The notes under the pieces: model-generated
The model's input: only the letters and a program-made list of their open reading frames with translations
What the model was told of the DNA's origin: nothing
Databases searched by the model: none
Translations under genes and position numbers: made by a program
NCBI RefSeq assembly: GCF_001021555.1
Contig: NZ_LDCP01000002.1
Coordinates: 558,001 to 622,000, forward strand
DNA from: Aurantiacibacter marinus
GTDB lineage: Bacteria; Pseudomonadota; Alphaproteobacteria; Sphingomonadales; Sphingomonadaceae
DNA: 64,000 bases
Direction of reading: 5' to 3'
Shown here: piece after piece, positions 1-64,000 of the stretch
How positions within the stretch are numbered: the stretch's first letter is position 1
Layout of the letters: the number at the start of each line of letters is the position of its first letter

Positions 1-652
1 TGACGCCGAGGGAGCGCGCGGCCTCCTCGCCCAAAGTCAGGGCATCAAGCGAGCGTCCAGCCCGCCACAGCACCAATATTCCTGCCAGCGTAAGCGGCGC
101 GGCCATTGTCACATCATCCCAGCTGCGATCCGTCAGCGCGCCCATCAGCCAGGTCACGATGCTGCTCATCGCAAAGGCATTGGGCGCAAGGCTGATCGCC
201 AGGGCAGTCAGCGCGCCTGCAAGGCTGGCGATCATCATGCCCGCCAGCGTGAACAGCGCGATACCGTGGGCCGGATTGCTCGTGCGGCCTGCGATCAGGG
301 AAAGCAGCGCCATGGCTCCGCCGGCCCCGGCAAGCGCGAAAGCTGGCAGGACTAGGCCGGAGGTTGCACCAATATACAGCGCGATGACCGCTCCCAAAGC
401 GGCGCCCGGCGCAATGCCGAACAGGCCCGGATCGGCCAGAGGATTGCGCAAATATCCCTGCATTGCCGCGCCCGCCGCACCCAGCCCTGCACCAATCACC
501 AGTGCCAGAACGGCGCGTGGCAGACGCAATTCTGCAAGGATCAGCGCAGCATTGGGCGTGGTCGCCGGGTCAAGCCATACGCGCCCTGCGAGCAAGGACA
601 GCGGAATGGCGAGCGCCAACAGCACCATCAGGGTAACAGTCGCGCGAGTCAC
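1..652 (-). CDS. btuC: FecCD-family ABC permease for vitamin B12 (BtuC-like), 3' end beyond window
   Basis: Membrane permease that would move cobalamin from the periplasmic binding protein into the cytoplasm with an ABC ATPase not in view. About 217 residues are visible. After a GTG start there is a hydrophobic first helix, then the FecCD hallmarks LRLPR, AGAAMQGYLRNPLADPGLFG and, near the window edge, ALTLGEEAARSLGV. The GTG start overlaps the TGA of the upstream binding-protein gene (GTGA), which indicates translational coupling. The family also carries iron siderophores, but the cobalamin riboswitch and BtuB-like receptor in the same operon favour B12. The C-terminal third and any downstream ATPase gene lie outside the window. 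Confidence 0.88.
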   Translation of the reverse strand, partial: MTRATVTLMVLLALAIPLSLLAGRVWLDPATTPNAALILAELRLPRAVLALVIGAGLGAAGAAMQGYLRNPLADPGLFGIAPGAALGAVIALYIGATSGLVLPAFALAGAGGAMALLSLIAGRTSNPAHGIALFTLAGMMIASLAGALTALAISLAPNAFAMSSIVTWLMGALTDRSWDDVTMAAPLTLAGILVLWRAGRSLDALTLGEEAARSLGV

Positions 653-1452
653 AGCGAACTGTCCCGAATTTCGGCAAGCCGCGCCAGGGCGCGCGGGATC
701 GATGGACCGCCGCAATACAGCAGCGCAGAATCGAAAGTGTCGTAACGCACATTGTCCAGCTGGCGCAGCACGGGGTGGGACAGCATCCGCTCATTACCGG
801 CCGCCAGAACAAGGCTTGGCGGATCGGACAGCACTTCTTCCAGCGGCAAATACGCACCCTGCCCCAGCCCGCGCGATGCCGCGTGGCTGGCAAATCCGGT
901 GTGTTCCAGCATGGCGGAGGCGAGCGATTGTTCACCCGGAACGATACCGCCAGCTTGCCACAGCAAGGTGTTTACGGGCGAGCCGCTGAACGCCGCCGAA
1001 TTCCACGCCGTATCGATGCGCGCCACCAATTGCTCCCCGCGCTGCGCCTCTCCGGTCACGGCGGCAAGCTGGCGAATTTGCGCGTGGCTCTCCTCCAGCG
1101 TGCCTGCGATGCCGAGCAGTTCGACGCGGATACCGGCGTTTTCCAGCGCGCTGCGGGTGGCGGGCGGCATGAATATATCCGCCACCACCACATCTGGACC
1201 CAGAGCGATGACTTCCTCCGCCGTGCCGCCGTTGGACGGATACCCCGGGGCGTCCCCTGGCATCATGGAACTGGAGCGCGGATCGTGGCTGTAATGCGAA
1301 ATGCTGAGCAATTGGCCCGGCGCGGCAACCTCATGCAGGATCGCATCGGCGCAGGGGTTAAGGCTGACGATGCTCGGCACGCCACTCGCCGCTGGGTGAG
1401 GCTCTGCTGCGCATCCGCCCAGCAGAGCCGTTATGACGAGTACCGCCCTCAC
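649..1452 (-). CDS. btuF: Cobalamin-binding periplasmic lipoprotein (BtuF-like)
   Basis: Substrate-binding component of the B12 ABC importer, 267 residues from a GTG start. The N-terminus is a short lipoprotein signal with lipobox LLGGC (Cys14), so the protein should be anchored in a membrane rather than free in the periplasm. The body has the helical-backbone binding-protein pattern PSIVSLNPCADAILHEV, then EEVIALGPDVVVAD, typical of BtuF/FepB-type proteins. Its GTG overlaps the stop of btuB and its stop overlaps the start of the permease gene, so three genes form one coupled transcription unit under the riboswitch. B12 specificity is inferred from the operon; the fold alone would also fit iron chelates. 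Confidence 0.85.
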   Translation of the reverse strand: MRAVLVITALLGGCAAEPHPAASGVPSIVSLNPCADAILHEVAAPGQLLSISHYSHDPRSSSMMPGDAPGYPSNGGTAEEVIALGPDVVVADIFMPPATRSALENAGIRVELLGIAGTLEESHAQIRQLAAVTGEAQRGEQLVARIDTAWNSAAFSGSPVNTLLWQAGGIVPGEQSLASAMLEHTGFASHAASRGLGQGAYLPLEEVLSDPPSLVLAAGNERMLSHPVLRQLDNVRYDTFDSALLYCGGPSIPRALARLAEIRDSSL

Positions 1453-3344
1453 AATGCCAGCCGCGCCCCCACAAAGACAGCGCGCCCGCGCGTCGCATAG
1501 CCTGCAACTGTCTGGTAATCCTCGTCCCAGATATTCTCGACCCGGCCAAAAAGCTGGATCTGCTCAGTCACGTCAAACGCAGCGCGCAAGGTCATCACTT
1601 CATAGGCATCCAGCTGCGTAAAATTGCCCGCATCGTCAAACGCGTCGGAAACAATCCGCAGGTCTGCCCCCAAGGAAAGCACATCAAGCGGCGACCATTC
1701 CGCCGTAAAGGTCGCCGCATGGCGCGGGCGGCGCGCGAGTTCATTGCCGGTGTCGCGGTTTTCCGTGTCAGTGAAGGCATAGGCGGCCTGCAGGCGCAAA
1801 CTATCCGCAACCAAGGCGCCCGCTTCCACCTCGACACCGCTGGCACGGGTGCGCGCAATATTATCGTAAGTGCCGAACTGGCGGTTATCGCAAATCGGGT
1901 CGGTCACACCAAAACATCCGATAAAAGCGATCTGGTCCTGCGTGGTGCGGCGGAACGCGGTGACAGAACCGTAGAGCGCCTGCGAACGGTCGCCGTAAGC
2001 CACACCGATATCCATGCTCGTGCTCTCTTCCGGTGTCAGCGCGGTATTGCCGAAATCGGACAGCAACTGGAACAGGCTGGGCGCTTTGAAGCCTTCGCCA
2101 ATGCTCGCGCGAAGACGCCAGTTCTCCGCCACTTCGTAGCTTAGGTCTGCGCCAAAGCTCGTTTCACTGCCGAAATCGGTGTGATCATCCACCCGTGCGC
2201 CAATGTGGCCGGAGATACCCCGCCACTCGATCCCGGCTTGAAGATAAGCGCCGAAAATCCGTGTGTTATCGCCCGTATCGAACAGCGTTTCATAACTCGT
2301 CCATTCGTTCTCCGCGCCGAAATTGACGATCAGCGGGCCGATGGGCCGCCATTCGCCGCGCAAGGTCAAGCGGTCCGACTGGCCTTCACTGGTGAAGGTC
2401 TGCGCGCCGCTGCCGTCCAGATTATCGCGCGAGGTATCGGCAAAACTGTAACTCGCCTGCACGAACAGCGGGCCGGTGTCATACACAGCGCCAGCCGAGC
2501 CAAATGTCTGCGAGGTGTCCTGCACGTCATCGGTATCAGCCAGAATAAAATCGGGCGCAGGGGTGCCATCGATACCGAGCGATCCTTCGGCCTGCCGGAT
2601 CCGTGCAAACACCTCGAAAACCGGCGAGAAATAATAACGGCCATGGCCTTCCAGCACCCATTGTTCGAACCCGTCCGGCTCCGTCCCGCCGGCGGCAGCG
2701 GAAAAGCCATCGGTGCGCGAATAGCTGGCTGACGCGCCGAGGAACCCGGTGTCCGCATCGGCGATGCCGCCCGATGCTGCGCCGGTAAAGCTGTCATCTG
2801 CGCCGTATTCCGCACTGGCCGCCAGTCCGCTTTCGGCGCGTGTCGAGGCGACAATCACCCCGCCAATTGCATCCGAACCCCAGATTGTAGAATTGGAGCC
2901 ACGCAGCACCTCAAGCTTGGAAAGATTGCTGCTGAGAAGATTGCCGAAGTCGAACCCGCCCCCCGGAGAAGCTGGGTCGGACACGCGCACACCGTCCACA
3001 ATGGTCAGCACCTGCTCAGCCTCGGAACCGCGGAGCCGAACGCCGGTGAAGCCGCCCTGCCCGCCATTGCGGCTGAAGGTCAGGCCGGGAACACGTTCCA
3101 GCACGCGGGTCAGATCAGGCCCCTGCACACGGCGGATTTCTTCCTCGCCGATTATGGTGATGGCCTGGCCGGTATCTTCCAGCTCGATCCGTGTGCCAGT
3201 GGCGGTTACGGTGATCGTGTCTTCAGCGCGCTCTATGCTATCAGAAGCGAGCCTGGTCTGCTCCTCCCCATTCGGCCCATCCTGGGCCATTGCGGGCAGA
3301 GCAAGTGCGGACAAAGAAACACCAAAAAACAGATATTTATACAT
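1449..3344 (-). CDS. btuB: TonB-dependent outer-membrane cobalamin receptor
   Basis: Outer-membrane beta-barrel that takes up B12 with energy from TonB. The start at 3344 is chosen over a longer frame to 3404 because AGGAGG lies just upstream and it gives a clean signal peptide (MYKYLFFGVSLSALALPAMA, then Q). The mature N-terminus has a TonB-box-like ETI/TITVTATG segment, then a plug domain (about residues 45-165) with IRRVQGPDLTRVLERVPG, VRLRGSEAEQVLTIVDGVRV and EVLRGSNSTIWGSDAIGGVI. The remaining 460 or so residues are barrel strands with many aromatic and charged alternations. The 631-residue length is normal for BtuB. The riboswitch upstream should repress it when B12 is plentiful. Confidence 0.93.
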   Translation of the reverse strand: MYKYLFFGVSLSALALPAMAQDGPNGEEQTRLASDSIERAEDTITVTATGTRIELEDTGQAITIIGEEEIRRVQGPDLTRVLERVPGLTFSRNGGQGGFTGVRLRGSEAEQVLTIVDGVRVSDPASPGGGFDFGNLLSSNLSKLEVLRGSNSTIWGSDAIGGVIVASTRAESGLAASAEYGADDSFTGAASGGIADADTGFLGASASYSRTDGFSAAAGGTEPDGFEQWVLEGHGRYYFSPVFEVFARIRQAEGSLGIDGTPAPDFILADTDDVQDTSQTFGSAGAVYDTGPLFVQASYSFADTSRDNLDGSGAQTFTSEGQSDRLTLRGEWRPIGPLIVNFGAENEWTSYETLFDTGDNTRIFGAYLQAGIEWRGISGHIGARVDDHTDFGSETSFGADLSYEVAENWRLRASIGEGFKAPSLFQLLSDFGNTALTPEESTSMDIGVAYGDRSQALYGSVTAFRRTTQDQIAFIGCFGVTDPICDNRQFGTYDNIARTRASGVEVEAGALVADSLRLQAAYAFTDTENRDTGNELARRPRHAATFTAEWSPLDVLSLGADLRIVSDAFDDAGNFTQLDAYEVMTLRAAFDVTEQIQLFGRVENIWDEDYQTVAGYATRGRAVFVGARLAL

Positions 3345-3384
3345 TAAACCTCCTATCAAAAGCGAAATCGCCGCTAATGACGGA

Positions 3385-3410
3385 GGGAGCGCCAACAATG
3401 GCACTCTCCC
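3385..3410 (-). promoter_or_regulatory. Hairpin between cobalamin riboswitch and btuB start
   Basis: Read on the minus strand, GGGA and GUGCCA pair with UGGCGC and UCCC around a UUGU loop, with a two-base bulge. It lies between the riboswitch and the btuB ribosome binding site, where an expression-platform element is expected. No uridine run follows directly, so it is not a clear terminator. Its regulatory role is inferred from position. Confidence 0.4.
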
Positions 3411-3449
3411 GCTAGCTTTCGGTACACCCCGCCCGACCGCTTAAGCGAC

Positions 3450-3612
3450 CATCACTGGCAGGTCTCCTGGCTCCCGGATCAGCACTTGTCGCCCACCTTC
3501 CCGCGTAAATGCAGTGGTGTATCGGGCGTAAGCTCCCCGGTCACAGTTGCGGGGGCAGCGGAGGTATTTCACCTCCTTCCCTCTTAGGTCCACGCGAATG
3601 GACAACCCGTGA
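3450..3612 (-). promoter_or_regulatory. Cobalamin (B12) riboswitch
   Basis: On the minus strand the conserved landmarks of the B12 riboswitch occur in order: CUAAGAGGGAAGGAGGUGAA, then CCGCUGCCCCCGCAACUGUGA, and finally the B12 box GAGCCAGGAGACCUGCC (3458-3474). The element lies about 105 bases upstream of the btuB start, the standard position. When adenosylcobalamin is bound the element is expected to reduce expression of btuB-btuF-btuC. The exact 5' edge is uncertain by about 15 bases. Confidence 0.95.
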
Positions 3613-3753
3613 CGTCGGATTTGGCAATAGGCCCGCCGCACGCCGCCCGCAACCCAAAGCTCGCAGTGCAGGCGTTGTCGCTGCGCCGTCCCGCTACGGT
3701 ACGGGGGTATCATCGAAAGTGTTTGGCAAGGCTTTCACGGCTATATCGACGGG

Positions 3754-4845
3754 GTGGAATATGTGCCCATCTCTATCCCGGAAAATCCACGCCGGGATTT
3801 TCGCACGCCGCGTGTGTCGCTGCGCGAAAAACTGCGTCCGCTTGCCAAGAAGGCAATTGTCGCCGGTTTGGCCGTCGCCGTACCTGCAATCGCTGCCAAC
3901 GGGGCGATCAGCGCGTTTGAAAGCGAGCCGGAAACGCCCCAGACCGTGCTGATGCCATTTGAAATACCGGGAGAAAGCTTTCCCGGATCGGCGTTCTATT
4001 ATCTGGAGGAAGTCCCCCAGATGGTTGAAAACAAAGGGTGGGACAGCCCGGTTCAGGTCATTGGCAGTGCTGTTTCGCTCGATACGGCAAGTGAGGGCGC
4101 CGAAACACAGCTTGCTAATCTGCCTCTCGCCGCATCGCCGCTGCGCATTCGCGGGACGGACCGCGATCACATGCGCGCGCAGGAATGCATGACGCAGGCG
4201 ATCTATTACGAAGCGGCAAGCGAAAGCGATGCGGGCCAGCGGGCAGTCGCGCAGGTTGTGCTCAACCGCGTTGCCCATTCCGCCTATCCCCGCAATGTGT
4301 GCGGGGTGGTTTATCAGGGCAGCGAACGCACGACCGGCTGCCAGTTCAGCTTTACCTGTGATGGAGCATTGTCGCGGCGACCGTCCGCTACTGGCTGGGC
4401 CCGCGCCAGCCGCATAGCGCGGCAATCGCTTGCCGGCATAGTGTACGCCCCGGTCGGCACGGCAACACATTACCATACGCTAGCAGTGAACCCTTATTGG
4501 GCGAGCAGTCTGGAAACCGTCGGCGTCATCGGTTTTCATATCTTCTATCGCTGGCCCGGATCGGCTGGACGGCCATCGGCCTTCAACGCAGGATACGCAG
4601 GCGCAGAGCCCGCTGCACGCCGGGCGAGCGCTTCTACTCCCGATGCGCCCGCGCCGGAAAGCCCGCCGGCCATGCCCGGCTTCTCCGTTCCGGCCACAGC
4701 GACGAACCTTGGCCAAGACCCTGTCCGTCAGGCTCCGGCAAATCAGATCGATGAGACGGCCCAGTCGGGCACACCTGTTCTGCCGCAAAGCGGCGATGTG
4801 CGGTCGGAATATGCCAACAGCGGGCGCTGGATAGAGCGGCCCTGA
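3754..4845 (+). CDS. Cell wall hydrolase, SleB/Hydrolase_2 family
   Basis: Peptidoglycan hydrolase of the SleB type, 363 residues from GTG. An N-terminal hydrophobic stretch (about residues 34-54, AIVAGLAVAVPAIAANGAI) would anchor or export it. The catalytic domain covers about residues 143-255: ECMTQAIYYEAASES with the likely catalytic Glu153, GQRAVAQVVLNRV, YPRNVCGVVYQGS, CQFSFTCDG and THYHTLAVNPYW. A Pro/Ala-rich low-complexity tail follows. SleB is known from spore cortex lysis, but non-spore-forming sphingomonads carry homologues thought to act in wall turnover. It is divergent from the B12 operon and monocistronic. The start is uncertain; a second GTG lies three codons downstream and the ribosome binding site is weak. 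Confidence 0.85.
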   Translation: MEYVPISIPENPRRDFRTPRVSLREKLRPLAKKAIVAGLAVAVPAIAANGAISAFESEPETPQTVLMPFEIPGESFPGSAFYYLEEVPQMVENKGWDSPVQVIGSAVSLDTASEGAETQLANLPLAASPLRIRGTDRDHMRAQECMTQAIYYEAASESDAGQRAVAQVVLNRVAHSAYPRNVCGVVYQGSERTTGCQFSFTCDGALSRRPSATGWARASRIARQSLAGIVYAPVGTATHYHTLAVNPYWASSLETVGVIGFHIFYRWPGSAGRPSAFNAGYAGAEPAARRASASTPDAPAPESPPAMPGFSVPATATNLGQDPVRQAPANQIDETAQSGTPVLPQSGDVRSEYANSGRWIERP

Positions 4846-4983
4846 AAAACCTTCCGTGACCTAATCGCTAAGATTGTGGCAACCATCCTGCAAAACAATC
4901 GCTTAGTGGGCGTGCGCTAAAAGGGCACCTGTGTCGCAGCAGCGGCATGAGACCTTCAGCAATCGCAGGCACCAGATCTATCC

Positions 4984-5292
4984 ATGTCCATTCGCTTCGC
5001 CGCTCCCGCAAAGTCCTGCAAGGTTCGCATGGCGCCAGACTTCGTCCGCCGCATTCGGTCGTTCCCGGCCAATGACGATGGAGATATAGTGGGCGCCGAG
5101 CATCTGAGTGCGGCCCTGCGCCATTTCGCCAAGCACGGGATTGCAGCGGCGCAGAACGCACGCGAACAGGCCATTGCCGCAGGCCGCGCCGGCGACCGCC
5201 AGACTTTTGAATGGTGGCTGGAAATCTGCCGCGCTCTGGACCGCCGCATGGCGCGCGGGATTGACCAAGCAGGTCGAACAGCTTCGATTTAA
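4984..5292 (+). CDS. Hypothetical protein, 102 aa
   Basis: Small cytoplasmic protein without signal peptide or membrane segment. It is rich in Arg and Ala, with a predicted helical middle (HLSAALRHFAKHGIAAAQNAREQA) and an aromatic EWWLEICRALDRRMA patch near the C-terminus. I do not recognise the family. Its codon usage matches its neighbours and the reading frame is open between two clear genes, which is why it is kept. It precedes the GGDEF-EAL gene by 86 bases in the same direction and could share a transcript. No good ribosome binding site is visible, so the start is uncertain. Confidence 0.55.
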   Translation: MSIRFAAPAKSCKVRMAPDFVRRIRSFPANDDGDIVGAEHLSAALRHFAKHGIAAAQNAREQAIAAGRAGDRQTFEWWLEICRALDRRMARGIDQAGRTASI

Positions 5293-5321
5293 TTACCATA
5301 TACTTATGCTGGTATAGGGAC

Positions 5322-5375
5322 TGCGGTCTAGGGGTACACTTACCGGATCAATGATGTGCCGCGCCTAAGACCGCA
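5322..5375 (+). repeat. Inverted repeat spanning the 5' UTR of the GGDEF-EAL gene
   Basis: TGCGGTCT (5322-5329) and AGACCGCA (5368-5375) are perfect complements, with an adjoining AGG/CCT extension offset by one base. The right arm ends three bases before the ATG at 5379. If folded in the mRNA it would cover the ribosome binding region, so a role in translation control is possible but unproven. Confidence 0.4.
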
Positions 5376-5378
5376 AGC

Positions 5379-6908
5379 ATGGCATGGCTTGGCGATCACT
5401 TTCACACACAATGGCGCCTTGCGGTGGCCGGCTTCGCGATATCCCCAGCCTTCATCGTCATGCTCTGCATGGGCGGAATGTCCCGTATCGGCCTGATACT
5501 GGCATGCGCAGCCATTGTTGCAGGCAATATCGGTCTTGGCCGCGCACTTGGCCGGAACACTGCCGAGAGGCTTGCGAGCGCCAAAGCACACCTCGATGAT
5601 GCCGAAGTGATCCTGAAAAAAGCGCAGACCGACCCGGTTACCGGGCTTTTTAATCGGTCAGGAGGCGATGCTTGCCTGCCTTTGCTGGCAGAAGACCTTG
5701 CTGCGGACGAGCACCTGATCCTGATGTCGATTGACCTTCGCAGGTTTCGGGAAACCAACAATTTGCTTGGCTATGCCGTGGGCGATGAAGTGCTGCGCAA
5801 GGTATCGTTGCGTTTGCAGGAAGCAGCACCGCCCGGGGCCCTGATCGCCCGTATTTCCGGTGACCGCTTCCTGCTTGCCTGCCGGCATGCTGCACCTGAA
5901 TCGGCGACAGGGATTGCCTCGCTGATCAATCAGGCGATGGCAGTACCGCTACATATCGATGGGCATCGCATTCCCAATGGCGCAGCAATCGGCGTTGCGA
6001 CCATGCCGGGCGATGCGCAATGTATTGAGCAATTGCAAAACGCGGCGGATCTCGCGCTTTATCATGCCCGCGCCGCGATGCATGGCGAAATGCGTTTCCA
6101 TCATCCCGGAATGATCCGCAGTCTCGATCATCAGAAGCGGACGGAATCCGAGCTGCGTGATGCCATCTTGAAAAATGATATTTCGGTCACGTTCCAACCA
6201 GTTGCAGACCTGCGAACCGGAAAAATCTGCGCATTCGAAGCGCAGGCAATATGGCTTGATCCCGTCAGGGGAGAAATGGCCCTTGATCAGATCCTGACCA
6301 GCGGCGAAGCCGGCGGGCAGGTGATAACCCTTGGCAACTGGCTCACCACACAAGCGGCGACAGCGGCAAAAGACTGGCCGAGTGATGTGAGCCTGAGTGT
6401 TAAGCTGCTGCCCTCGCACATCATGGCATCAGGTGCTGCCTTGGGCGTGCTTGCCGCGCTGAATGCAACGGGACTGGATCCCGTCAGGCTCGAAATCCAG
6501 ATCGGTGGCAACATGCTGCGCGGTGATGACACCGCAGTCCGCGAATTTGTGGACCATCTGGATAAACACGGCGTGTGTTTTGCGATCGATGATCCTGAAA
6601 TAAGCCACGCGTCGATCCAACAGATACTGCGCTATCCCTTCTGCAGCATGAGGATCAGATCCGAACCGCGCGGCGATGTCGCCGTTCGCGCCATGGCCAG
6701 CCTCGGCCAGCCACTCGGCCTGACGCTTTTGGCCAGCGATCTCGCATGCGCAGCGCAGCTTCGCACCGCCCGTTCGGCGGGCTGCACCATGGGACAGGGC
6801 CGCTACATCAGCCAGGAAGTGTCCGCCGAAATCGCGCTGCAATTGCTGAAGCGCGAAAAAGACCCTTCAGTGGAAGATCTGTTCGGAGCCCGGCAACTGG
6901 CCAGCTGA
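5379..6908 (+). CDS. Membrane GGDEF-EAL domain protein with degenerate catalytic motifs
   Basis: A 509-residue protein with two N-terminal membrane segments (about 13-32 and 37-58), a coiled linker, a GGDEF domain (about 84-240) and an EAL domain (about 255-490). The GGDEF half keeps TDPVTGLFNR and SIDLRRFRETNNLLGYAVGDE, but the active-site motif reads SGDRF (160-164) in place of GGDEF. In the EAL half the signature reads EAQ (287-289). The later metal and substrate motifs are also altered: SVKLLPSHI, LEIQIGGN, and AIDDPEISHAS where DDFGTG is expected. The protein is therefore unlikely to make or break cyclic di-GMP and may bind it or act as a signalling scaffold. No partner gene is adjacent. 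Confidence 0.85.
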   Translation: MAWLGDHFHTQWRLAVAGFAISPAFIVMLCMGGMSRIGLILACAAIVAGNIGLGRALGRNTAERLASAKAHLDDAEVILKKAQTDPVTGLFNRSGGDACLPLLAEDLAADEHLILMSIDLRRFRETNNLLGYAVGDEVLRKVSLRLQEAAPPGALIARISGDRFLLACRHAAPESATGIASLINQAMAVPLHIDGHRIPNGAAIGVATMPGDAQCIEQLQNAADLALYHARAAMHGEMRFHHPGMIRSLDHQKRTESELRDAILKNDISVTFQPVADLRTGKICAFEAQAIWLDPVRGEMALDQILTSGEAGGQVITLGNWLTTQAATAAKDWPSDVSLSVKLLPSHIMASGAALGVLAALNATGLDPVRLEIQIGGNMLRGDDTAVREFVDHLDKHGVCFAIDDPEISHASIQQILRYPFCSMRIRSEPRGDVAVRAMASLGQPLGLTLLASDLACAAQLRTARSAGCTMGQGRYISQEVSAEIALQLLKREKDPSVEDLFGARQLAS

Positions 6909-7161
6909 CGCGCAAGCAAAGCCGGGCGGCGAAGACCGGGAACCGCGCAGCTTTCAAACCGTCAAATACATGGCACTTTGAAACCCGATCACAGCCGTTA
7001 GTGCTATTGCGAACTGTTATCAAAGACATTTCCCGATTGGCTGTTGCAAACCCCCAATCAGCCGCCTAGTGCGGGTGCCTGAATTCGGTGCGCGGCCCCG
7101 CTGGGCGCATGGTCGCGAATGCTTGAGCGAGACAAATGCGCCCGTGGCACGAAGGACTTAG

Positions 7162-8606
<1,445 letters not shown>

Positions 8607-8630
8607 GCAATTGCATACTAAGGAATATCC

Positions 8631-9521
8631 ATGTCCATCCTCGTAAACAAAGACACCAAGGTCATCACGCAAGGGATGACTGGTAACACCGGCACGTTCC
8701 ACACGCAGCAGGCGCTCGATTATGGAACCAAGATGGTTGCGGGTGTGACGCCGGGTAAAGGCGGGTCCGAACATCTCGGCCTGCCGCAGTTCAACAATGT
8801 TGGCGAAGCAAAGGCAGCAACCGGCGCGACCGCAAGTTGCATTTACGTGCCGCCGCCCTTCGCTGGCGACGCGATCCTTGAAGCGATCGACGCTGAAATC
8901 GAGCTGATCGTTGCGATCACCGAAGGCATTCCGGTGATGGACATGGTGATGGTGAAGCGCGCGCTTTCCGGCTCCAAATCGCGCCTGATCGGCCCGAACT
9001 GCCCTGGCGTTCTGACGCCCGGCGAGTGCAAGATCGGCATCATGCCCGGCTCCATCTTCCAGAAGGGCAGTGTTGGCGTTGTCTCCCGCTCGGGCACGCT
9101 CACCTATGAAGCTGTGCACCAGACCACGGCTGTGGGCCTCGGTCAGACGACCGCTGTCGGCATCGGCGGCGATCCGGTGAACGGCACCAATTTCATCGAC
9201 GTGCTCGACCTGTTCCTGTCCGATGATGAGACCAAGTCCATCATCATGATCGGCGAAATTGGTGGCAGCGCGGAAGAAGAGGCAGCCGAGTTCATCAAGC
9301 AAGAAGCCGCCAAGGGCCGGTCCAAGCCAATGGTCGGCTTCATCGCTGGACGCACCGCGCCTCCGGGCCGCCGCATGGGCCATGCCGGCGCTATCGTATC
9401 GGGCGGCAAAGGCGGCGCGGATGACAAGATTTCGGCGATGGAAGATGCGGGCATCCGCGTATCCCCCTCGCCATCCGAACTTGGCACCACGCTCGACGCG
9501 CTGCTGAAAGAACTGGCGTAA
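8631..9521 (+). CDS. sucD: Succinyl-CoA ligase alpha subunit
   Basis: Alpha subunit of succinate-CoA ligase, which couples cleavage of succinyl-CoA to nucleoside triphosphate synthesis. The 296 residues show the CoA-binding N-terminus ([18 protein letters not shown]), the GGSEHLGLP region, [31 protein letters not shown] and the phosphorylated His region [17 protein letters not shown]. The beta subunit gene sucC, needed for activity, is not in this window. It lies 24 bases after the small secreted gene and 33 bases before sucA, so it is probably co-transcribed with the 2-oxoglutarate dehydrogenase genes. Confidence 0.97.
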
Positions 9522-9554
9522 ACCGAACGCTCTCCCGCACCGTCAGGAACCGAC

Positions 9555-12401
9555 ATGGGTAACGAACCGCAAAATTTCCTCCCCGAGCTGCCTTCGCAGG
9601 GCGATGCGCAAGCCGGGCCTAGCTGGGGCAATCCGCGCTGGCCGCTGGTCGATGATGCGGGCGATTTGTCGGCCGCGATGGACCCGACCGACATGGTCGC
9701 GGTGGTGCAGCAGGCTGCGGCAAAGGCGGGCAAGCCGGCAGACAGTGCCAGCGTGGAAGAGGCGTGCCGCGATTCCATTCAGGCGATGCTGCTGATCCGG
9801 CTGTACCGGGTGCGTGGCCATCTGGCGGCGGACCTTGATCCGCTGGGATTGTCGCACCGCGAAACGCCCGAGGACCTTACGCTCGCTTGGCACGGCTTTG
9901 CAGGCAAGGAAGACAAGGAGGTCTTCGTTGGCGGGGTATTCGGGTTTGAATGGGTGAAGGTTGGCGTACTGTTCGACGTACTCCGAAACACCTATTGCGG
10001 CCATGTCGGCCTGGAATACATGCATATCGCCGACACTGAAGAGCGGCGCTTTTTGCAGGACCAGTTCGAAAAGCCCGAAGAGACGATCCAGTTCACCCCC
10101 GAAGGCAAGCAGGCCATTTTGCAGGCTGTCATCAGGGGCGAAGAATATGAAAAATTCCTCGGCAAGAAATACGTCGGCACGAAGCGGTTCGGCCTTGACG
10201 GCGGCGAAGCAATGATCCCGGCGCTGGAAGCGGTGATCAAATATGGCGGCTCCACCGGGATTCGCGAAATCATATACGGGATGGCGCACCGGGGCCGATT
10301 AAACGTGCTCGCGAACGTCATGGCGAAGCCTTACCACGTGATCTTCCACGAATTTTCCGGCGGCAGTGCCAACCCTGACGATGTCGGCGGATCAGGCGAT
10401 GTGAAATACCACCTTGGCACCAGCACGGACCGCGAATTTGACGGCATCAAGGTGCATATGAGCCTCGTCCCCAACCCCAGCCATCTGGAAGCGGTGAACC
10501 CTGTCGTGCTCGGCAAGACCCGCGCGCAGCAGGCGATGCATGATGATCTGGATACGCATGAAAAGGTCCTGCCGGTCCTGATTCACGGCGATGCGGCCTT
10601 TGCTGGCCAGGGCGTGGTGTGGGAATGTTTCGGCATGTCCGGCGTGCGTGGTTATTCCACCGGCGGCTGCCTGCACTTTATCGTGAACAACCAGATTGGC
10701 TTCACCACCAGTCCGAAATTCGCACGCTCATCCCCCTACCCGTCCGACGTGGCGAAAGGCGTTCAGGCGCCCATCCTGCATGTGAACGGCGATGATCCCG
10801 AAGCGGTGACTTTCGCCTGCAAGCTGGCCATTGAATATCGCCAGAAGTTCAAGCGCGATATCGTGATCGACATGTGGTGCTATCGCCGGTTCGGCCACAA
10901 TGAAGGCGATGAGCCGAAGTTTACCCAGCCGCTGATGTATGATGCGATCAAGCAGCACCCGCGCGTATCGGAAATCTATTCCGATCGTTTGCTGAAGGAA
11001 GGCGTGATCGAAGCTGGCACCGCGCCTGCCATGCGGCAGGACTTCATCGACCACCTGGAAGGCGAATTCCAGTCGGCCAAAAGCTACACACCGAACGAAG
11101 TCGACTGGTTCGCCGGCCGGTGGAGCGGGCTGCACAAACCGGCCGATCCGGAAACCGCGCGGCGTAATGTCGAAACTGCGATCGACAAGAAACTGTTCGA
11201 CAGTCTTGGCCGCACGCTGACCACCGTTCCAGACGATCTCACGATCCACAAGACGCTGGGCCGTGTCCTCGATGCGAAGCGTGAAATGTTCGCCAGTGGT
11301 GGAGGTTTTGACTGGGCAACCGCAGAAGCGCTCGCCTTTGGCAGCCTGGTATCAGAAGGATTTGGCGTACGCCTTTCCGGCCAGGATTCGGGCCGCGGCA
11401 CGTTCAGCCAGCGTCATGCGATCTGGGTCGACCAGAACAGCGAAGACAAATACATTCCGCTCGCCACGCTCCCGCATGGCAAGTTCGAAGTGTATGATTC
11501 CACGCTGAGTGAATTTGGCGTGCTTGGTTTCGAATACGGCTTCTCTCTGGCTGATCCCAAAACACTCGTGATGTGGGAAGCGCAGTTCGGCGATTTTGCC
11601 AATGGCGCGCAGATCATGATCGACCAGTTCATTGCCGCAGGCGAAGTGAAGTGGATGCGTGCCAATGGCCTCGTCCTGCTGTTGCCGCACGGCTACGAAG
11701 GTCAGGGGCCGGAACATTCCTCTGCTCGCCTCGAACGTTTTCTGCAATTGTGCGCGAACGACAATATCCAGGTCTGCAACATCACCAGCCCGGCGAATTA
11801 CTTCCATGTTCTACGCCGCCAGATGATGCGGTCTTTCCGCAAGCCGCTGGTTATCATGACGCCCAAAAGCCTGCTGCGTCATGCCTCCGCCAGATCCGAA
11901 GCGGCCCAGTTCAGCGGCGACAGCCATTTCATGCGCATCCTTTCGGACCAGAAAGAGATCGCCGACAAGAACGTGCGCCGCCTCGTGCTGTGTAGTGGCA
12001 AGGTCGCCTATGATCTGATGGACAAGCGGGATGAGCAGGAAGTGGATGATGTTTCCGTGATCCGCCTCGAACAGATCTATCCATTCCCCGGCGAACCGCT
12101 GGCCGTACGCATGAAGCGCATGACCAATCTGGAAGAGGTCGTCTGGTGTCAGGAAGAACCCCAGAACAATGGCGCATGGTTCTTCGTGCAAAACCGCATT
12201 GAAGACGCGCTGACCGCGGCCGGACATACAGGCATGCGCCCGACCTATGCTGGCCGCGAAGAAGCCGCATCACCCGCAACCGGCTTCGCCAAGCGCCATC
12301 TGGCGCAGCAGGAAGCTCTCGTATCCGTCGCGCTGGGCCTGTCCAGCCGCGGCAAATCCGCCGCCATGCAAGCGGCGCGTTCCACCAAAAAGAACAGCTG
12401 A
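9555..12401 (+). CDS. sucA: 2-oxoglutarate dehydrogenase E1 component
   Basis: Thiamine-diphosphate-dependent decarboxylase that starts the oxoglutarate dehydrogenase reaction and passes succinyl groups to SucB. The 948-residue length is normal. Visible features are the N-terminal E2-binding region (DPTDMV..., AMLLIRLYRVRGHLAADLDPLG), GMAHRGRLNVLANVMAKPYH, the TPP-binding core HGDAAFAGQGVVWECFGMS with NNQIGFTT, CYRRFGHNEGDEP, and the C-terminal transketolase part GYEGQGPEHSSARLERFLQLC. It lies 12 bases upstream of sucB in the standard alphaproteobacterial order. Confidence 0.98.
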   Translation: MGNEPQNFLPELPSQGDAQAGPSWGNPRWPLVDDAGDLSAAMDPTDMVAVVQQAAAKAGKPADSASVEEACRDSIQAMLLIRLYRVRGHLAADLDPLGLSHRETPEDLTLAWHGFAGKEDKEVFVGGVFGFEWVKVGVLFDVLRNTYCGHVGLEYMHIADTEERRFLQDQFEKPEETIQFTPEGKQAILQAVIRGEEYEKFLGKKYVGTKRFGLDGGEAMIPALEAVIKYGGSTGIREIIYGMAHRGRLNVLANVMAKPYHVIFHEFSGGSANPDDVGGSGDVKYHLGTSTDREFDGIKVHMSLVPNPSHLEAVNPVVLGKTRAQQAMHDDLDTHEKVLPVLIHGDAAFAGQGVVWECFGMSGVRGYSTGGCLHFIVNNQIGFTTSPKFARSSPYPSDVAKGVQAPILHVNGDDPEAVTFACKLAIEYRQKFKRDIVIDMWCYRRFGHNEGDEPKFTQPLMYDAIKQHPRVSEIYSDRLLKEGVIEAGTAPAMRQDFIDHLEGEFQSAKSYTPNEVDWFAGRWSGLHKPADPETARRNVETAIDKKLFDSLGRTLTTVPDDLTIHKTLGRVLDAKREMFASGGGFDWATAEALAFGSLVSEGFGVRLSGQDSGRGTFSQRHAIWVDQNSEDKYIPLATLPHGKFEVYDSTLSEFGVLGFEYGFSLADPKTLVMWEAQFGDFANGAQIMIDQFIAAGEVKWMRANGLVLLLPHGYEGQGPEHSSARLERFLQLCANDNIQVCNITSPANYFHVLRRQMMRSFRKPLVIMTPKSLLRHASARSEAAQFSGDSHFMRILSDQKEIADKNVRRLVLCSGKVAYDLMDKRDEQEVDDVSVIRLEQIYPFPGEPLAVRMKRMTNLEEVVWCQEEPQNNGAWFFVQNRIEDALTAAGHTGMRPTYAGREEAASPATGFAKRHLAQQEALVSVALGLSSRGKSAAMQAARSTKKNS

Positions 12402-12413
12402 GGAACTCCTTTC

Positions 12414-13652
12414 ATGGCAACCGAAGTAAAAGTCCCCGCACTCGGGGAATCGGTCACAGAGGCCACCGTCGGCGAATGGCTGAAGCAGCCTGGCGACGCA
12501 GTGGCGGCAGATGAGCCGATTGTCAGCCTGGAAACCGATAAGGTCGCGGTAGAAGTGCCGTCTCCTGTTGCAGGCGTCCTCATGGAATTCGTGGTGGAGC
12601 TGGGTGAAACGGTAGAAGTCGGCGCGGTCATCGCGAAGATCGAAGCCGGCGCAACCGGGGCGGCAAAAGGCGAAGAAGCCGGACGCGCAGCAGAGCAGCG
12701 TGAGGAAAGCAACGAGGCCGACACCGCCAGTTCTTCCGATGGCTCTTTGACTATGTCACCCGCTGTGCGCCGCGCGGTAATCGAACACGGCGTTGACCCG
12801 ACCACCATCAAAGGGTCTGGCAAGGATGGCCGCCTGACCAAGGAAGATGTGGTCGCCGCCGCCAAGGCCAAGAAAGACAGCAGCGGGGCTGCGGCAACCT
12901 CTGCGCCAGCTCCCTCACCCTCGCCTACGCCAGCTCCCGCAGCAAAGGGCGAACGGCGCGAAGAGCGCGTGAAGATGACACGGATGCGCCAGACCATCGC
13001 GAAGCGATTGAAAGGCGCGCAGGAAGAGGCTGCGCTGCTCACCACTTTCAACGATTGCGACATGACCGCCGTGATCGAAGCACGCAATGCCTACAAGGAT
13101 GTGTTCGCCAAGAAGCACGGCATCAAGCTGGGCTTCATGAGCTTCTTTGCCAAGGCTGCTGCACTGGCCTTGAAGGATGTGCCATCCGTCAACGCACAGA
13201 TCGACGGGGACGAAATCGTCTACCACGACTACATCGATCTCTCGGTAGCCGTCAGCGCTCCCAATGGCCTCGTGGTGCCGGTGGTACGCAGCATCGACGC
13301 GATGAGCTTTGCCGAGATCGAGCTCGCCATCGCCGACTTCGGCAAGCGCGCCAAGGCTGGTGAGCTGACCATGGAAGACATGAAGGGCGGCACCTTCACC
13401 ATTTCCAACGGCGGCGTGTTCGGATCGCTGATGAGCACCCCGATCATCAACCCGCCGCAGTCTGCCGTACTCGGCCTCCACCGCATCGAGGATCGCCCCG
13501 TGGCGGTGAACGGCGAAGTGGTAATTCGCCCGATGATGTATCTGGCGCTAAGCTACGATCACCGCATCATTGATGGCCGCGAAGCCGTGACCGCGCTGAA
13601 GATCATGAAAGAGGCAATCGAAGATCCCATGCGGATGCTGATCGACCTTTGA
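12414..13652 (+). CDS. sucB: Dihydrolipoyl succinyltransferase, E2 of oxoglutarate dehydrogenase
   Basis: Core acyltransferase of the complex, 412 residues. An N-terminal lipoyl domain (about residues 1-78) carries the lipoylated Lys in [13 protein letters not shown] variable Ala/Glu linker leads to a peripheral-subunit binding domain ([20 protein letters not shown], then [11 protein letters not shown]). A second Pro/Ala linker precedes the catalytic domain, with [17 protein letters not shown], the [20 protein letters not shown] stretch and the active-site [14 protein letters not shown] (HxxxD). One lipoyl domain is typical for SucB as opposed to pyruvate dehydrogenase E2. A ribosome binding site (GAGGAACTCC) precedes the ATG. 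Confidence 0.98.
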
Positions 13653-13679
13653 GAACTTATTCCACTGTGGTGAACCAAA

Positions 13680-15092
13680 ATGGCTGAATACGACTACGAC
13701 ATTCTCATCATCGGCGCTGGCCCGGGCGGCTATGTCGCTGCCATTCGCGCGGCGCAGCTCGGCCTGAAAACCGCCTGTGTGGAAAGCCGCGAAACGCTGG
13801 GCGGAACTTGCCTCAATGTCGGCTGCATCCCGTCCAAGGCGATGCTGCATGCGTCCGAATATTTCGATGCGGCGACAAATGGCACTATGGCCGAAATGGG
13901 CATCGAAGTGACGCCAAAGCTGAACATGGACAAGATGCACGCGCAGCGGCTGGATGCTGTTGACGGGCTGACGAAAGGCGTCGCGTTCCTGTTCAAGAAG
14001 AACAAGGTCGACTGGAAAAAGGGCCACGCGGAGTTTGTGGATGCCCACACGGTCGATGTTGGCGGCGAAAAGGTGACCGCTAAGGAAGTAGTGATCGCCA
14101 CCGGGTCCTCCGTTACGAAACTGCCTGGCGTCGAAGTCGACAATTCCAAGCATGTGGTGGTCGATTCCACCGGCGCGCTGGAGCTGCCAACAGTGCCAAA
14201 GCACATGGTAGTGATCGGCGGCGGCGTGATCGGGCTGGAGCTCGGCTCTGTCTGGCGCAGGCTCGGCGCGAAAGTCACCTGCGTGGAATATCTCGATCAG
14301 ATTTTCCCCGGAATGGATGCCGATATCCGCAAGGAATCGAACAAGATCTTCAAGAAGCAGGGCATTGAGTTCAAGCTTTCCACCAAGGTCACCGGCGTAT
14401 CCGTGAAAGGCAAGACCGCCACCGTTACGCTGGAGCCTGCCGCTGGCGGCGAAGCAGAAACGATCGAAGCCGATTGCGTGCTCGTGTCGATTGGCCGCCG
14501 TCCCAACACTGATGGTCTCGGTCTCGAAAACATCGGTCTGGAAGTGAACAAGCGCGGACAGATCGAGATCGACCATGAATTCCGCACCAGCGTGGAAGGC
14601 GTACGTGCCATTGGCGATGTCGTCCCCGGCCCCATGCTCGCCCACAAGGCTGAGGACGAAGGCATTGCGGTAGCAGAATGGATTGCGGGCCAGACCGGCA
14701 TCGTGAACCACGATGTGATCCCTACGGTCGTCTACACTCTGCCCGAAATTGCAGGCGTTGGCCTGACGGAAGAACAAGCCATCGAAAAGATGGGCGGCGA
14801 CAAGTCCAGGATCAAAACCAGCAAATTCCCGATGATGGCGAACAGCCGCGCAAAGACCAATCACCAGACCGATGGGCTTGTGAAGGTCATTGCCGAAGCG
14901 GAAAGCGACCGTGTGCTGGGCATCTGGGCCATCGCCAGCGTGGCAGGCACCATGATTGCCGAAGCCGCCATCGCGATGGAATTTGGCGCGACGAGCGAAG
15001 ACATTGCCTACACCTGCCACGCGCACCCGACCCATGCGGAGGCGCTGAAAGAAGCGGCGATGGGCGTTCAGGGCAAGCCGATCCATATCTGA
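13680..15092 (+). CDS. lpdA: Dihydrolipoamide dehydrogenase (E3)
   Basis: Flavoprotein that reoxidises lipoamide and reduces NAD, 470 residues. Seen in order: FAD-binding IIGAGPGGYVAAIRAAQLG; the redox disulfide GGTCLNVGCIPSKAML; NAD-binding VIGGGVIGLELGSVWRRLG; the second FAD motif VEGVRAIGDVVPGPMLAHKAEDEG; and the C-terminal catalytic His in HAHPTHAEALKEAA of the partner subunit. Its place after sucB suggests service to the oxoglutarate complex, though E3 may be shared with other 2-oxoacid dehydrogenases. The next gene starts three bases after its stop, so transcription probably continues. Confidence 0.98.
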   Translation: MAEYDYDILIIGAGPGGYVAAIRAAQLGLKTACVESRETLGGTCLNVGCIPSKAMLHASEYFDAATNGTMAEMGIEVTPKLNMDKMHAQRLDAVDGLTKGVAFLFKKNKVDWKKGHAEFVDAHTVDVGGEKVTAKEVVIATGSSVTKLPGVEVDNSKHVVVDSTGALELPTVPKHMVVIGGGVIGLELGSVWRRLGAKVTCVEYLDQIFPGMDADIRKESNKIFKKQGIEFKLSTKVTGVSVKGKTATVTLEPAAGGEAETIEADCVLVSIGRRPNTDGLGLENIGLEVNKRGQIEIDHEFRTSVEGVRAIGDVVPGPMLAHKAEDEGIAVAEWIAGQTGIVNHDVIPTVVYTLPEIAGVGLTEEQAIEKMGGDKSRIKTSKFPMMANSRAKTNHQTDGLVKVIAEAESDRVLGIWAIASVAGTMIAEAAIAMEFGATSEDIAYTCHAHPTHAEALKEAAMGVQGKPIHI

Positions 15093-15095
15093 TCC

Positions 15096-15926
15096 ATGCA
15101 GCCTGACATAAGCATTCGTGATCGCCTGCCAGCACTGCTGGCGCTGGCGATCCCGGTGCTTTGCGGCGCTGCGTGGATGGCGACAAACGGTGCTCCGGCG
15201 CATTATCCGCTTGTCAATCTGGGTGCGCTCGCCCTTGCCTGTCTGTGGATCATTGGCGGGCGCGGCCCCCACACCGCGCTCAGCCGCCATATCCTACTCG
15301 GTACCTTGCTGCTTGTACTGCTGAGCCCGCTGTTCATCGGGCCCGAACTGACTTCGATTACCGGCGACCGCGTGATGCGCTGGGTGCCGCTTGGCTCTGT
15401 ATTGCTGCACACTGGAATGCTCGTCGCGCCTGCCCTCGTTCTCCTCGCCGCGCGCAATCGCCGTTATGGCGCAGGGTTCCTCTTGGCAGGCATACTAGCC
15501 GCAATGGTCCAACCCGACGCCGCCACCGGTTTTGCGCTGACCTTCGCCGCAGTGGGCATCCATCACGTAACAAAGGACTGGAAGTTCGGTGCTGCTGCAA
15601 TCCTCGGTTTCTTCGCGTCAATTGCGATGGCGCTTAACGGAGAGATTGCGCCCCAGCCTTTCGTGGAGCGTGTACTGGTAGAGGCGACATTACAAAGCAT
15701 TGCTGTGGGCTTGGCGCTGGCAATCGCGCTAATCATCAGCTTTCTGGTCATACTGTTCACAATACCCTTTGCGCGCGAAGGACGTATGGCGCTGGCAGGC
15801 CTGCTGTTTGGTTTTGCGATTATGGCGCTTATGTCCAACTATCCCACGCCTTTTGTGGGCTATGGCGCTGCTTCCATTCTCGGCTTTGGCCTTGCATTCG
15901 GATTACACAGGATACCCGCCCGATGA
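15096..15926 (+). CDS. Polytopic membrane protein resembling a shortened SEDS (FtsW/RodA) protein
   Basis: A 276-residue protein with about eight membrane segments. Several stretches line up in order with SEDS peptidoglycan polymerases: [12 protein letters not shown] (SEDS: G..RW..LG), [24 protein letters not shown] (SEDS: LLQPDLGTA), [16 protein letters not shown] (SEDS: DR....YQ..QS..A.G) and near the C-terminus [21 protein letters not shown] (SEDS: PLPFISYGGSSLL). SEDS proteins are normally 370-400 residues. Here the QPSE motif and the large extracellular loop with the catalytic Asp are missing, so polymerase activity is unlikely. It follows lpdA by three bases and overlaps the next gene as ATGA. 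Ancestry is inferred from motif order only; the function is unknown. Confidence 0.7.
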
Positions 15927-16345
15927 CCAAGCTTTCACCCTTTCATCTTGCTTTCCCGGTTGACGACCTTGCGGCTGCGCGCAGTTTTTGGGGCGGCGTA
16001 ATCGGATGTCCCGAAGGTCGGTCTTCGGACCATTGGATCGATTTCGACTTCTACGGCCATCAGATTGTGACGCATCTTGCTCCTGCCGCAGCGGACCGCG
16101 CCGCCAATCCGGTTGACGGGCATGACGTGCCTGTCCCGCACTTCGGCATCGTGCTGAGCATGGCGGAATGGAAAGATCTCGCAGCGAAGCTGACAGACGC
16201 TGGCGTAGAGTTCGCTATTGCGCCGTACATAAGGTTTGAAGGGCAAGTGGGGGAGCAGGCGACTATGTTCTTCCGCGATCCCGCGGGCAACGCCATAGAG
16301 ATGAAAGCCTTTGCGGACCGGTCGAAACTCTTCGCCAAAGACTAG
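15923..16345 (+). CDS. VOC superfamily (glyoxalase/dioxygenase-like) protein
   Basis: A 140-residue single vicinal-oxygen-chelate module. It begins with the usual [22 protein letters not shown] strand-helix pattern, a metal-ligand His (PFHLAF), a second module with PHFGIVLSM, and ends with [16 protein letters not shown], where the Glu is the usual last metal ligand. The family includes glyoxalase I, extradiol dioxygenases and resistance proteins; the substrate cannot be told from sequence. Its ATG overlaps the stop of the upstream SEDS-like gene by four bases, so the two are translated together. Confidence 0.87.
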
Positions 16346-16377
16346 TCGACCTCGCCTGAGGTGGGTATGGGCCGCGC

Positions 16378-17082
16378 ATGACCCGGCGCAAAATCATGCG
16401 ACTCTTCGCCAAATGGCACATCTGGCTAGGCTGGCTTGTCGGCGTGCCGATCCTGATGTGGACGATCACCGGTCTGATCATGGTGTGGCACCCCATCGAA
16501 CAGGTGCGCGGCGATCATTTGCGGATCGAAAGGGAGCAGGCGCTTTTGCCAGCAGGCAATCCGGTTCCAATTGCGCTGCCCGCAGATGGCAGTGTGCAGT
16601 TTCAGGAAATGCGTGTCGCCATGCAGAATGGCAGGCCCGTGTGGTTTGCGACGCATCCGGATGGCCGCGTGGAGCGTTTCGCCGCTGATGGCACCGGCGT
16701 ACCGCTGCCAGCTATCGACGAGGATTATGTGCGTGCATTAGCTGCCGAGCAAATCGTGGGCGGTGCCGATCCAGTTGCAGTCGAGCAGTTCTCTGCTGAA
16801 AAAGCGCCCTTCGATTTTCGCCGTCCCGTGCCAAGCTGGCGAGTAACTTTGCAGGACGGCGCCCATATCTACATTGATGCGCAAACAGGAGAGATCGCTG
16901 CCGTGCGTTCGCGGTTCTGGCGCGTGTTCGATTTTGTATGGGGTCTGCACATCATGGACTTGCAGGAGCGCGAGGACACCAGCCATCCGGTCCTGATCCT
17001 GTTTGCCGCGCTGGGCGTGCTTGGTTCGCTGCTTGGCTGCGTGCTGATGTTTCGCCGGCGTAAGGCGCGGGTGAAGACATGA
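16378..17082 (+). CDS. PepSY domain membrane protein
   Basis: A 234-residue protein with an N-terminal membrane helix (KWHIWLGWLVGVPILMWTIT), a long periplasmic PepSY-type region ending with WRVTLQDGAHIYIDAQTGEI, and a C-terminal helix (VLILFAALGVLGSLLGCVLMF) followed by a basic cytoplasmic tail. This pattern belongs to the PepSY-associated TM proteins, some of which are linked to iron reduction or siderophore uptake. No iron gene is adjacent, so the role stays open. It overlaps the TRIC gene as ATGA and follows the VOC gene by 32 bases. Confidence 0.85.
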   Translation: MTRRKIMRLFAKWHIWLGWLVGVPILMWTITGLIMVWHPIEQVRGDHLRIEREQALLPAGNPVPIALPADGSVQFQEMRVAMQNGRPVWFATHPDGRVERFAADGTGVPLPAIDEDYVRALAAEQIVGGADPVAVEQFSAEKAPFDFRRPVPSWRVTLQDGAHIYIDAQTGEIAAVRSRFWRVFDFVWGLHIMDLQEREDTSHPVLILFAALGVLGSLLGCVLMFRRRKARVKT

Positions 17083-17702
17083 ATACCGAAATCCTGACAC
17101 CGCTGCTCGATTGGCTCGATCTGCTTGGCGTTGCTGTTTTTGCGCTCACCGGTGCACTCCTTGCCGGCAAGGAGCGCCAGACATTTGTGACCATGGTGTT
17201 CTTCGCGCTGATAACAGGCGTGGGCGGCGGCACGGTGCGTGATCTGTTGATCGGTGCGCCGGTGTTCTGGATTGCCGACCCTTGGGTGACGCTGATTATT
17301 CTTGGTGTGTCGCTGATTGCCTGGCTCACCCCAACGCGGTGGTGGGACGGCCTGCTGCTCGAATTCGCTGATGGCCTGGGGCTGACCGCCTACGCCGTGC
17401 TCGGCTCGGCCAAGGCTCTCAGCTACGGCGTGCCGCCGATCCCGGCTGTGCTGATGGGCGTAATCACCGGCTGCGTTGGCGGCATAATCCGGGATGTGAT
17501 CGCGGGCCGCCCATCTATCCTGATGCGACCGGAACTTTACGTGACGGCTGCGGCTCTATCCGCCGCTCTGTGCGTGTTGGGAGAGTTTCTGGGCCTTCCG
17601 CGCGTGCCGGTATGGATAGGTGCAGCGACGGCCGGCTTCCTGCTCAGAAGCGCGGCCATTCGCTGGAACCTGTCCCTGCCCGCCTATTCGCGCGAACCCT
17701 GA
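17079..17702 (+). CDS. Trimeric intracellular cation (TRIC) channel family protein (UPF0126/YadS-like)
   Basis: A 207-residue inner-membrane protein with about seven helices arranged as two inverted repeats of three plus one. Each repeat carries the family's glycine-rich kink: GVGGGTVRDLLIG with PVFWI in the first and GCVGGIIRDVIAGRPS in the second. Bacterial TRIC homologues are potassium-permeable trimers. The length is typical. The gene is the last of the coupled plus-strand series that begins after lpdA, and its stop is only four bases from the stop of the convergent gene. Confidence 0.92.
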   Translation: MNTEILTPLLDWLDLLGVAVFALTGALLAGKERQTFVTMVFFALITGVGGGTVRDLLIGAPVFWIADPWVTLIILGVSLIAWLTPTRWWDGLLLEFADGLGLTAYAVLGSAKALSYGVPPIPAVLMGVITGCVGGIIRDVIAGRPSILMRPELYVTAAALSAALCVLGEFLGLPRVPVWIGAATAGFLLRSAAIRWNLSLPAYSREP

Positions 17703-17706
17703 AGGC

Positions 17707-18555
17707 TCAATTACCCCGCTGCGGGAAATCTGGTGCCTCTGCTGTGGCATAACGGCCATCGCCTTCGTCCTGCGAAGCGTCGCCATACCCTTCTTCACCC
17801 GGCAGCGGTCCGCCCGGATAGGCAGGCTGTGGGCCATCATTTTCCGGCGTATAACGGGCCTGTGCGCGGTAGGTATATTCACTGTCAGCTGCCGTGCGTG
17901 TGGTGGCACGGGCGCGGGCATAGGCACCGTCATCCCATTGGTCACCTGCGGGCGCAGCTGATGCGGAACTGCCGTAATTCGCATCGGCTTCATAGGAATA
18001 ACCAGGCACGCCAAGATCAACGTTGCGGATTCGCCCATCATTATCGATCCAGCAGCTCCAGCCTTCGCCGCCGGACAGGGTCCCGGCAACACGCCAGCCA
18101 TCGGCGGTGCGGCGCGCGCTGGATATCTCTTCCACCCGCTCATTCCCGCGCTCCACCTGATCGGCGCACATTTCAGCGGCGTTATCGAGGCCGCTGCTGT
18201 CATAGTTTCTGCGCTCATCACGATTACGGCGATCATCCCGATCACGGTAATCCCGATCACGATAATCACGGTCCCGTACCCGGTCCCGGTCGCGGTTTCG
18301 ACCAGAACCCGCGATTGCGGCAATCGTGCCGAGCACCAGAACGCCAGCAATCACGTCACCTGCATCAATCCCCCGATCACGATGACGGCGGTGACGGTAG
18401 CGGTGCTGATTCTGTTCTTCGGCAGCCCCTGTCTGCACCGCCACATCGGATACACCGATGTAGGGCAGATCAACGGCCGCAGCGGGTGTTGCAACCATGG
18501 ACAGTGCCGCTGCCAGGGCGGCACCCGTGGTGATCTTGGATGGCTTGGTAATCAT
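17707..18555 (-). CDS. Secreted Arg/Asp-rich protein with glycine-zipper-like segment (paralogue 1)
   Basis: A 282-residue protein with an N-terminal signal peptide (ITKPSKITTGAALAAALSM..., cleavage near PAAA). A His/Arg-rich stretch is followed by GIDAGDVIAGVLVLGTIAAI (about 63-82), a short hydrophobic Gly-containing segment, then RD repeats (RDRDYRDRDYRDRDD). The C-terminal half has a small domain with two Cys (AEMCADQVERGN, EGWSCWIDNDGRIRNVDLG) and an acidic low-complexity tail. The neighbouring minus-strand gene encodes a shorter paralogue with the same layout, so the pair arose by duplication. I know of no function; a cell-envelope role is plausible. Confidence 0.75.
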   Translation of the reverse strand: MITKPSKITTGAALAAALSMVATPAAAVDLPYIGVSDVAVQTGAAEEQNQHRYRHRRHRDRGIDAGDVIAGVLVLGTIAAIAGSGRNRDRDRVRDRDYRDRDYRDRDDRRNRDERRNYDSSGLDNAAEMCADQVERGNERVEEISSARRTADGWRVAGTLSGGEGWSCWIDNDGRIRNVDLGVPGYSYEADANYGSSASAAPAGDQWDDGAYARARATTRTAADSEYTYRAQARYTPENDGPQPAYPGGPLPGEEGYGDASQDEGDGRYATAEAPDFPQRGN

Positions 18556-18661
18556 ACGATGCTTCCCTGTCCTTAACCCCGTGAAACGCAGGCGCCCTAT
18601 TACGGGCTAGGCGGCCCAGGCTGACACCAACCTGAACCGCCCCGATGCCGTTCAAACTCCG

Positions 18662-19246
18662 TTAGAGCCCGCGGATACCGCGGAAGTCGATATCGACGAC
18701 CCGGCCGTTGCGGAATTCACATTCAAAGCGGCCCTCGTCCCAGCCATCGTTGCGGTAGCCACGGCGATAATCGCCGCGATGTCCACGGCTGCGATAATTG
18801 TCACGAACTGCAATCCGGCCTTTCACTTCAAAACCGTGACGTTCACGGTCCACATCGCGGATTTCGTAAACTTCGGCGCTCGATCCGGTGTAACGCTGGG
18901 CGGTACGCTCTGCGGCCCGGACACAGGCTTCTACTGCACGGCGGCCATTGTTGGCATAACCGCGATTATCCCGGCGATTGTGACGGTAGTTGTCACCGCG
19001 ATAGTCCCGGTCGCGGTAGCGTCGGTCACGATCATCATAGCGATCATTGTTGCCCGACGAGAGGATGGCAGCAAGCCCGCCGAGAATAACGGCGCCGGCA
19101 ATCACTTCACCTGCAGAAATACCGTCATCATGACGGTCGCGGTAGCGATCCTGCGCAGCGGCAGGAGACACTGCGGTCACAGCCATCGCGCCAGCCGCGA
19201 CGGTCGCAAACGTGCCCTTGGCAAATGCTTTGGTTATGGACTTCAT
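18662..19246 (-). CDS. Secreted Arg/Asp-rich protein with glycine-zipper-like segment (paralogue 2)
   Basis: A 194-residue paralogue of the following minus-strand gene. It has a signal peptide ending AVSPAAAQ, then RDRHDDGISAGEVIAGAVIL and GGLAAILSSG, matching the paralogue's GIDAGDVIAG segment, and a run of RD/RYRD repeats. The C-terminal domain contains two Cys (VEACVRAAERTAQR and FECEF) and ends RVVDIDFRGIRGL, which again parallels RIRNVDLG in the other copy. It lacks the acidic tail. The two genes are 106 bases apart in the same direction. Function unknown; very basic secreted proteins of this kind could bind anionic envelope polymers, but this is a guess. Confidence 0.75.
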   Translation of the reverse strand: MKSITKAFAKGTFATVAAGAMAVTAVSPAAAQDRYRDRHDDGISAGEVIAGAVILGGLAAILSSGNNDRYDDRDRRYRDRDYRGDNYRHNRRDNRGYANNGRRAVEACVRAAERTAQRYTGSSAEVYEIRDVDRERHGFEVKGRIAVRDNYRSRGHRGDYRRGYRNDGWDEGRFECEFRNGRVVDIDFRGIRGL

Positions 19247-19343
19247 GGTGCTTCTCCTTCCGAAGCAGATGGCTGGATTGCCACCCGGTAAGAAGGTTAT
19301 GGCCGGCGCGTCCTTAGGTGAGCCTGAACTTGCGCGTTAGGCG

Positions 19344-19375
19344 GCGTTCAGGAAAGCGTTGAGTTTCCTGAACGC
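19344..19375. repeat. Perfect 12-bp inverted repeat downstream of the prolyl oligopeptidase gene
   Basis: GCGTTCAGGAAA (19344-19355) and TTTCCTGAACGC (19364-19375) are exact complements around GCGTTGAG. It starts two bases past the stop of the minus-strand peptidase gene and could act as an mRNA 3'-end stabiliser. Neither strand has a uridine run after it, so a simple intrinsic terminator is not supported. Confidence 0.45.
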
Positions 19376-19377
19376 AC

Positions 19378-21522
19378 TTACTCTTCGACTTCCAGTCCGG
19401 TCCAGTGTCCAAAAAAGCTCAAAATATCAGCTGCTTCGGCTATCGCCTTGTCCGTCGGCTTGCCCGATCCGTGGCCAGCGCGGGTCTCGATGCGGATCAA
19501 TTGTGGCCGTTCGCCCAAATCCGCTTCCTGTAAGGCAGCGGTGTATTTGAAGCTGTGCCCGGGCACCACCCGGTCATCTGTATCGGCTGTCGTTACCAGC
19601 AGTGCCGGATAATCCATGCCGCGCTGGATGTTATGGTATGGCGAATAGGCCCGCAGGATGCGCCAGTCATCCTCACGGTCGGGATGGCCGTAATCGTCCA
19701 CCCAGTATCGACCGGCAGTCCATTGGTCGAAGCGCAGCATATCCATCACGCCAACCGCCGCATTGCCCGCTGCAAACAGATCGGGACGCTGGTTGACCAC
19801 AGCGCCGACAAGCAGGCCGCCATTCGATCCGCCCTGAATGGCAAGCCCGCTTTCCGGCGTAACGCCTTCGGCCATCAGAAACTCACCGGCAGCGATAAAG
19901 TCGTCAAACACGTTCTGTTTGTTCGCGCGCCTGCCGCCATCGTGCCATGCCTTGCCATATTCGCCGCCGCCACGAATGTTGGCGAGGACATAGGCCCCGC
20001 CTGCTTCCACCCACGCGAGCCGCGATGCGGAAAAGCCTGGGCTGAGCGAGACGTCGAAGCCGCCATAGCCATAAAGCAAAGTAGGCACTGCCTCAGCTCT
20101 GGCAGCAACATCGGCGCGGCGTACGATGAACATCGGCACGCGGGTGCCGTCGCGGCTTTCATAGAAGCGCTGTTCGACCACAAAATCATCGGGTGAGAAG
20201 GTGACTTCGGGTGAGGCAAACACCGTGCTTTCGCCTGTGGTCACATCATAGCGATAGATCGTGCTGGGGCGATTGAAGCTGGAGAATGCGTAGAATGTCT
20301 CCGCATTGTCCGGACTGCCGCCAAAACCGCCTGCGCTGCCAAGGCCCGCAAATTCAATCTCGCGAACCAATTCGCCGCCGAGCGTATAAACGTATGCGCT
20401 GGAGGACGCGTCCTCCAGATATTCGACGATCAGATGACCACCGACCATGCCTGCACCGGCAATAGGCTGATCCTTCTCTGCCAGCACTTCGGTCCAACCG
20501 GCCGCAGCATTGTCCATGTCGATAGAGAGAATGCGGTAGAGCGGCGCCTCATGATTGGTCACGAAAAACAGGCGTGAGCCGACACTTTCGATCATGCTCC
20601 AACTGTTTTCGAAGCCGCTGACCAGCGGACGCGCCTGCCAACCGAGCGTATCACGCGCGGCAAGGTCAATCATATGCACTTCATAACGGGAATCGGTGCC
20701 GGTGGAGGACGTGACAATTGCCCAGCGGCCATCGTCGCTGGTGCCAGCGCTGTGATTGCGTTCCGGGAAGTCCGGCGTTGCGTACACAAGCTGATCAGAA
20801 GCCTGGTCCGTACCAAGCGCGTGGTAATAGACAGCCTGATTTGTGTTCAGCGCCTGAAAATCCTCACCCTCTTCGGGTTCGGGGAAGCGCGAATAGAGGA
20901 AGCCCTCCTCTCCCACCCATGAAAGGCCGGAGAATTTGACCCAGCGGATTTCGCCGCCAATGTGTTCGCCTGTTGCCACATCCAGTACGCGCACAATGCG
21001 CCAGTCGGTGCCGCCATCCTGCACGCTGTAAAGCAGTTTCGTCCCGTCAGGCGAAGGTACCCATCCACCCAGCGCCGTCGCGCCATCATCAGCCCATTCG
21101 TTCGGATCGATCAGCAGACGCGGCTCTCCCTCCAAACCGTCCCGAACATACAGAGGCGACTGGTTCTGGAGGCCCGAATTGCGGCTGTAGAAATAGCGGT
21201 CGCCGCGCGCGACGGGGACGGAGAAACGTTCGTAATCGGTCAGCTCGCCGATGCGGCTTGCAAACCAGTCCCGTGCAGGAAGATTTTCCAGATAGGCATC
21301 GGTGACCGCGTTCTGCCGCTCCACCCAATCGGCCACGTCTGGATTGTTGCGCACATCATCTTCGAGCCAGCGGTAAGGATCTGCGACCTTTTCGCCAAAG
21401 ATAGTCTCAACCACATCGCCGCGGCGGGTTTCAGGATAGTCGGGAGCTGTCATGTCCTGCGCGTTAGCGGGAATGGAGATTGTGGCAAGCAGCGTGGCTG
21501 CAGCAATAGCTGTTCGTTTCAT
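19378..21522 (-). CDS. Periplasmic prolyl oligopeptidase, family S9A
   Basis: Serine peptidase that cuts short peptides after proline, 714 residues with a signal peptide (cleavage after PANA). The N-terminal DPYRWLEDD motif is typical of S9A. A beta-propeller region follows (about 80-430), then the alpha/beta-hydrolase domain with RGGGEYGKAWHDGG and nucleophile Ser in GGSNGG (about residue 566). The acid is in TADTDDRVVPGHS (about 649) and the catalytic His in RAGHGSGKP (about 684), so all triad residues are present. A signal peptide on this family is common in sphingomonads and related groups. It is 77 bases from the serine hydrolase gene and on the same strand. Confidence 0.95.
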   Translation of the reverse strand: MKRTAIAAATLLATISIPANAQDMTAPDYPETRRGDVVETIFGEKVADPYRWLEDDVRNNPDVADWVERQNAVTDAYLENLPARDWFASRIGELTDYERFSVPVARGDRYFYSRNSGLQNQSPLYVRDGLEGEPRLLIDPNEWADDGATALGGWVPSPDGTKLLYSVQDGGTDWRIVRVLDVATGEHIGGEIRWVKFSGLSWVGEEGFLYSRFPEPEEGEDFQALNTNQAVYYHALGTDQASDQLVYATPDFPERNHSAGTSDDGRWAIVTSSTGTDSRYEVHMIDLAARDTLGWQARPLVSGFENSWSMIESVGSRLFFVTNHEAPLYRILSIDMDNAAAGWTEVLAEKDQPIAGAGMVGGHLIVEYLEDASSSAYVYTLGGELVREIEFAGLGSAGGFGGSPDNAETFYAFSSFNRPSTIYRYDVTTGESTVFASPEVTFSPDDFVVEQRFYESRDGTRVPMFIVRRADVAARAEAVPTLLYGYGGFDVSLSPGFSASRLAWVEAGGAYVLANIRGGGEYGKAWHDGGRRANKQNVFDDFIAAGEFLMAEGVTPESGLAIQGGSNGGLLVGAVVNQRPDLFAAGNAAVGVMDMLRFDQWTAGRYWVDDYGHPDREDDWRILRAYSPYHNIQRGMDYPALLVTTADTDDRVVPGHSFKYTAALQEADLGERPQLIRIETRAGHGSGKPTDKAIAEAADILSFFGHWTGLEVEE

Positions 21523-21599
21523 GCGACCTCAGAATTAGCGTTCGGAGTAATGGTAGGTAGTTGGCAACGAAGCCTGACCGATGCAAGACGGCTTAAGGA

Positions 21600-22979
21600 C
21601 TATTCATCCAGCGCGCCGAGCACATCGCGGGTAAAGGCCTCGATATCGAAGCCGGAGCCGCCCGCAGGGTCCTCCCCGCGCCGCACGATCACGAGATCAC
21701 GGCTGGGGATGACGACGATGAACTGCCCGCGATTTCCTGCCGCCAGAATAGTGTCCGCCGGAATGCCTTCGGAATTGTTGAGCAGCCACCAGCCTGCTCC
21801 GTAACCCCACCCGCTTGCGCCATTCGGTTGCGGCCCGCTGGGCGTGGAGACGTACTCCACCCAGTCTTCGGGCAGAATACGCGTTCCGTCCGGCAGGATG
21901 CCATCATCGAGGTGAAGCTGCCCGAGCTGCGCCAGATCGCGCGCGGTCGACCATACCTGGCTGGAGAGGATGTAATTGCCCTGCCAATCTGTCTCCGCAA
22001 TGGTGTGATCCATGCCGAACGCATCAAGCAGCGCGGATGGCGGAAGGTCAGAAAAAGTATGCTCAATTGCCTGCATTGCCGCAAGCGTATCGTTATTGGC
22101 GTAACGATAGGTGCTGCCGGGTTCAGTTATCAGCGGCCAGTCAACTGCCACCTCGTCCACCGTCGCTCCGCCGTAATAGAGCGGATCAGTGCGGTTGCCG
22201 GGCGTATCGGTATAGCGACCTGACGCCATGCGCAGCGCGTGATCGATTGTAATTGTAGCGCGTGGATCACGCTCCCCTTCGCCCAAGCCGGCGCTATAGG
22301 TGACATCGGCTTCACCGCGGTAAACTGCCGCCCCGACGAGGGTTGCGGCAATGCTCTTCGCGACGGACCATGTACGCTGGGGTACGTTCGGGCCATGATC
22401 CGACCCATAGGCTTCGCCAATCAATTTGCCCTCGCGCAAAATCACAACGGCGGTAGTCCGCGCGTCGGCACCATAAATCGGGCCAAAGCCAGCTTCCGCT
22501 AAAACACCATTTTCAGGCACTGCTGGCTCCAGAGCGAAGGCCCCGAACCGTGCGGCATTACGAAGGAAAATTTCGGTATCAGGCTCGGGCGCTTGTGCCC
22601 CAATCGGCAATATCGAGCACCCGCGATCAGGACGATGCATCGCGACACGCGGCAGCATGTCGTTGGCAAATAATACGCTGACGAAATCGATCACATCGTC
22701 AGCGCCGCGCTCGATCATCGCCGGCAGCGCCTCCACTATACCGTGAAGCGGTGCCTGGATACCTGTCAGTTCCCAACTCTCAACACTGCCTATGGAACGA
22801 GGCGCACCGAACAATTCCGCATTCGCAATCGCGCTGCACAGAAACATCGCCTTATAGCCCGCCGCCAGAGCGCGATCATACCGGGCATTGAGATCGGCTT
22901 GCGATTGTGCAGCGGCGGGGACGGTGAAGAGCAGCCCTGTGGTTGCCAGGGCAGCTGCGAACATGGTGGTGCGGATCAT
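21600..22979 (-). CDS. Secreted serine hydrolase, beta-lactamase/penicillin-binding fold (class C-like)
   Basis: A 459-residue secreted protein when started at 22979, which gives a clear signal peptide (MIRTTMFAAALATTGLLFTV..., cleavage after AAA). The longer frame upstream runs through the rplQ terminator and is rejected. The SxxK catalytic motif is SVAK (205-208), in the usual context RTWSVAKSIAATLVGAAV. A Tyr-containing YRYANN motif follows, and near the C-terminus GYGAGWWLLN fits the family. Such proteins act as esterases, peptidases or carboxypeptidases; clinical beta-lactamase activity is not implied. The gene starts just beyond the terminator of the ribosomal alpha operon, so it needs its own promoter. 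Confidence 0.88.
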   Translation of the reverse strand: MIRTTMFAAALATTGLLFTVPAAAQSQADLNARYDRALAAGYKAMFLCSAIANAELFGAPRSIGSVESWELTGIQAPLHGIVEALPAMIERGADDVIDFVSVLFANDMLPRVAMHRPDRGCSILPIGAQAPEPDTEIFLRNAARFGAFALEPAVPENGVLAEAGFGPIYGADARTTAVVILREGKLIGEAYGSDHGPNVPQRTWSVAKSIAATLVGAAVYRGEADVTYSAGLGEGERDPRATITIDHALRMASGRYTDTPGNRTDPLYYGGATVDEVAVDWPLITEPGSTYRYANNDTLAAMQAIEHTFSDLPPSALLDAFGMDHTIAETDWQGNYILSSQVWSTARDLAQLGQLHLDDGILPDGTRILPEDWVEYVSTPSGPQPNGASGWGYGAGWWLLNNSEGIPADTILAAGNRGQFIVVIPSRDLVIVRRGEDPAGGSGFDIEAFTRDVLGALDE

Positions 22980-23017
22980 GACACACACTGTGCCATCAGC
23001 CTGATAAAATGAAAGGG

Positions 23018-23057
23018 GCAAAAGAAAAGGGCCGCCGGATCGCTCCGACAGCCCTTT
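23018..23057 (-). terminator. Intrinsic terminator after rplQ
   Basis: On the minus strand AAAGGGC U GUCGGA pairs with UCCGGC G GCCCUUU around GCGA, followed by UCUUUU. It ends the rpsM-rpsK-rpoA-rplQ unit 25 bases past the rplQ stop and isolates it from the serine hydrolase gene. Confidence 0.9.
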
Positions 23058-23081
23058 CATTTGTTTCTTGGTGTGAGGCGG

Positions 23082-23501
23082 TTACGCGTCTGCGTATTCG
23101 TCTTCAGTCATCACCGGACCGCTGTCCTGACCCTTTGCGTCTGGGTCGCGATCGACGAATTCGATGTAGGCGATGGCGGCGGCATCACTGCCGCGGTAGC
23201 CGGCCTTGATGATCCGGCAATAGCCGCCATCACGATCGGAAAAACGCTCTGCCAATACTTCGAAAAGCTTCTTTTCCTGCGCTGCGTCCATCAAGCGGCT
23301 GTGCGCGAGACGACGGTTCGACAGGCCGCCACGCTTTGCCAGCGTGATCAGCTTTTCAACGTAGGGGCGAATTTCCTTCGCCTTGGCGGTGGTGGTAAGG
23401 ATCTGCTCGTGCTTGATCAGCGCAGCAGCCATGTTGCGGAACATGGCAGTACGGTGCTGAGACTTCCGGCTGAGCTTACGCCCTTTAATACCGTGACGCA
23501 T
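23082..23501 (-). CDS. rplQ: 50S ribosomal protein L17
   Basis: Large-subunit protein near the exit tunnel, 139 residues. It begins [20 protein letters not shown] and has the conserved [10 protein letters not shown] and [19 protein letters not shown] short acidic tail ([12 protein letters not shown]) extends beyond the usual bacterial core of about 120 residues. It is the last gene of the alpha operon, 91 bases after rpoA, and is followed directly by a strong terminator. Confidence 0.98.
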
Positions 23502-23592
23502 GATTGGTTACTCCAGTTTGAAAAAGGCCCGTATTAGGTAGCCCAGTGCAGGCGGCAGTCAGGGTCGCCGCCCATCACCCTGTTAGTGGCAA

Positions 23593-24648
23593 TTAACCGA
23601 GCAGTTCCTGCTCAAGCTTCTTGGCCATTTCCTCGATGTTTTCCGGCGGCCAGCCAGGGATATCCATGCCGAGGCGCAGACCCATGCTGGAAAGCACTTC
23701 CTTGATCTCATTAAGCGACTTGCGGCCGAAGTTCGGCGTACGCAGCATCTCTGCTTCGGTCTTCTGGACCAGATCGCCGATGTAGATGATGTTGTCGTTC
23801 TTGAGGCAATTTGCCGAACGGACACTGAGTTCCAGCTCGTCCACCTTCTTGAGAAGGTAACGGTTGAGCTGGTTCGTGTCACTTTCCTGCGGCTCTGCAG
23901 CGACGCCAATCATGGCGGCCTGCGGCTGCGGGATGCCGTCTTCGAAGTGGACGAACAGCGTCAGCTGGTCCTGCAGGATGCGCGCTGCATAGGCAATCGC
24001 ATCTTCAGGGGTGACGGTGCCGTCCGTTTCGATCGTCAGGCTCAGCTTGTCGAAGTCGAGTTCCTGACCAACGCGGGCATTTTCGACCTTGTAGCTGACC
24101 TGCTTGATCGGCGAATAGAGTGAGTCAACCGGGATCAGGCCGATCGGCGCATCAGCCGGACGGTTAGCCACGGCCGGCGAATAGCCCTTACCGGTATCGG
24201 CAGTCAGCTCCATATTAAGCGTTGCGCCTTCATCGAGGTGACACAGCACGAGATCCTTGTTGAGGATTTCGATGTCGCCAGACACGGCGATATCGCCGGC
24301 CTTCACATCACCTGGACCAGTAGCGGAAAGCTGCAGACGCTTGGGGCCTTCACCTTCCATCTTGAGGGCGATCTGCTTCACGTTGAGCACGATGTCGGTT
24401 ACGTCTTCACGCACACCGGCAAGGCTACTGAATTCGTGCAGCACGTTTTCGATCTTGATCGACGTAATGGCTGCGCCCTGAAGGCTGGCGAGCAGCACGC
24501 GGCGCAGCGCATTGCCGAGTGTCAGACCATAGCCACGCTCGAGCGGCTCAGCGACGAAAGTCGCTTTGCGCTTCTTGTCGTTGCCTTCCTTGACGTCGAG
24601 AGTGTTGGGCTTCTTCAGTTCCTGCCAGTTCTTGGTATTGACGGACAT
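23593..24648 (-). CDS. rpoA: RNA polymerase alpha subunit
   Basis: Assembly platform of RNA polymerase and contact for activators, 351 residues. The N-terminal domain shows [20 protein letters not shown] and [17 protein letters not shown], the dimerisation region. A flexible linker follows residue 240 or so. The C-terminal domain has [20 protein letters not shown] and [20 protein letters not shown], the helices that contact UP-element DNA. It lies between rpsK and rplQ as in most bacteria. A longer than usual 112-base gap separates it from rpsK. Confidence 0.99.
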
Positions 24649-24760
24649 GGACTTCCCCTAAAGGTAATATGTGGCGCACAAGCCGCGGGGCAATTGACCG
24701 CCGCGGCTGATGCAAATGACTGTTTGTGCGAGGACCGATTGCCCTCGCGGCAGACTTCGA

Positions 24761-25150
24761 TCAGACGCGACGACGCTTTGACGGGCGAACACCGTTATGC
24801 GGGATCGGCGTTACGTCGCGGATGCTGGTGATATTAAAGCCCACCGCCTGCAACGCACGCAGTGCACTTTCACGGCCCGAACCCGGGCCCTTGATTTCAA
24901 CTTCCAGCGTACGCACACCATGATCGGCGGCCTTCTTGCCGGCGTCATCAGCGGCGACCTGCGCTGCATAGGGAGTCGACTTGCGGCTGCCCTTGAAGCC
25001 CATCGCGCCTGCACTGGACCAACTGATAGTGTTGCCCTGCGCATCGGTGATAGTGATCATCGTGTTGTTGAAGCTGGAGTTGACGTGCGCAACACCGCTT
25101 GAAATATTCTTTTTATCGCGGCGCCTTACTCGGCCTGGTTCGCGTGCCAT
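24761..25150 (-). CDS. rpsK: 30S ribosomal protein S11
   Basis: Platform protein of the small subunit, 129 residues. The conserved [39 protein letters not shown] and [17 protein letters not shown] are seen, with the basic C-terminal [14 protein letters not shown] that contacts the mRNA exit channel. It is the second gene of the alpha operon, 66 bases after rpsM. Confidence 0.98.
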
Positions 25151-25216
25151 TGTTCGTGTTCCTCGTAACTCGAAAGAAGGGAAAAGCTGTGACCCAGGTT
25201 GCCCCAGGCCTCGCGC

Positions 25217-25585
25217 TTACTTCTTCTTGCCGGCAATCGGCTTGGCCTTACCCTTGCGGGTGCGGGCGTTGGTGTGGGTGCGCTGACCGCGGACGGGAAG
25301 GCCCTTACGGTGACGCAGGCCACGATAGCAGGCGAGGTCCATCAGGCGCTTGATATTCATCGCAGTGTCACGACGAAGATCGCCTTCCACGGTGATATCA
25401 GAATCGATGGTTTCACGGATCTGCACGACTTCACCATCGGTCAGGTCCTGCACGCGGCGGGAATGATCAATGCCGATTGTGTCGACGATCTTGCGGGCCG
25501 TGGTCGGTCCGATTCCGTGAATATAGGTAAGCGCGACAATCACGCGTTTGTTGGTGGGGATGTTTACCCCGGCAATTCGAGCCAC
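25217..25585 (-). CDS. rpsM: 30S ribosomal protein S13
   Basis: Head protein of the small subunit that contacts L5 across the subunit bridge, 122 residues. [27 protein letters not shown], the [20 protein letters not shown] segment and the lysine-rich tail ([12 protein letters not shown]) are present. It heads the alpha operon. A 297-base spacer with a good sigma70-type promoter separates it from the SRPBCC gene upstream, so this unit can be transcribed independently of the spc operon. Confidence 0.98.
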
Positions 25586-25845
25586 TTATTAGTTCTCCAT
25601 GCTCCACAGAAGCTTTGCTGGACCCGGCAAACGGGCGGCGCGCTTCTATCTCATAGCGGTTGCGTTTCGCCCGAAGCCGGGAATTGAAAAATCAAGGTCA
25701 GCATGAAAGCCGGCCTGAATCGGTCAAGTCTCTGCAAATGGACGATTGGTAGGCGCAAATAGGGTGATTCCCCCTCCACGTCAACAGGCGAAAGCGAGCC
25801 AGCGGTTCCCACTGCCCGTTTCCGGTCTTCCCGTTATCCTTTTGG

Positions 25846-25874
25846 CTTATAGCGAGCCTGCGAGCCCTAGTCAA
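25846..25874 (-). promoter_or_regulatory. Sigma70-type promoter of the rpsM (alpha) operon
   Basis: On the minus strand TTGACT (25874-25869) and TATAAG (25851-25846) are separated by exactly 17 bases, close to the housekeeping consensus. Transcription would start near 25839 and give a leader of about 250 bases. The leader has no gene I can support. In E. coli the alpha operon is autoregulated through its leader by S4; rpsD is not in this cluster, so that circuit is not assumed here. Confidence 0.7.
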
Positions 25875-25882
25875 AACAGCCG

Positions 25883-26431
25883 TTAACTTTGGTCAACCGC
25901 ACCGCCCAATCGGTTGACCAGGTCGCCTAGAAACTCAGCTTGCACCCCGTCAACGACTGGTCCGAATTGCGCGACCGGAAATCGCGCTTGCCCGCCGGCG
26001 ATATAATCCCAGGTAATACGGATACCACCATCATCTTCGGATAGCGTAACGGTCAAGGTGCCCACCAGTCCTTCGGACTGCAGCGGCCCCAGCGATCCGG
26101 ACATGCGCAGCATCGTTCCAGGCATTACCATCACAACGCGCATATGCTCGACAGATCCGGCAGCCCAATCACCGTTTGCGGGCAGGCTTTCGCAGAAACA
26201 ACCACCCGCCCGGGATTCAAGATGCAAATTTGCGGAATCGTTGGACCAAGTGTGGCTCCACCACTGTTCCGGGTGAACAAGTTCTTCCCAGACAGCTGAC
26301 CTATCAGCTGCCACGATTACAGAATGTGAACTGGCGAAACCGCCATGCTCGGATTCGATGATCTCGGCAGCTGCGGGCCCTGCATAAAGTAAGGCTGCGG
26401 CCACCAAAGCGGCGACGTAAAATCTGTTCAT
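25883..26431 (-). CDS. Secreted SRPBCC-domain protein inserted in the ribosomal cluster
   Basis: A 182-residue protein with a signal peptide (MNRFYVAALVAAALLYAGPAAA) and one START/Bet v1-like SRPBCC domain. The hallmarks are SHSVIVAADRSAVWEELVHPEQWWSHT..., then MRVVMVMPGTMLRMSGSLGPLQ and GIRITWDYIAGG. The fold is a deep hydrophobic-ligand cavity; the ligand is unknown. It sits 38 bases downstream of adk in the same direction, where relatives go directly from adk to rpsM, so it probably rides on spc-operon transcription. Its base composition is somewhat lower in G+C than the ribosomal genes around it. Confidence 0.82.
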   Translation of the reverse strand: MNRFYVAALVAAALLYAGPAAAEIIESEHGGFASSHSVIVAADRSAVWEELVHPEQWWSHTWSNDSANLHLESRAGGCFCESLPANGDWAAGSVEHMRVVMVMPGTMLRMSGSLGPLQSEGLVGTLTVTLSEDDGGIRITWDYIAGGQARFPVAQFGPVVDGVQAEFLGDLVNRLGGAVDQS

Positions 26432-26469
26432 TCCTCATCCCTTTGTTGGGACAAAAAATAAGCAAACAC

Positions 26470-27120
26470 TCAACCGGCTGCCAGGACTTTCTCGATCGCG
26501 GTCGTGACATTATCGATGGTGGCCATGCCATCAACGCGTTGTACAATGCCGCGAGCATCGTAAATCGGCAGAATTGGCGCAGTTTTCGCACGATATTCGT
26601 TCATGCGGGTCCGCACCGTTTCCTCGGTGTCGTCAGGACGCCGCTTGAACGCGGTTAAACCGCACTTGTCGCAAACGCCTTCCACGGTCGGCATCTTGTG
26701 CCTGTCGTGGTAACCTTCGCCGCAATTTTCGCAGGTGAAGCGGCCCGTCACGCGGTCAACCAGCGCTTCCTCATCAACCAACAGTTCGATGACATGATCC
26801 AATTTGCGGCCATGCTTGCTGAGGATTTCATCCAGCGCATGGGCCTGCGCCTCGGTCCGCGGATAGCCATCGAAAATTGCGCCAACCTTGTCGCCCATAT
26901 CCGACAGCTTGGCGTCGATCATGGCGGACACGATATCGTCGGAAACCAGCTCGCCAGCATCCATTACCGAAGCTACGCGGCGACCGAGATCGGTATCGGC
27001 CTTGCGCGTTTCGCGCAGCATGTCTCCGGTCGAAAGCTGCAGCATACCGTGATGCTCAACCAGCAAGTTGGCCTGTGTGCCCTTGCCTGCACCGGGAGGG
27101 CCCAAAAGGATGATGTTCAT
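26470..27120 (-). CDS. adk: Adenylate kinase, zinc-type long form
   Basis: Interconverts ATP, AMP and ADP, 216 residues. The P-loop is GPPGAGKGT near residue 7, then LSTGDMLR and DGYPRTEAQA for AMP binding. The LID domain carries four cysteines in CENC and CDKC, a structural zinc site. Zinc-type LIDs are usual in Gram-positives and scattered among alphaproteobacteria. It follows secY by 56 bases, the classical end of the spc operon. Confidence 0.98.
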   Translation of the reverse strand: MNIILLGPPGAGKGTQANLLVEHHGMLQLSTGDMLRETRKADTDLGRRVASVMDAGELVSDDIVSAMIDAKLSDMGDKVGAIFDGYPRTEAQAHALDEILSKHGRKLDHVIELLVDEEALVDRVTGRFTCENCGEGYHDRHKMPTVEGVCDKCGLTAFKRRPDDTEETVRTRMNEYRAKTAPILPIYDARGIVQRVDGMATIDNVTTAIEKVLAAG

Positions 27121-27176
27121 GCCAAGATGCTCATTGTGCCAGCGATTCCCCGTAAAATTGAGCCAGCACCGCCAGC

Positions 27177-28541
27177 TTAGCGCGTCCGGCCTTTCAGCTT
27201 GGCCTTCTTGATAAGATCACCATACTGATGCGCGAGCAGATGTGATTGGATCTGGCTGATGGTATCCACAGTCACGTTGACGACAATAAGCAGACTGGTG
27301 CCGCCAAGAAAGATCGGGATGCCCGTTTGCGCGATGCCCCATTCTGGAATGACACAAACCAGTGTGAGATAAATCGCTCCGACCACCGTAATGCGCGACA
27401 GCACATAATCGATATATTCTGCAGTTCGCTTGCCTGGGCGGATGCCTGGAATGAAGCCACCCTGCTTTTTCAGGTTCTCTGCAGTATCTTCAGGATTGAA
27501 GACAACTGCGGTGTAAAAGAAGCAGAAGAAGATAATGCCGGCAGCATACAGCGCCATGTAGAGTGGTTGGCCATGCGCCAGATACTGGTTTAGCGACTGG
27601 ATGAAGCTGCCCGACCCGCTGGTCGTATCAATCGAATTGCCGGCAAACTGCGTGATCGTCAGCGGCAGCAACAGCAGCGAACTTGCGAAAATCGGCGGAA
27701 TAACACCGGCGGTGTTGAGCTTCAGCGGCAGATGTGAACGATCCGCCTGCATGCCGCCGCGCTGCTGGGCGCGTTTGGGATACTGGATCAGCAAGCGGCG
27801 CTGGGCACGCTCCACGAAGCAGATGACCAGAATGAGACCAATTATCATGAACAGCATTCCGCCGATCACGATGCCGCTGATGGAACCGGTGCGGCCGCCC
27901 TCGAACAGATTGACAGCAAAGCTTGGGAACTGGGCAACAATACCCGCCATAATGATCAGCGATACGCCGTTACCGATACCGCGACTGGTGACCTGTTCAC
28001 CCAGCCACAGCAGGAACATGGTTCCACCAACGAGGTTGATCACCGTCACAATACGAAACTGGATGCCTGGATCGACCACGGCCTGCAGACCGCTTTGCGC
28101 GCCATAGGCTTCAAGCCCACTGGCGAGGAACCAACCCTGGATCGCGCACAGGAACACTGTGCCGTAACGCGTATATTGATTGAGTTTCTTGCGACCTGCT
28201 TCGCCTTCCTTCTTGAGCGCCATCAGGCTGGGGTGCAGCGATGATGCGAGCTGGATGACGATGGAAGCGGTGATGTATGGCATTACACCAAGCGCGATCA
28301 GGCTCATCCGCTCAAGCGAACCGCCAGAGAACATGTTGAACATATCCAGGATGCCGCCGCGCGTCTGGTCATAAAGCGTTTCCAGAACCATCGGATTCAC
28401 GCCGGGAAGCGGAACGAAGCTGAGGAAACGGAATACGATCAGTGCACCGATGGTGAACATGATTCGCTGCTTGAGCTCGGTCGCCTTGCCAAAATTGGCA
28501 AGGCTGAGCGTGCTGGCGATATTATCGGCGCGAGATGACAT
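27177..28541 (-). CDS. secY: Protein translocase subunit SecY
   Basis: Pore-forming subunit of the Sec translocon, 454 residues with ten membrane helices. Conserved features include FRFLSFVPLPGVNP in helix 1, the plug region with LDMFNMFSGGSLERMSLIALG, PYITASIVIQL, and the C-terminal cytoplasmic loop around GFIPGIRPGKRTAEYIDYVL (ribosome and SecA contact). It follows rplO after a 107-base spacer that contains a stable hairpin. Confidence 0.99.
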   Translation of the reverse strand: MSSRADNIASTLSLANFGKATELKQRIMFTIGALIVFRFLSFVPLPGVNPMVLETLYDQTRGGILDMFNMFSGGSLERMSLIALGVMPYITASIVIQLASSLHPSLMALKKEGEAGRKKLNQYTRYGTVFLCAIQGWFLASGLEAYGAQSGLQAVVDPGIQFRIVTVINLVGGTMFLLWLGEQVTSRGIGNGVSLIIMAGIVAQFPSFAVNLFEGGRTGSISGIVIGGMLFMIIGLILVICFVERAQRRLLIQYPKRAQQRGGMQADRSHLPLKLNTAGVIPPIFASSLLLLPLTITQFAGNSIDTTSGSGSFIQSLNQYLAHGQPLYMALYAAGIIFFCFFYTAVVFNPEDTAENLKKQGGFIPGIRPGKRTAEYIDYVLSRITVVGAIYLTLVCVIPEWGIAQTGIPIFLGGTSLLIVVNVTVDTISQIQSHLLAHQYGDLIKKAKLKGRTR

Positions 28542-28601
28542 CTGAAGCCTTAATCCTGATCAAGTCGCCGGACCCTCCCCGGCTCTGGAGAGCTAGATAG
28601 T

Positions 28602-28634
28602 GAGGCGCGGGCCCGATGTCGAACCCCGCGCCTC
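28602..28634 (-). repeat. Intercistronic hairpin between rplO and secY
   Basis: GAGGCGCGG (28602-28610) pairs perfectly with CCGCGCCTC (28626-28634), and one more T-A pair flanks it. On the minus strand no uridine run follows, so it is unlikely to terminate secY transcription. An mRNA-processing or stability role is possible. Confidence 0.5.
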
Positions 28635-28648
28635 AATTTTGTCCCAGC

Positions 28649-29182
28649 TTACTTGGTACGCTCTGCCTTGGCAGCGGTATTGGCCGCACGACGAGCTGTC
28701 TTCTTTTCGTGCTCCGATGGGCCACGATCGATGACGTCAACCTTGCCGCCAGCCTTTTCTACAGCAGCAACCGCGCCCTTGGAGGCACCGGCAACATTGA
28801 AAGTCAGCTTGGCAGAAATTTCACCCTTGCCGAGGAGACGAACGCCGTCTTTGCCGCCACGAGCAACACCAGCAGCCTTCAAGGCCGCGTGGTCAATGGT
28901 TGCCTTGGCGTCGAGCTTCTTTTCATCAACCAGCTTCTGGATCTGGCCGACGTTCACTTCAGCGTAGTCCTTGCCGAATGGATTATTGAAGCCGCGCTTA
29001 GGAAGACGCATGTGAAGCGGCATCTGACCGCCTTCAAAGCCCTTTACGGCCACGCCAGAACGGCTCTTCTGGCCCTTCTGGCCGCGGCCCGCAGTCTTGC
29101 CCTTGCCGGAGCCGATACCACGGCCCACGCGCATGCGCTCTTTACGGGCGCCCGGATTGTCTCTGAGATCGTTAAGTTTCAT
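28649..29182 (-). CDS. rplO: 50S ribosomal protein L15
   Basis: Late-assembly large-subunit protein, 177 residues from the ATG at 29182 (a GTG three codons upstream is less likely). [40 protein letters not shown] and [16 protein letters not shown] are characteristic. The C-terminal 20 or so residues form an Ala/Lys tail beyond the usual 145-160 residue core. It is 45 bases after rpmD. Confidence 0.98.
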
Positions 29183-29227
29183 ATCTTGCACTCGCTTTCG
29201 CTGTTTTCGCGCTAGTGAAAGCGTCGA

Positions 29228-29413
29228 TTACTCGACGATTTGCACCATGTGCGGCACTTTCTTAAGGGCGCCGCGCACTTCGGGGGTGTCCTGCAACTCA
29301 ACTACCTTGTGCATCTTGTTCAGGCCGAGGCCGATCAAAATCTGGCGTTGAATCTTCGGACGACGGATCGGCGAACCGATCTGCTTGAGCTTGATGGTTT
29401 TCTTGTCTGCCAT
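29228..29413 (-). CDS. rpmD: 50S ribosomal protein L30
   Basis: Small large-subunit protein, 61 residues, the usual size. [30 protein letters not shown] and the [20 protein letters not shown] stretch match the family. It follows rpsE by five bases and precedes rplO, the standard spc order. Confidence 0.97.
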
Positions 29414-29418
29414 CGTTC

Positions 29419-30207
29419 TTACTCCGTAAGGGCCGCTGCGTCAGCCTCGGCCTCCGCTTCGCTGACACCGCCACGACCGAGAAGGTCAGCGACCTTCTTG
29501 CCCCGGCGCTGCGCGACCGACTTCGGCGAGGACTGGTTGTTCAGCCCGTCGAAGGTAGCGCGGATCATGTTATAGGGATTGGACGTACCGACCGACTTGG
29601 TCACAACGTCTGCAACGCCAAGCGCTTCGAAAACGGCACGCATCGGACCACCGGCGATAATACCGGTACCCGCAGGTGCCGAGCGCACAACCACTCGGCC
29701 AGCACCGAAGTGGCCAGTGCCATCATGGTGTAACGTGCGGCCTTCTTTCAGAGCAACGCGGATCATCTTCTTTTTGGCAGCTGCGGTAGCCTTGTTGATG
29801 GCTTCCGGCACTTCACGGGCCTTGCCGTGGCCGAAGCCAACGCGGCCCTTGCCATCACCCACCACGACCAGCGCGGCGAAACCAAAGCGCTTACCGCCCT
29901 TCACCACCTTGGCAACACGGTTGATGTGGACGAGCTTTTCAATCAGCTCCTCACCGCCATCATCGCCGCCACGGCCGCCACGGCGATCGTCACGACCGCC
30001 ACGGCCACGGCCACCGCCGCCTCCACGATTGTCGTTACGGCCACCACGGCCACCACCGCCACGATTGTTATCGCGTGTGCGCGGCTGACCTTCAGCACCC
30101 TGAGCGGCTGACTGATTGGCAGCGGCTTCAGATGTTGTTGTCGTCGGCGTCGGGGTCGAACCTTCGTTCGTGACCTTCACGTCTTCGGTTGTCTTTTCGT
30201 CAGCCAT
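29419..30207 (-). CDS. rpsE: 30S ribosomal protein S5 with long RGG-rich N-terminal extension
   Basis: Accuracy-related small-subunit protein, 262 residues from the ATG at 30207, against about 165 in E. coli. The conserved core starts near [20 protein letters not shown] and includes [38 protein letters not shown] and [19 protein letters not shown]. The first 85-90 residues are low complexity: a Thr/Ala/Gln part, then many RGG, GGRG and DDRRGG units. Similar heads occur in other sphingomonads. RGG boxes bind RNA in other proteins, so extra rRNA contacts are plausible. One base separates it from rplR. Confidence 0.97.
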
Positions 30208-30208
30208 A

Positions 30209-30553
30209 TTAGAACTCCAGCCCGCCTTCGCGAGCGGCATCGGCCAGCGCTTTCACGCGGCCATGGAACAGGAAACCACCGCGGTCGAACACGACAGTCG
30301 TCACGCCAGCCTTCTTGGCAGCCGCGGCAATATCCTTGCCGACCTTGACTGCAGCATCGACATTCGCGCCGGAGCTTTTTTCGCCAAGCGTGCTGGCAGC
30401 AGCCACGGTCCGACCATCCTTGTCGTCGATGACCTGGGCGTAGATGTGCTTGCCCGTGCGATGCACGGAGAGGCGGGGCTTGGAGCCGGAACGCTTGCGG
30501 AGTGCAGTACGCACCCGGCGGCGGCGGCGTTCAAAGAGAGAGAGCTTTGCCAT
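30209..30553 (-). CDS. rplR: 50S ribosomal protein L18
   Basis: 5S rRNA-binding protein of the central protuberance, 114 residues. The basic start ([19 protein letters not shown]), [18 protein letters not shown] and [20 protein letters not shown] are conserved, ending REGGLEF. One base separates it from rplF upstream and from rpsE downstream. Confidence 0.98.
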
Positions 30554-30554
30554 C

Positions 30555-31088
30555 TTACTTCTTCTTCCCTTCCTTGCGGAAGATGTACTCGCCGCGATAC
30601 TTCACACCCTTGCCCTTGTAAGGCTCAGGCTTGCGCCATTCGCGGATCTCGGCAGCAAACTGCCCGACCTTCTGCTTGTCGATACCCGAAATCTCGACCG
30701 TAGTCTGGTCGGGCGTCTTCACATCGATACCTTCAGGAACATCAAGATCGACATCATGGCTGAAGCCGAGCTGAAGCTTGAGCTTCTTGCCCTGAGCCTG
30801 CGCACGGTAACCGACGCCGTTGATCTCGAGAACCTTGGTGAAACCTTCGGTAACACCGTCAACCAGGTTCTGTACCAGCGTGCGCTGCATACCCCAGAAC
30901 TGGCGTGCCTGAGTGGTTTTGTTGACGGGGGCGATCCGAATTTCATCACCGCCGACATCATATGTGATGAGATCGAACATGGTCATCGTGAGTTCGCCCT
31001 TGGGGCCCTTCACGCTAAGCACGCCGTCCTCAGTCTTGGCGGTAACGCCGGCCGGGATGGATACCGGCTGCTTGCCAATGCGGCTCAT
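30555..31088 (-). CDS. rplF: 50S ribosomal protein L6
   Basis: Protein near the factor-binding site, 177 residues. [27 protein letters not shown], the [20 protein letters not shown] repeat and the C-terminal [20 protein letters not shown] are diagnostic. Its ATG overlaps the rpsH stop by one base, a coupled junction. Confidence 0.98.
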
Positions 31089-31483
31089 CAGAACACCTCC
31101 GCAAGCACTTCGCCGCCGACGTTCTCGGTGCGTGCTTCGGCATCCGAGAGCACACCCTTGGGTGTCGAGACGATGGTGATGCCAAGGCCATTACGGACTA
31201 CCGGAAGCTCTTGGCTTCCCGAATAGACCCGGCGACCCGGCTTGGAGACGCGTGCCACGAACTTAATCGCTGGCTCGCCTTCGAAATATTTCAGTTCGAT
31301 CCGCAGTGCCTTGTGCTTGCCGCTGTCGTCTTCACTGTAGCCACGGATGTAGCCTTCACGCTGAAGAACTTCGAGGACGTTTGCACGCAGCTTGGAAGCG
31401 GGCGAGAGGACAGAATCCTTCTTCGCCTGCTGGCCGTTGCGGATGCGGGTGAGCATATCACCCAATGGATCGGTCAATGCCAT
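31088..31483 (-). CDS. rpsH: 30S ribosomal protein S8
   Basis: Primary 16S-binding protein, 131 residues. [14 protein letters not shown] at the start, then [10 protein letters not shown] and the C-terminal [20 protein letters not shown] are conserved. In E. coli S8 is the translational repressor of the spc operon by binding near rplE; whether that holds here cannot be seen. It is 11 bases after rpsN. Confidence 0.98.
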
Positions 31484-31494
31484 GGTTTAGATCC

Positions 31495-31800
31495 TCACCA
31501 GCTCGACTTGGTCACACCCGGGATCAAGCCTTTGTTGGCCAGATCACGGAGTTCGATGCGGCAAAGCCCGAACTTGCGGTAATAGCCGCGCGGGCGGCCG
31601 GTCGTGTTGCAACGGTTGCGCACCCGCGTTGGGTTCGCATTGCGCGGGATTTCAGCCATCTTCAGACGGGCAATCAGACGTTCTGAATCGTCAAGCGATT
31701 TGTCGTCTGCGATAGCCTGAAGCTTGGCATATTTGCCCGCATACTTCTTGACGAGCTGCTTGCGCCGCTCGTTCTTGTTTATGGAACTCAGTTTCGCCAT
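31495..31800 (-). CDS. rpsN: 30S ribosomal protein S14, zinc-free long form
   Basis: Small-subunit head protein, 101 residues, the length of the zinc-independent type. The [20 protein letters not shown] start, then [20 protein letters not shown] and [19 protein letters not shown] are seen. Only two cysteines remain, in RNRCN and GLCRI, and there is no CxxC pair for zinc. It lies 24 bases after rplE. Confidence 0.97.
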
Positions 31801-31824
31801 TGGACTTAAGCTCTCCTGCGCCGC

Positions 31825-32406
31825 TTACGCGGCCTCTTTTTCTTCTGCGGCTGCATCAGCCGGGAACGGGAAACCGAACAGACGGAGCAACTCGCGCGCT
31901 TCCTCGTCGGTCTTTGCGGTGGTGGTGACAATGATGTCCATGCCACGCACCTTTTCGATTTTGTCGTAGCTGATCTCTGGGAAGATGATCTGCTCTTTGA
32001 TGCCCATGGCATAATTGCCCTGGCCATCGAACGACTTGGGATTCAACCCACGGAAGTCGCGAATACGCGGCATCGCGATGGTCACCAGACGGTCAAGAAA
32101 TTCGAACATACGGTCACGGCGCAGGTTAACCTTGCAACCGATCGGCATGCCATCACGCAGTTTGAACTGCGCGATCGACTTCTTCGCCTTGGTAATCACT
32201 GGCTTCTGACCAGCGATCAATTCCATTTCGGCAGCAGCAGTCGCAACCTTCTTTTTGTCCTGACTTGCCTCGCCCACACCCATGTTGAGTGTGATCTTCG
32301 ACAACTGCGGAACCTGCAGGCGGTTGGTATAACCGAACTTCTCGGTCATCGCTTTCACGATTTCGTCCGCATACTTCTGCTTCATGCGGGGTGTGTAATC
32401 AGCCAT
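31825..32406 (-). CDS. rplE: 50S ribosomal protein L5
   Basis: 5S rRNA-binding protein, 193 residues from the second of two adjacent ATG codons. [38 protein letters not shown] and the [20 protein letters not shown] stretch are characteristic. It overlaps the rplX stop by eight bases. A short acidic tail ([11 protein letters not shown]) lies past the usual end. Confidence 0.98.
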
Positions 32407-32719
32407 CAATGGTCTCCCCGGATTTCACGGCAATGCGCACTTTCTTGCCGTCCTTTTCCTCAAAACGGACGCGCGTAGGCTTTCCATCCTTCGGATCAGC
32501 AACAGCAACTTTTGCGAGCGCCAGTGGAGCAGGAATGCGATCGATACCGCCCTGCGGGTTCGCCTGGCTTGGCTTGCGGTGGCGGGTCATCACATTGACA
32601 CCTTCCACAAGAACCTTGCCCTGTTTTGGCATAACCTTCTGAACGGTGCCCGAAACGCCTTTGTCCTTGCCCGAAAGCACGACGACGGTGTCACCTTTTT
32701 TGATTCTAGCGGAAGCCAT
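32399..32719 (-). CDS. rplX: 50S ribosomal protein L24
   Basis: Assembly-initiator protein of the large subunit, 106 residues. It shows the KOW motif [18 protein letters not shown], then [20 protein letters not shown]. Its ATG overlaps the rplN stop by one base and its end overlaps rplE by eight, so three genes are translationally linked. Confidence 0.98.
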
Positions 32720-33087
32720 CAGAGCACCTCCGGCGCAAGCGAGATGATCTTCATGAAGCCCTTGCCGCGCAGTTCACGCACCACCGGGCCAAAGATACGA
32801 GTGCCGATAGGCTCTTCGTTCTTGTTCACGAGCACCGCGGCGTTCCCGTCGAAACGGATAACGCTGCCATCGGGACGACGAACATCCTTACGGGTACGCA
32901 CGATCACCGCGCGGTGAACGTCACCTTTTTTGACCTTGGCACGCGGTTGGGCTTCCTTGACGGAAACCACGATCACGTCCCCGACACTCGCGGTACGACG
33001 CTTAGAGCCACCCAGTACCTTAATGCACTGGACGCGCTTAGCGCCGCTGTTGTCCGCGACGTCGAGATTGGATTGCATCTGGATCAT
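32719..33087 (-). CDS. rplN: 50S ribosomal protein L14
   Basis: Subunit-interface protein, 122 residues. It begins [20 protein letters not shown] and contains [20 protein letters not shown] and [20 protein letters not shown]. It is first in the classical spc operon; here a 97-base spacer follows rpsQ without a clear terminator, so transcription from the S10 operon probably runs on. Confidence 0.98.
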
Positions 33088-33184
33088 CGATCCGGTTCCT
33101 TCTCATTGGCTTTCCGAGACTTTGGCACATGCCCGCCCGGAAGTTCCTAACGTCTGCTCTTCGCCGAAACGAAGAAGCTACTAA

Positions 33185-33547
33185 TTACTCGGCTTTCGCC
33201 TCTTCCTTGTCGGACTTTGCAGGCTTTGCTTCGACCTGCTTGTCCGCCGGAGCGCCAGTTGGCTGGGATTCCTTCACATCGATGTCAGCTTCAACAGCTA
33301 CACCCTTGCTCGCTACCAACCGGTCGATCACCTTCCAGGTCTTGGTCTTGGAGATTGGCTTCGTCTCCTCGATCCGGACGGTGTCGCCCACTGTATATTC
33401 GTTCGCTTCGTCATGCGCGTGATACTTCTTCGAACGCTTGATGATCTTCCCGTACAACGGGTGCTTCACTCGGCGTTCGACCTTCACGGTCACGGTCTTG
33501 TCGGTCTTGTCGGATGTGACAGTCCCGCTCAGGATACGCTTCGGCAT
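33185..33547 (-). CDS. rpsQ: 30S ribosomal protein S17 with acidic/lysine-rich tail
   Basis: Primary 16S-binding protein. The ATG at 33547 is chosen over a longer upstream frame because it begins the conserved [39 protein letters not shown] and [15 protein letters not shown] follow. The protein has 120 residues, whereas the family core needs about 80-85. The last 35 or so residues ([20 protein letters not shown] and onward) are a charged low-complexity tail. It is 10 bases after rpmC. Confidence 0.97.
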
Positions 33548-33557
33548 TGTCTGCTCC

Positions 33558-33770
33558 TTACGCTTCAGCGCCAGCGGCAGTTGCCGCGCGCTCGTTTTGA
33601 AGCGTTTTGATCTGCGCAATTTCGCGGCGGACCTGCTTGACTCGGGCTGGGCCCTCAAGCTGGTTGGTCGCTGCCTGGAAACGCAGGTTAAACTGCTCTT
33701 TCTTGAGAATAACGAGCTGCTCTGCGAGCTGATCGTCAGTCTTCATACGAAGGTCTTCTGTCTTCGCCAT
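33558..33770 (-). CDS. rpmC: 50S ribosomal protein L29
   Basis: Exit-tunnel rim protein, 70 residues. [20 protein letters not shown] and [20 protein letters not shown] are conserved. Its ATG overlaps the rplP stop by one base. Confidence 0.97.
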
Positions 33771-34207
33771 TACTTGCCTCCACCCAGGTGCGAGGTGTCG
33801 CCCATACGTGCGACAACTTTCGTCTTGATCGGCAACTTCATCGCTGCACGGCTGAAAGCTTCGGCGGCCAGCGGGCCGGGTACACCATCAAGCTCGAACA
33901 AAATCCGACCCGGCTTTACCCGAGCAGCCCAGAATTCAACAGAACCCTTGCCCTTACCCTGACGGACTTCTGCAGGCTTCTTCGAAACAGGCACATCGGG
34001 GAACACACGGATCCACAAACGGCCCTGACGGCGCATGTGACGTGTAATCGCACGACGCGCAGCTTCGATCTGGCGTGCAGTAATACGCTCAGGTTCCAGA
34101 GCCTTGAGCCCGTAGGAGCCAAAGTTCAGATCGGTACCACCCTTGGCCTTGCCATGGATCTTGCCCTTGAAGGCCTTGCGGTACTTGGTTTTCTTCGGTT
34201 GCAGCAT
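33770..34207 (-). CDS. rplP: 50S ribosomal protein L16
   Basis: Protein of the A-site region, 145 residues. [20 protein letters not shown], then [20 protein letters not shown] and [20 protein letters not shown] are diagnostic. A 14-base gap separates it from rpsC. Confidence 0.98.
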
Positions 34208-34221
34208 GTTATCTACTCACC

Positions 34222-34917
34222 TTAACGCGCAGGCCGGACGCCGGCCGTCTGCGATTCCATCATCAGACGATCCTGCGAGGTCGGGTCATGGCCCAGAATC
34301 TCACCCTTGAAGACCCACACCTTGATCCCGATGATGCCATAGGCAGTCAGTGCCTCAGCTTCGGCGTAATCAATGTTGGCGCGGAGCGTGTGCAGCGGCA
34401 CACGGCCTTCACGGTACTGTTCGACACGGGCAATTTCTGCCCCGCCAAGCCGGCCGCCACACATGATCTTGATGCCTTCGGCACCAAGACGCATGGCAGA
34501 CTGCATGGCGCGCTTCATCGCACGTCGGAATGCAACACGGCGGATCAGCTGATCGGCAATGCCCTGCGCGACGAGCTTCGCATCGATTTCCGGCTTGCGG
34601 ATTTCAACGATGTTCAGTTTCACTTCGCTGTCGGTCATCTTGGCCAGTTCAGCGCGCAGCTTTTCAATGTCTGCACCCTTCTTGCCAATGATGACACCGG
34701 GACGCGCCGCATAGATCGACACACGGCACAGTTTGGCCGGACGCTCGATCACCACCTTCGAGATGGCTGCCTGCGGCAGCTTCCCGACGATGAACTTGCG
34801 GATCATGATGTCTTCCTTGAGCAGCTTGGCGTACTCGCCGCCTTCGGCGTACCACCGGCTGTCCCAGGTGCGGTTGATCTGCAGGCGCAGACCGATCGGA
34901 TTGCTCTTATGACCCAT
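34222..34917 (-). CDS. rpsC: 30S ribosomal protein S3
   Basis: mRNA-entry protein of the small subunit, 231 residues from 34917; the upstream extension of the frame lies in rpl[21 protein letters not shown] begins it, then the KH domain with [20 protein letters not shown] and [20 protein letters not shown], and the C-terminal [20 protein letters not shown]. One base separates it from rplV. Confidence 0.98.
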
Positions 34918-34918
34918 C

Positions 34919-35296
34919 TTAAGCCTCTTCCTGCTCGCGAACGACGATCCGCAACCGGCTAAACGGCTTGAGGATGCGCGTGGACTTGCCACGGCCGCGC
35001 GTCGCGAAACGCTTCATGGTGATCGCCTTGCCAACACTCGCCTCGGCAACGACCAAGGAGTCGACGTCGAGATCGTGGTTGTTTTCCGCATTGGCGATCG
35101 CGGATGCGAGCACCTTGGTTGCATCACGGGCCATCGCACGCTTGGAGAAGGAGAGGATGTTCAAGGCCTCTTCAACCTTCTTGCCACGGATCAGCGCGGC
35201 AACAAGGCCGAGCTTCTGTGCGGAGCCACGAATTGTAGTGCCTACGGCCATCGCTTCATTATCAGCGACGCGGCGTGGTGATTTCGCCTTGCCCAT
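34919..35296 (-). CDS. rplV: 50S ribosomal protein L22
   Basis: Exit-tunnel protein with a long beta hairpin, 125 residues. [37 protein letters not shown] and the hairpin [20 protein letters not shown] are present. The ATG overlaps the rpsS stop by one base (TAATG). Confidence 0.98.
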
Positions 35297-35571
35297 TATC
35301 GCTTACCCTTCTTGTCGGCAGCATGACCGGGGAATGTGCGCGTTGGCGCGAATTCACCGAGCTTGTGCCCAACCATTTCCTCGCTGACCGAGACCGGGAT
35401 GAACTTGTGACCGTTATAGACGCTGAATGTCAGGCCGACGAAATCCGGAAGGATCGTCGAACGACGTGACCAGGTCTTGATCGGCTTGTTGCTGCTTGCC
35501 TCTTGTGCGTCCTGCGCCTTCTTCAGAAGGTGCAGATCAACAAAAGGACCTTTCCAGACGGAACGTGCCAT
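35296..35571 (-). CDS. rpsS: 30S ribosomal protein S19
   Basis: Head protein of the small subunit, 91 residues. [39 protein letters not shown] and [20 protein letters not shown] are conserved. It follows rplB by six bases. Confidence 0.98.
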
Positions 35572-35577
35572 CGTGTC

Positions 35578-36414
35578 TTACCTCTTCTTCTTAGCATGAC
35601 GCGAACGGATAATCACCTTGTCCGTCTGCTTGTTCTTGCGGGTACGAGCGCCCTTGGTCGGCTTGCCCCATGGAGTAACCGGATGACGGCCACCGCTGGT
35701 ACGACCTTCACCACCACCATGCGGGTGATCGACAGGGTTCTTGGCAACACCGCGAGTAAGCGGCTTGATGCCCATGTGACGGCGACGACCGGCCTTACCC
35801 AAATTCTGGTTCTGGTTGTCGGGGTTCGAAACCGCGCCAACCGTACCCATACAATCGGAACGCAGGTAACGCTGCTCACCGCTGTTCAAGCGAACGATCA
35901 CCATTCCGCGGTCGCGGCCGACCAGCTGCACATAGGTGCCGGCTGAACGCGCTATCTGACCACCCTTGCCAGGCTTCATCTCCACGTTGTGGATGATGGT
36001 GCCGACCGGCATCTGGCCGAGCAACATGGCGTTGCCTGGCTTGGTGTCGGTCTTCTCGCCAGCAATAACCTTCTCGCCGGGAGCGAGACGGTTGGGAGCG
36101 ATGATATAAGACAGTTCACCGTCTTCATACTTGATCAGCGCGATGAAAGCCGTGCGGTTAGGATCGTATTCGATCCGCTCCACCGTTGCTTCCATGTCCC
36201 ACTTACGACGTTTGAAGTCGATGAAGCGATACTTTTGCTTGTTACCGCCACCGATACCACGCGACGTGATATGGCCTTTGTTGTTACGCCCGCCGCTCTT
36301 GGTCATGCCCTTGGACAATGACTTGACCGGGCCGCCTTTGTGGAGACCGGTCTTGTCAACCAGGACGAGAGCACGCCGGGACGGGCTTGTCGGTTTATAA
36401 TTCTTCAGTGCCAT
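35578..36414 (-). CDS. rplB: 50S ribosomal protein L2
   Basis: Peptidyl-transferase-centre protein, 278 residues. [58 protein letters not shown] and the [20 protein letters not shown] segment with the key histidine are all present. A lysine/arginine tail ends the protein. It is four bases after rplW. Confidence 0.99.
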
Positions 36415-36418
36415 CGGA

Positions 36419-36730
36419 TCAGCCCACGCCTTCAGTGATATCGATCGACTGACCTTCAGCCAGTGTCACGATAGCCTTCTTGAAATCGGAACGCTTGTAA
36501 GGCTTACCCTTCCAGCGCTTCGACTTGCCCTTGGTCAAAATCGTGTTCACGTTCGTGACCTTCACGTCGAACAGAGCTTCCACAGCAGCCTTGATTTGCG
36601 GCTTGGTGGATGTGTTCGCGACCTTGAAGACCACGGCGTTATGTTCGCTCAGCAACGTCGCCTTTTCGGTGATGTGCGGTGCGAGGATTACGTCATAGTG
36701 ACGCGCGTCCATTCCTTGCTTCTTAGCCAT
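36419..36730 (-). CDS. rplW: 50S ribosomal protein L23
   Basis: Exit-tunnel protein that binds trigger factor and SRP, 103 residues. The start at 36730 ([20 protein letters not shown]) is preferred over an upstream in-frame codon because it gives the family N-terminus. [20 protein letters not shown] and [20 protein letters not shown] are conserved. The start overlaps the rplD stop by eight bases (ATGGCTAA). Confidence 0.97.
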
Positions 36731-37358
36731 TGAAACGCGCCTCCAGCTTTTCAACCGCGTCCGTGGTCAGGACCAGCGTGTCGTGGTTGAGAATGTCGTA
36801 AACATTGGCACCCATGGCAGGCATCACATTGACGCCCGGCAGGTTACCAGCGGCCTTGGCAAAGCCATCAGCCACGCTCGCGCCATCAATAACCAGAACT
36901 TTGCCGTTCCAGCCATTCTTGTCGAAGTGGCCTTTCAGCGCTTGGGTCTTGACCTCGTTCAACTCAAGACTGTCAACGATCACCAGACCGTCTTTCGCCT
37001 TGCTCGAAAGCGCCATTTTCAGGCCGAGCGCGCGGATCTTCTTGTTGAGCGACTGATTGAAGTCACGCTTGCGCGCACCATGCGCCTTACCACCACCGAT
37101 GAAGATAGGGGCACTGCGAGCACCGTGACGTGCGCCACCGGAACCCTTTTGCTTGCCCCACTTCTTACCCGTGCGAGCAACGTCGGAACGCTCCCGCGTC
37201 GGACGCGCAGTGGCGCGGCGATTTTCGAGCTGCCACGTAACAACGCGGTGCAGGATGTCGGCACGCGGCTCAACACCGAACACGGCATCGTTAAGCTCAA
37301 GCTCTCCGCCCTTGCCCGATACGGCCTTGCCGTCGATTTTCTGGACCTTCACCTTCAT
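36723..37358 (-). CDS. rplD: 50S ribosomal protein L4
   Basis: Tunnel protein, 211 residues. [20 protein letters not shown] and [20 protein letters not shown] form the tunnel loop; INHDT-like [20 protein letters not shown] closes the protein. In E. coli L4 represses its own S10 operon by attenuation in the leader. That makes the terminator-like leader upstream of rpsJ in this window of interest. Confidence 0.98.
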
Positions 37359-37363
37359 GGCGA

Positions 37364-38242
37364 TCAGCCTTCCTTGTTTTCGTCAGACGCAGGCGCATTG
37401 CCCACGCTGTCGGATTCTGCAGAACCGGTGTCGGTGTCAGCACCGGCTTCCTGTTCCTTAGCCAGCTTTTCCTGAGTAGCCGCATCGACTTCAGGGTTCA
37501 CTTCGTGCTCCGCCGCGCTCTCTACGAGACCGGGGGTTGCATCTGGCGTTGCGGTTTCGTCAGCGTTCCGGCGCATTGCACCAGGGAACGGGACGCCCTC
37601 TGGTAATGCGACCTTCACCGCATCCTTGACCAGCAGCCAGCCATTCTTCGTGCCCGGGACAGAGCCCTTGACGAAGATCAGGCCGCGGTCGGCATCGGTG
37701 CGCACGATTTCAAGGTTTTGCTGGGTGCGTTGACGGTCACCCATCTGACCGGCCATCTTCTTGTTCTTGAAGACCTTGCCCGGATCCTGGCGCTGACCCG
37801 TCGAACCGTGCGAACGGTGAGAGATGGAAACGCCGTGCGTTGCGCGGAGACCCTTAAAGCCCCAGCGCTTCATGGCACCGGCAAAGCCCTTACCAACCGT
37901 ATGGCCGGTAACGTCAACCATCTGTCCAGCGATGAAGTGATCAGCCGTGATCGTCGCGCCGACGGGAAGGAGACCTTCCTCATCAGCCACGCGGAATTCA
38001 GCAACTTTCTTCTTCAAGCCAACTTCAGCCTTTGCAAACGCTTCGCGCTGCGGCTTGTTGACGTTCTTGTGCTTTGCATCCCCGGCACCAAGCTGGACCG
38101 AGAAGTAGCCGTCGCGTTCGGCTGTTTTGTTTCCAGTGACCTGACAGCCCTCCAGAGACAGAACGGTCACGGGAACGTGACGTCCATCCTCCTGGAACAG
38201 GCGGGTCATCCCGACTTTTTTCGCGATCACGCCAGTGCGCAT
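37364..38242 (-). CDS. rplC: 50S ribosomal protein L3 with long acidic tail
   Basis: Early-assembly protein, 292 residues from the ATG at 38242 ([20 protein letters not shown]). Core motifs are [15 protein letters not shown], the [20 protein letters not shown] stretch with [16 protein letters not shown], and [18 protein letters not shown]. The core ends at about residue 225. The last 65-70 residues are Ala/Glu/Asp/Thr-rich low complexity ([19 protein letters not shown], then [18 protein letters not shown]), not part of the usual L3 of about 210-240 residues. It is five bases before rplD and 257 bases after rpsJ. Confidence 0.97.
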
Positions 38243-38499
38243 GACCAAAACTCCTAACAGAGGCACAAGGGGACCATTCCCCAGATGCTTGCCAACCCGA
38301 ATTTTCGTAACGTCGCCCCGTCCGGGCTGAGTGCTCTTGCAGCCACCTGGCTGGTTGAGCGAGACGGGGGACGCGGCCCGGAGAAACTCCGGCGGTATCC
38401 CTATGTCTTGCCGATCTTGCGAAACGGCGGGGCCATATGGAGCCCCTTAACTCTCCGGCCGGCTTAAGGTCCTGCCAGGCGGACCAATCGAAGCGTGAC
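38243..38499 (-). other. Structured 257-base spacer between rpsJ and rplC
   Basis: Unusually long for this operon. On the minus strand it contains three compact hairpins: GGGGCU...GGCCCC (38429-38446), CCGGAG-UUU-CUCCGG (38378-38392) and GGGGA-AUGG-UCCCC (38269-38282). An 11-codon ORF ([11 protein letters not shown], 38436-38401), preceded by AAGGGG, begins inside the first hairpin. No standard gene is present. A control or processing region is possible. Confidence 0.45.
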
Positions 38500-38811
38500 C
38501 TAGGCCAGCTTGATTTCTACATTTACGCCAGCAGCAAGGTCGAGCTTCATCAGCGCGTCAACCGTCTGTGCGTTTGGCTGCACGATATCGAGCAACCGCT
38601 TGTAAGTGCGCACCTCGAACTGCTCGCGCGACTTCTTGTCGACATGCGGGCCACGGTTCACGGTGAACTTCTCAATACGCGTCGGAAGAGGAATAGGACC
38701 ACGAATAAGTGCGCCAGTTCGGCGTGCGGTGTCCGCGATCTCTCCAGTTGCCTGGTCGAGCACGCGGTGATCGAAGGCCTTGAGGCGAATGCGGATATTC
38801 TGAGCGTCCAT
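38500..38811 (-). CDS. rpsJ: 30S ribosomal protein S10
   Basis: First gene of the S10 operon; the protein also takes part in transcription antitermination as NusE. 103 residues from 38811 ([20 protein letters not shown]). Conserved [20 protein letters not shown] and [20 protein letters not shown] are seen. Its start is 45 bases downstream of a terminator-like leader structure and about 140 bases from a good promoter. Confidence 0.98.
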
Positions 38812-38855
38812 AAATTCCAACTACCGATGCGAAAGAGCCAAGGGGCAGAAACCCC

Positions 38856-38907
38856 AAAAACAAAAAGGCCCGCCCCGCGTATCCCCGGTTTCCCGGAACG
38901 GGCGGCC
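38856..38907 (-). terminator. Terminator-like (attenuator candidate) hairpin in the rpsJ leader
   Basis: On the minus strand GGCC and GCCCG pair with CGGG/GC and GGCC through a stem of about nine pairs with two bulges. A nested CCGG-GAAA-CCGG hairpin sits inside. UUUUUGUUUUU follows immediately. It lies between a strong promoter at 38957-38985 and the rpsJ start, so it cannot simply be the end of the tuf transcript. Attenuation of the S10 operon is the likely use. Confidence 0.65.
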
Positions 38908-38956
38908 TTCCCGTAAAATTCATTTCGGAAGAGACGAATCCCTTCCTGTAGGCGCG

Positions 38957-38985
38957 CATATACGGAGGTGACCCTCTGCTGACAA
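38957..38985 (-). promoter_or_regulatory. Sigma70-type promoter of the S10 operon
   Basis: Minus-strand TTGTCA (38985-38980) and TATATG (38962-38957) with a 17-base spacer. It lies downstream of the tuf terminator and about 145 bases before rpsJ; the transcript would start near 38950. No competing element of equal quality was seen in this spacer. Confidence 0.65.
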
Positions 38986-39062
38986 CCCCCGAATTCGGCC
39001 TTTTCGGCTTTGTTCGCGATAAGGTGCCTTTGAATATGCGTCAGACAGAAACTCTGCCTTCA

Positions 39063-39104
39063 TAAAAAGGGCCCGGCACTCGCGTGAGTACCGGGCCACT
39101 TTTT
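39063..39104 (-). terminator. Intrinsic terminator after tuf
   Basis: Minus-strand GGCCCGGUACUC and GAGUGCCGGGCC form a 12-pair stem (one wobble) with ACGC loop, followed by CUUUUUAU. A matching A/T tract on the other side makes it potentially bidirectional. It separates the str operon from the S10 operon. Confidence 0.92.
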
Positions 39105-39136
39105 GCAGTCCGCTGCGCCGGTATGGCGCGGCAGAC

Positions 39137-40327
39137 CTACTTGGTGATCTTCGAAACCACGCCCGAACCAACGGTACGGCCGCCTTCGCGGATAGCGAAA
39201 CGCAGACCTTCGTCCATGGCGATCGGTGCAATCAGCTTCACGCCGATCGAAACGTTGTCGCCTGGCATAACCATCTCGGTGCCCTCTGGGAGAACAACTT
39301 CACCGGTTACGTCGGTAGTGCGGAAGTAGAACTGTGGACGGTAGTTGGCGAAGAATGGCGTGTGACGGCCGCCTTCGTCCTTCGACAGCACATAGACCTC
39401 GGCATCGAAGTCTGTGTGCGGGTTCACATGGCCTGGCTTGGCCAGAACCTGTCCACGCTCCACGTCATCACGGCCAACGCCGCGGATCAGTGCACCGATG
39501 TTGTCGCCTGCCTGACCCGAATCGAGCAGCTTGCGGAACATTTCAACGCCGGTCACGGTCGTCTTCGAAGTGTCCTTGATACCGACGATTTCAACTTCGT
39601 CGCCAACATTCACGATGCCGGTTTCAACACGGCCGGTAACAACCGTACCGCGACCCGAGATCGAGAACACGTCTTCGATAGGCATCAGGAAAGGCTGATC
39701 AACCGGACGCTCTGGCTGCGGGATGAACTCGTCAACCGCATTCATAAGCGCAATGATCGATTCCTTGCCGATGGCATCGTCACGGCCTTCAAGAGCGGCC
39801 AAAGCCGAACCCTTGATGATCGGAATGTTATCACCGTCGAAATCGTAGCTGGACAGCAGTTCACGAACTTCCAGTTCGACCAGCTCGAGGATTTCCTCGT
39901 CGTCGACCTGATCAACCTTGTTCATGTAAACCACCAGAGCCGGAACACCGACCTGACGCGAAAGCAGGATGTGCTCGCGGGTCTGCGGCATGGGGCCGTC
40001 AGCAGCGTTCACAACCAGAATAGCGCCATCCATCTGGGCAGCACCGGTGATCATGTTCTTCACATAATCGGCGTGACCCGGGCAATCGACGTGCGCATAG
40101 TGACGGGCACCAGTTTCGTACTCAACGTGAGCAGTCGAAATGGTGATACCGCGTTCGCGCTCTTCAGGAGCCTTGTCGATGTTTGCGAAATCAACAGCAG
40201 CACCGCCGTGGACTTCAGCCATCACCTTCGTGATCGCTGCAGTCAGCGTAGTCTTGCCGTGGTCAACGTGACCAATGGTGCCGACGTTACAGTGCGGCTT
40301 GTTCCGCTGAAATTTTTCCTTCGCCAT
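39137..40327 (-). CDS. tuf: Elongation factor Tu
   Basis: GTPase that brings aminoacyl-tRNA to the ribosome, 396 residues. G1 [10 protein letters not shown], switch [26 protein letters not shown] and SAL (GSALAALEG) motifs are intact. Domain 2 [20 protein letters not shown] and domain 3 [20 protein letters not shown] follow. It is the last gene of the rpsL-rpsG-fusA-tuf str operon and is closed by a strong terminator. A second tuf copy, common in proteobacteria, is not in this window. Confidence 0.99.
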
Positions 40328-40423
40328 TTTCTCTTATTAACCTCTGTCTAAAATTGAAAGTTGTGCGGGGAGAGAGAGACGGCACCCGCGAAACAGGCGC
40401 CGCCCCTAGCTGTATCGCTCGCC

Positions 40424-42517
40424 TTAGGCAAGCTTCTCCTTGACCTCTTGTGCCACGCTGGCCGGAACTTCGTCATAGTGGCTGAACTGCATCGAGTATT
40501 GAGCGCGGCCCTGACTGAAGGATCGGAGCTCGTTCACGTAGCCGAACATGTTGGCCAGCGGCACGAACGCTTCGACCGCTGTGGCGATACCGCGCGTGTC
40601 GGTGCCTTGGATCTGGCCACGACGCGAGTTGAGATCGCCAATAACATCACCGAGATAATCCTCGGGGGTAACGACTTCAACCTTCATGACTGGCTCAAGC
40701 AGTTTGATGCCGGACCTTTCGGCCACTTCGCGCATGGCACCGCGTCCACAGATTTCGAAAGCGATCGCGCTAGAGTCGACGTCATGGTATTTGCCGTCAA
40801 GCAGCTCGATTGTGAAGTCGATGATCGGGAAGCCGATCAGGTAACCGCTTGCAGCCTGGTCACGCATACCCTTTTCGATCGCCGGGATGAATTCCTTCGG
40901 AATGTTCCCGCCCTTGACGCTGTCATCGAAGACGATGCCCTGGCCGCGTTCCCCGGGGCTCACGCGAACCTTGGCTTCACCAAATTGACCAGAACCACCC
41001 GATTGTTTCTTGTGGGTATAGGTCACTTCCACCTGACGGCCGAGCGATTCGCGATACGCCACCTGCGGCGCACCAACGTTGGCTTCGACCTTGAATTCGC
41101 GTTTCATACGATCAACCAGAATGTCGAGGTGAAGCTCGCCCATGCCCTTGATGATCGTCTGGCCCGATTCGTGGTCGGTCGAAACGCGGAACGAGGGATC
41201 CTCGGCAGCAAGACGATTGAGCGCGACGCCCATCTTTTCCTGGTCAGCCTTGGTCTTCGGCTCCACCGAGAGCTCGATCACAGGCTCTGGGAATTCCATA
41301 CGCTCCAGAATGATCGGGTGCGCCGGGTCACACAGCGTGTCACCCGTGGTGGTTTCCTTCAGACCTGCAATCGCAACGATATCGCCGGCAAATGCCTCTT
41401 CGATGTCTTCACGGTTATTGGAGTGCATCAGCAACATGCGGCCGATCTTTTCCTTCTTGTCCTTCACCGAGTTCAGAACGCCGCCCTTGGAGAGCGTGCC
41501 CGAATAGATGCGGGTGAAGGTGAGCGAACCGACAAACGGATCGTTCATGATTTTGAAGGCCAGCGCAGAGAACGGGGCGTCATCGCGTGATGGACGAACC
41601 TCTTCCTTGTCGCTGTCCGGCAGGACGCCCTTGATCGACTCAACGTCGGTCGGAGCAGGCATGTAATCGACCACGGCATCAAGCAAAGGCTGCACGCCCT
41701 TGTTTTTGAAGGCAGAGCCACAAAGCACAGGCACGAACGCCTGGTCCATGGTGCCCTTGCGGATCAAACGCTTGAGTGTAGCTACGTCGGGCTCATTGCC
41801 CTCGAGGTAAGCTTCCATTGCCTCGTCATCTTGTTCGACGACGAGCTCGATCATCAGCTCACGGTATTCTGCAGCCTTGTCAGCCATGTCTTCGGGAACA
41901 TCGATGTAGGAGAAATCGGCACCAAGACCGTCATTTTCCCACACGATACCGCGGTTGTTCACGAGATCGACCACGCCGCGCAGATCGCCTTCGATACCGA
42001 TCGGGAGATACAACACGAGCGGCTTTGCGCCGAGGCGGTCGATGATTGACTGAACACAGTAGTAGAAATCGGCACCGGTGCGGTCCAACTTGTTGATGAA
42101 GCACATACGCGGAACTTTATACTTGTCCGCCTGGCGCCATACGGTTTCGGACTGCGGCTCAACGCCGGCAACGCCGTCAAAAACCGCGACCGCGCCATCG
42201 AGCACGCGCAAGGAACGTTCAACTTCAATGGTGAAGTCGACGTGGCCCGGCGTATCGATGATGTTGATGCGGTGCTTTGGACCCTTGCCATCTTCGGCGG
42301 ACCAGAATGTGGTCGTCGCGGCAGACGTGATGGTAATCCCGCGCTCCTGCTCCTGTTCCATCCAGTCCATCGTCGCGGCACCATCGTGCACTTCGCCGAT
42401 TTTGTAGGATTTGCCAGTGTAATACAGAATACGCTCTGTCGTAGTGGTCTTGCCGGCATCGATGTGAGCCATGATGCCGATGTTGCGATAACGCTCCAGC
42501 GGATAGTCGCGGGCCAT
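40424..42517 (-). CDS. fusA: Elongation factor G
   Basis: Translocation GTPase, 697 residues. The G domain has [56 protein letters not shown] and NKLD. Domain II holds the [20 protein letters not shown] stretch and domain [22 protein letters not shown]. All GTPase motifs are intact. It sits 114 bases after rpsG and 96 bases before tuf. Confidence 0.99.
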
Positions 42518-42586
42518 GTGGAATTCCTCGTAAGGTTCGGGATGCGAGAATGTGCTCGCGCCCTATGTAGTGACTTTAAGTGACCA

Positions 42587-42622
42587 CTTGAAGACCGGGA
42601 CACCCTGCCCCGGTCTTTCAAG
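42587..42622 (-). repeat. Stable hairpin between rpsG and fusA
   Basis: CTTG plus AAGACCGGG (42587-42599) pairs with CCCGGTCTT plus CAAG (42609-42622) with one bulged base, 13 pairs in all. No uridine tract follows on the minus strand, so termination is unlikely. It may protect or process the mRNA between the two genes. Confidence 0.5.
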
Positions 42623-42631
42623 CAGAACGTC

Positions 42632-43102
42632 TTACCAGCGGTAGTGGCTGAACGCGCGGTTGGCATCCGCCATGCGGTGCGTATCTTCACGCTTTTTCAC
42701 AGCATTGCCGCGGTTGTTGGCCGCATCCATCAGCTCACCCGAAAGACGGGCGCTCATGGTGGTTTCTGCACGGCCGCGAGCAGCAGCGATCAACCAGCGA
42801 ATGGCGAGCGCCTGAGCACGTTCGGGGCGAACTTCGACAGGCACCTGATAGGTGGCACCACCAACACGGCGGCTGCGAACTTCGACCTGCGGCTTCACAT
42901 TATCGAGAGCGGTGTGAAACAGCTCAACCGGATTGGCCTTGGCCTTGGCTTCGACTGTATCCAGTGCGGTGTAGACGATGCCTTCAGCAACAGCCTTCTT
43001 ACCGTCGAGCATGAGGTTGTTCATGAACTTCGACAGGATCTGATCACCAAACTTGGGATCGGGCAGAATGATCCGCTTTTCGGGACGACGACGACGTGAC
43101 AT
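42632..43102 (-). CDS. rpsG: 30S ribosomal protein S7
   Basis: Primary binder of the 16S 3' domain, 156 residues from 43102. The longer frame upstream reads through an inverted repeat and is rejected. [60 protein letters not shown] and the C-terminal [20 protein letters not shown] are conserved. S7 is the str operon repressor in E. coli; here the rpsL-rpsG spacer carries an unusual long inverted repeat. Confidence 0.98.
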
Positions 43103-43132
43103 AATTCGTAACTCCTTCGGAGTGGGGCGGTG

Positions 43133-43208
43133 CCAGCCCTCTCCCCCTCCCAGCCACCCGATACCGTATCGGATAATCATCGGGTGGCTGGGAGGGGGAG
43201 AGGGCTGG
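43133..43208. repeat. Perfect inverted repeat with 30-bp arms between rpsL and rpsG
   Basis: The arm at 43133-43162 (starting CCAGCCCTCTCCCCCTCCCA) is the exact reverse complement of 43179-43208. A 16-base loop separates them. A shorter 15-base palindrome, CCGATACCGTATCGG, spans the end of the left arm and part of the loop (43159-43173) and could compete with it. The complement ends sharply at both outer edges, and no target-site duplication is apparent by eye. It looks like a small palindromic element or a very stable regulatory hairpin, 31 bases upstream of the rpsG start. Confidence 0.9.
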
Positions 43209-43293
43209 AACCGCAAGGGAGGGACGGATGTCCCGACCGCACCCAACAAATAACTCCCCGCCGCAAGCGCCATGCTCACGGCGAACAAAAACC

Positions 43294-43665
43294 TTATTTC
43301 GGGCGCTTGGCGCCGTACTTCGAACGGGACTGGCGGCGATCTTTCACACCCTGCGTGTCGAGCACGCCGCGCAGCACGTGATAACGCACACCGGGAAGGT
43401 CGCGTACACGGCCGCCGCGGATCAGCACCACGGAGTGTTCCTGCAGATTGTGGCCTTCACCCGGAATATAGGCGATGACTTCGCGCTGGTTGGTCAGACG
43501 GATCTTCGCAACCTTACGCAGTGCCGAGTTCGGCTTTTTCGGGGTCGTCGTGTAGACGCGCGTGCAAACGCCGCGCTTCTGCGGGCTGGATTCCATCGCC
43601 GCAGACTTGCTCTTCTTGACGATGGGACTGCGGCCCTTGCGGACCAGCTGGTTAATAGTCGGCAT
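43294..43665 (-). CDS. rpsL: 30S ribosomal protein S12
   Basis: Decoding-centre protein, 123 residues from the ATG at 43665; the upstream frame runs through repeat DNA and is rejected. [20 protein letters not shown], the [20 protein letters not shown] segment (with Lys residues where streptomycin resistance mutations occur in other bacteria) and [20 protein letters not shown] are conserved and wild type in appearance. It is first in the str operon. Confidence 0.98.
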
Positions 43666-43706
43666 TCGTTTCTCTTCACCTGATTTAGGAAGCACCCACA
43701 TCAACC

Positions 43707-43796
43707 CCGTTCGTGCTGAGCTTGTCGAAGCACTGCCCTTTTCAAGGCAAGGCCGAAACAAGGAAAACAACCCTTCGACAAGCTCAGGGCGAACGG
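43707..43796. repeat. Inverted pair of dispersed REP-like repeats upstream of rpsL
   Basis: CCGTTCG..CTGAGCTTGTCGAAG at 43707-43730 and its near-complement CTTCGACAAGCTCAG..CGAACGG at 43773-43796 match at 22 of 24 positions. Repeats of this sequence type (TTCGACAAGCTCAG) are, to my knowledge, common between genes in sphingomonads and some other proteobacteria. In the antisense frame they give the spurious peptide pattern LSLSKG/ELVEG often seen in bad gene calls. Copy number in this genome cannot be judged from one window. Confidence 0.75.
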
Positions 43797-43874
43797 AAGA
43801 AGGTGTGGAGACCTCCAAATGAGTGGCACCAAAGGCACCGGATGGATTGTTTGAAAGGTCCGTGCAAATAAAGC

Positions 43875-43888
43875 CCGTTCGTCCTGAG
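43875..43888 (+). repeat. Truncated third copy of the REP-like repeat
   Basis: CCGTTCGTCCTGAG matches the first 14 bases of the repeat type at 43707 (one base different) and then diverges. It lies between two copies of the 12-base direct repeat CAAAGGCACCGG (43830-43841 and 43964-43975). This points to repeated rearrangement of the rpsL leader region. No gene was found from 43666 to 44165; besides these repeats it holds a GGCGGTA/TACCGCC hairpin (43996-44013) and a terminator. Confidence 0.5.
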
Positions 43889-44016
43889 GCTGCCAGAGGA
43901 CATTGCCTCCAACCCGCCGGACGCGGACAATTGCACGAGCCTGAAACACTCCACCCGAACGCACAAAGGCACCGGGTTACTTTGGCGGCTGCCCCGGCGG
44001 TATCGCTACCGCCCCA

Positions 44017-44050
44017 ATAGAAAAGAGCCCCTCACTAATGCGAGGAGCCC
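44017..44050 (-). terminator. Probable terminator between the GHKL ATPase gene and rpsL
   Basis: Minus-strand GGCUCCUCGC pairs with GUGAGGGGCU around AUUA (three wobble pairs), followed by CUUUUC. It lies about 115 bases past the stop of the GHKL ATPase gene and would keep its transcript from entering the str operon. Confidence 0.65.
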
Positions 44051-44165
44051 CGGGACATGACCGGCAATGTTCAGCTCTATCTGACCATGGCCGCTGGTTA
44101 GAGCATGCCTTGGATGAGGGCGCACTTAATTGGATTTGGTGTGGGGGTCAAGTGATCGCTATCTA

Positions 44166-46136
44166 CTACTCGTATTTGTTTCTCTGGCGCTCACTGCTGG
44201 CCTCTGGCTCATTCAAAGCCTCAATCAACTCTGAAAGAACTATCAAATCGCAAAGTTTCGCCCCATTTTCTAAATCGGTCAAAGTATGGGTAACTCCATG
44301 GAACTGTCGCTGATCTGCATTCTCAGGTATCAATAAAGAGGTAATGCCATAACGCTCAGAATAAAGGCTTCCGGTTTGCCAACAAACGCAAAGATCGACA
44401 TCATTCACATTTTTGTCATGCGTATCGAAGTCCTCGACAAGCCCATCCAATGAAAATTTGTATTCTAAAATGCGAGGTGGTGTGACCTTCCCACTGAGCG
44501 CCTCAGATAGTTCCAATGTCACTCCCAACGGATTTGAGGCCTCATCATAGACATAAAGTTCGCTGGGCAAGTCAAAAGCAATTTTTACTAAGCCATCATA
44601 TGTAAAACGTTCGTTTGTGGACATAATTTGAAGCCCACGCACCACTCCGCCAGCGATAAGTTGATTGAAAAGTGCAATTACGTCCTGCTCGCGCGTTGGC
44701 TCTGAGGTCACAGATACCCGCTCGGTAGGAGCAAAGAAATGTTCGCTCTCAAGCTTAAGAGGCAAATTACCTTCATGCGCGAGCATTCTCTCCTTCCACT
44801 CACTAACTTTTAATTCCCGCACCAAATCTGGAGCAACTCCAGTGTTCGCCTTTAGCTGAGAACGCAGTTTCGCAAGTATGCTATCCGTTATTTTCTTCGC
44901 AACCGATTTTGAAAAATCTGCCAATTCTCGATGAAAACCCTTTCGGCCCATGTCTGGAGAATAATTGTCGAAATGAACCAAAAAATGGATTTGATTTTGG
45001 CGGCCGATGTTGCGGTCCAATGGGATTACGAGCGGCTCTCCCTGAGGCATACGGTTTGCGGCAAGCTGTATCCCCGCATGAAGAACTTTGTAATTGCTCC
45101 TAATGCCCAAGCTTTTATTAAATTTTGTCCAAAGTTTAGCGGTGTATCCAAATTCTACAGAAATAGTCGGAACGTATCTTTCTAATACCTCTCGTTCCTC
45201 CTCAGCTAGATCAGCACCCATAATTTGCGCGATTTCATCTGCTGACCAGGTGTCCCAGAGAAAATCCAATTGACGAAATTTATCCGGAAGTGCTCGACCC
45301 GGACCAAACTTTTCAAATAGTCTCCGTGCTTCCGCATCGACATCCCGTATTCTCGCGATCTTCCCACCTTGCTTATGAAGCCACAAGTAAGCGACACTGT
45401 CGGGCTCGATCGAGGTTTCGCCATTTTCGCTTCTAACTACGATTTTGGTCTTTATGGAGTCATCTTCCACAACAGAACCTAGGCCAGTTTTTATGGCCAA
45501 AATGTTTGCCCACTTCTCAGCGTCGTCGGCCATCACCCAGCTCAGCTTTCTAGGGTGAGTGGAGTCATCAAATCTGACTGTTATCGATACGCCACGCTCA
45601 AAGTTACTGAACTCAGGATCGGCAGACTGGCCGTCGGAGGGTTCAATCCTTGGATTTGCCGCCGCACCCATTTCATAGAGCCAATTTCTAGCTCCTCGGA
45701 TCCGACCGGCGGCCGCAAATCCAGGTGTCTTGGTTTCAATCCTCATGTAATTGAATCCGTACGCTACATACGTCGCGCCAACGCCTTTGTGGCCCCTTGT
45801 GTTTCCCGACTTGAAAGAGAAATTAGGAGCTAAAAATTGCTGGAATTTTTGCTCATCGAGACCAATTCCGTTGTCTGATACTGTCAGCGAATTATTCACA
45901 ATATCTATTAGAATAGACACAGTCGGAACATAATTTGCTTTGTTGCCATCGCTCGCCTCGAGAGCCCGCCTGGCCTCCACGGCATCGAGTGCGTTTTGGA
46001 TTAACTCGGAGAATGGATCATACCAACCGACATATGAACTCAGGATGTTAGTAATCTCGCGCTTTAGCGCCGCAAGTGCGGCCTCGTTCACGTGGGTATT
46101 CTTAAATTCCAGAGGATCGAATGGGACGAAGGTCAT
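44166..46136 (-). CDS. Lone GHKL (HSP90-like) ATPase, possible defence protein
   Basis: A 656-residue protein with an N-terminal GHKL ATPase: N-box ELIQNALDA (Glu44, Asn48), G1 box DNGIGL (88-93) and G2 box GHKGVGATY (115-123), spaced as in HSP90, MutL and MORC ATPases. A long middle region follows with no motif I recognise. The C-terminal domain contains ILEYK (556-560) followed by NDVDLCVCW. This hydrophobic-E-x-K pattern with a following strand could mark a PD-(D/E)XK-type nuclease fold, but that is an inference. The gene is visibly AT-richer than the ribosomal genes beside it and has no partner gene, signs of recent acquisition. Orphan proteins of this layout occur among anti-phage candidates. 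No signal peptide or membrane segment. Confidence 0.75.
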   Translation of the reverse strand: MTFVPFDPLEFKNTHVNEAALAALKREITNILSSYVGWYDPFSELIQNALDAVEARRALEASDGNKANYVPTVSILIDIVNNSLTVSDNGIGLDEQKFQQFLAPNFSFKSGNTRGHKGVGATYVAYGFNYMRIETKTPGFAAAGRIRGARNWLYEMGAAANPRIEPSDGQSADPEFSNFERGVSITVRFDDSTHPRKLSWVMADDAEKWANILAIKTGLGSVVEDDSIKTKIVVRSENGETSIEPDSVAYLWLHKQGGKIARIRDVDAEARRLFEKFGPGRALPDKFRQLDFLWDTWSADEIAQIMGADLAEEEREVLERYVPTISVEFGYTAKLWTKFNKSLGIRSNYKVLHAGIQLAANRMPQGEPLVIPLDRNIGRQNQIHFLVHFDNYSPDMGRKGFHRELADFSKSVAKKITDSILAKLRSQLKANTGVAPDLVRELKVSEWKERMLAHEGNLPLKLESEHFFAPTERVSVTSEPTREQDVIALFNQLIAGGVVRGLQIMSTNERFTYDGLVKIAFDLPSELYVYDEASNPLGVTLELSEALSGKVTPPRILEYKFSLDGLVEDFDTHDKNVNDVDLCVCWQTGSLYSERYGITSLLIPENADQRQFHGVTHTLTDLENGAKLCDLIVLSELIEALNEPEASSERQRNKYE

Positions 46137-46392
46137 CGCGTGTGAGAACTTTCATAGATAGGGGATTTGTCTTTCGACTACGCGCAACAGACTCACAAAG
46201 AAACTGTTTTCAAGTGAACGTGCATGGCAGCTTTGGCAAAGCGGCTGTCCAACTTGCATTGCGCGCAACAGCTTTTGGTAACGGCAAAAATCACTGAGCA
46301 GAAAAGGGGAAAACAGAACGGGAGTTTCGAGATTTCCCTAATTTTGAGGTTATCACTTTCCTACACCCTCACCCCCATGCTCCCCATCCCGC

Positions 46393-47154
46393 ATGAGCAA
46401 TCACCACACCAACACCCGCGCTATCGCCAGCCCCCTCTCTGAAACAGCGCCCGAGGACCGTCTCACCGATCCCGAAATCTCCGCGCACCCCCAGACACCT
46501 CGCCGCGAGGACCCGGCGGTGCGGGCCCGGGCGCGGGCCACCAGCTACGTCACCGCGCCCGCCGCCTCGCCCCTCCCCGAGGATGATCCGTTGCTGGACT
46601 TCACCCCCGTCCCGCACACCAATCCGCGCAAGAACTCCATCACGCCTGATCGCCAGCGCCGCTTTATCGCGCATCTGGCCGCCACCGGCATCGTCAAACA
46701 GGCCGCCAGGCACATCGGCGCTTCGCTGGAGGCTTTGTACAAGCTGCGCCAGCGGCCCGGTGCAGAGGGCTTTCGTGCTGCGTGGGAGGCGGCGGTTGAT
46801 TGCGGCATTGCGCGGCTGGAGGATTGCGCGCTCCAGCGGGCGATAGAGGGGGAGGAGCGGCTGGTCGTCTCCTCCGGCAAGCTGCTCGGCACGGAGCGGC
46901 GGCATAACGAGGCGCTGGTGATGTTCCTCCTGCGCCAGCGCCGCGCAGACCGTTACGGCGCGCAGGTGCTGCCCGGCCACCCGCTGTACGAACGCATCCG
47001 CGCAGAGGTGCTGGCAGAGCACCGCTCCGCCATGCGCCAGAGCAAGGACGAAGTGCTCGCCAGCCTCAATGCCAAGCTCGACCTGATGCGCGAACGCAAG
47101 GCGCAAGCGCAGCGCCTCCTGTCAGAGGGCGGGCTGGAACCGGCGGGAAAGTAG
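46393..47154 (+). CDS. HTH protein of unknown role (terminase-small-subunit-like/sphingomonad family)
   Basis: A 253-residue protein with a disordered Pro/Ala/Arg-rich N-terminus (1-80). A helix-turn-helix-like region follows, RQRRFIAHLAATGIVKQAAR then HIGASLEALYKLRQR, where the tri-helical pattern fits DNA binding. Next is EAAVDCGIARLEDCALQRAI and a helical C-terminal half rich in Arg, Glu and Leu. Similar proteins occur in sphingomonads with annotations such as terminase small subunit or plain hypothetical. No phage gene is adjacent, so a regulatory role is equally possible. It is divergent from the GHKL ATPase gene and may or may not be part of the same insertion; its high G+C argues against it. 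Confidence 0.65.
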   Translation: MSNHHTNTRAIASPLSETAPEDRLTDPEISAHPQTPRREDPAVRARARATSYVTAPAASPLPEDDPLLDFTPVPHTNPRKNSITPDRQRRFIAHLAATGIVKQAARHIGASLEALYKLRQRPGAEGFRAAWEAAVDCGIARLEDCALQRAIEGEERLVVSSGKLLGTERRHNEALVMFLLRQRRADRYGAQVLPGHPLYERIRAEVLAEHRSAMRQSKDEVLASLNAKLDLMRERKAQAQRLLSEGGLEPAGK

Positions 47155-47185
47155 CGGCAAGAGCAGCAACGCATGGGGACCAACG

Positions 47186-47213
47186 GAAAAAGGGCGGAGT
47201 TGCCCCCGCCCTT
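47186..47213 (-). terminator. Terminator of the PPC-repeat protein gene
   Basis: Minus-strand AAGGGCGG pairs with CCGCCCUU, followed by UUUCC. It lies 30 bases past the stop of the minus-strand gene and between two convergent genes, so it may serve both. Confidence 0.75.
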
Positions 47214-47242
47214 CTCATGTGGTTCTTGAAAGGTGCGTCCGG

Positions 47243-48484
47243 TCAGTCCGCCGGCATTACCATCGGCACGGGCGGAGCGGGAATTGAATACTCGTCTCCC
47301 ATCACGTTCTCCACACGCTCTTCCATACCTTCGGTAATGGTAAGCGTGTAGGCGCCAGCCGATCCGCCAAGACCGGTTACGCGGATACGCATCATATCAA
47401 GCAGGCCGGGGTGATCTGCCAGCAGGCCAAGATCGACCGGCAGCATCGCGTTGAGCGTGCCCGAACCATCGTCATCCGATGTCGCCACCGCAAAACCGAG
47501 CGGCGTGTCGAAGCCCAGTTCGACAAACGGATCGATGTCCGAACCGAAATCAGGATCGCCGCCTTCGGCTGCGTTCATGCGAATGGTGATCTGCCCGGCG
47601 CCACTGCGGATCGTCGCCAGTGCGGCAGGGCTGAGCTGATACAGGATCGAGCTGGGACGCATCCCGTCTTCCATCCACGGTGAGGAAAGTTCACCCGTTG
47701 CCTCGTCATTCAGGCCGATCATCTGCAACGGCAACTGCGCCATGGCGGTACGGCGTTCACGGACGCGCAGGGTGTAATCGCCCGTGCTTTCGCCATAACC
47801 CATCGCCGCGATGGTGTAGGTGCCTGCTTCTTCAAAAACATGCGTCAACAGCGAATTGAGGCCGTTGCCGCCGTCATCATCCATATTGATCGTCTCGCCA
47901 TCGGCATCGCGCAGTTCGAGATACGGATCGAGCTCACCTTCGGACAGCAGCGCGACTTCGATCATGTCGCCGGCCTGCGCCGTAAACGTGAACAGGTCCG
48001 GTTCACCCTGAACAGTGCCGGTTTCGCGTGACCCGTAGGTTACGGTGCGCGTGACAGGTGCGGTATAGGTGCTGGTGGCAAGGCGCAGGTCGAAACTGCC
48101 GCCATAGGTCTCCCCTTCTTCCACCCATGTCGCATCGAAGCTGTTGACCGAGATTACAATGCGCCGGCCTTCCTCACCGCGAATGCGTACGCGGGAATTG
48201 AGGTTGTCACCGCCGTCATCATCCTCTGCAATCACATCGCCGGTGGCGGCATCGGTGACTGTTACGATAGGATCGAGGTCGGACGTGGACAGCACATCGA
48301 TCTGCATGATCGAACCCGCCGGCACGGTTACTTCAAAGGTGGCCGCCTCGCCATCTACCGTGCCCTGGAAAACGCGGACATCGCTTTGCGCCGCATCAAG
48401 GTTGACCTGAGCACTGGCCGTGGCGGGCGTAAGCATTGCAGCAGCGCCGATAAGCAGTGCCGTCTTGGTGAATCCGAATCTCAT
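47243..48484 (-). CDS. Secreted protein with pre-peptidase C-terminal (PPC)-type domains
   Basis: A 413-residue protein. The start at 48484 gives a clear signal peptide (MRFGFTKTALLIGAAAMLTP, cleavage near ASA-Q), so the longer frame is rejected. Two or three beta-sandwich repeats follow, each with an acidic turn of similar sequence: EDDDGGDNLNSR (about 120), MDDDGGNGLNSL (about 205) and DDDGSGTLNA (about 335). The repeats show FTAQAGDMIEVALLSEGELDPYL and the GTYTIAAMGYGESTGDYTLRV ending, typical of PPC domains, which occur on secreted peptidases and adhesins. There is no catalytic domain here. The role is unknown; binding to calcium or glycans would be consistent with the acidic turns. Confidence 0.78.
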   Translation of the reverse strand: MRFGFTKTALLIGAAAMLTPATASAQVNLDAAQSDVRVFQGTVDGEAATFEVTVPAGSIMQIDVLSTSDLDPIVTVTDAATGDVIAEDDDGGDNLNSRVRIRGEEGRRIVISVNSFDATWVEEGETYGGSFDLRLATSTYTAPVTRTVTYGSRETGTVQGEPDLFTFTAQAGDMIEVALLSEGELDPYLELRDADGETINMDDDGGNGLNSLLTHVFEEAGTYTIAAMGYGESTGDYTLRVRERRTAMAQLPLQMIGLNDEATGELSSPWMEDGMRPSSILYQLSPAALATIRSGAGQITIRMNAAEGGDPDFGSDIDPFVELGFDTPLGFAVATSDDDGSGTLNAMLPVDLGLLADHPGLLDMMRIRVTGLGGSAGAYTLTITEGMEERVENVMGDEYSIPAPPVPMVMPAD

Positions 48485-48567
48485 AGAATATGCCCCTCTT
48501 CGAAGTTGTTTCCCTGTTACTACCGGCGGCAGTCCCGGGTTTCTAGCGCGTTGTAACTTAATCAGTC

Positions 48568-49089
48568 CTAGCCTTGCCATTCATCGCAGAGAAGGCCGAA
48601 CAACCAGGTGTCGCACCAGCCAATGTGCGTTTTCATGGCATGGCGCAAATGCGCCTCCCGCGTGAAGCCAAGGTCCAGCAGCAGGCGCGCGGATGCAGTG
48701 TTGCGCGGGTCAACATCACCAAATATCCGGTGATAGCCATCTGCGCGAAACAGGTGGGTGATCAATGCCGACAGACATTCGCGCGCAATGCCTTGCCCTT
48801 CATGCCCCGGGATCATGATATATCCGATTTCTGCGACACCGGGGCTGCTCTCACTCGTAAACAGCCGAAATACAGGGGCGCCGCCCTTTTTGGGGACTGC
48901 CACCCAGCTTCGCCCTGCACTGCTGTCGAGCAGATATTCGCGCAGCTTGTCCATTTCGTTAAATGGCCCGCGAGACCAGTAACGCATCTGTGCTGCATCG
49001 CTGAAGGCCGGCCAGAAGGCCTCTGTATCGCCTGCTTCCAAAGCACGGCAGACAAAGCGATCGGTGGTCAGCGTTGGCGTGTCAGTCAT
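48568..49089 (-). CDS. GNAT family N-acetyltransferase, RimJ/RimL-like
   Basis: A 173-residue acetyltransferase. It starts LTTDRFVCRALEAGDTEAFW, typical of the RimJ/RimL type, and carries the acetyl-CoA loop EIGYIMIPGHEGQGIARECL (Q/RxxGxG/A form HEGQGIA). DPRNTASARLLLDLGFTREA and a C-terminal WCDTWLFGLL follow. Substrates in this group include ribosomal protein N-termini, aminoglycosides and small amines; none can be assigned here. It is 10 bases after the LysR-type regulator gene in the same direction. Confidence 0.88.
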   Translation of the reverse strand: MTDTPTLTTDRFVCRALEAGDTEAFWPAFSDAAQMRYWSRGPFNEMDKLREYLLDSSAGRSWVAVPKKGGAPVFRLFTSESSPGVAEIGYIMIPGHEGQGIARECLSALITHLFRADGYHRIFGDVDPRNTASARLLLDLGFTREAHLRHAMKTHIGWCDTWLFGLLCDEWQG

Positions 49090-49099
49090 TCAAGATTTC

Positions 49100-49891
49100 T
49101 CAGTTCTGGGTCAAAAACGCCACCAGAGCTTGCACCTTTTTCTGCCGCCATTGCGGGCGCGGGGCGAGTAGCCAGTAGGCGCGGCGGCAGTCTTCGGATT
49201 GTCCGATCACTTCAAGCCGCCCACCCGCCAGCGCATCCTCTACCAAAGGCATTGGCAGGATCGCGCGGCCCATTCCGGCTATCACGGACGACAAGACCTG
49301 CCCGGCATTCCCGACCTGCAATCCAATGGCTGCGCCTTGCGGCGGTTCATACGTGGGCCAGCTGATCCAGATGTCCGGAGCACCCGGAGCGGCCACGGTC
49401 ACGCGGCAGCCCTGAATAAGCTGCGCGCCTTCCAGATCATCGGGGCCGTCCACAAGCCGGATGGCCAGATCAAGATTGCTTTCGGTGAAATCGGCATTTT
49501 CGTCAGCCACCAGCAGGAACTTGGCCTCCGGGTTGGCTTTCTGGAATTCTGCCAGACGCGGTGCGAGCCATTGCGCGTAAAATTCGCGCGGCGCGGCAAT
49601 GGCGAAATGGCTGCTGGACTGGCCAGCCTGCATGCCCTGCACGCTCTCCTCGAACCGAAGGAAGCCTTCGCGCAGGGCATCAAGCCCGGCATCGGCCTCA
49701 TCCGTCAATTCCAGCCCTTTCGACGTGCGCCGGAACAAGACGACTCCCAACACATCTTCCAGCGCGCGAATCTGCTGGCCCACGGCGGCAGGCGTTACCG
49801 CCAGTTCGTCCGCCGCGCGGGTGAAGCTGAGGTGCCGGGCGGCGGCATCGAAAACGCGCAAGGCGTTGAGGGGAAGATGTGTGCGTTTCAT
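49100..49891 (-). CDS. LysR-type transcriptional regulator, GcvA-like
   Basis: A 263-residue regulator. The N-terminal winged helix-turn-helix is LPLNALRVFDAAARHLSFTR then AADELAVTPAAVGQQIRALE, with GVVLFRRTSKGLELT, which is the GcvA subgroup pattern. The effector domain is present but the whole protein is about 30 residues shorter than usual (290-310). It runs to FLTQN without a visible frameshift. Its target is not evident; the acetyltransferase gene 10 bases downstream is the nearest co-transcribed gene. Duplicated ATGATCAAT words in the upstream intergenic region (near 49990 and 50015) could mark an operator, though this is weak. Confidence 0.88.
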   Translation of the reverse strand: MKRTHLPLNALRVFDAAARHLSFTRAADELAVTPAAVGQQIRALEDVLGVVLFRRTSKGLELTDEADAGLDALREGFLRFEESVQGMQAGQSSSHFAIAAPREFYAQWLAPRLAEFQKANPEAKFLLVADENADFTESNLDLAIRLVDGPDDLEGAQLIQGCRVTVAAPGAPDIWISWPTYEPPQGAAIGLQVGNAGQVLSSVIAGMGRAILPMPLVEDALAGGRLEVIGQSEDCRRAYWLLAPRPQWRQKKVQALVAFLTQN

Positions 49892-50130
49892 GTGTCAAGC
49901 TGCACTTAGGCAGGCAAAAGCACCTCGGCAAGCCGCAGCGCACACGATCATACCACGCTGCTTGATCGCAGTGCCGCATCATGATCAATGCCGGCCGTTT
50001 CATACCGGCAACAGTACATGATCAATTTCGCGATCGGCCTGACTGCGATCTTCGCTGAAATGGCGACACCCGCCTTCCGCATAAAGTTTTTTGGACGGCA
50101 ATTTCGATCAAGCGCCGGCGGCGCATGAGA

Positions 50131-50547
50131 TTAAACTGAAGAATCCGCAGGTGCAGCCAACGAGAACATCGGGATCGCCACTTCGAACAGCGTGCCGTCG
50201 TCGTGGGCGAAGGTGTAGAACCCCTCCATAGTGCCCTGATTAGTTGTCAGCTCGCAGCCGGACACATAATCATGTGTCTGCCCCGGCTCCAGCAGCGGAG
50301 TTTCCCCGACCACGCCTTCGCCGTCGACGATGTTCACCATGCCCAGGGAATCGGTGATGCGCCAATGCCGTGTTTTCAGCTGTACGCGTTCATCACGGCC
50401 ATTTTCGATTCGGATATGATACACCCAGAACCACCGTCCCGCGCCGATCCGAGACTGTTCGGGCATGAAATTCACCGCAACGCGCACGGTCACATCTTTC
50501 GTGATCGCAACATGCTGGAACAGGGAAGAGATCGCATCGAAAGCCAT
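50131..50547 (-). CDS. apaG: ApaG family protein
   Basis: A 138-residue immunoglobulin-like beta-sandwich protein. The start at 50547 (MAFDAISSLF) is preferred to a GTG two codons earlier. VTVRVAVNFMPEQSRIGAGR, WFWVYHIRIENGRDERVQLK, TRHWRITDSLG and GPG-like VVGETPLLEPGQTHDYVSGC are characteristic, with EGFYTFAHDDGTLFEVAIPM. ApaG has been linked to cobalt and magnesium efflux in enterics but its biochemical role is unsettled. It lies 128 bases after metZ in the same direction, an arrangement common in alphaproteobacteria. Confidence 0.93.
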   Translation of the reverse strand: MAFDAISSLFQHVAITKDVTVRVAVNFMPEQSRIGAGRWFWVYHIRIENGRDERVQLKTRHWRITDSLGMVNIVDGEGVVGETPLLEPGQTHDYVSGCELTTNQGTMEGFYTFAHDDGTLFEVAIPMFSLAAPADSSV

Positions 50548-50675
50548 GCACACAGCGTAGCGGACTTCACTTGCGCGGCAAAGGGGGCTTTGGCCGATAT
50601 CCTCTACCAGCAGCTTCTATCCGCCGTATCCAGGCTTTGCGGGACCGGATTCAGGCACTTCTCCCTTGCGCGGAC

Positions 50676-51884
50676 CTAAAGCCCGACCTTGCCCAGTGCC
50701 CGGTCGAGATCCTCGATCAGATCGAGCGGGTCTTCCAGCCCGACATTGATGCGCAGCATGCCGTCTTCGATGCCCGCTTCTGCGCGGCCTTCTGCGCCCA
50801 TGTTGTAATGCGTGGTGCTGGCGGGGTGGCACATCAGCGATTTGGAATCGCCGATATTGTTGGAGATATCGATCAACTCCAGCGCGTTGCACAGCGCCAT
50901 CGCCTGTTCCTGACCTGCCGGCGCATGAAAGGCGAAGATCGGTCCGGCGGCGACCATCTGCTTTTGCGTCAGCGCATATTGCGGATGGCTGGGCAGGCCG
51001 GGGTGCAGCACGCGCAGGCCCTTGTCTTCAAGGAATTGCGCGACCAGCACCGCATTGGCGCTTTGTGCAGGCGCGCGCAGGGGCAGTGTTTCCAGCCCTT
51101 TCATCACTACCCACGCGTTAAACGGCGCGCAGATCGGCCCGGTGTTGCGCTGGAACGGGCTGAGATATTCCTCGATCCATGCAGTACTGGAACACACCGC
51201 GCCCGCCATCACGCGGCCCTGCCCGTCCATCAGTTTTGTGGCGGAATAAGCGACAATATCCGCCCCGAAATCCAGCGGACGTTGCAGCACCGGCGTGGCA
51301 AAGGCGTTGTCGACTACCGTCTTGATCCCCTTGGACCGCGCCAGACCGCACACAAATTCCAGATCGACAATGTCCATCGTGGGATTCGCAGGCGTTTCGA
51401 AGAAAAACGCCTTGGTATTGGGCTGCACGGCGGCTTCCCACGCGGCGTTGTCCGTCCCGTCGATCGCGGTGTGGGTGATGCCGAAACGGTTCAGCACATT
51501 GTCAAGAATCCAGCGGCAGGAGCCGAACGCGGCACGGCCTGCAACCACGTGATCGCCTGCGCTGAGCATACATAACAAGGAACCGGTCATCGCCGCCATG
51601 CCGCTCGCCTGCATCAGGCATGCCTCTGCCCCTTCCATCGCGGCGATGCGCGCTTGCGCCATTTCCACTGTGGGGTTTTTGAAGCGGGAATATTGCATCC
51701 CTTCTGCCTCGCCTGCGAAACGCGCGGCGACTTCCTCGGCGCTGTCATAGGCAAAACCGCTGGTAAGATAGAGCGCTTCGCTCGTCTCGCCGTGATGGCT
51801 GCGATTGGTGCCAGCGCGCACAGCCTGCGTGGCGGGACGCCACTTGGCGGTGATGGCGGGATCGGTTCCGGTAGTCTTTTTCAT
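50676..51884 (-). CDS. metZ: O-succinylhomoserine sulfhydrylase
   Basis: PLP enzyme that makes homocysteine from O-succinylhomoserine and sulfide in methionine synthesis. 402 residues from the ATG at 51884; an earlier ATG at 51923 would add 13 residues. Family features are TQAVRAGTNRSHHGETSEAL then YLTSGFAYDSAEEVAARF, SRFKNPTVEMAQARIA, the PLP-binding VVDNAFATPVLQRPLDFGAD and YSATKLMDGQGRVMAG (Lys Schiff base), and C-terminal RINVGLEDPLDLIEDLDRAL. Choice of MetZ over the sister enzymes MetB and MetC rests on overall pattern and gene context. It is divergent from the GT39 gene. Confidence 0.93.
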   Translation of the reverse strand: MKKTTGTDPAITAKWRPATQAVRAGTNRSHHGETSEALYLTSGFAYDSAEEVAARFAGEAEGMQYSRFKNPTVEMAQARIAAMEGAEACLMQASGMAAMTGSLLCMLSAGDHVVAGRAAFGSCRWILDNVLNRFGITHTAIDGTDNAAWEAAVQPNTKAFFFETPANPTMDIVDLEFVCGLARSKGIKTVVDNAFATPVLQRPLDFGADIVAYSATKLMDGQGRVMAGAVCSSTAWIEEYLSPFQRNTGPICAPFNAWVVMKGLETLPLRAPAQSANAVLVAQFLEDKGLRVLHPGLPSHPQYALTQKQMVAAGPIFAFHAPAGQEQAMALCNALELIDISNNIGDSKSLMCHPASTTHYNMGAEGRAEAGIEDGMLRINVGLEDPLDLIEDLDRALGKVGL

Positions 51885-51964
51885 GATGGCGCGGGGTTTA
51901 GGGGCGATGGTGTGATTTGCCAATTGCTCTTGGCCCTGCGCCCATTTATCGAACAGATTATCTT

Positions 51965-53239
51965 ATGAGCGCTCCGCCAGATCATCCCCGCGATCCGTTT
52001 GCCTGGAACATCCTCATCGCGCTTGTCTTTATGGCACTGGCGCTGGTGCGGATCAGCACACCGACCCAGCCATATTTCGATGAAGTGCATTACCTGCCGG
52101 CCGCACGTGCTGTGCTGGATTTGGGCTTTGCGACAAATGTAGAACATCCCCCGCTCGGCAAACAATTGATGGCACTGGGCATCTGGCTGTTTGGTGACGG
52201 GCCTTTCGGCTGGCGCGTTTTCAGCGTGATTTTCGGCGCGCTCGCCCTGTTTGCAGCGATGCGGGCGGCGTGGTTTTCCAGCCAGACGCGCGCCGCCAGC
52301 CTGCTGACAGGTCTGTTTGTCAGCACCAACTTCCTGCTGTTCGTCCATGCCCGCATTGCAATGCTCGATGTGTTCATGGTCGCTTTCATCATGGTCGCGC
52401 TGTGGATGTTTGCCGGTGCCGTGCGGGAGAACGAAACAGGGCGCTGGCGGCTTGTGATCAGCGGCGTTGCGCTCGGCTGCGCGATGGCCAGCAAATGGAA
52501 TGCCATACCGCTCGCCGTACTGCCCGGCCTCGCCTTCTTCGGCGCCAGGCTTGCAGCGGGTCGGCGGCATTTCCTGACCTCTCGCCGCGGTTGGCCGGTC
52601 GCAGGCATTCCTTTGTGGGAAGCGGGTATCTGGCTCGGGCTGCTACCTTTGGCGGTCTATGCCCTTACCTTCTGGCCGTTTCTGTATTGGTCGGTTCCGT
52701 CAGGCAATTCGACCGGGCTGATCGACCTGCACCAGCACATGCTCGCGCTGCAAACGCAGGTGCCGCAGGGGCATCCTTATCAAAGCGAATGGTGGCAATG
52801 GGTCAGCAACAGCCGTTCGATCTGGTATCTTTACGAATTTATCGACGGGGCGCAGCGCGGCGTCATGCTGATCGGCAATCCGGTGACCATGTGGTTCGGC
52901 CTGCTGGCCATGGGCTGGTGCGCATGGGAAGGCTGGCGGACAGGGCGCAAGGATATGCTGGCGCTGGTATTGCTTTTTCTCGTCAGCCTCGCCCTGTGGA
53001 TATTGGCGCCCAAGGCGGTACAATTCTACTTCCACTACTTCCTGCCGGGAATGTTCATAAGCGGCGCGATGGCGCTGGCCGTAGAGCATTTGTGGCAACG
53101 CGGGGAACGCTTGATTCCCATCACACTGGCGGTCGCTGCTGCGGGGGTATTCATCTACTGGTTTCCAATCCTGACCGCTGCACCGTTGGACGATCCACAG
53201 GATTTCCTGCGCTGGGCATGGATAGGCGGATGGCGTTGA
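51965..53239 (+). CDS. GT39-family protein/lipid mannosyltransferase-like membrane protein
   Basis: A 424-residue polytopic glycosyltransferase of the dolichyl-phosphate-mannose-protein mannosyltransferase type. The start at 51965 (MSAPPDHPRDPFAWNILIAL) is chosen because the upstream part of the frame reads across the metZ promoter region. PYFDEVHYLPAARAVLD has the catalytic-loop acidic pair; VEHPPLGKQLMALG with FGWRVFSVIFG and ASKWNAIPL follow. About nine to eleven helices are seen. Substrate would be a polyprenyl-phosphate sugar, which the DPM1-GtrA fusion encoded at 54056-55222 could supply. Acceptor unknown (protein, lipid A or glycolipid). Confidence 0.88.
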   Translation: MSAPPDHPRDPFAWNILIALVFMALALVRISTPTQPYFDEVHYLPAARAVLDLGFATNVEHPPLGKQLMALGIWLFGDGPFGWRVFSVIFGALALFAAMRAAWFSSQTRAASLLTGLFVSTNFLLFVHARIAMLDVFMVAFIMVALWMFAGAVRENETGRWRLVISGVALGCAMASKWNAIPLAVLPGLAFFGARLAAGRRHFLTSRRGWPVAGIPLWEAGIWLGLLPLAVYALTFWPFLYWSVPSGNSTGLIDLHQHMLALQTQVPQGHPYQSEWWQWVSNSRSIWYLYEFIDGAQRGVMLIGNPVTMWFGLLAMGWCAWEGWRTGRKDMLALVLLFLVSLALWILAPKAVQFYFHYFLPGMFISGAMALAVEHLWQRGERLIPITLAVAAAGVFIYWFPILTAAPLDDPQDFLRWAWIGGWR

Positions 53240-53323
53240 GCTTTGCCGGATAAGGACGTTGGCGGGCGCTGTGCCTGATGGCGCGGCCGTGCTATGGCGA
53301 TCTTTTACAAATGGGGGGCGACC

Positions 53324-53473
53324 ATGATTGATCACGACATGCCGAAAGCTCTTAAAGTCTGGACGACTCCGGCCTGCGTGGATTGCGACAAGACCGCTAC
53401 CAGCATCAGCGCTGCGGCAGGCCCCGCCGGATTCGACGGCGGCGCTTTTCCAAACAGCTACGCAACCAGCTGA
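53324..53473 (+). CDS. Putative 49-aa peptide resembling a RiPP (lasso-type) precursor
   Basis: A 49-codon ORF preceded by GGGGGG five bases upstream. The peptide has KALKVWTTPACVDCDKTAT in its first half, which resembles the W/YxxP...T leader motif recognised by RiPP RRE proteins. A Gly/Ser-rich core-like C-terminus follows (AAAGPAGFDGGAFPNSYATS), with a CxxC in the leader. No lasso cyclase, protease or RRE gene lies in this window, so it would be an orphan. It is too short to prove coding from codon usage. The alternative is a non-coding spacer between the GT39 gene and the convergent lipoprotein gene. Confidence 0.35.
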   Translation: MIDHDMPKALKVWTTPACVDCDKTATSISAAAGPAGFDGGAFPNSYATS

Positions 53474-53514
53474 TCCAGAATTATCCGCCCGGCACCACCT
53501 GATATCGGCGGAGC

Positions 53515-53552
53515 GAAAATAGCAAAGGCGGGCAGCCCGAAAGCAGCCCGCC
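53515..53552 (-). terminator. Terminator of the small lipoprotein gene
   Basis: Minus-strand GGCGGGC pairs with GCCCGCC around a 12-base loop, followed by UUUGCUAUUUU. It lies 24 bases past the stop of the lipoprotein gene. Confidence 0.8.
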
Positions 53553-53575
53553 TCGCCGGATTGGGTGGTACGTAA

Positions 53576-53977
53576 TTAAGCCTGCGGCGAAACGGTCACG
53601 ATTTCGCCATCATCAGACGTGGCTGTGAAAGTTCCGGTTTCGTCAGGTTCGCTTTCGGTCCAGCATTCAGGTTCGGAGCCCTCTTCGATGCTGGTGAAGC
53701 AGGTTTTCCCGTCGACGATGGCCCATGTGGATTCCTGCACCACATTGCCTTCTGCATCCATGCTCTGAGAAGTACCGTCGGCGTTCAACATGGACGTTCC
53801 GATGGAGCCGTCAGCCATGGTTACGGAATACGTGCCAGCAGGACTGCCATTTCCGGTTGTCATCGCCGGTGCTTCCGCCTCAACAAGCGCCTCGTCGATT
53901 ACGGCTTCTTCTTCTGCAGCCGGTTCGGCGCAGGCAACAAGCGCCAACGGCGCGGCAAGCATGATAAGTTTTCGCAT
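53576..53977 (-). CDS. Small acidic lipoprotein
   Basis: A 133-residue protein from the ATG at 53977 (GGGGGAAATTG upstream). The N-terminus MRKLIMLAAPLALVACAEP has a lipobox LVAC, so it should be anchored through Cys16. An acidic linker (EEEAVIDEALVEAEAP) leads to a domain rich in Thr, Ser, Gly and Asp (AGTYSVTMADGSIGTSMLNA) with two Cys (GKTCFTS, EPECWTE) that could form a disulfide. Similar small lipoproteins are common in sphingomonads without an assigned function. Confidence 0.8.
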   Translation of the reverse strand: MRKLIMLAAPLALVACAEPAAEEEAVIDEALVEAEAPAMTTGNGSPAGTYSVTMADGSIGTSMLNADGTSQSMDAEGNVVQESTWAIVDGKTCFTSIEEGSEPECWTESEPDETGTFTATSDDGEIVTVSPQA

Positions 53978-54055
53978 CAATTTCCCCCAGGGATCGGCGC
54001 GACCCGAGCTGCGGGCAATACCATCATATGCGGGGGAAATGAAGGACCACGCGAA

Positions 54056-55222
54056 TTACCGGAAACGGCCCCAGACAAATTTGCTGGAAAGCGCATAATT
54101 CCAGACAGATGCGATCACCACGCCGACAAGTGCCGCGCTCCACCACAGCATGCCCTGCTCTTCCAGCACGGTGGCCACAGCGACGTTGGCGAAAGCCCCG
54201 ACCGAGCACGCTCCGCAGAATTTCAGCCAGCCCCAGAACATGCCGTCCGCTCCGCCAAGCTTCTTGTCGCGGTAAGTCAGCATGTTGTTGAGCCAGAAGT
54301 TGAATGTCATCGCCACCATTGTCGCGATGGCCTGCGCCCAGCCGAAAGCGACCGTTTGCGGCCAGTAAATCGCGGCCAGCACGGCCATATGGACGAAGAC
54401 GCCCAAACCCCCGACCATGCCGAACAGGACGAAGCGTGTTGGCAGCCATTTGCCGAAATAGCGTTCAGCCAGGCCCGCAATGAAATCGAGCACGACGCCG
54501 TGATCAAGTTTGCTTTCCCCGGCGAGACGTTCTGCGAATTTCAACGGGAATTCCTTCACTTTCAGACGCGGCTGGGCAGTCGCGAGAATGTCGAGCATGA
54601 TCTTGAACCCTATGCCCGAAAGGTTTTCAGCCTGTTTACGCAGTTGATCAGTACGCAGCAGGAAAAACCCGCTCATCGCATCGGTCAATTCCGTACCTGT
54701 CAGCTTGCGGGCGAGCGCATTGGCAACTTTGCTGCCTTTCTCCCGCCCTTTGGAGGACAGACCATCGGCATTGCCGCCCACGGCGAACCGGCTGGCATAG
54801 GCCAGGTCAGCCTCACCCGATTTCACCGCGGCCAGCATATCGACAAGCAGCGCGGGATCGTGCTGGTGATCGGCATCCATAACCGCCACATAAGGCGCAG
54901 CGGTGGCGCACATGCCTTCGATGGCAGCACTTGCCAGGCCGCGCCGTCCGATGCGCTGGATCACGCGAATACGCGGATCGCTGCGCCCGATGCGGCGCGC
55001 TTCTTCGGCGGTACCATCATGCGAATTGTCATCGACAAACACGGCTTCCCAGCCGGCAGGACCAAGGGCTTTTTCAAGCCGTTCTACCATTGGGGCGATA
55101 TTGTCCCGTTCGTTCAGCGTGGGCAAAACGATGGCGAGGTCCAACGGAGCTGTCGCTTGCGCCTTCGCCAAAGCGGCGACGCTTTCTACCTGCTGCCGGA
55201 AATCATTGTGACTCATGTGCAT
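54056..55222 (-). CDS. Dolichol-phosphate-mannose-type GT2 transferase fused to a GtrA flippase domain
   Basis: A 388-residue fusion. Residues about 25-245 form a GT2 transferase of the DPM1 type: LAIVLPTLNERDNIAPMVER, VFVDDNSHDGTAEEARRI, YVAVMDADHQHDPALLVDML (DxD-like metal site) and DAMSGFFLLRTDQL. The remaining 140 residues form a GtrA domain with four helices (FVLFGMVGGLGVFVHMAVLA, MVAMTFNFWLNNMLTYRDKK and beyond). The first part should transfer a sugar to polyprenyl phosphate and the second move it across the membrane. It pairs well with the GT39 enzyme two genes away. The start may be two codons later at 55216. Confidence 0.92.
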   Translation of the reverse strand: MHMSHNDFRQQVESVAALAKAQATAPLDLAIVLPTLNERDNIAPMVERLEKALGPAGWEAVFVDDNSHDGTAEEARRIGRSDPRIRVIQRIGRRGLASAAIEGMCATAAPYVAVMDADHQHDPALLVDMLAAVKSGEADLAYASRFAVGGNADGLSSKGREKGSKVANALARKLTGTELTDAMSGFFLLRTDQLRKQAENLSGIGFKIMLDILATAQPRLKVKEFPLKFAERLAGESKLDHGVVLDFIAGLAERYFGKWLPTRFVLFGMVGGLGVFVHMAVLAAIYWPQTVAFGWAQAIATMVAMTFNFWLNNMLTYRDKKLGGADGMFWGWLKFCGACSVGAFANVAVATVLEEQGMLWWSAALVGVVIASVWNYALSSKFVWGRFR

Positions 55223-55268
55223 GCACCCGCATTACGGGGAATTGTTAACCATAAGGTTACCGTACCGA

Positions 55269-56330
55269 TTATTTCAGCCGTCCCAGAACGGCATCGCCAA
55301 TGGCCCTGGTACCCGCCGATCCGCCCAGATCCGCACCCAGAATGCCGTCGTCCAGCGTCTTTGCCACTGCGGCCTCTATCACCGCAGCGTCATCCTCGCG
55401 GCCCAGCGAATGGCGCAGCAACATGGCAAGGCTGAGGATCATTGCAGAAGGATTAGCAGTACCCTGCCCGGCAATATCGGGCGCGCTGCCATGGATAGGT
55501 TCATACATGCCGAACGTGCCGAATTCTGTTTGCCGTTCTCCCAAGGCCGCGCTGGCGAGCAGGCCGATGGAGCCGACACACATACTGGCCTGATCAGACA
55601 ATATATCACCGAACAGATTGCCGGTGACCATCACATCGAACTGGCCCGGATTGCGCACCATCTGCATGGCAGCATTGTCCACATACATGTGGCTGAGCGT
55701 GACATCGGGATATTCAGCGGCGGTTTCCACCACTACATCGCGCCACAACTGGCTGGTTTCCAGCACATTCGCCTTGTCCACGCTGCACAGGCGTTTCTTG
55801 CGGCCTTGCGCGGCGCGGAAGGCGACATGGGCGATGCGGCGCACTTCGTCCTCATTATAGGACATGATGTCATAACCTTCGCGCACGCCATCAGGCGTGG
55901 TGCGCATTCCCTTTTCGCCGAAATAGACATCGCCATTGAGCTCACGCACAATCAGCACGTCGATTTCCCGCGCGATTTCGGGCCTCAGCGCAGACATGTC
56001 CTCCAACCCGGCAAACATGGTGGCCGGGCGCAGATTGGCGAACAGGCCGAGCGCACTGCGCAGGCCAAGCACCGCCTGTTCAGGCCGCAAATGGCGTTCC
56101 AGATTGTCGCAAGCCGGATCGCCGACCGCGCCGAACAGCACGGCATCGGAAGCGCGGGCCATTTCCAGCGTTTCTTCCGGCAGAGGATGACCGTGGCGCT
56201 TGTAGGCCGCGCCTCCCACATCGCCCTCGAACAACACCAGTCCGGGCAATGAGAGCGCATCCAGCACACGCCGCGCCTCCGCCATGATTTCCGGGCCGAT
56301 CCCGTCCCCTGCAAGCAATGCGATTTTCAT
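55269..56330 (-). CDS. leuB: 3-isopropylmalate dehydrogenase
   Basis: NAD-dependent step of leucine synthesis, 353 residues. [40 protein letters not shown] (LeuB-specific loop), [16 protein letters not shown] and the [20 protein letters not shown] motif with catalytic Asp residues, then [18 protein letters not shown], are all seen. It starts one base after the recO stop, so the two form an operon. leuC and leuD are not in the window. Confidence 0.97.
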
Positions 56331-56331
56331 G

Positions 56332-56931
56332 TCAGACCATCCGTCCCAGCAAATCCCTTAAGCGTCCGCGCGCGGCCATAACGTCTCCGCGCTGGTCGGC
56401 AAGCAGGTAGTGGTTCAGCGGCTCTGCCAAGTCGTCCATCACCTCGATCACCTGCGCCAGATCACCTTCGGGTCGACCGCCTGCGCCGCCATATCCCATT
56501 TCGCGTAGAAGCAGCACCTCGTATCCCACCAGGGCGCCTGCCCAGCCGCGCGCAGATGGTGCATTGCAGATCGCATCAAGCGCCCCGCCGAGCGCCTCGT
56601 GCAAAGTCGGATAGGGCTGGCGTTCCGGCAGCGCCGTAGCGGTGAGCGCACAAAGCCATGCAATCGCAGCAGCAGCCAGAGGCTCACCCAACCACGGCCC
56701 GCGGCTTTGCGTCAGTTCCACCCTGGCAAAGGGCAGTTGGCTGTCGGATTTGGCTGAAAACTGCACTTCCACGGCATTGCCGGGGATGACCACCGGGCGA
56801 AGGTTCCTCCCGCGCCCGCCTGCAACATAGGCTGCGACAAGGCCGTACTCGCCGGTCAGAAACCGTCCGATAACCGCAGTTTCGCCGTGCTGGCGGGCGG
56901 ACACAAGTATGGCGGGGGCGCGCAGGTGCAT
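56332..56931 (-). CDS. recO: DNA repair protein RecO
   Basis: Recombination mediator that loads RecA with RecR, 199 residues from the ATG at 56931 (a GTG two codons earlier is possible). The OB-fold start [20 protein letters not shown] with [20 protein letters not shown] is characteristic. The C-terminal helical part has [12 protein letters not shown]. There is no CxxC zinc motif and the length is some 40 residues below the E. coli protein, as in other sphingomonads. It is adjacent to leuB in the same direction. Confidence 0.9.
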
Positions 56932-56942
56932 ATGCACAAGCG

Positions 56943-57191
56943 TTACCCGCTAGCTTCGGTCACCCCAAGCTGTTCTTCCAGAAACTCCGCCTGCTTTCGG
57001 TAATAGGCCAATCGGCTCGCCAGCTTTTGCCAGGCGCGACCTTCGTCCGGAATGCAAATGAAGGGCGCCTCTGTGCCGTTGGCGCGCAAGGCCTGCACCA
57101 TGATTTCCGTTTCGGAAATGTCGATGCGCGGGTCCATGGCTCCATGCGAAAACAGCACGGGCACGCGTATCTGGCCTGCGCGCAACACCAC
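56943..57191 (-). pseudogene. C-terminal remnant of an S9 peptidase (prolyl-oligopeptidase family)
   Basis: An 82-codon frame encoding only the last part of an alpha/beta-hydrolase domain: IRVPVLFSHGAMDPRIDISE (acid region), then IPDEGRAWQKLASRLAYYRK and FLEEQLG. Full S9 enzymes have EGHGW with the catalytic His at this place; here it is EGRAW. The nucleophile and propeller regions are absent, and the frame abuts the UbiK-like gene upstream. It seems to be a decayed fragment left by a deletion. A small functional protein cannot be excluded since the frame is intact. Confidence 0.6.
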
Positions 57192-57213
57192 ATTCAGCAG
57201 ATAGCAGGAAGCG

Positions 57214-57456
57214 TCAGCCTTTGGCTTCGAGAGCGGCGACGCGGGCTTCCAACGCCTCCGCGTGCTCGCGCGCTTTGGCAGCCATGTCTTTCACAGCGTC
57301 AAACTCTTCGCGAGAGACAAAATCGAGGCCGCCCATGGCCTCCTTCATTCTCTCGCGCGCGTTGTCCCGCGCTTCACGGCCCATACCCGCCAGCGTTCCC
57401 GCTGCGGAATTGGCGACTTTGACGAAATCGGCGATGATCGGGTTTTCGCTTTGCAT
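57214..57456 (-). CDS. UbiK/BMFP accessory factor family protein
   Basis: An 80-residue helical protein. The ATG at 57456 (MQSENPIIADFVKVANSAAG) is chosen over the longer frame because it gives the family length and N-terminus. The second half, DFVSREEFDAVKDMAAKARE with HAEALEARVAALEAKG, is the coiled-coil BMFP signature. In enterobacteria UbiK assists ubiquinone biosynthesis and binds lipids; this is likely but unproven here. Confidence 0.85.
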   Translation of the reverse strand: MQSENPIIADFVKVANSAAGTLAGMGREARDNARERMKEAMGGLDFVSREEFDAVKDMAAKAREHAEALEARVAALEAKG

Positions 57457-57603
57457 GGGCACTATGTGGTGCGTCTCGCAGAAAATCTCAACCCAAAACC
57501 AACCGAAGATTGGCAAGGCCGGATGGCCGCCCGCTGGTGCCCGGCAGTGAAACGTAGGGAATAGCACCAAGGATGCGCGCCCGGATCGGCGAGCGTTACC
57601 GAA

Positions 57604-58155
57604 TTAGAACTCGAAGCTCTGTACTGCGCCGTCATCGTCGAAATCTGCGGGATCGGGGTTCAGTTCAAGAAACTGCCAGTTCAGCACGGTCGCAAACAGA
57701 ACCCATGCCAGATAGGGCAGCATCAGCAGGCCAGCCCATTTGCGCACCTTGAAAAACAGTACCGTGGTCAGGATTGCCAGCACATCGACGGCGATGATGA
57801 CATATAGAGCCAACTGGATTTCCTGCTGACCGAAGAACACCGGCGACCACGCCAGGTTAAATCCCAGATGCACCAGGAAAGCGGCAATCGCGACGCCCCG
57901 GTTCGCCGAACCCCATGCCGCGCAGACCATTGCAAAGGCGAAGCCGATCATCGCGTAAAGGATCGCCCACACGATCCCGAAAGTGGCGGGCGGAGGAAAA
58001 ATGGCGGGTTTGTCCAGCGACTGGAACCACGCGCTGTTGGCGTCTCCGCCCATTTGCCCCGCCAGAAAGCCGAGCAGGACAACAGAAGGAACAATGAACA
58101 GCGCCCAGCGGAGCAGGCTGGCGCGCAATTGACCGGGAGAAGCGAGACGATTCAT
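57604..58155 (-). CDS. tspO: TspO/MBR family protein (tryptophan-rich sensory protein)
   Basis: Five-helix membrane protein, 183 residues. Diagnostic motifs are WFQSLDKPAIFPPPATFGIV and WAILYAMIGFAFAM, then AFLVHLGFNLAWSPVFFGQQ, and the C-terminal LPYLAWVLFATVLNWQFLEL. TspO proteins bind porphyrins and regulate photosynthesis or stress genes in alphaproteobacteria. The C-terminus has an acidic extension (DPADFDDDGAVQSFEF). It lies after tlyA in the same direction. Confidence 0.95.
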   Translation of the reverse strand: MNRLASPGQLRASLLRWALFIVPSVVLLGFLAGQMGGDANSAWFQSLDKPAIFPPPATFGIVWAILYAMIGFAFAMVCAAWGSANRGVAIAAFLVHLGFNLAWSPVFFGQQEIQLALYVIIAVDVLAILTTVLFFKVRKWAGLLMLPYLAWVLFATVLNWQFLELNPDPADFDDDGAVQSFEF

Positions 58156-58254
58156 TGAGGCTCCGATTCGTTTGACGGCAGTTTTGGCCGCGGTAACGCC
58201 CTAGAGCAAGCGCCGCCGCGCCCAATAGCTGTGTTGCCAGTGTCCGTTACCGGG

Positions 58255-59037
58255 TCACTCAGTAACATTGTCATCCATGCCGCGGACCGCGTTGATCAGG
58301 AATTCCACATTGCCCTGCGTGCCGGTAATCGGGCTATCCGTCAGCCCTTCGATACGCCAGCCGCCCGCTTCCAGCCACGCCGTCACTTCATCACATACGC
58401 GGGCGTGCAAAGCCGGATCGCGGACGATGCCGCCCTTGCCGACTTCGCCTTTGGCCACTTCGAATTGCGGCTTGATCAGCGCGACGAGGCGGCATCGCGG
58501 CGCGGCCAGTTTCAGCGGCACATCCAGCACTTTGGCAAGGCCAATGAAGCTGGCATCGCACACGACCCAATTACAGGGCCGGTCAATAATTTCAGGGGTC
58601 AGCGCGCGGGCGTTGGTCTGTTCCAGCACAGTGATGCGCGGATCCTCCCGCAGCTTCCAGGCAAGCTGGTTGGTGCCGACATCCACGGCAAACACATGCT
58701 CCGCCCCGTGATGCAGCAGAACTTGGGTGAAGCCGCCGGTGGAGCTGCCGATATCCATTGCCACCGCGCCGCGCGCATCAAGCCCGAAGTGCTGGATTGC
58801 ATGGTCCAGCTTCATGCCCCCGCGCCCGACCCAAGGATGATCGCGGCCGCGCACCTCAATTGCAATGTTTTCGGTAACTTGCTGACCGGACTTGTTCACC
58901 CTTTCGAGCTTTCCCGGAGGCCCGGCAAACACCAGCCCTGCCATGATCAGCGCCTGCGCACGGCTGCGGCTGTCCGTCTCGCCGCGTTCGACAAGCAGTT
59001 GATCGATGCGGGTACGCGAAGGCTTGCGCTCTACCAT
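58255..59037 (-). CDS. tlyA: TlyA family rRNA 2'-O-methyltransferase/hemolysin
   Basis: A 260-residue protein with an N-terminal S4 RNA-binding domain (SRTRIDQLLVERGETDSRSR with AQALIMAGLV) and an FtsJ-like methyltransferase domain. VGRGGMKLDHAIQHFGLD, the SAM motif AMDIGSSTGGFTQVLLHHG, VVCDASFIGLAKVLDVPLKL and LIKPQFEVAKGEVGKGGIVR are characteristic. In mycobacteria TlyA methylates 16S and 23S rRNA; the hemolysin name is historical. In many bacteria it follows dxs, but dxs is not in the window. Confidence 0.93.
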   Translation of the reverse strand: MVERKPSRTRIDQLLVERGETDSRSRAQALIMAGLVFAGPPGKLERVNKSGQQVTENIAIEVRGRDHPWVGRGGMKLDHAIQHFGLDARGAVAMDIGSSTGGFTQVLLHHGAEHVFAVDVGTNQLAWKLREDPRITVLEQTNARALTPEIIDRPCNWVVCDASFIGLAKVLDVPLKLAAPRCRLVALIKPQFEVAKGEVGKGGIVRDPALHARVCDEVTAWLEAGGWRIEGLTDSPITGTQGNVEFLINAVRGMDDNVTE

Positions 59038-59131
59038 GCGCGAAGCGATAGAGATTAGGATGCGGCAGGGCCAGAGCGTTTGTGCTGCAACATTTTTCCA
59101 CCCACCCCGGTATTCGTAGGGTTATCGCTTC

Positions 59132-59701
59132 ATGCAGTTAAATCGCACACATCTTCTTGGCTCCGCCGCCCTGATCGGCGCGTTTGCGCTTACCGCGTGC
59201 ATTCCCCCGGCACCCCAGCCGACCCCTGTTCCAACGCCCTCACCTGCCGCGCAGCCTGCACCCACGCCGGTCCAGCCCGCCGCGCCTATCACCACGGCTT
59301 CAAGCAATTGGGCGGATAATCTCGCCACGCCGGGTGATTGGACATATTCGGACAGCACCGGCACGCCGATCGCATCCTTCGGCATGGCGGGACAAATCCC
59401 GCTGTTTGCCATGCAATGCAACCGCGCGAACCGCAGCATTTCGTTTGGCCGCCTCAGCAATGCAGGCGACCCGCGCACCATGCGTATCCGCACAGAAACC
59501 GCAGACCGCGATTTGCGCGCCGAACCGCAGTCGGGCGCTTCCGCCAGCATACTTTCGGCCAGCATCCCCGCGCTCGACCCCTTTCTTGACGCGATGGCCT
59601 TTTCCAAGGGCCGTTTCGCGGTTCAGGTGGCGGGAGAGCCGGTGCTTTATATCCCCGCTTGGCCAGAGGTTACGCGCGTGATCGAGGAGTGCCGGAACTA
59701 A
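59132..59701 (+). CDS. Proline-rich lipoprotein, unknown function
   Basis: A 189-residue protein with a lipoprotein signal (MQLNRTHLLGSAALIGAFAL, lipobox LTAC, Cys23). A Pro/Ala/Thr-rich linker of about 35 residues follows, then a compact domain starting SNWADNLATPGDWTYSD with two Cys (FAMQCNRANRS and IEECRN) and an Ala/Ser-rich helix. The linker would place the domain away from the membrane. No family recognised; it is divergent from tlyA. Confidence 0.8.
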   Translation: MQLNRTHLLGSAALIGAFALTACIPPAPQPTPVPTPSPAAQPAPTPVQPAAPITTASSNWADNLATPGDWTYSDSTGTPIASFGMAGQIPLFAMQCNRANRSISFGRLSNAGDPRTMRIRTETADRDLRAEPQSGASASILSASIPALDPFLDAMAFSKGRFAVQVAGEPVLYIPAWPEVTRVIEECRN

Positions 59702-59851
59702 GCCGCAAGGCGCATTGCAGCCCGGCTGTGAAAAAGAATTTTTTGGGGCTTGTTTTTACACCCTTCGCGATTCACATTGCCAATCAAGACCGGCGGTGAA
59801 CGCAGGTCCCGGGCCCCCGGTGATCGGCGCGGCCCTTGGCTTAAAAGCGCG

Positions 59852-60012
59852 AAAGGAGGTGATCCGATGTCTCATGGTTCAGTAGCGAGGTCGGTGAAGA
59901 CCCAGGCGGAGCATATTCGGTAGTTTCTTTTTGCCGAGTAAGGCTTCGTCGGCGGTCTAACTGACCGCTGACCATGCGAAGGGCGGTTCCTGTTTCGGCA
60001 GGGCCGCCCTTC
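59852..60012 (+). ncRNA. Candidate structured small RNA with an embedded 18-codon ORF
   Basis: The stretch AAAGGAGGTGATCC (59852-59865) is the exact complement of the 3' end of 16S rRNA. After an 18-codon ORF come three hairpins: GCCGA/TCGGC (59933-59953), GCGGTC/GACCGC (59952-59968), which overlaps and so competes with the first, and a 9-pair GAAGGGCGG/CCGCCCTTC stem (59978-60012) with an inner CCTG/CAGG. The uridine tract after the last stem is weak (CAUUUG). No downstream gene on the plus strand for almost 1.9 kb, so it appears self-standing. The promoter and exact ends are not visible; the flanks from 59702 to 60188 hold no other gene. Confidence 0.5.
59867..59923 (+). CDS. 18-codon ORF behind a perfect Shine-Dalgarno
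   Basis: ATG to TAG encodes MSHGSVARSVKTQAEHIR. The preceding 14 bases complement the whole 3' tail of 16S rRNA and the GGAGG core is seven bases from the ATG, the ideal spacing, so translation start should be very efficient. The peptide is basic and I recognise no family. It may be a microprotein, a leader peptide whose translation alters the downstream hairpins, or a by-product of a sequence selected to bind 16S rRNA. Confidence 0.5.
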   Translation: MSHGSVARSVKTQAEHIR

Positions 60013-60188
60013 CCATTTGTGGGGTTGGTCGGTTCTGGTTGGGTTTGGAGTAAATTGCAGACTGCCAAACTTCCCGGCTTCGACCACCAAATGCGGACTG
60101 CCTGCTAACGACCCAGTTGGGGACATTGTGCGTTCGAATGGCATAATTCCGTATCGGCTATTTGCGACAATCGATATGCGAGCGCGAT

Positions 60189-61592
60189 CTATATAGGCGG
60201 ATTGCTCTCGTGCCAGGAAGTTGCTTGCTCATAGGCATGACCAATCCGGCACAGCGTAGCTTCAGAGAAAGGGGCGCCGCCAAACTGTATAGCCAAGGGC
60301 ATCCCTTCTGCGGTGAAGCCACACCGCACGGTGAGGCCTGGTGCACCTGCCATGTCGAACGGCACCGTATATTCCAGATGCGCCTTGTCAAAGAGCGGCT
60401 GTAGCGCTTCGGCGTTCTGATACAGATCATAGTCATTCTGTAGCGGACCGATCCCTGATGGCAGAGCCAGTGCGTCAACGCTTGCCAGAAATTCGTTGAA
60501 CTCTGCCGAAAAAGCACGCCTGAGTTGCCATGCAGCATCAACCTGCTCTTGCGTAATTGTTGTGCCAAGAGCGAGAAAATCTCCGAAGTAACCGCCATAA
60601 TCAGCAGCCCTTGCCGGATAGGTTTTGGCATGCGCTGCAACCGCTTCTGAAGCACAGATAGCAAACCAGGCATCCATCAATTCGGTTGTCTGGGAAGGCA
60701 CGCTCACCTCGACTATCTGCGCCCCGAGCTTTTCCAATTCCAATAGCGCTGCTTCATGCGCGGCAATTAGCTCCTTCGATGCGCCAATTGCAGTGTAAGT
60801 CGCATCATAGCCGATACGCATACCCGCTATCCCGGCATCCAGATTGGATGTCAGATCGGGCACGGGACGATCCAGAGAGTGTCTATCGAACCTGTCGTAT
60901 CCCGCCATTACTTCCAGCATGATCGCTGCGTCAGCAACACGACGGGTCAGCGGGCCGATGTGGTCGAGACTGTCTCCCAGGGTGAGAGCACCGGACTTCC
61001 CGACCAGGCCAAACGTTGGCTTCAATCCGACAACGCCGTTGGCCATTGCAGGAAATCGGATCGAGCCTGCTGTGTCAGTCCCAAGTGCTGCAAAGCACAG
61101 TCCTGCCGCAACGGACACGCCCGATCCACTCGACGAAGCCCCAGACCAGTAGCCTGCATTCCATGGATTGACTGGGATCTCGAAATCACGGTGGTAGCCA
61201 GCCATCGCGCCTTCGGTCATGTTGAGCTTTCCAATCAGGATCGCTCCGGCTGCAGAGAGCTTCTTCAATACCGGTGCATCATTAGCCGCGACATTGCCCT
61301 TGAGAACAGCCAGCCCTCCTTGTGTTGGAAGGTCTTTTGCATCGATAAGGTCTTTGATGGCGATTGGGATGCCATGAAGACGCCCGCGGTAATCTCCATC
61401 AGCAATCTCACGTTCGGCCTTCTCAGCTTCTTTGAGCGCCCTGTCTCTCGTTACCGTCATGAAGCTCTTGAGATCTTTGTCGATCGCGTCGATCCTATCA
61501 AGCATATGTCGCGTCAAATCGACCGGCGACAGTTTTCCGCTCTCGATTTGTTCGGCAACTTCGCAAATACCGGAATAATGTAGTTTACTCAT
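60189..61592 (-). CDS. Amidase signature family enzyme
   Basis: A 467-residue hydrolase starting at 61592 (GGGGGGATTGC upstream); the longer frame is rejected. The Ser-cisSer-Lys triad is in place: Lys in PIAIKDLIDAKDLPTQGG, and the two Ser in SGASSSGSGVSVAAG and GTDTAGSIRFPAMANG. A typical GFxxTxxG-like LKPTFGLVGKSGALTL follows. Substrates in the family range from fatty amides to indole acetamide and Glu-tRNA; GatA is unlikely as gatB and gatC are absent. Its G+C is somewhat lower than that of neighbours, so it may be an accessory gene. Confidence 0.9.
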   Translation of the reverse strand: MSKLHYSGICEVAEQIESGKLSPVDLTRHMLDRIDAIDKDLKSFMTVTRDRALKEAEKAEREIADGDYRGRLHGIPIAIKDLIDAKDLPTQGGLAVLKGNVAANDAPVLKKLSAAGAILIGKLNMTEGAMAGYHRDFEIPVNPWNAGYWSGASSSGSGVSVAAGLCFAALGTDTAGSIRFPAMANGVVGLKPTFGLVGKSGALTLGDSLDHIGPLTRRVADAAIMLEVMAGYDRFDRHSLDRPVPDLTSNLDAGIAGMRIGYDATYTAIGASKELIAAHEAALLELEKLGAQIVEVSVPSQTTELMDAWFAICASEAVAAHAKTYPARAADYGGYFGDFLALGTTITQEQVDAAWQLRRAFSAEFNEFLASVDALALPSGIGPLQNDYDLYQNAEALQPLFDKAHLEYTVPFDMAGAPGLTVRCGFTAEGMPLAIQFGGAPFSEATLCRIGHAYEQATSWHESNPPI

Positions 61593-61898
61593 GCAATCCC
61601 CCCAATGCGGAATCCATACACTTAATCCGGCGCGAAGACACAACTTCGCTGCATCAGGGGAATTCAAACGCAGTTGATCGAGGGTGCAAGTTGCAGGCAT
61701 CCCAATCGGCATTGAAGTCCGCTTTCCACCCCAAACTCGGACCGTCGCTCACACACGACGCGATCCCGGAAGCTGGCATCAGTACTATCCAGGCTGGGGC
61801 CGCAAGCACTCATTCCACCACCTTACACCAACCCACACCCCCCTTGCCTCCAAACCCGCCCCCGACTAATCGCCGCAGGGCAAGGAGAACACACGCCC
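61593..61898. other. Gene-free spacer between amidase and ilvE genes
   Basis: 306 bases of divergent intergenic DNA. The ribosome binding site AAGGAG of ilvE lies about 12 bases before its ATG, and GGGGGGATTGC precedes the amidase start on the other strand. The rest is C/A-rich (61820-61870) with no hairpin, repeat or promoter clear enough to report. Confidence 0.5.
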
Positions 61899-63008
61899 AT
61901 GGCCAACGCGCCCGCCCTATCGATTGAACGCATTGCCCACCCTGCACCGGTCTCGGATGCAGACCGCAAGGCAGCGATTGCCGATCCCGGTTTCGGAACG
62001 GTGTTCACCGATCACATGATCTCCATCGATTACGACGAGGGGCATGACGGTCCTTTGGGGGGCTGGCACTCCGCCACGCTCGGCCCGCGCGGCCCGATCT
62101 CGCTCGATCCTGCTGCCAGCGTGCTGCATTATGCGCAGGAAATCTTCGAAGGGATGAAGGCTTACAAGCTTTCTGACGGTACGATGGCGCTGTTCCGTCC
62201 GGGCGAAAATGCCGCCCGCTTCAACAGATCGGCCGCGCGGCTGGCCATGCCCGCTTTGCCGGAGGATCTGTTTGTAGAATCGGTCAAGCAGGTGGTGCTC
62301 GCCGATAAGGAATGGTTCCCCGGCGTCGAAGGCGGATCGATCTATATCCGGCCCTTCATGTTCGCCAATGAGCATTTTCTGGGCGTGCGTCCGGCAAAGA
62401 AATACAAATTCCTCGTGATTCTAAGCCCCGCGGGCAACTACTTCAAATCGGGCGCGCCAGCGGTGTCTGTCTGGGTTAGCGAATATACCCGCGCGGCTCC
62501 CGGCGGCACCGGCGATGCGAAATGCGGCGGGAATTACGCCGCCAGCCTCGTCCCCACCGGAGAAGCCTTTGCCAAGGGCCACGATCAGGTTGTGTTCCTC
62601 GACGCGGCAGAACACAAATGGGTGGAAGAACTGGGCGGCATGAACCTGTTCTTCGTTTTTGACGACGGCACAATGATCACACCGCCGCTGCGCGGCACCA
62701 TCCTGCCCGGCATCACCCGCGAAAGCATCATCACGCTCGGCCGCGAACAAGGCCTGGATGTGCGCGAGGAAATGTATTCGATCGACCAATGGCGCGATGA
62801 TGCAGCAAGCGGGAAGCTGGTGGAAACCTTCGCCTGCGGCACCGCTGCCGTGGTAACTGCAGTTGGCAAAGTGGCCGGACGCGACGGCGAATTTACGATC
62901 GGCACCGGCGGCCCCGGACAGATGACCAGCAGCATTCGCGAAAAGCTTGTCGGAATCCAGCGCGGCACAATCGAAGACACCCACGGCTGGGTCACACGGC
63001 TGGGGTGA
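61899..63008 (+). CDS. ilvE: Branched-chain amino acid aminotransferase
   Basis: PLP transaminase for leucine, isoleucine and valine, 369 residues. FEGMKAYKLSDGTMALFRPG, NAARFNRSAARLAMPALPED, the SIYIRPFMFANEHFLGVRPA segment, and GNYAASLVPTGEAFAKGHDQ before the PLP Lys region (the conserved Lys lies near DAKCGGNYA). EELGGMNLFFVFDDG and GTAAVVTAVGKV near the C-terminus fit the longer (type II) IlvE. It overlaps the next gene, an AraC regulator, as GTGA. Confidence 0.95.
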   Translation: MANAPALSIERIAHPAPVSDADRKAAIADPGFGTVFTDHMISIDYDEGHDGPLGGWHSATLGPRGPISLDPAASVLHYAQEIFEGMKAYKLSDGTMALFRPGENAARFNRSAARLAMPALPEDLFVESVKQVVLADKEWFPGVEGGSIYIRPFMFANEHFLGVRPAKKYKFLVILSPAGNYFKSGAPAVSVWVSEYTRAAPGGTGDAKCGGNYAASLVPTGEAFAKGHDQVVFLDAAEHKWVEELGGMNLFFVFDDGTMITPPLRGTILPGITRESIITLGREQGLDVREEMYSIDQWRDDAASGKLVETFACGTAAVVTAVGKVAGRDGEFTIGTGGPGQMTSSIREKLVGIQRGTIEDTHGWVTRLG

Positions 63009-63796
63009 ATGTAAGTCTGCCCAGACCGGATCCTGCCACCGGATATTGGGGGCTACAGCAAACCGACAGGCGCTGCGCCGATCAGCGCTTCCAGCTTTTG
63101 CATGCCGCTGCACCGCCCGAAAAAATTGTTGCCCACGGACATGCCAACCCCCACGCCGTATTCACTTTCGCGGGCACATATCTGACCGCCGCCAACAAGG
63201 AGACGGTCCCGCTGGCGACAGCCGCATTGGTGATCAATCCGCCCGATATGTGGCACCGGGATCGGTATGCGCGCGGCACGGGCAGTTTTCTGGCAATCGA
63301 TCTGCCGCGCGGCGTTCCGGGTACGGCAGAACCCAGCGTGGTCCGTGACGCGGGGACTGTTTTCGCCTGCCTGCGGCTGGTCCGGCAGCTTCCCGATGCG
63401 GAAACGCTGTTGCTGCAAGAAGCGAGCCGCGCGATCATCTGCGGACAGGAAGGCACACCGCACAAGGCAGGTTCGCGCCTGCACCGCGCCTATGCCGCGA
63501 TCATGGATAGCGAAACGCCGGAAAGGCTTGATCTGGCGCAGCTTTCCCAACTGGCAGAATGCCATCCGAACCATGTCTCCAGCGCATTTCGGACGCGGTT
63601 CGGAATTTCGGCCGCCCGCCTGCTTCGGCGTCGCCGTATCGAACGGGCGTGCATTCTGCTGCGCGAAAAAGACAGGCCGCTGGCAGATATCGCCTTGCAA
63701 TTGGGATTTACCGACCAGGCGCATTTTTCCCGCGTGTTCTCGGCAGAAATGGGCGCGCCTCCCGGGCGTTGGCGCAGACGGAACGCAGAGCTTTGA
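63005..63796 (+). CDS. AraC-family transcriptional regulator
   Basis: A 263-residue regulator starting at GTG 63005, overlapping the ilvE stop by four bases. The N-terminal cupin-like sensor has HGHANPHAVFTFAGTYLTA and INPPDMWHRDRY. The C-terminal double helix-turn-helix has LSQLAECHPNHVSSAFRTRF and RPLADIALQLGFTDQAHFSR, with GAPPGRWRRR ending the family signature. Coupling to ilvE suggests control by, or of, branched-chain amino-acid metabolism, but the target is unknown. Confidence 0.9.
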   Translation: MNVSLPRPDPATGYWGLQQTDRRCADQRFQLLHAAAPPEKIVAHGHANPHAVFTFAGTYLTAANKETVPLATAALVINPPDMWHRDRYARGTGSFLAIDLPRGVPGTAEPSVVRDAGTVFACLRLVRQLPDAETLLLQEASRAIICGQEGTPHKAGSRLHRAYAAIMDSETPERLDLAQLSQLAECHPNHVSSAFRTRFGISAARLLRRRRIERACILLREKDRPLADIALQLGFTDQAHFSRVFSAEMGAPPGRWRRRNAEL

Positions 63797-63852
63797 AATA
63801 TACAATATCCGGCACTTGCAGCGCGCTAGGGGATGCTCCCGAATTCGTTATT

Positions 63853-64000
63853 ATGTCAGGATTTGCAGTGAAACTTGCCCCCTTTTTTGCCATGATCATG
63901 GCAATGACTACCTCTGCACACGCTCAGGATACCTTTTCCCCGGTCACCGAACGCGTGGAATCGGGCGATGTTGGCTCGGTCACCAGTGTCCTCGTGATGC
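63853..64000 (+). CDS. Start of a secreted protein, cut by the window edge
   Basis: Forty-nine codons are visible. A signal peptide (MSGFAVKLAPFFAMIMAMTT, then SAHA-Q) is followed by DTFSPVTERVESGDVGSVTS and VLVM. The TERVESGDVGSVTSVLV pattern recalls the beginning of beta-lactamase-fold serine hydrolases, where a short helix precedes the first strand, but too little is seen to decide. Confidence 0.6.
   Translation, partial: MSGFAVKLAPFFAMIMAMTTSAHAQDTFSPVTERVESGDVGSVTSVLVM

Follow-up and report, generated by a model that had tools for sequence, protein, structure and literature searches.

A GHKL ATPase-transducer protein with a putative C-terminal nuclease domain, encoded in a slot of variable cargo next to the str operon of Aurantiacibacter marinus, as a candidate single-gene defence system

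The described systems closest to the gene considered here are proteins that carry a GHKL ATPase and a nuclease domain in one chain. VcSduA, a Shedu protein of type I-D, has a GHKL N-terminus and a Shedu nuclease and has been tested experimentally, the substitutions E27A and K557A each abolishing defence (PMC12137116). Iyer, Abhiman and Aravind (2008) described the paraMORC3 proteins, in which a GHKL ATPase and an S5 domain are followed by an RE-fold domain with an E-D-ExK motif; some of these stand alone, and paraMORCs are also found in restriction-modification (R-M) operons (PMC2292703). The same authors gave GhXhhpXXRhl as the motif of the MORC S5 domain (PMC2292703).

The gene compared with these systems lies in the window, the whole 64,000-nucleotide stretch of A. 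marinus DNA analysed here (contig NZ_LDCP01000002.1, positions 558,001 to 622,000). It is an intact open reading frame on the minus strand (44166..46136, stop codon included) which runs from an ATG at 46136 and encodes 656 amino acids, its delimitation being backed by the ORF list, homologous loci and purifying selection. An earlier note on this DNA, made from the letters alone, had singled it out as an AT-rich gene with intact ATPase boxes, and both points are borne out: the G+C fraction is 0.467 against 0.593 for the remaining window, and the GHKL (Bergerat) domain, residues ~14-180 (45597..46097, minus), contains the N-box E44/N48 (45993-46007, minus), the G1 box DNGIGL at residues 88-93 (45858-45875, minus) and the G2 box GHKGVG at residues 115-120 (45777-45794, minus). 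In an alignment of 36 full-length relatives, residues E44, Q47, N48, D51, D88, G90, K117, G118, V119 and G120 are invariant, and a profile search detects HATPase_c/HATPase_c_3 in 35-36 of the 36. The extent of the domain follows from these profiles, from NCBIfam matches and from the fold match described below. Pfam and NCBIfam recognise residues ~42-122 alone, as a GHKL ATPase, with HSP90 and sacsin types nearest and below family cut-offs, and PADLOC likewise matches the window protein at the GHKL level only. Assignment to a known family was rejected, as Pfam, PADLOC, NCBIfam and PHROGs recognise the GHKL part only, and the family libraries searched hold no name for the window family.

The note had seen in the middle of the protein some 430 residues with no known motif; this view has to be revised, most of that stretch being a transducer/S5 domain as in HSP90, Top6B, GyrB and MORC. 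In a structure model of the whole protein (pLDDT 85), residues 14-432 match HSP90 with a Z of about 20 in VIA-align, and the same residues match HSP90, Top6B, MORC3/4, GyrB and SMCHD1 with Z of 16-21, so that residues 14-432 are confidently predicted to make up an entire GHKL ATPase-transducer (S5) module, the transducer itself, delimited by the VIA-align fold match, spanning residues ~181-432 (44841..45596, minus). The likeness to HSP90/HtpG, Top6B, GyrB and MORC thus covers the GHKL and transducer fold, whereas the C-terminal part differs, VIA-align giving no HSP90 match past residue 432. Scores against two HSP90/HtpG models lie far below the cut-offs (28.3 bits against 371 for HtpG and 35.2 against 455 for the second). 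The segment corresponding to the MORC S5 motif, GIQLAANRMPQ (355-365), departs from it in having an invariant M363 where MORC has R.

The last ~175 residues of the protein form a separate domain, a putative divergent PD-(D/E)XK nuclease (residues 482-656; 44169..44693, minus) proposed from its invariant residues, a structure model and weak fold matches. The earlier note had pointed to a C-terminal ILEYK...NDVDLCVCW segment, which is present and in which E558, K560 and W586 are invariant. All 36 full-length relatives share E483 and D485 (44682-44690, minus), D514 (44595-44597, minus) and E558-Y-K560 (44457-44465, minus; E558 and K560 invariant), and the distant Halobacterium copy still shows a readable E-D-ExK set together with the ATPase residues. 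Modelled alone (pLDDT 90), the domain has the element order H29-41, E48-53, E61-66, E101-108, H109-117, E128-133, and these elements bear the E-D-ExK set as model residues E29, D60, E104 and K106: E483 and D485 lie on the first helix, D514 precedes a strand, and the strand after that bears E558-Y-K560. This helix/strand/helix order is that expected for PD-(D/E)XK, although the structural matches to the model are weak. The best of them, among the families on the VIA list to which these comparisons are confined, is EndoMS/NucS (Z 4.1, rmsd 3.6 over 92 residues, 13% identity), a protein that differs in having no GHKL part; MspJI, AgeI, SPARDA, LmuA, Cap4, SgrAI and Ecl18kI follow with Z no higher than 4.1, values which by the warning of the tool itself may mean little. 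At its start the NucS alignment pairs model residue 28 (R482) with chain residue 126, which would put E483 on the helix glutamate of the NucS active site.

Neither Pfam, PADLOC nor a PDB sequence search recognises a nuclease fold in this domain, and Foldseek against the PDB and viral models returns nothing significant. This want of a confident match, by profile or by Foldseek, leaves some room for a defence protein whose C-terminal domain is not a DNase and which acts instead as an RNase, through nucleotide or protein hydrolysis, or as a sensor or dimerisation module, in abortive infection. Beyond E-D-ExK, residues K575, W586, R610, G614, T616 and H617 are also invariant among the 36 relatives, which would suit such a protein, and K575, W586, R610 and H617 in particular could indicate a different chemistry. 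We nonetheless consider this unlikely, as the E-D-ExK residues are invariant and their order along the helix and strands is the one expected, PD-(D/E)XK nucleases make up 18 of the 24 rows of weak structural matches by our own count and all of ranks 1-8, and the recurrent neighbours of the relatives are genes of DNA R-M systems. A very divergent PD-(D/E)XK nuclease is the plausible reading, and it is one that we infer, since it rests on the invariant residues and the weak fold matches. Of the composite protein proposed in the note, the ATP clamp is thus upheld by structure prediction, and for the nuclease the invariant motif stands while the fold match stays weak. Neither of the two findings named in the note as counting against its proposal turned up: the gene does not recur at this position throughout the family, and nothing observed marks the C-terminus as unrelated to nucleases. 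A profile search of 385 genomes with the C-terminal domain returned full-length members only, and no other architecture.

Set beside VcSduA, the window family shares a single-gene build with an N-terminal GHKL ATPase, its motifs included, within one fused protein, a clamp-like middle part, a C-terminal nuclease motif and a stand-alone, sporadic occurrence. VcSduA, however, bears the DUF4263/SduA_C nuclease, and none of the 36 members of the window family matches PF14082 (SduA_C/DUF4263), even at E 1; a profile comparison of the window C-terminal domain with the SduA_C set in hhalign gives P 0.23. The family may therefore be likened to VcSduA in its working and is not filed as Shedu, because the SduA_C match is absent from the 36 members and the profile comparison finds the domains unrelated. 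With paraMORC3 the likeness extends to the order GHKL, S5 (the module at residues 14-432) and C-terminal E-D-ExK, and to the occurrence of some members alone and others near R-M genes, but the paraMORC3 nuclease is RecB-like. A similar-looking nuclease is found in a second family of GHKL and ExK nuclease-like fusions (L117:8372-10378, L131:3288-5306, L134:1489-3507, L135:1519-3522), which have no PADLOC match; its first member is a GHKL protein distinct from that of the window, with the nuclease-like motif ILEFKRP in its C-terminal part, and lies in a sister genome, in the same chromosomal slot as the window gene. This L117-type nuclease does not align with the window C-terminus (hhalign probability 0.3%, P 0.46, with a shallow profile), whereas it does prove related to SduA_C (P 2.5e-4), the in-family control giving 2.4e-53. 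As judged from these profiles, in which the L117-type represents nucleases of paraMORC3-like appearance, the window family is a separate and unnamed variant of the paraMORC3/VcSduA architecture; it may also equal a subset of paraMORC3. A GHKL protein at L115:1213-3237, which has a partial SduA_C match and adjoins a C5 methyltransferase, is a VcSduA-like relative.

Homologous loci number 49 in GTDB genomes, the nearest relative among them being in Sphingomonas (69%) and other carriers including Pseudomonas, Luteimonas, Rhodocyclaceae, Nitrospirales, Chloroflexi, Lachnospiraceae and Microcoleus. A protein search adds full-length homologs on Rhizobium plasmids (39%) and on a Halobacterium plasmid (24%), and one homolog (40%) occurs in another genus of the same bacterial family. 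The family is scattered over Proteobacteria, Chloroflexi, Nitrospirota, Cyanobacteria, Bacillota and one haloarchaeon, and the gene is rare in its class (2/385 genomes). In the tree it groups with Sphingomonas (98/93), and copies from Pseudomonas cichorii, Rhodocyclaceae and Luteimonas share a 14-row clade with it. This placement is compatible with horizontal transfer but, coming from a tree of contigs, does not prove it. A phage or viral origin was rejected, there being no match in phage records and none in IMG/VR viral contigs. By sequence divergence the gene is under strong purifying selection: dN/dS is about 0.04 in two close pairs, the only ones where dS is estimable, differences from the nearest relative at the three codon positions are 0.28/0.19/0.63, and third-position changes predominate in the other relatives. 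A stop or a change of frame interrupts some copies (L005:11983-13974, L089 and L092, from Halobacterium, Rhizobium sp. and Methylobacterium; the Halobacterium copy has an in-frame stop), which suggests recurrent decay.

Most relatives stand alone, and their variable neighbours, annotated mostly by eye from motifs, comprise resolvases, integrases, transposases, a type III mod gene and McrBC-like genes. PADLOC families near and far from the relatives number 90 against 11, which is suggestive but carries little weight, the count not being made per protein. A C5 methyltransferase is present in 7/50 loci and a Vsr-like gene in 5/50; the Rhizobium plasmid copies adjoin a set of C5 methyltransferase, Vsr, DUF2357, helicase and DUF1998 genes, and the Halobacterium copy adjoins a C5 methyltransferase and further GHKL-like genes. 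These neighbours, like the paraMORCs of R-M operons, would suit a paraMORC-type subunit or regulator of an R-M system whose methyltransferase, helicase or Vsr is encoded nearby or elsewhere, the window copy being an orphan leftover. Such a role appears rather improbable: most relatives and the window copy lack any such partner, and the orphan copy keeps an intact reading frame and every catalytic residue, within a family under purifying selection.

The gene occupies an AT-rich insert of ~2.2 kb (44153..46355, G+C 0.466), delimited by homology to sister genomes, which stops at 44152 and returns at 46353-46356. On the left lie rpsL (S12; 43294..43665, minus), the first gene of the str operon according to the ORF list and sister comparison, and, as the slot border, a promoter-like CTTGAC-N17-TAAGTG with the start of a long rpsL leader (43930..44152, minus; alignment of 15-17 genomes). 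The right border is a genus-conserved gene for a terminase-small-subunit-like HTH protein (46393..47154, plus; phrog_4044, E 5e-19), which most sisters carry in syntenic position. Since the left edge is promoter-like str sequence, the slot would be a divergent intergenic region, with a gene on either side reading away from it. The left edge is sharp because the str promoter is conserved; site-specific integration was rejected, the insert ends having no repeats, and the window holds no tRNA that could serve as integration target.

A comparison of the locus in sister strains, as the note had suggested, shows the order rpsG-rpsL-[slot]-TerS-like gene-PPC protein-GNAT-LysR largely kept and the slot contents different. 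The gene itself is found in none of 36 same-genus genomes (0/36). All 11 measured cargos are AT-rich relative to their surroundings (0.46-0.54 against 0.58-0.67), and several are known defence genes: AriA with AriB, two ThsB, a Drt6/Drt4 reverse transcriptase (E 1e-147), AbiU (AIPR) and PDC-M36A, besides a type II R-M pair of C5 methyltransferase and NotI-like REase, an Mrr_cat with a ParB-like protein, SLFN_AlbA_2 and HipA_2. Among the 27 other slots readable throughout their length, at least 6 contain a protein that PADLOC matches at 1e-9 or better, a lower bound because part of the cargos was scanned, and none of the 45 other window proteins has a match at 1e-9; among scanned cargo proteins the positive rate is 8/10, a biased figure as these were picked as interesting-looking. 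Cargos outside defence include a 5'-nucleotidase, an asparagine-synthase-like protein and membrane proteins, and the usual content of the slot may be a set of three genes, one with a LuxR-like HTH, that is seen repeatedly. Metabolic cargos of this kind, the integrases, resolvases and transposases common among neighbours of the relatives, and the closeness of the GHKL part to HSP90 and sacsin would accord with a housekeeping or mobile-element gene, such as an HSP90-like chaperone or a factor of DNA repair or topology, that rides in the slot as a non-defence passenger. This we regard as very improbable: the protein is not HtpG by score, its HSP90 match ends at residue 432 and the slot is rich in defence genes, and a housekeeping role is set aside because the gene is absent from the genomes of nearly all relatives.

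The gene is a good defence candidate because the sister slots carry known anti-phage genes, and it probably encodes a single-gene defence protein, horizontally acquired into the cargo slot beside the str operon, which combines an ATP clamp with a C-terminal nuclease. The claim of a stand-alone defence gene in the earlier note thereby gains strong support from context, the function itself being suggested by this context and the VcSduA precedent. In the proposed mechanism the protein would dimerise, and ATP binding at the GHKL domain would close the transducer arms so that they clamp invading DNA, or else a nucleoprotein or DNA structure made by the phage. The closed clamp would bring the two C-terminal nuclease domains together to cut the bound DNA, and hydrolysis, with E44 as general base, would reset it. 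Discrimination would depend on the structure that is bound or on a modification of the phage, and not on an unmethylated site, because most copies have no dedicated methyltransferase. The wider reading, at somewhat less than an even chance, is that of an unnamed, widespread single-gene antiviral family with an HSP90/Top6B-like ATP clamp, a new PD-(D/E)XK lineage unrelated in sequence to Shedu and a defence hotspot at the str promoter. If true, the GHKL-clamp and nuclease architecture of defence, so far known from VcSduA, would have a second, independent nuclease lineage, and the ATP clamp might be a reusable sensor or gate module. The rpsL-side slot is in any case a practical place to seek more defence genes in the genus.

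The borders of the slot have features of their own. The TerS-like HTH gene is multicopy within genomes, and one copy (L008:12231-12836, 34% identical) also adjoins a homolog of the GHKL gene (G205) at another site, downstream of thiC. The rpsL leader is long (~485 nt; 43666-44152, minus). About 220 nt of it show strong conservation across 15-17 sister genomes, and this part includes a terminator-like hairpin (44051-44024) with T's after it; the leader matches no Rfam family and is possibly an attenuator or ribosomal leader RNA. Rfam matches at 43126-43215 and 43654-43802 were dismissed, being below gathering scores and on palindromic repeats. Such REP-like repeats flank rpsL at 43707-43796, where the pair is 24 nt long with 92% complementarity, and at 43129-43212, where they yielded spurious miRNA matches.
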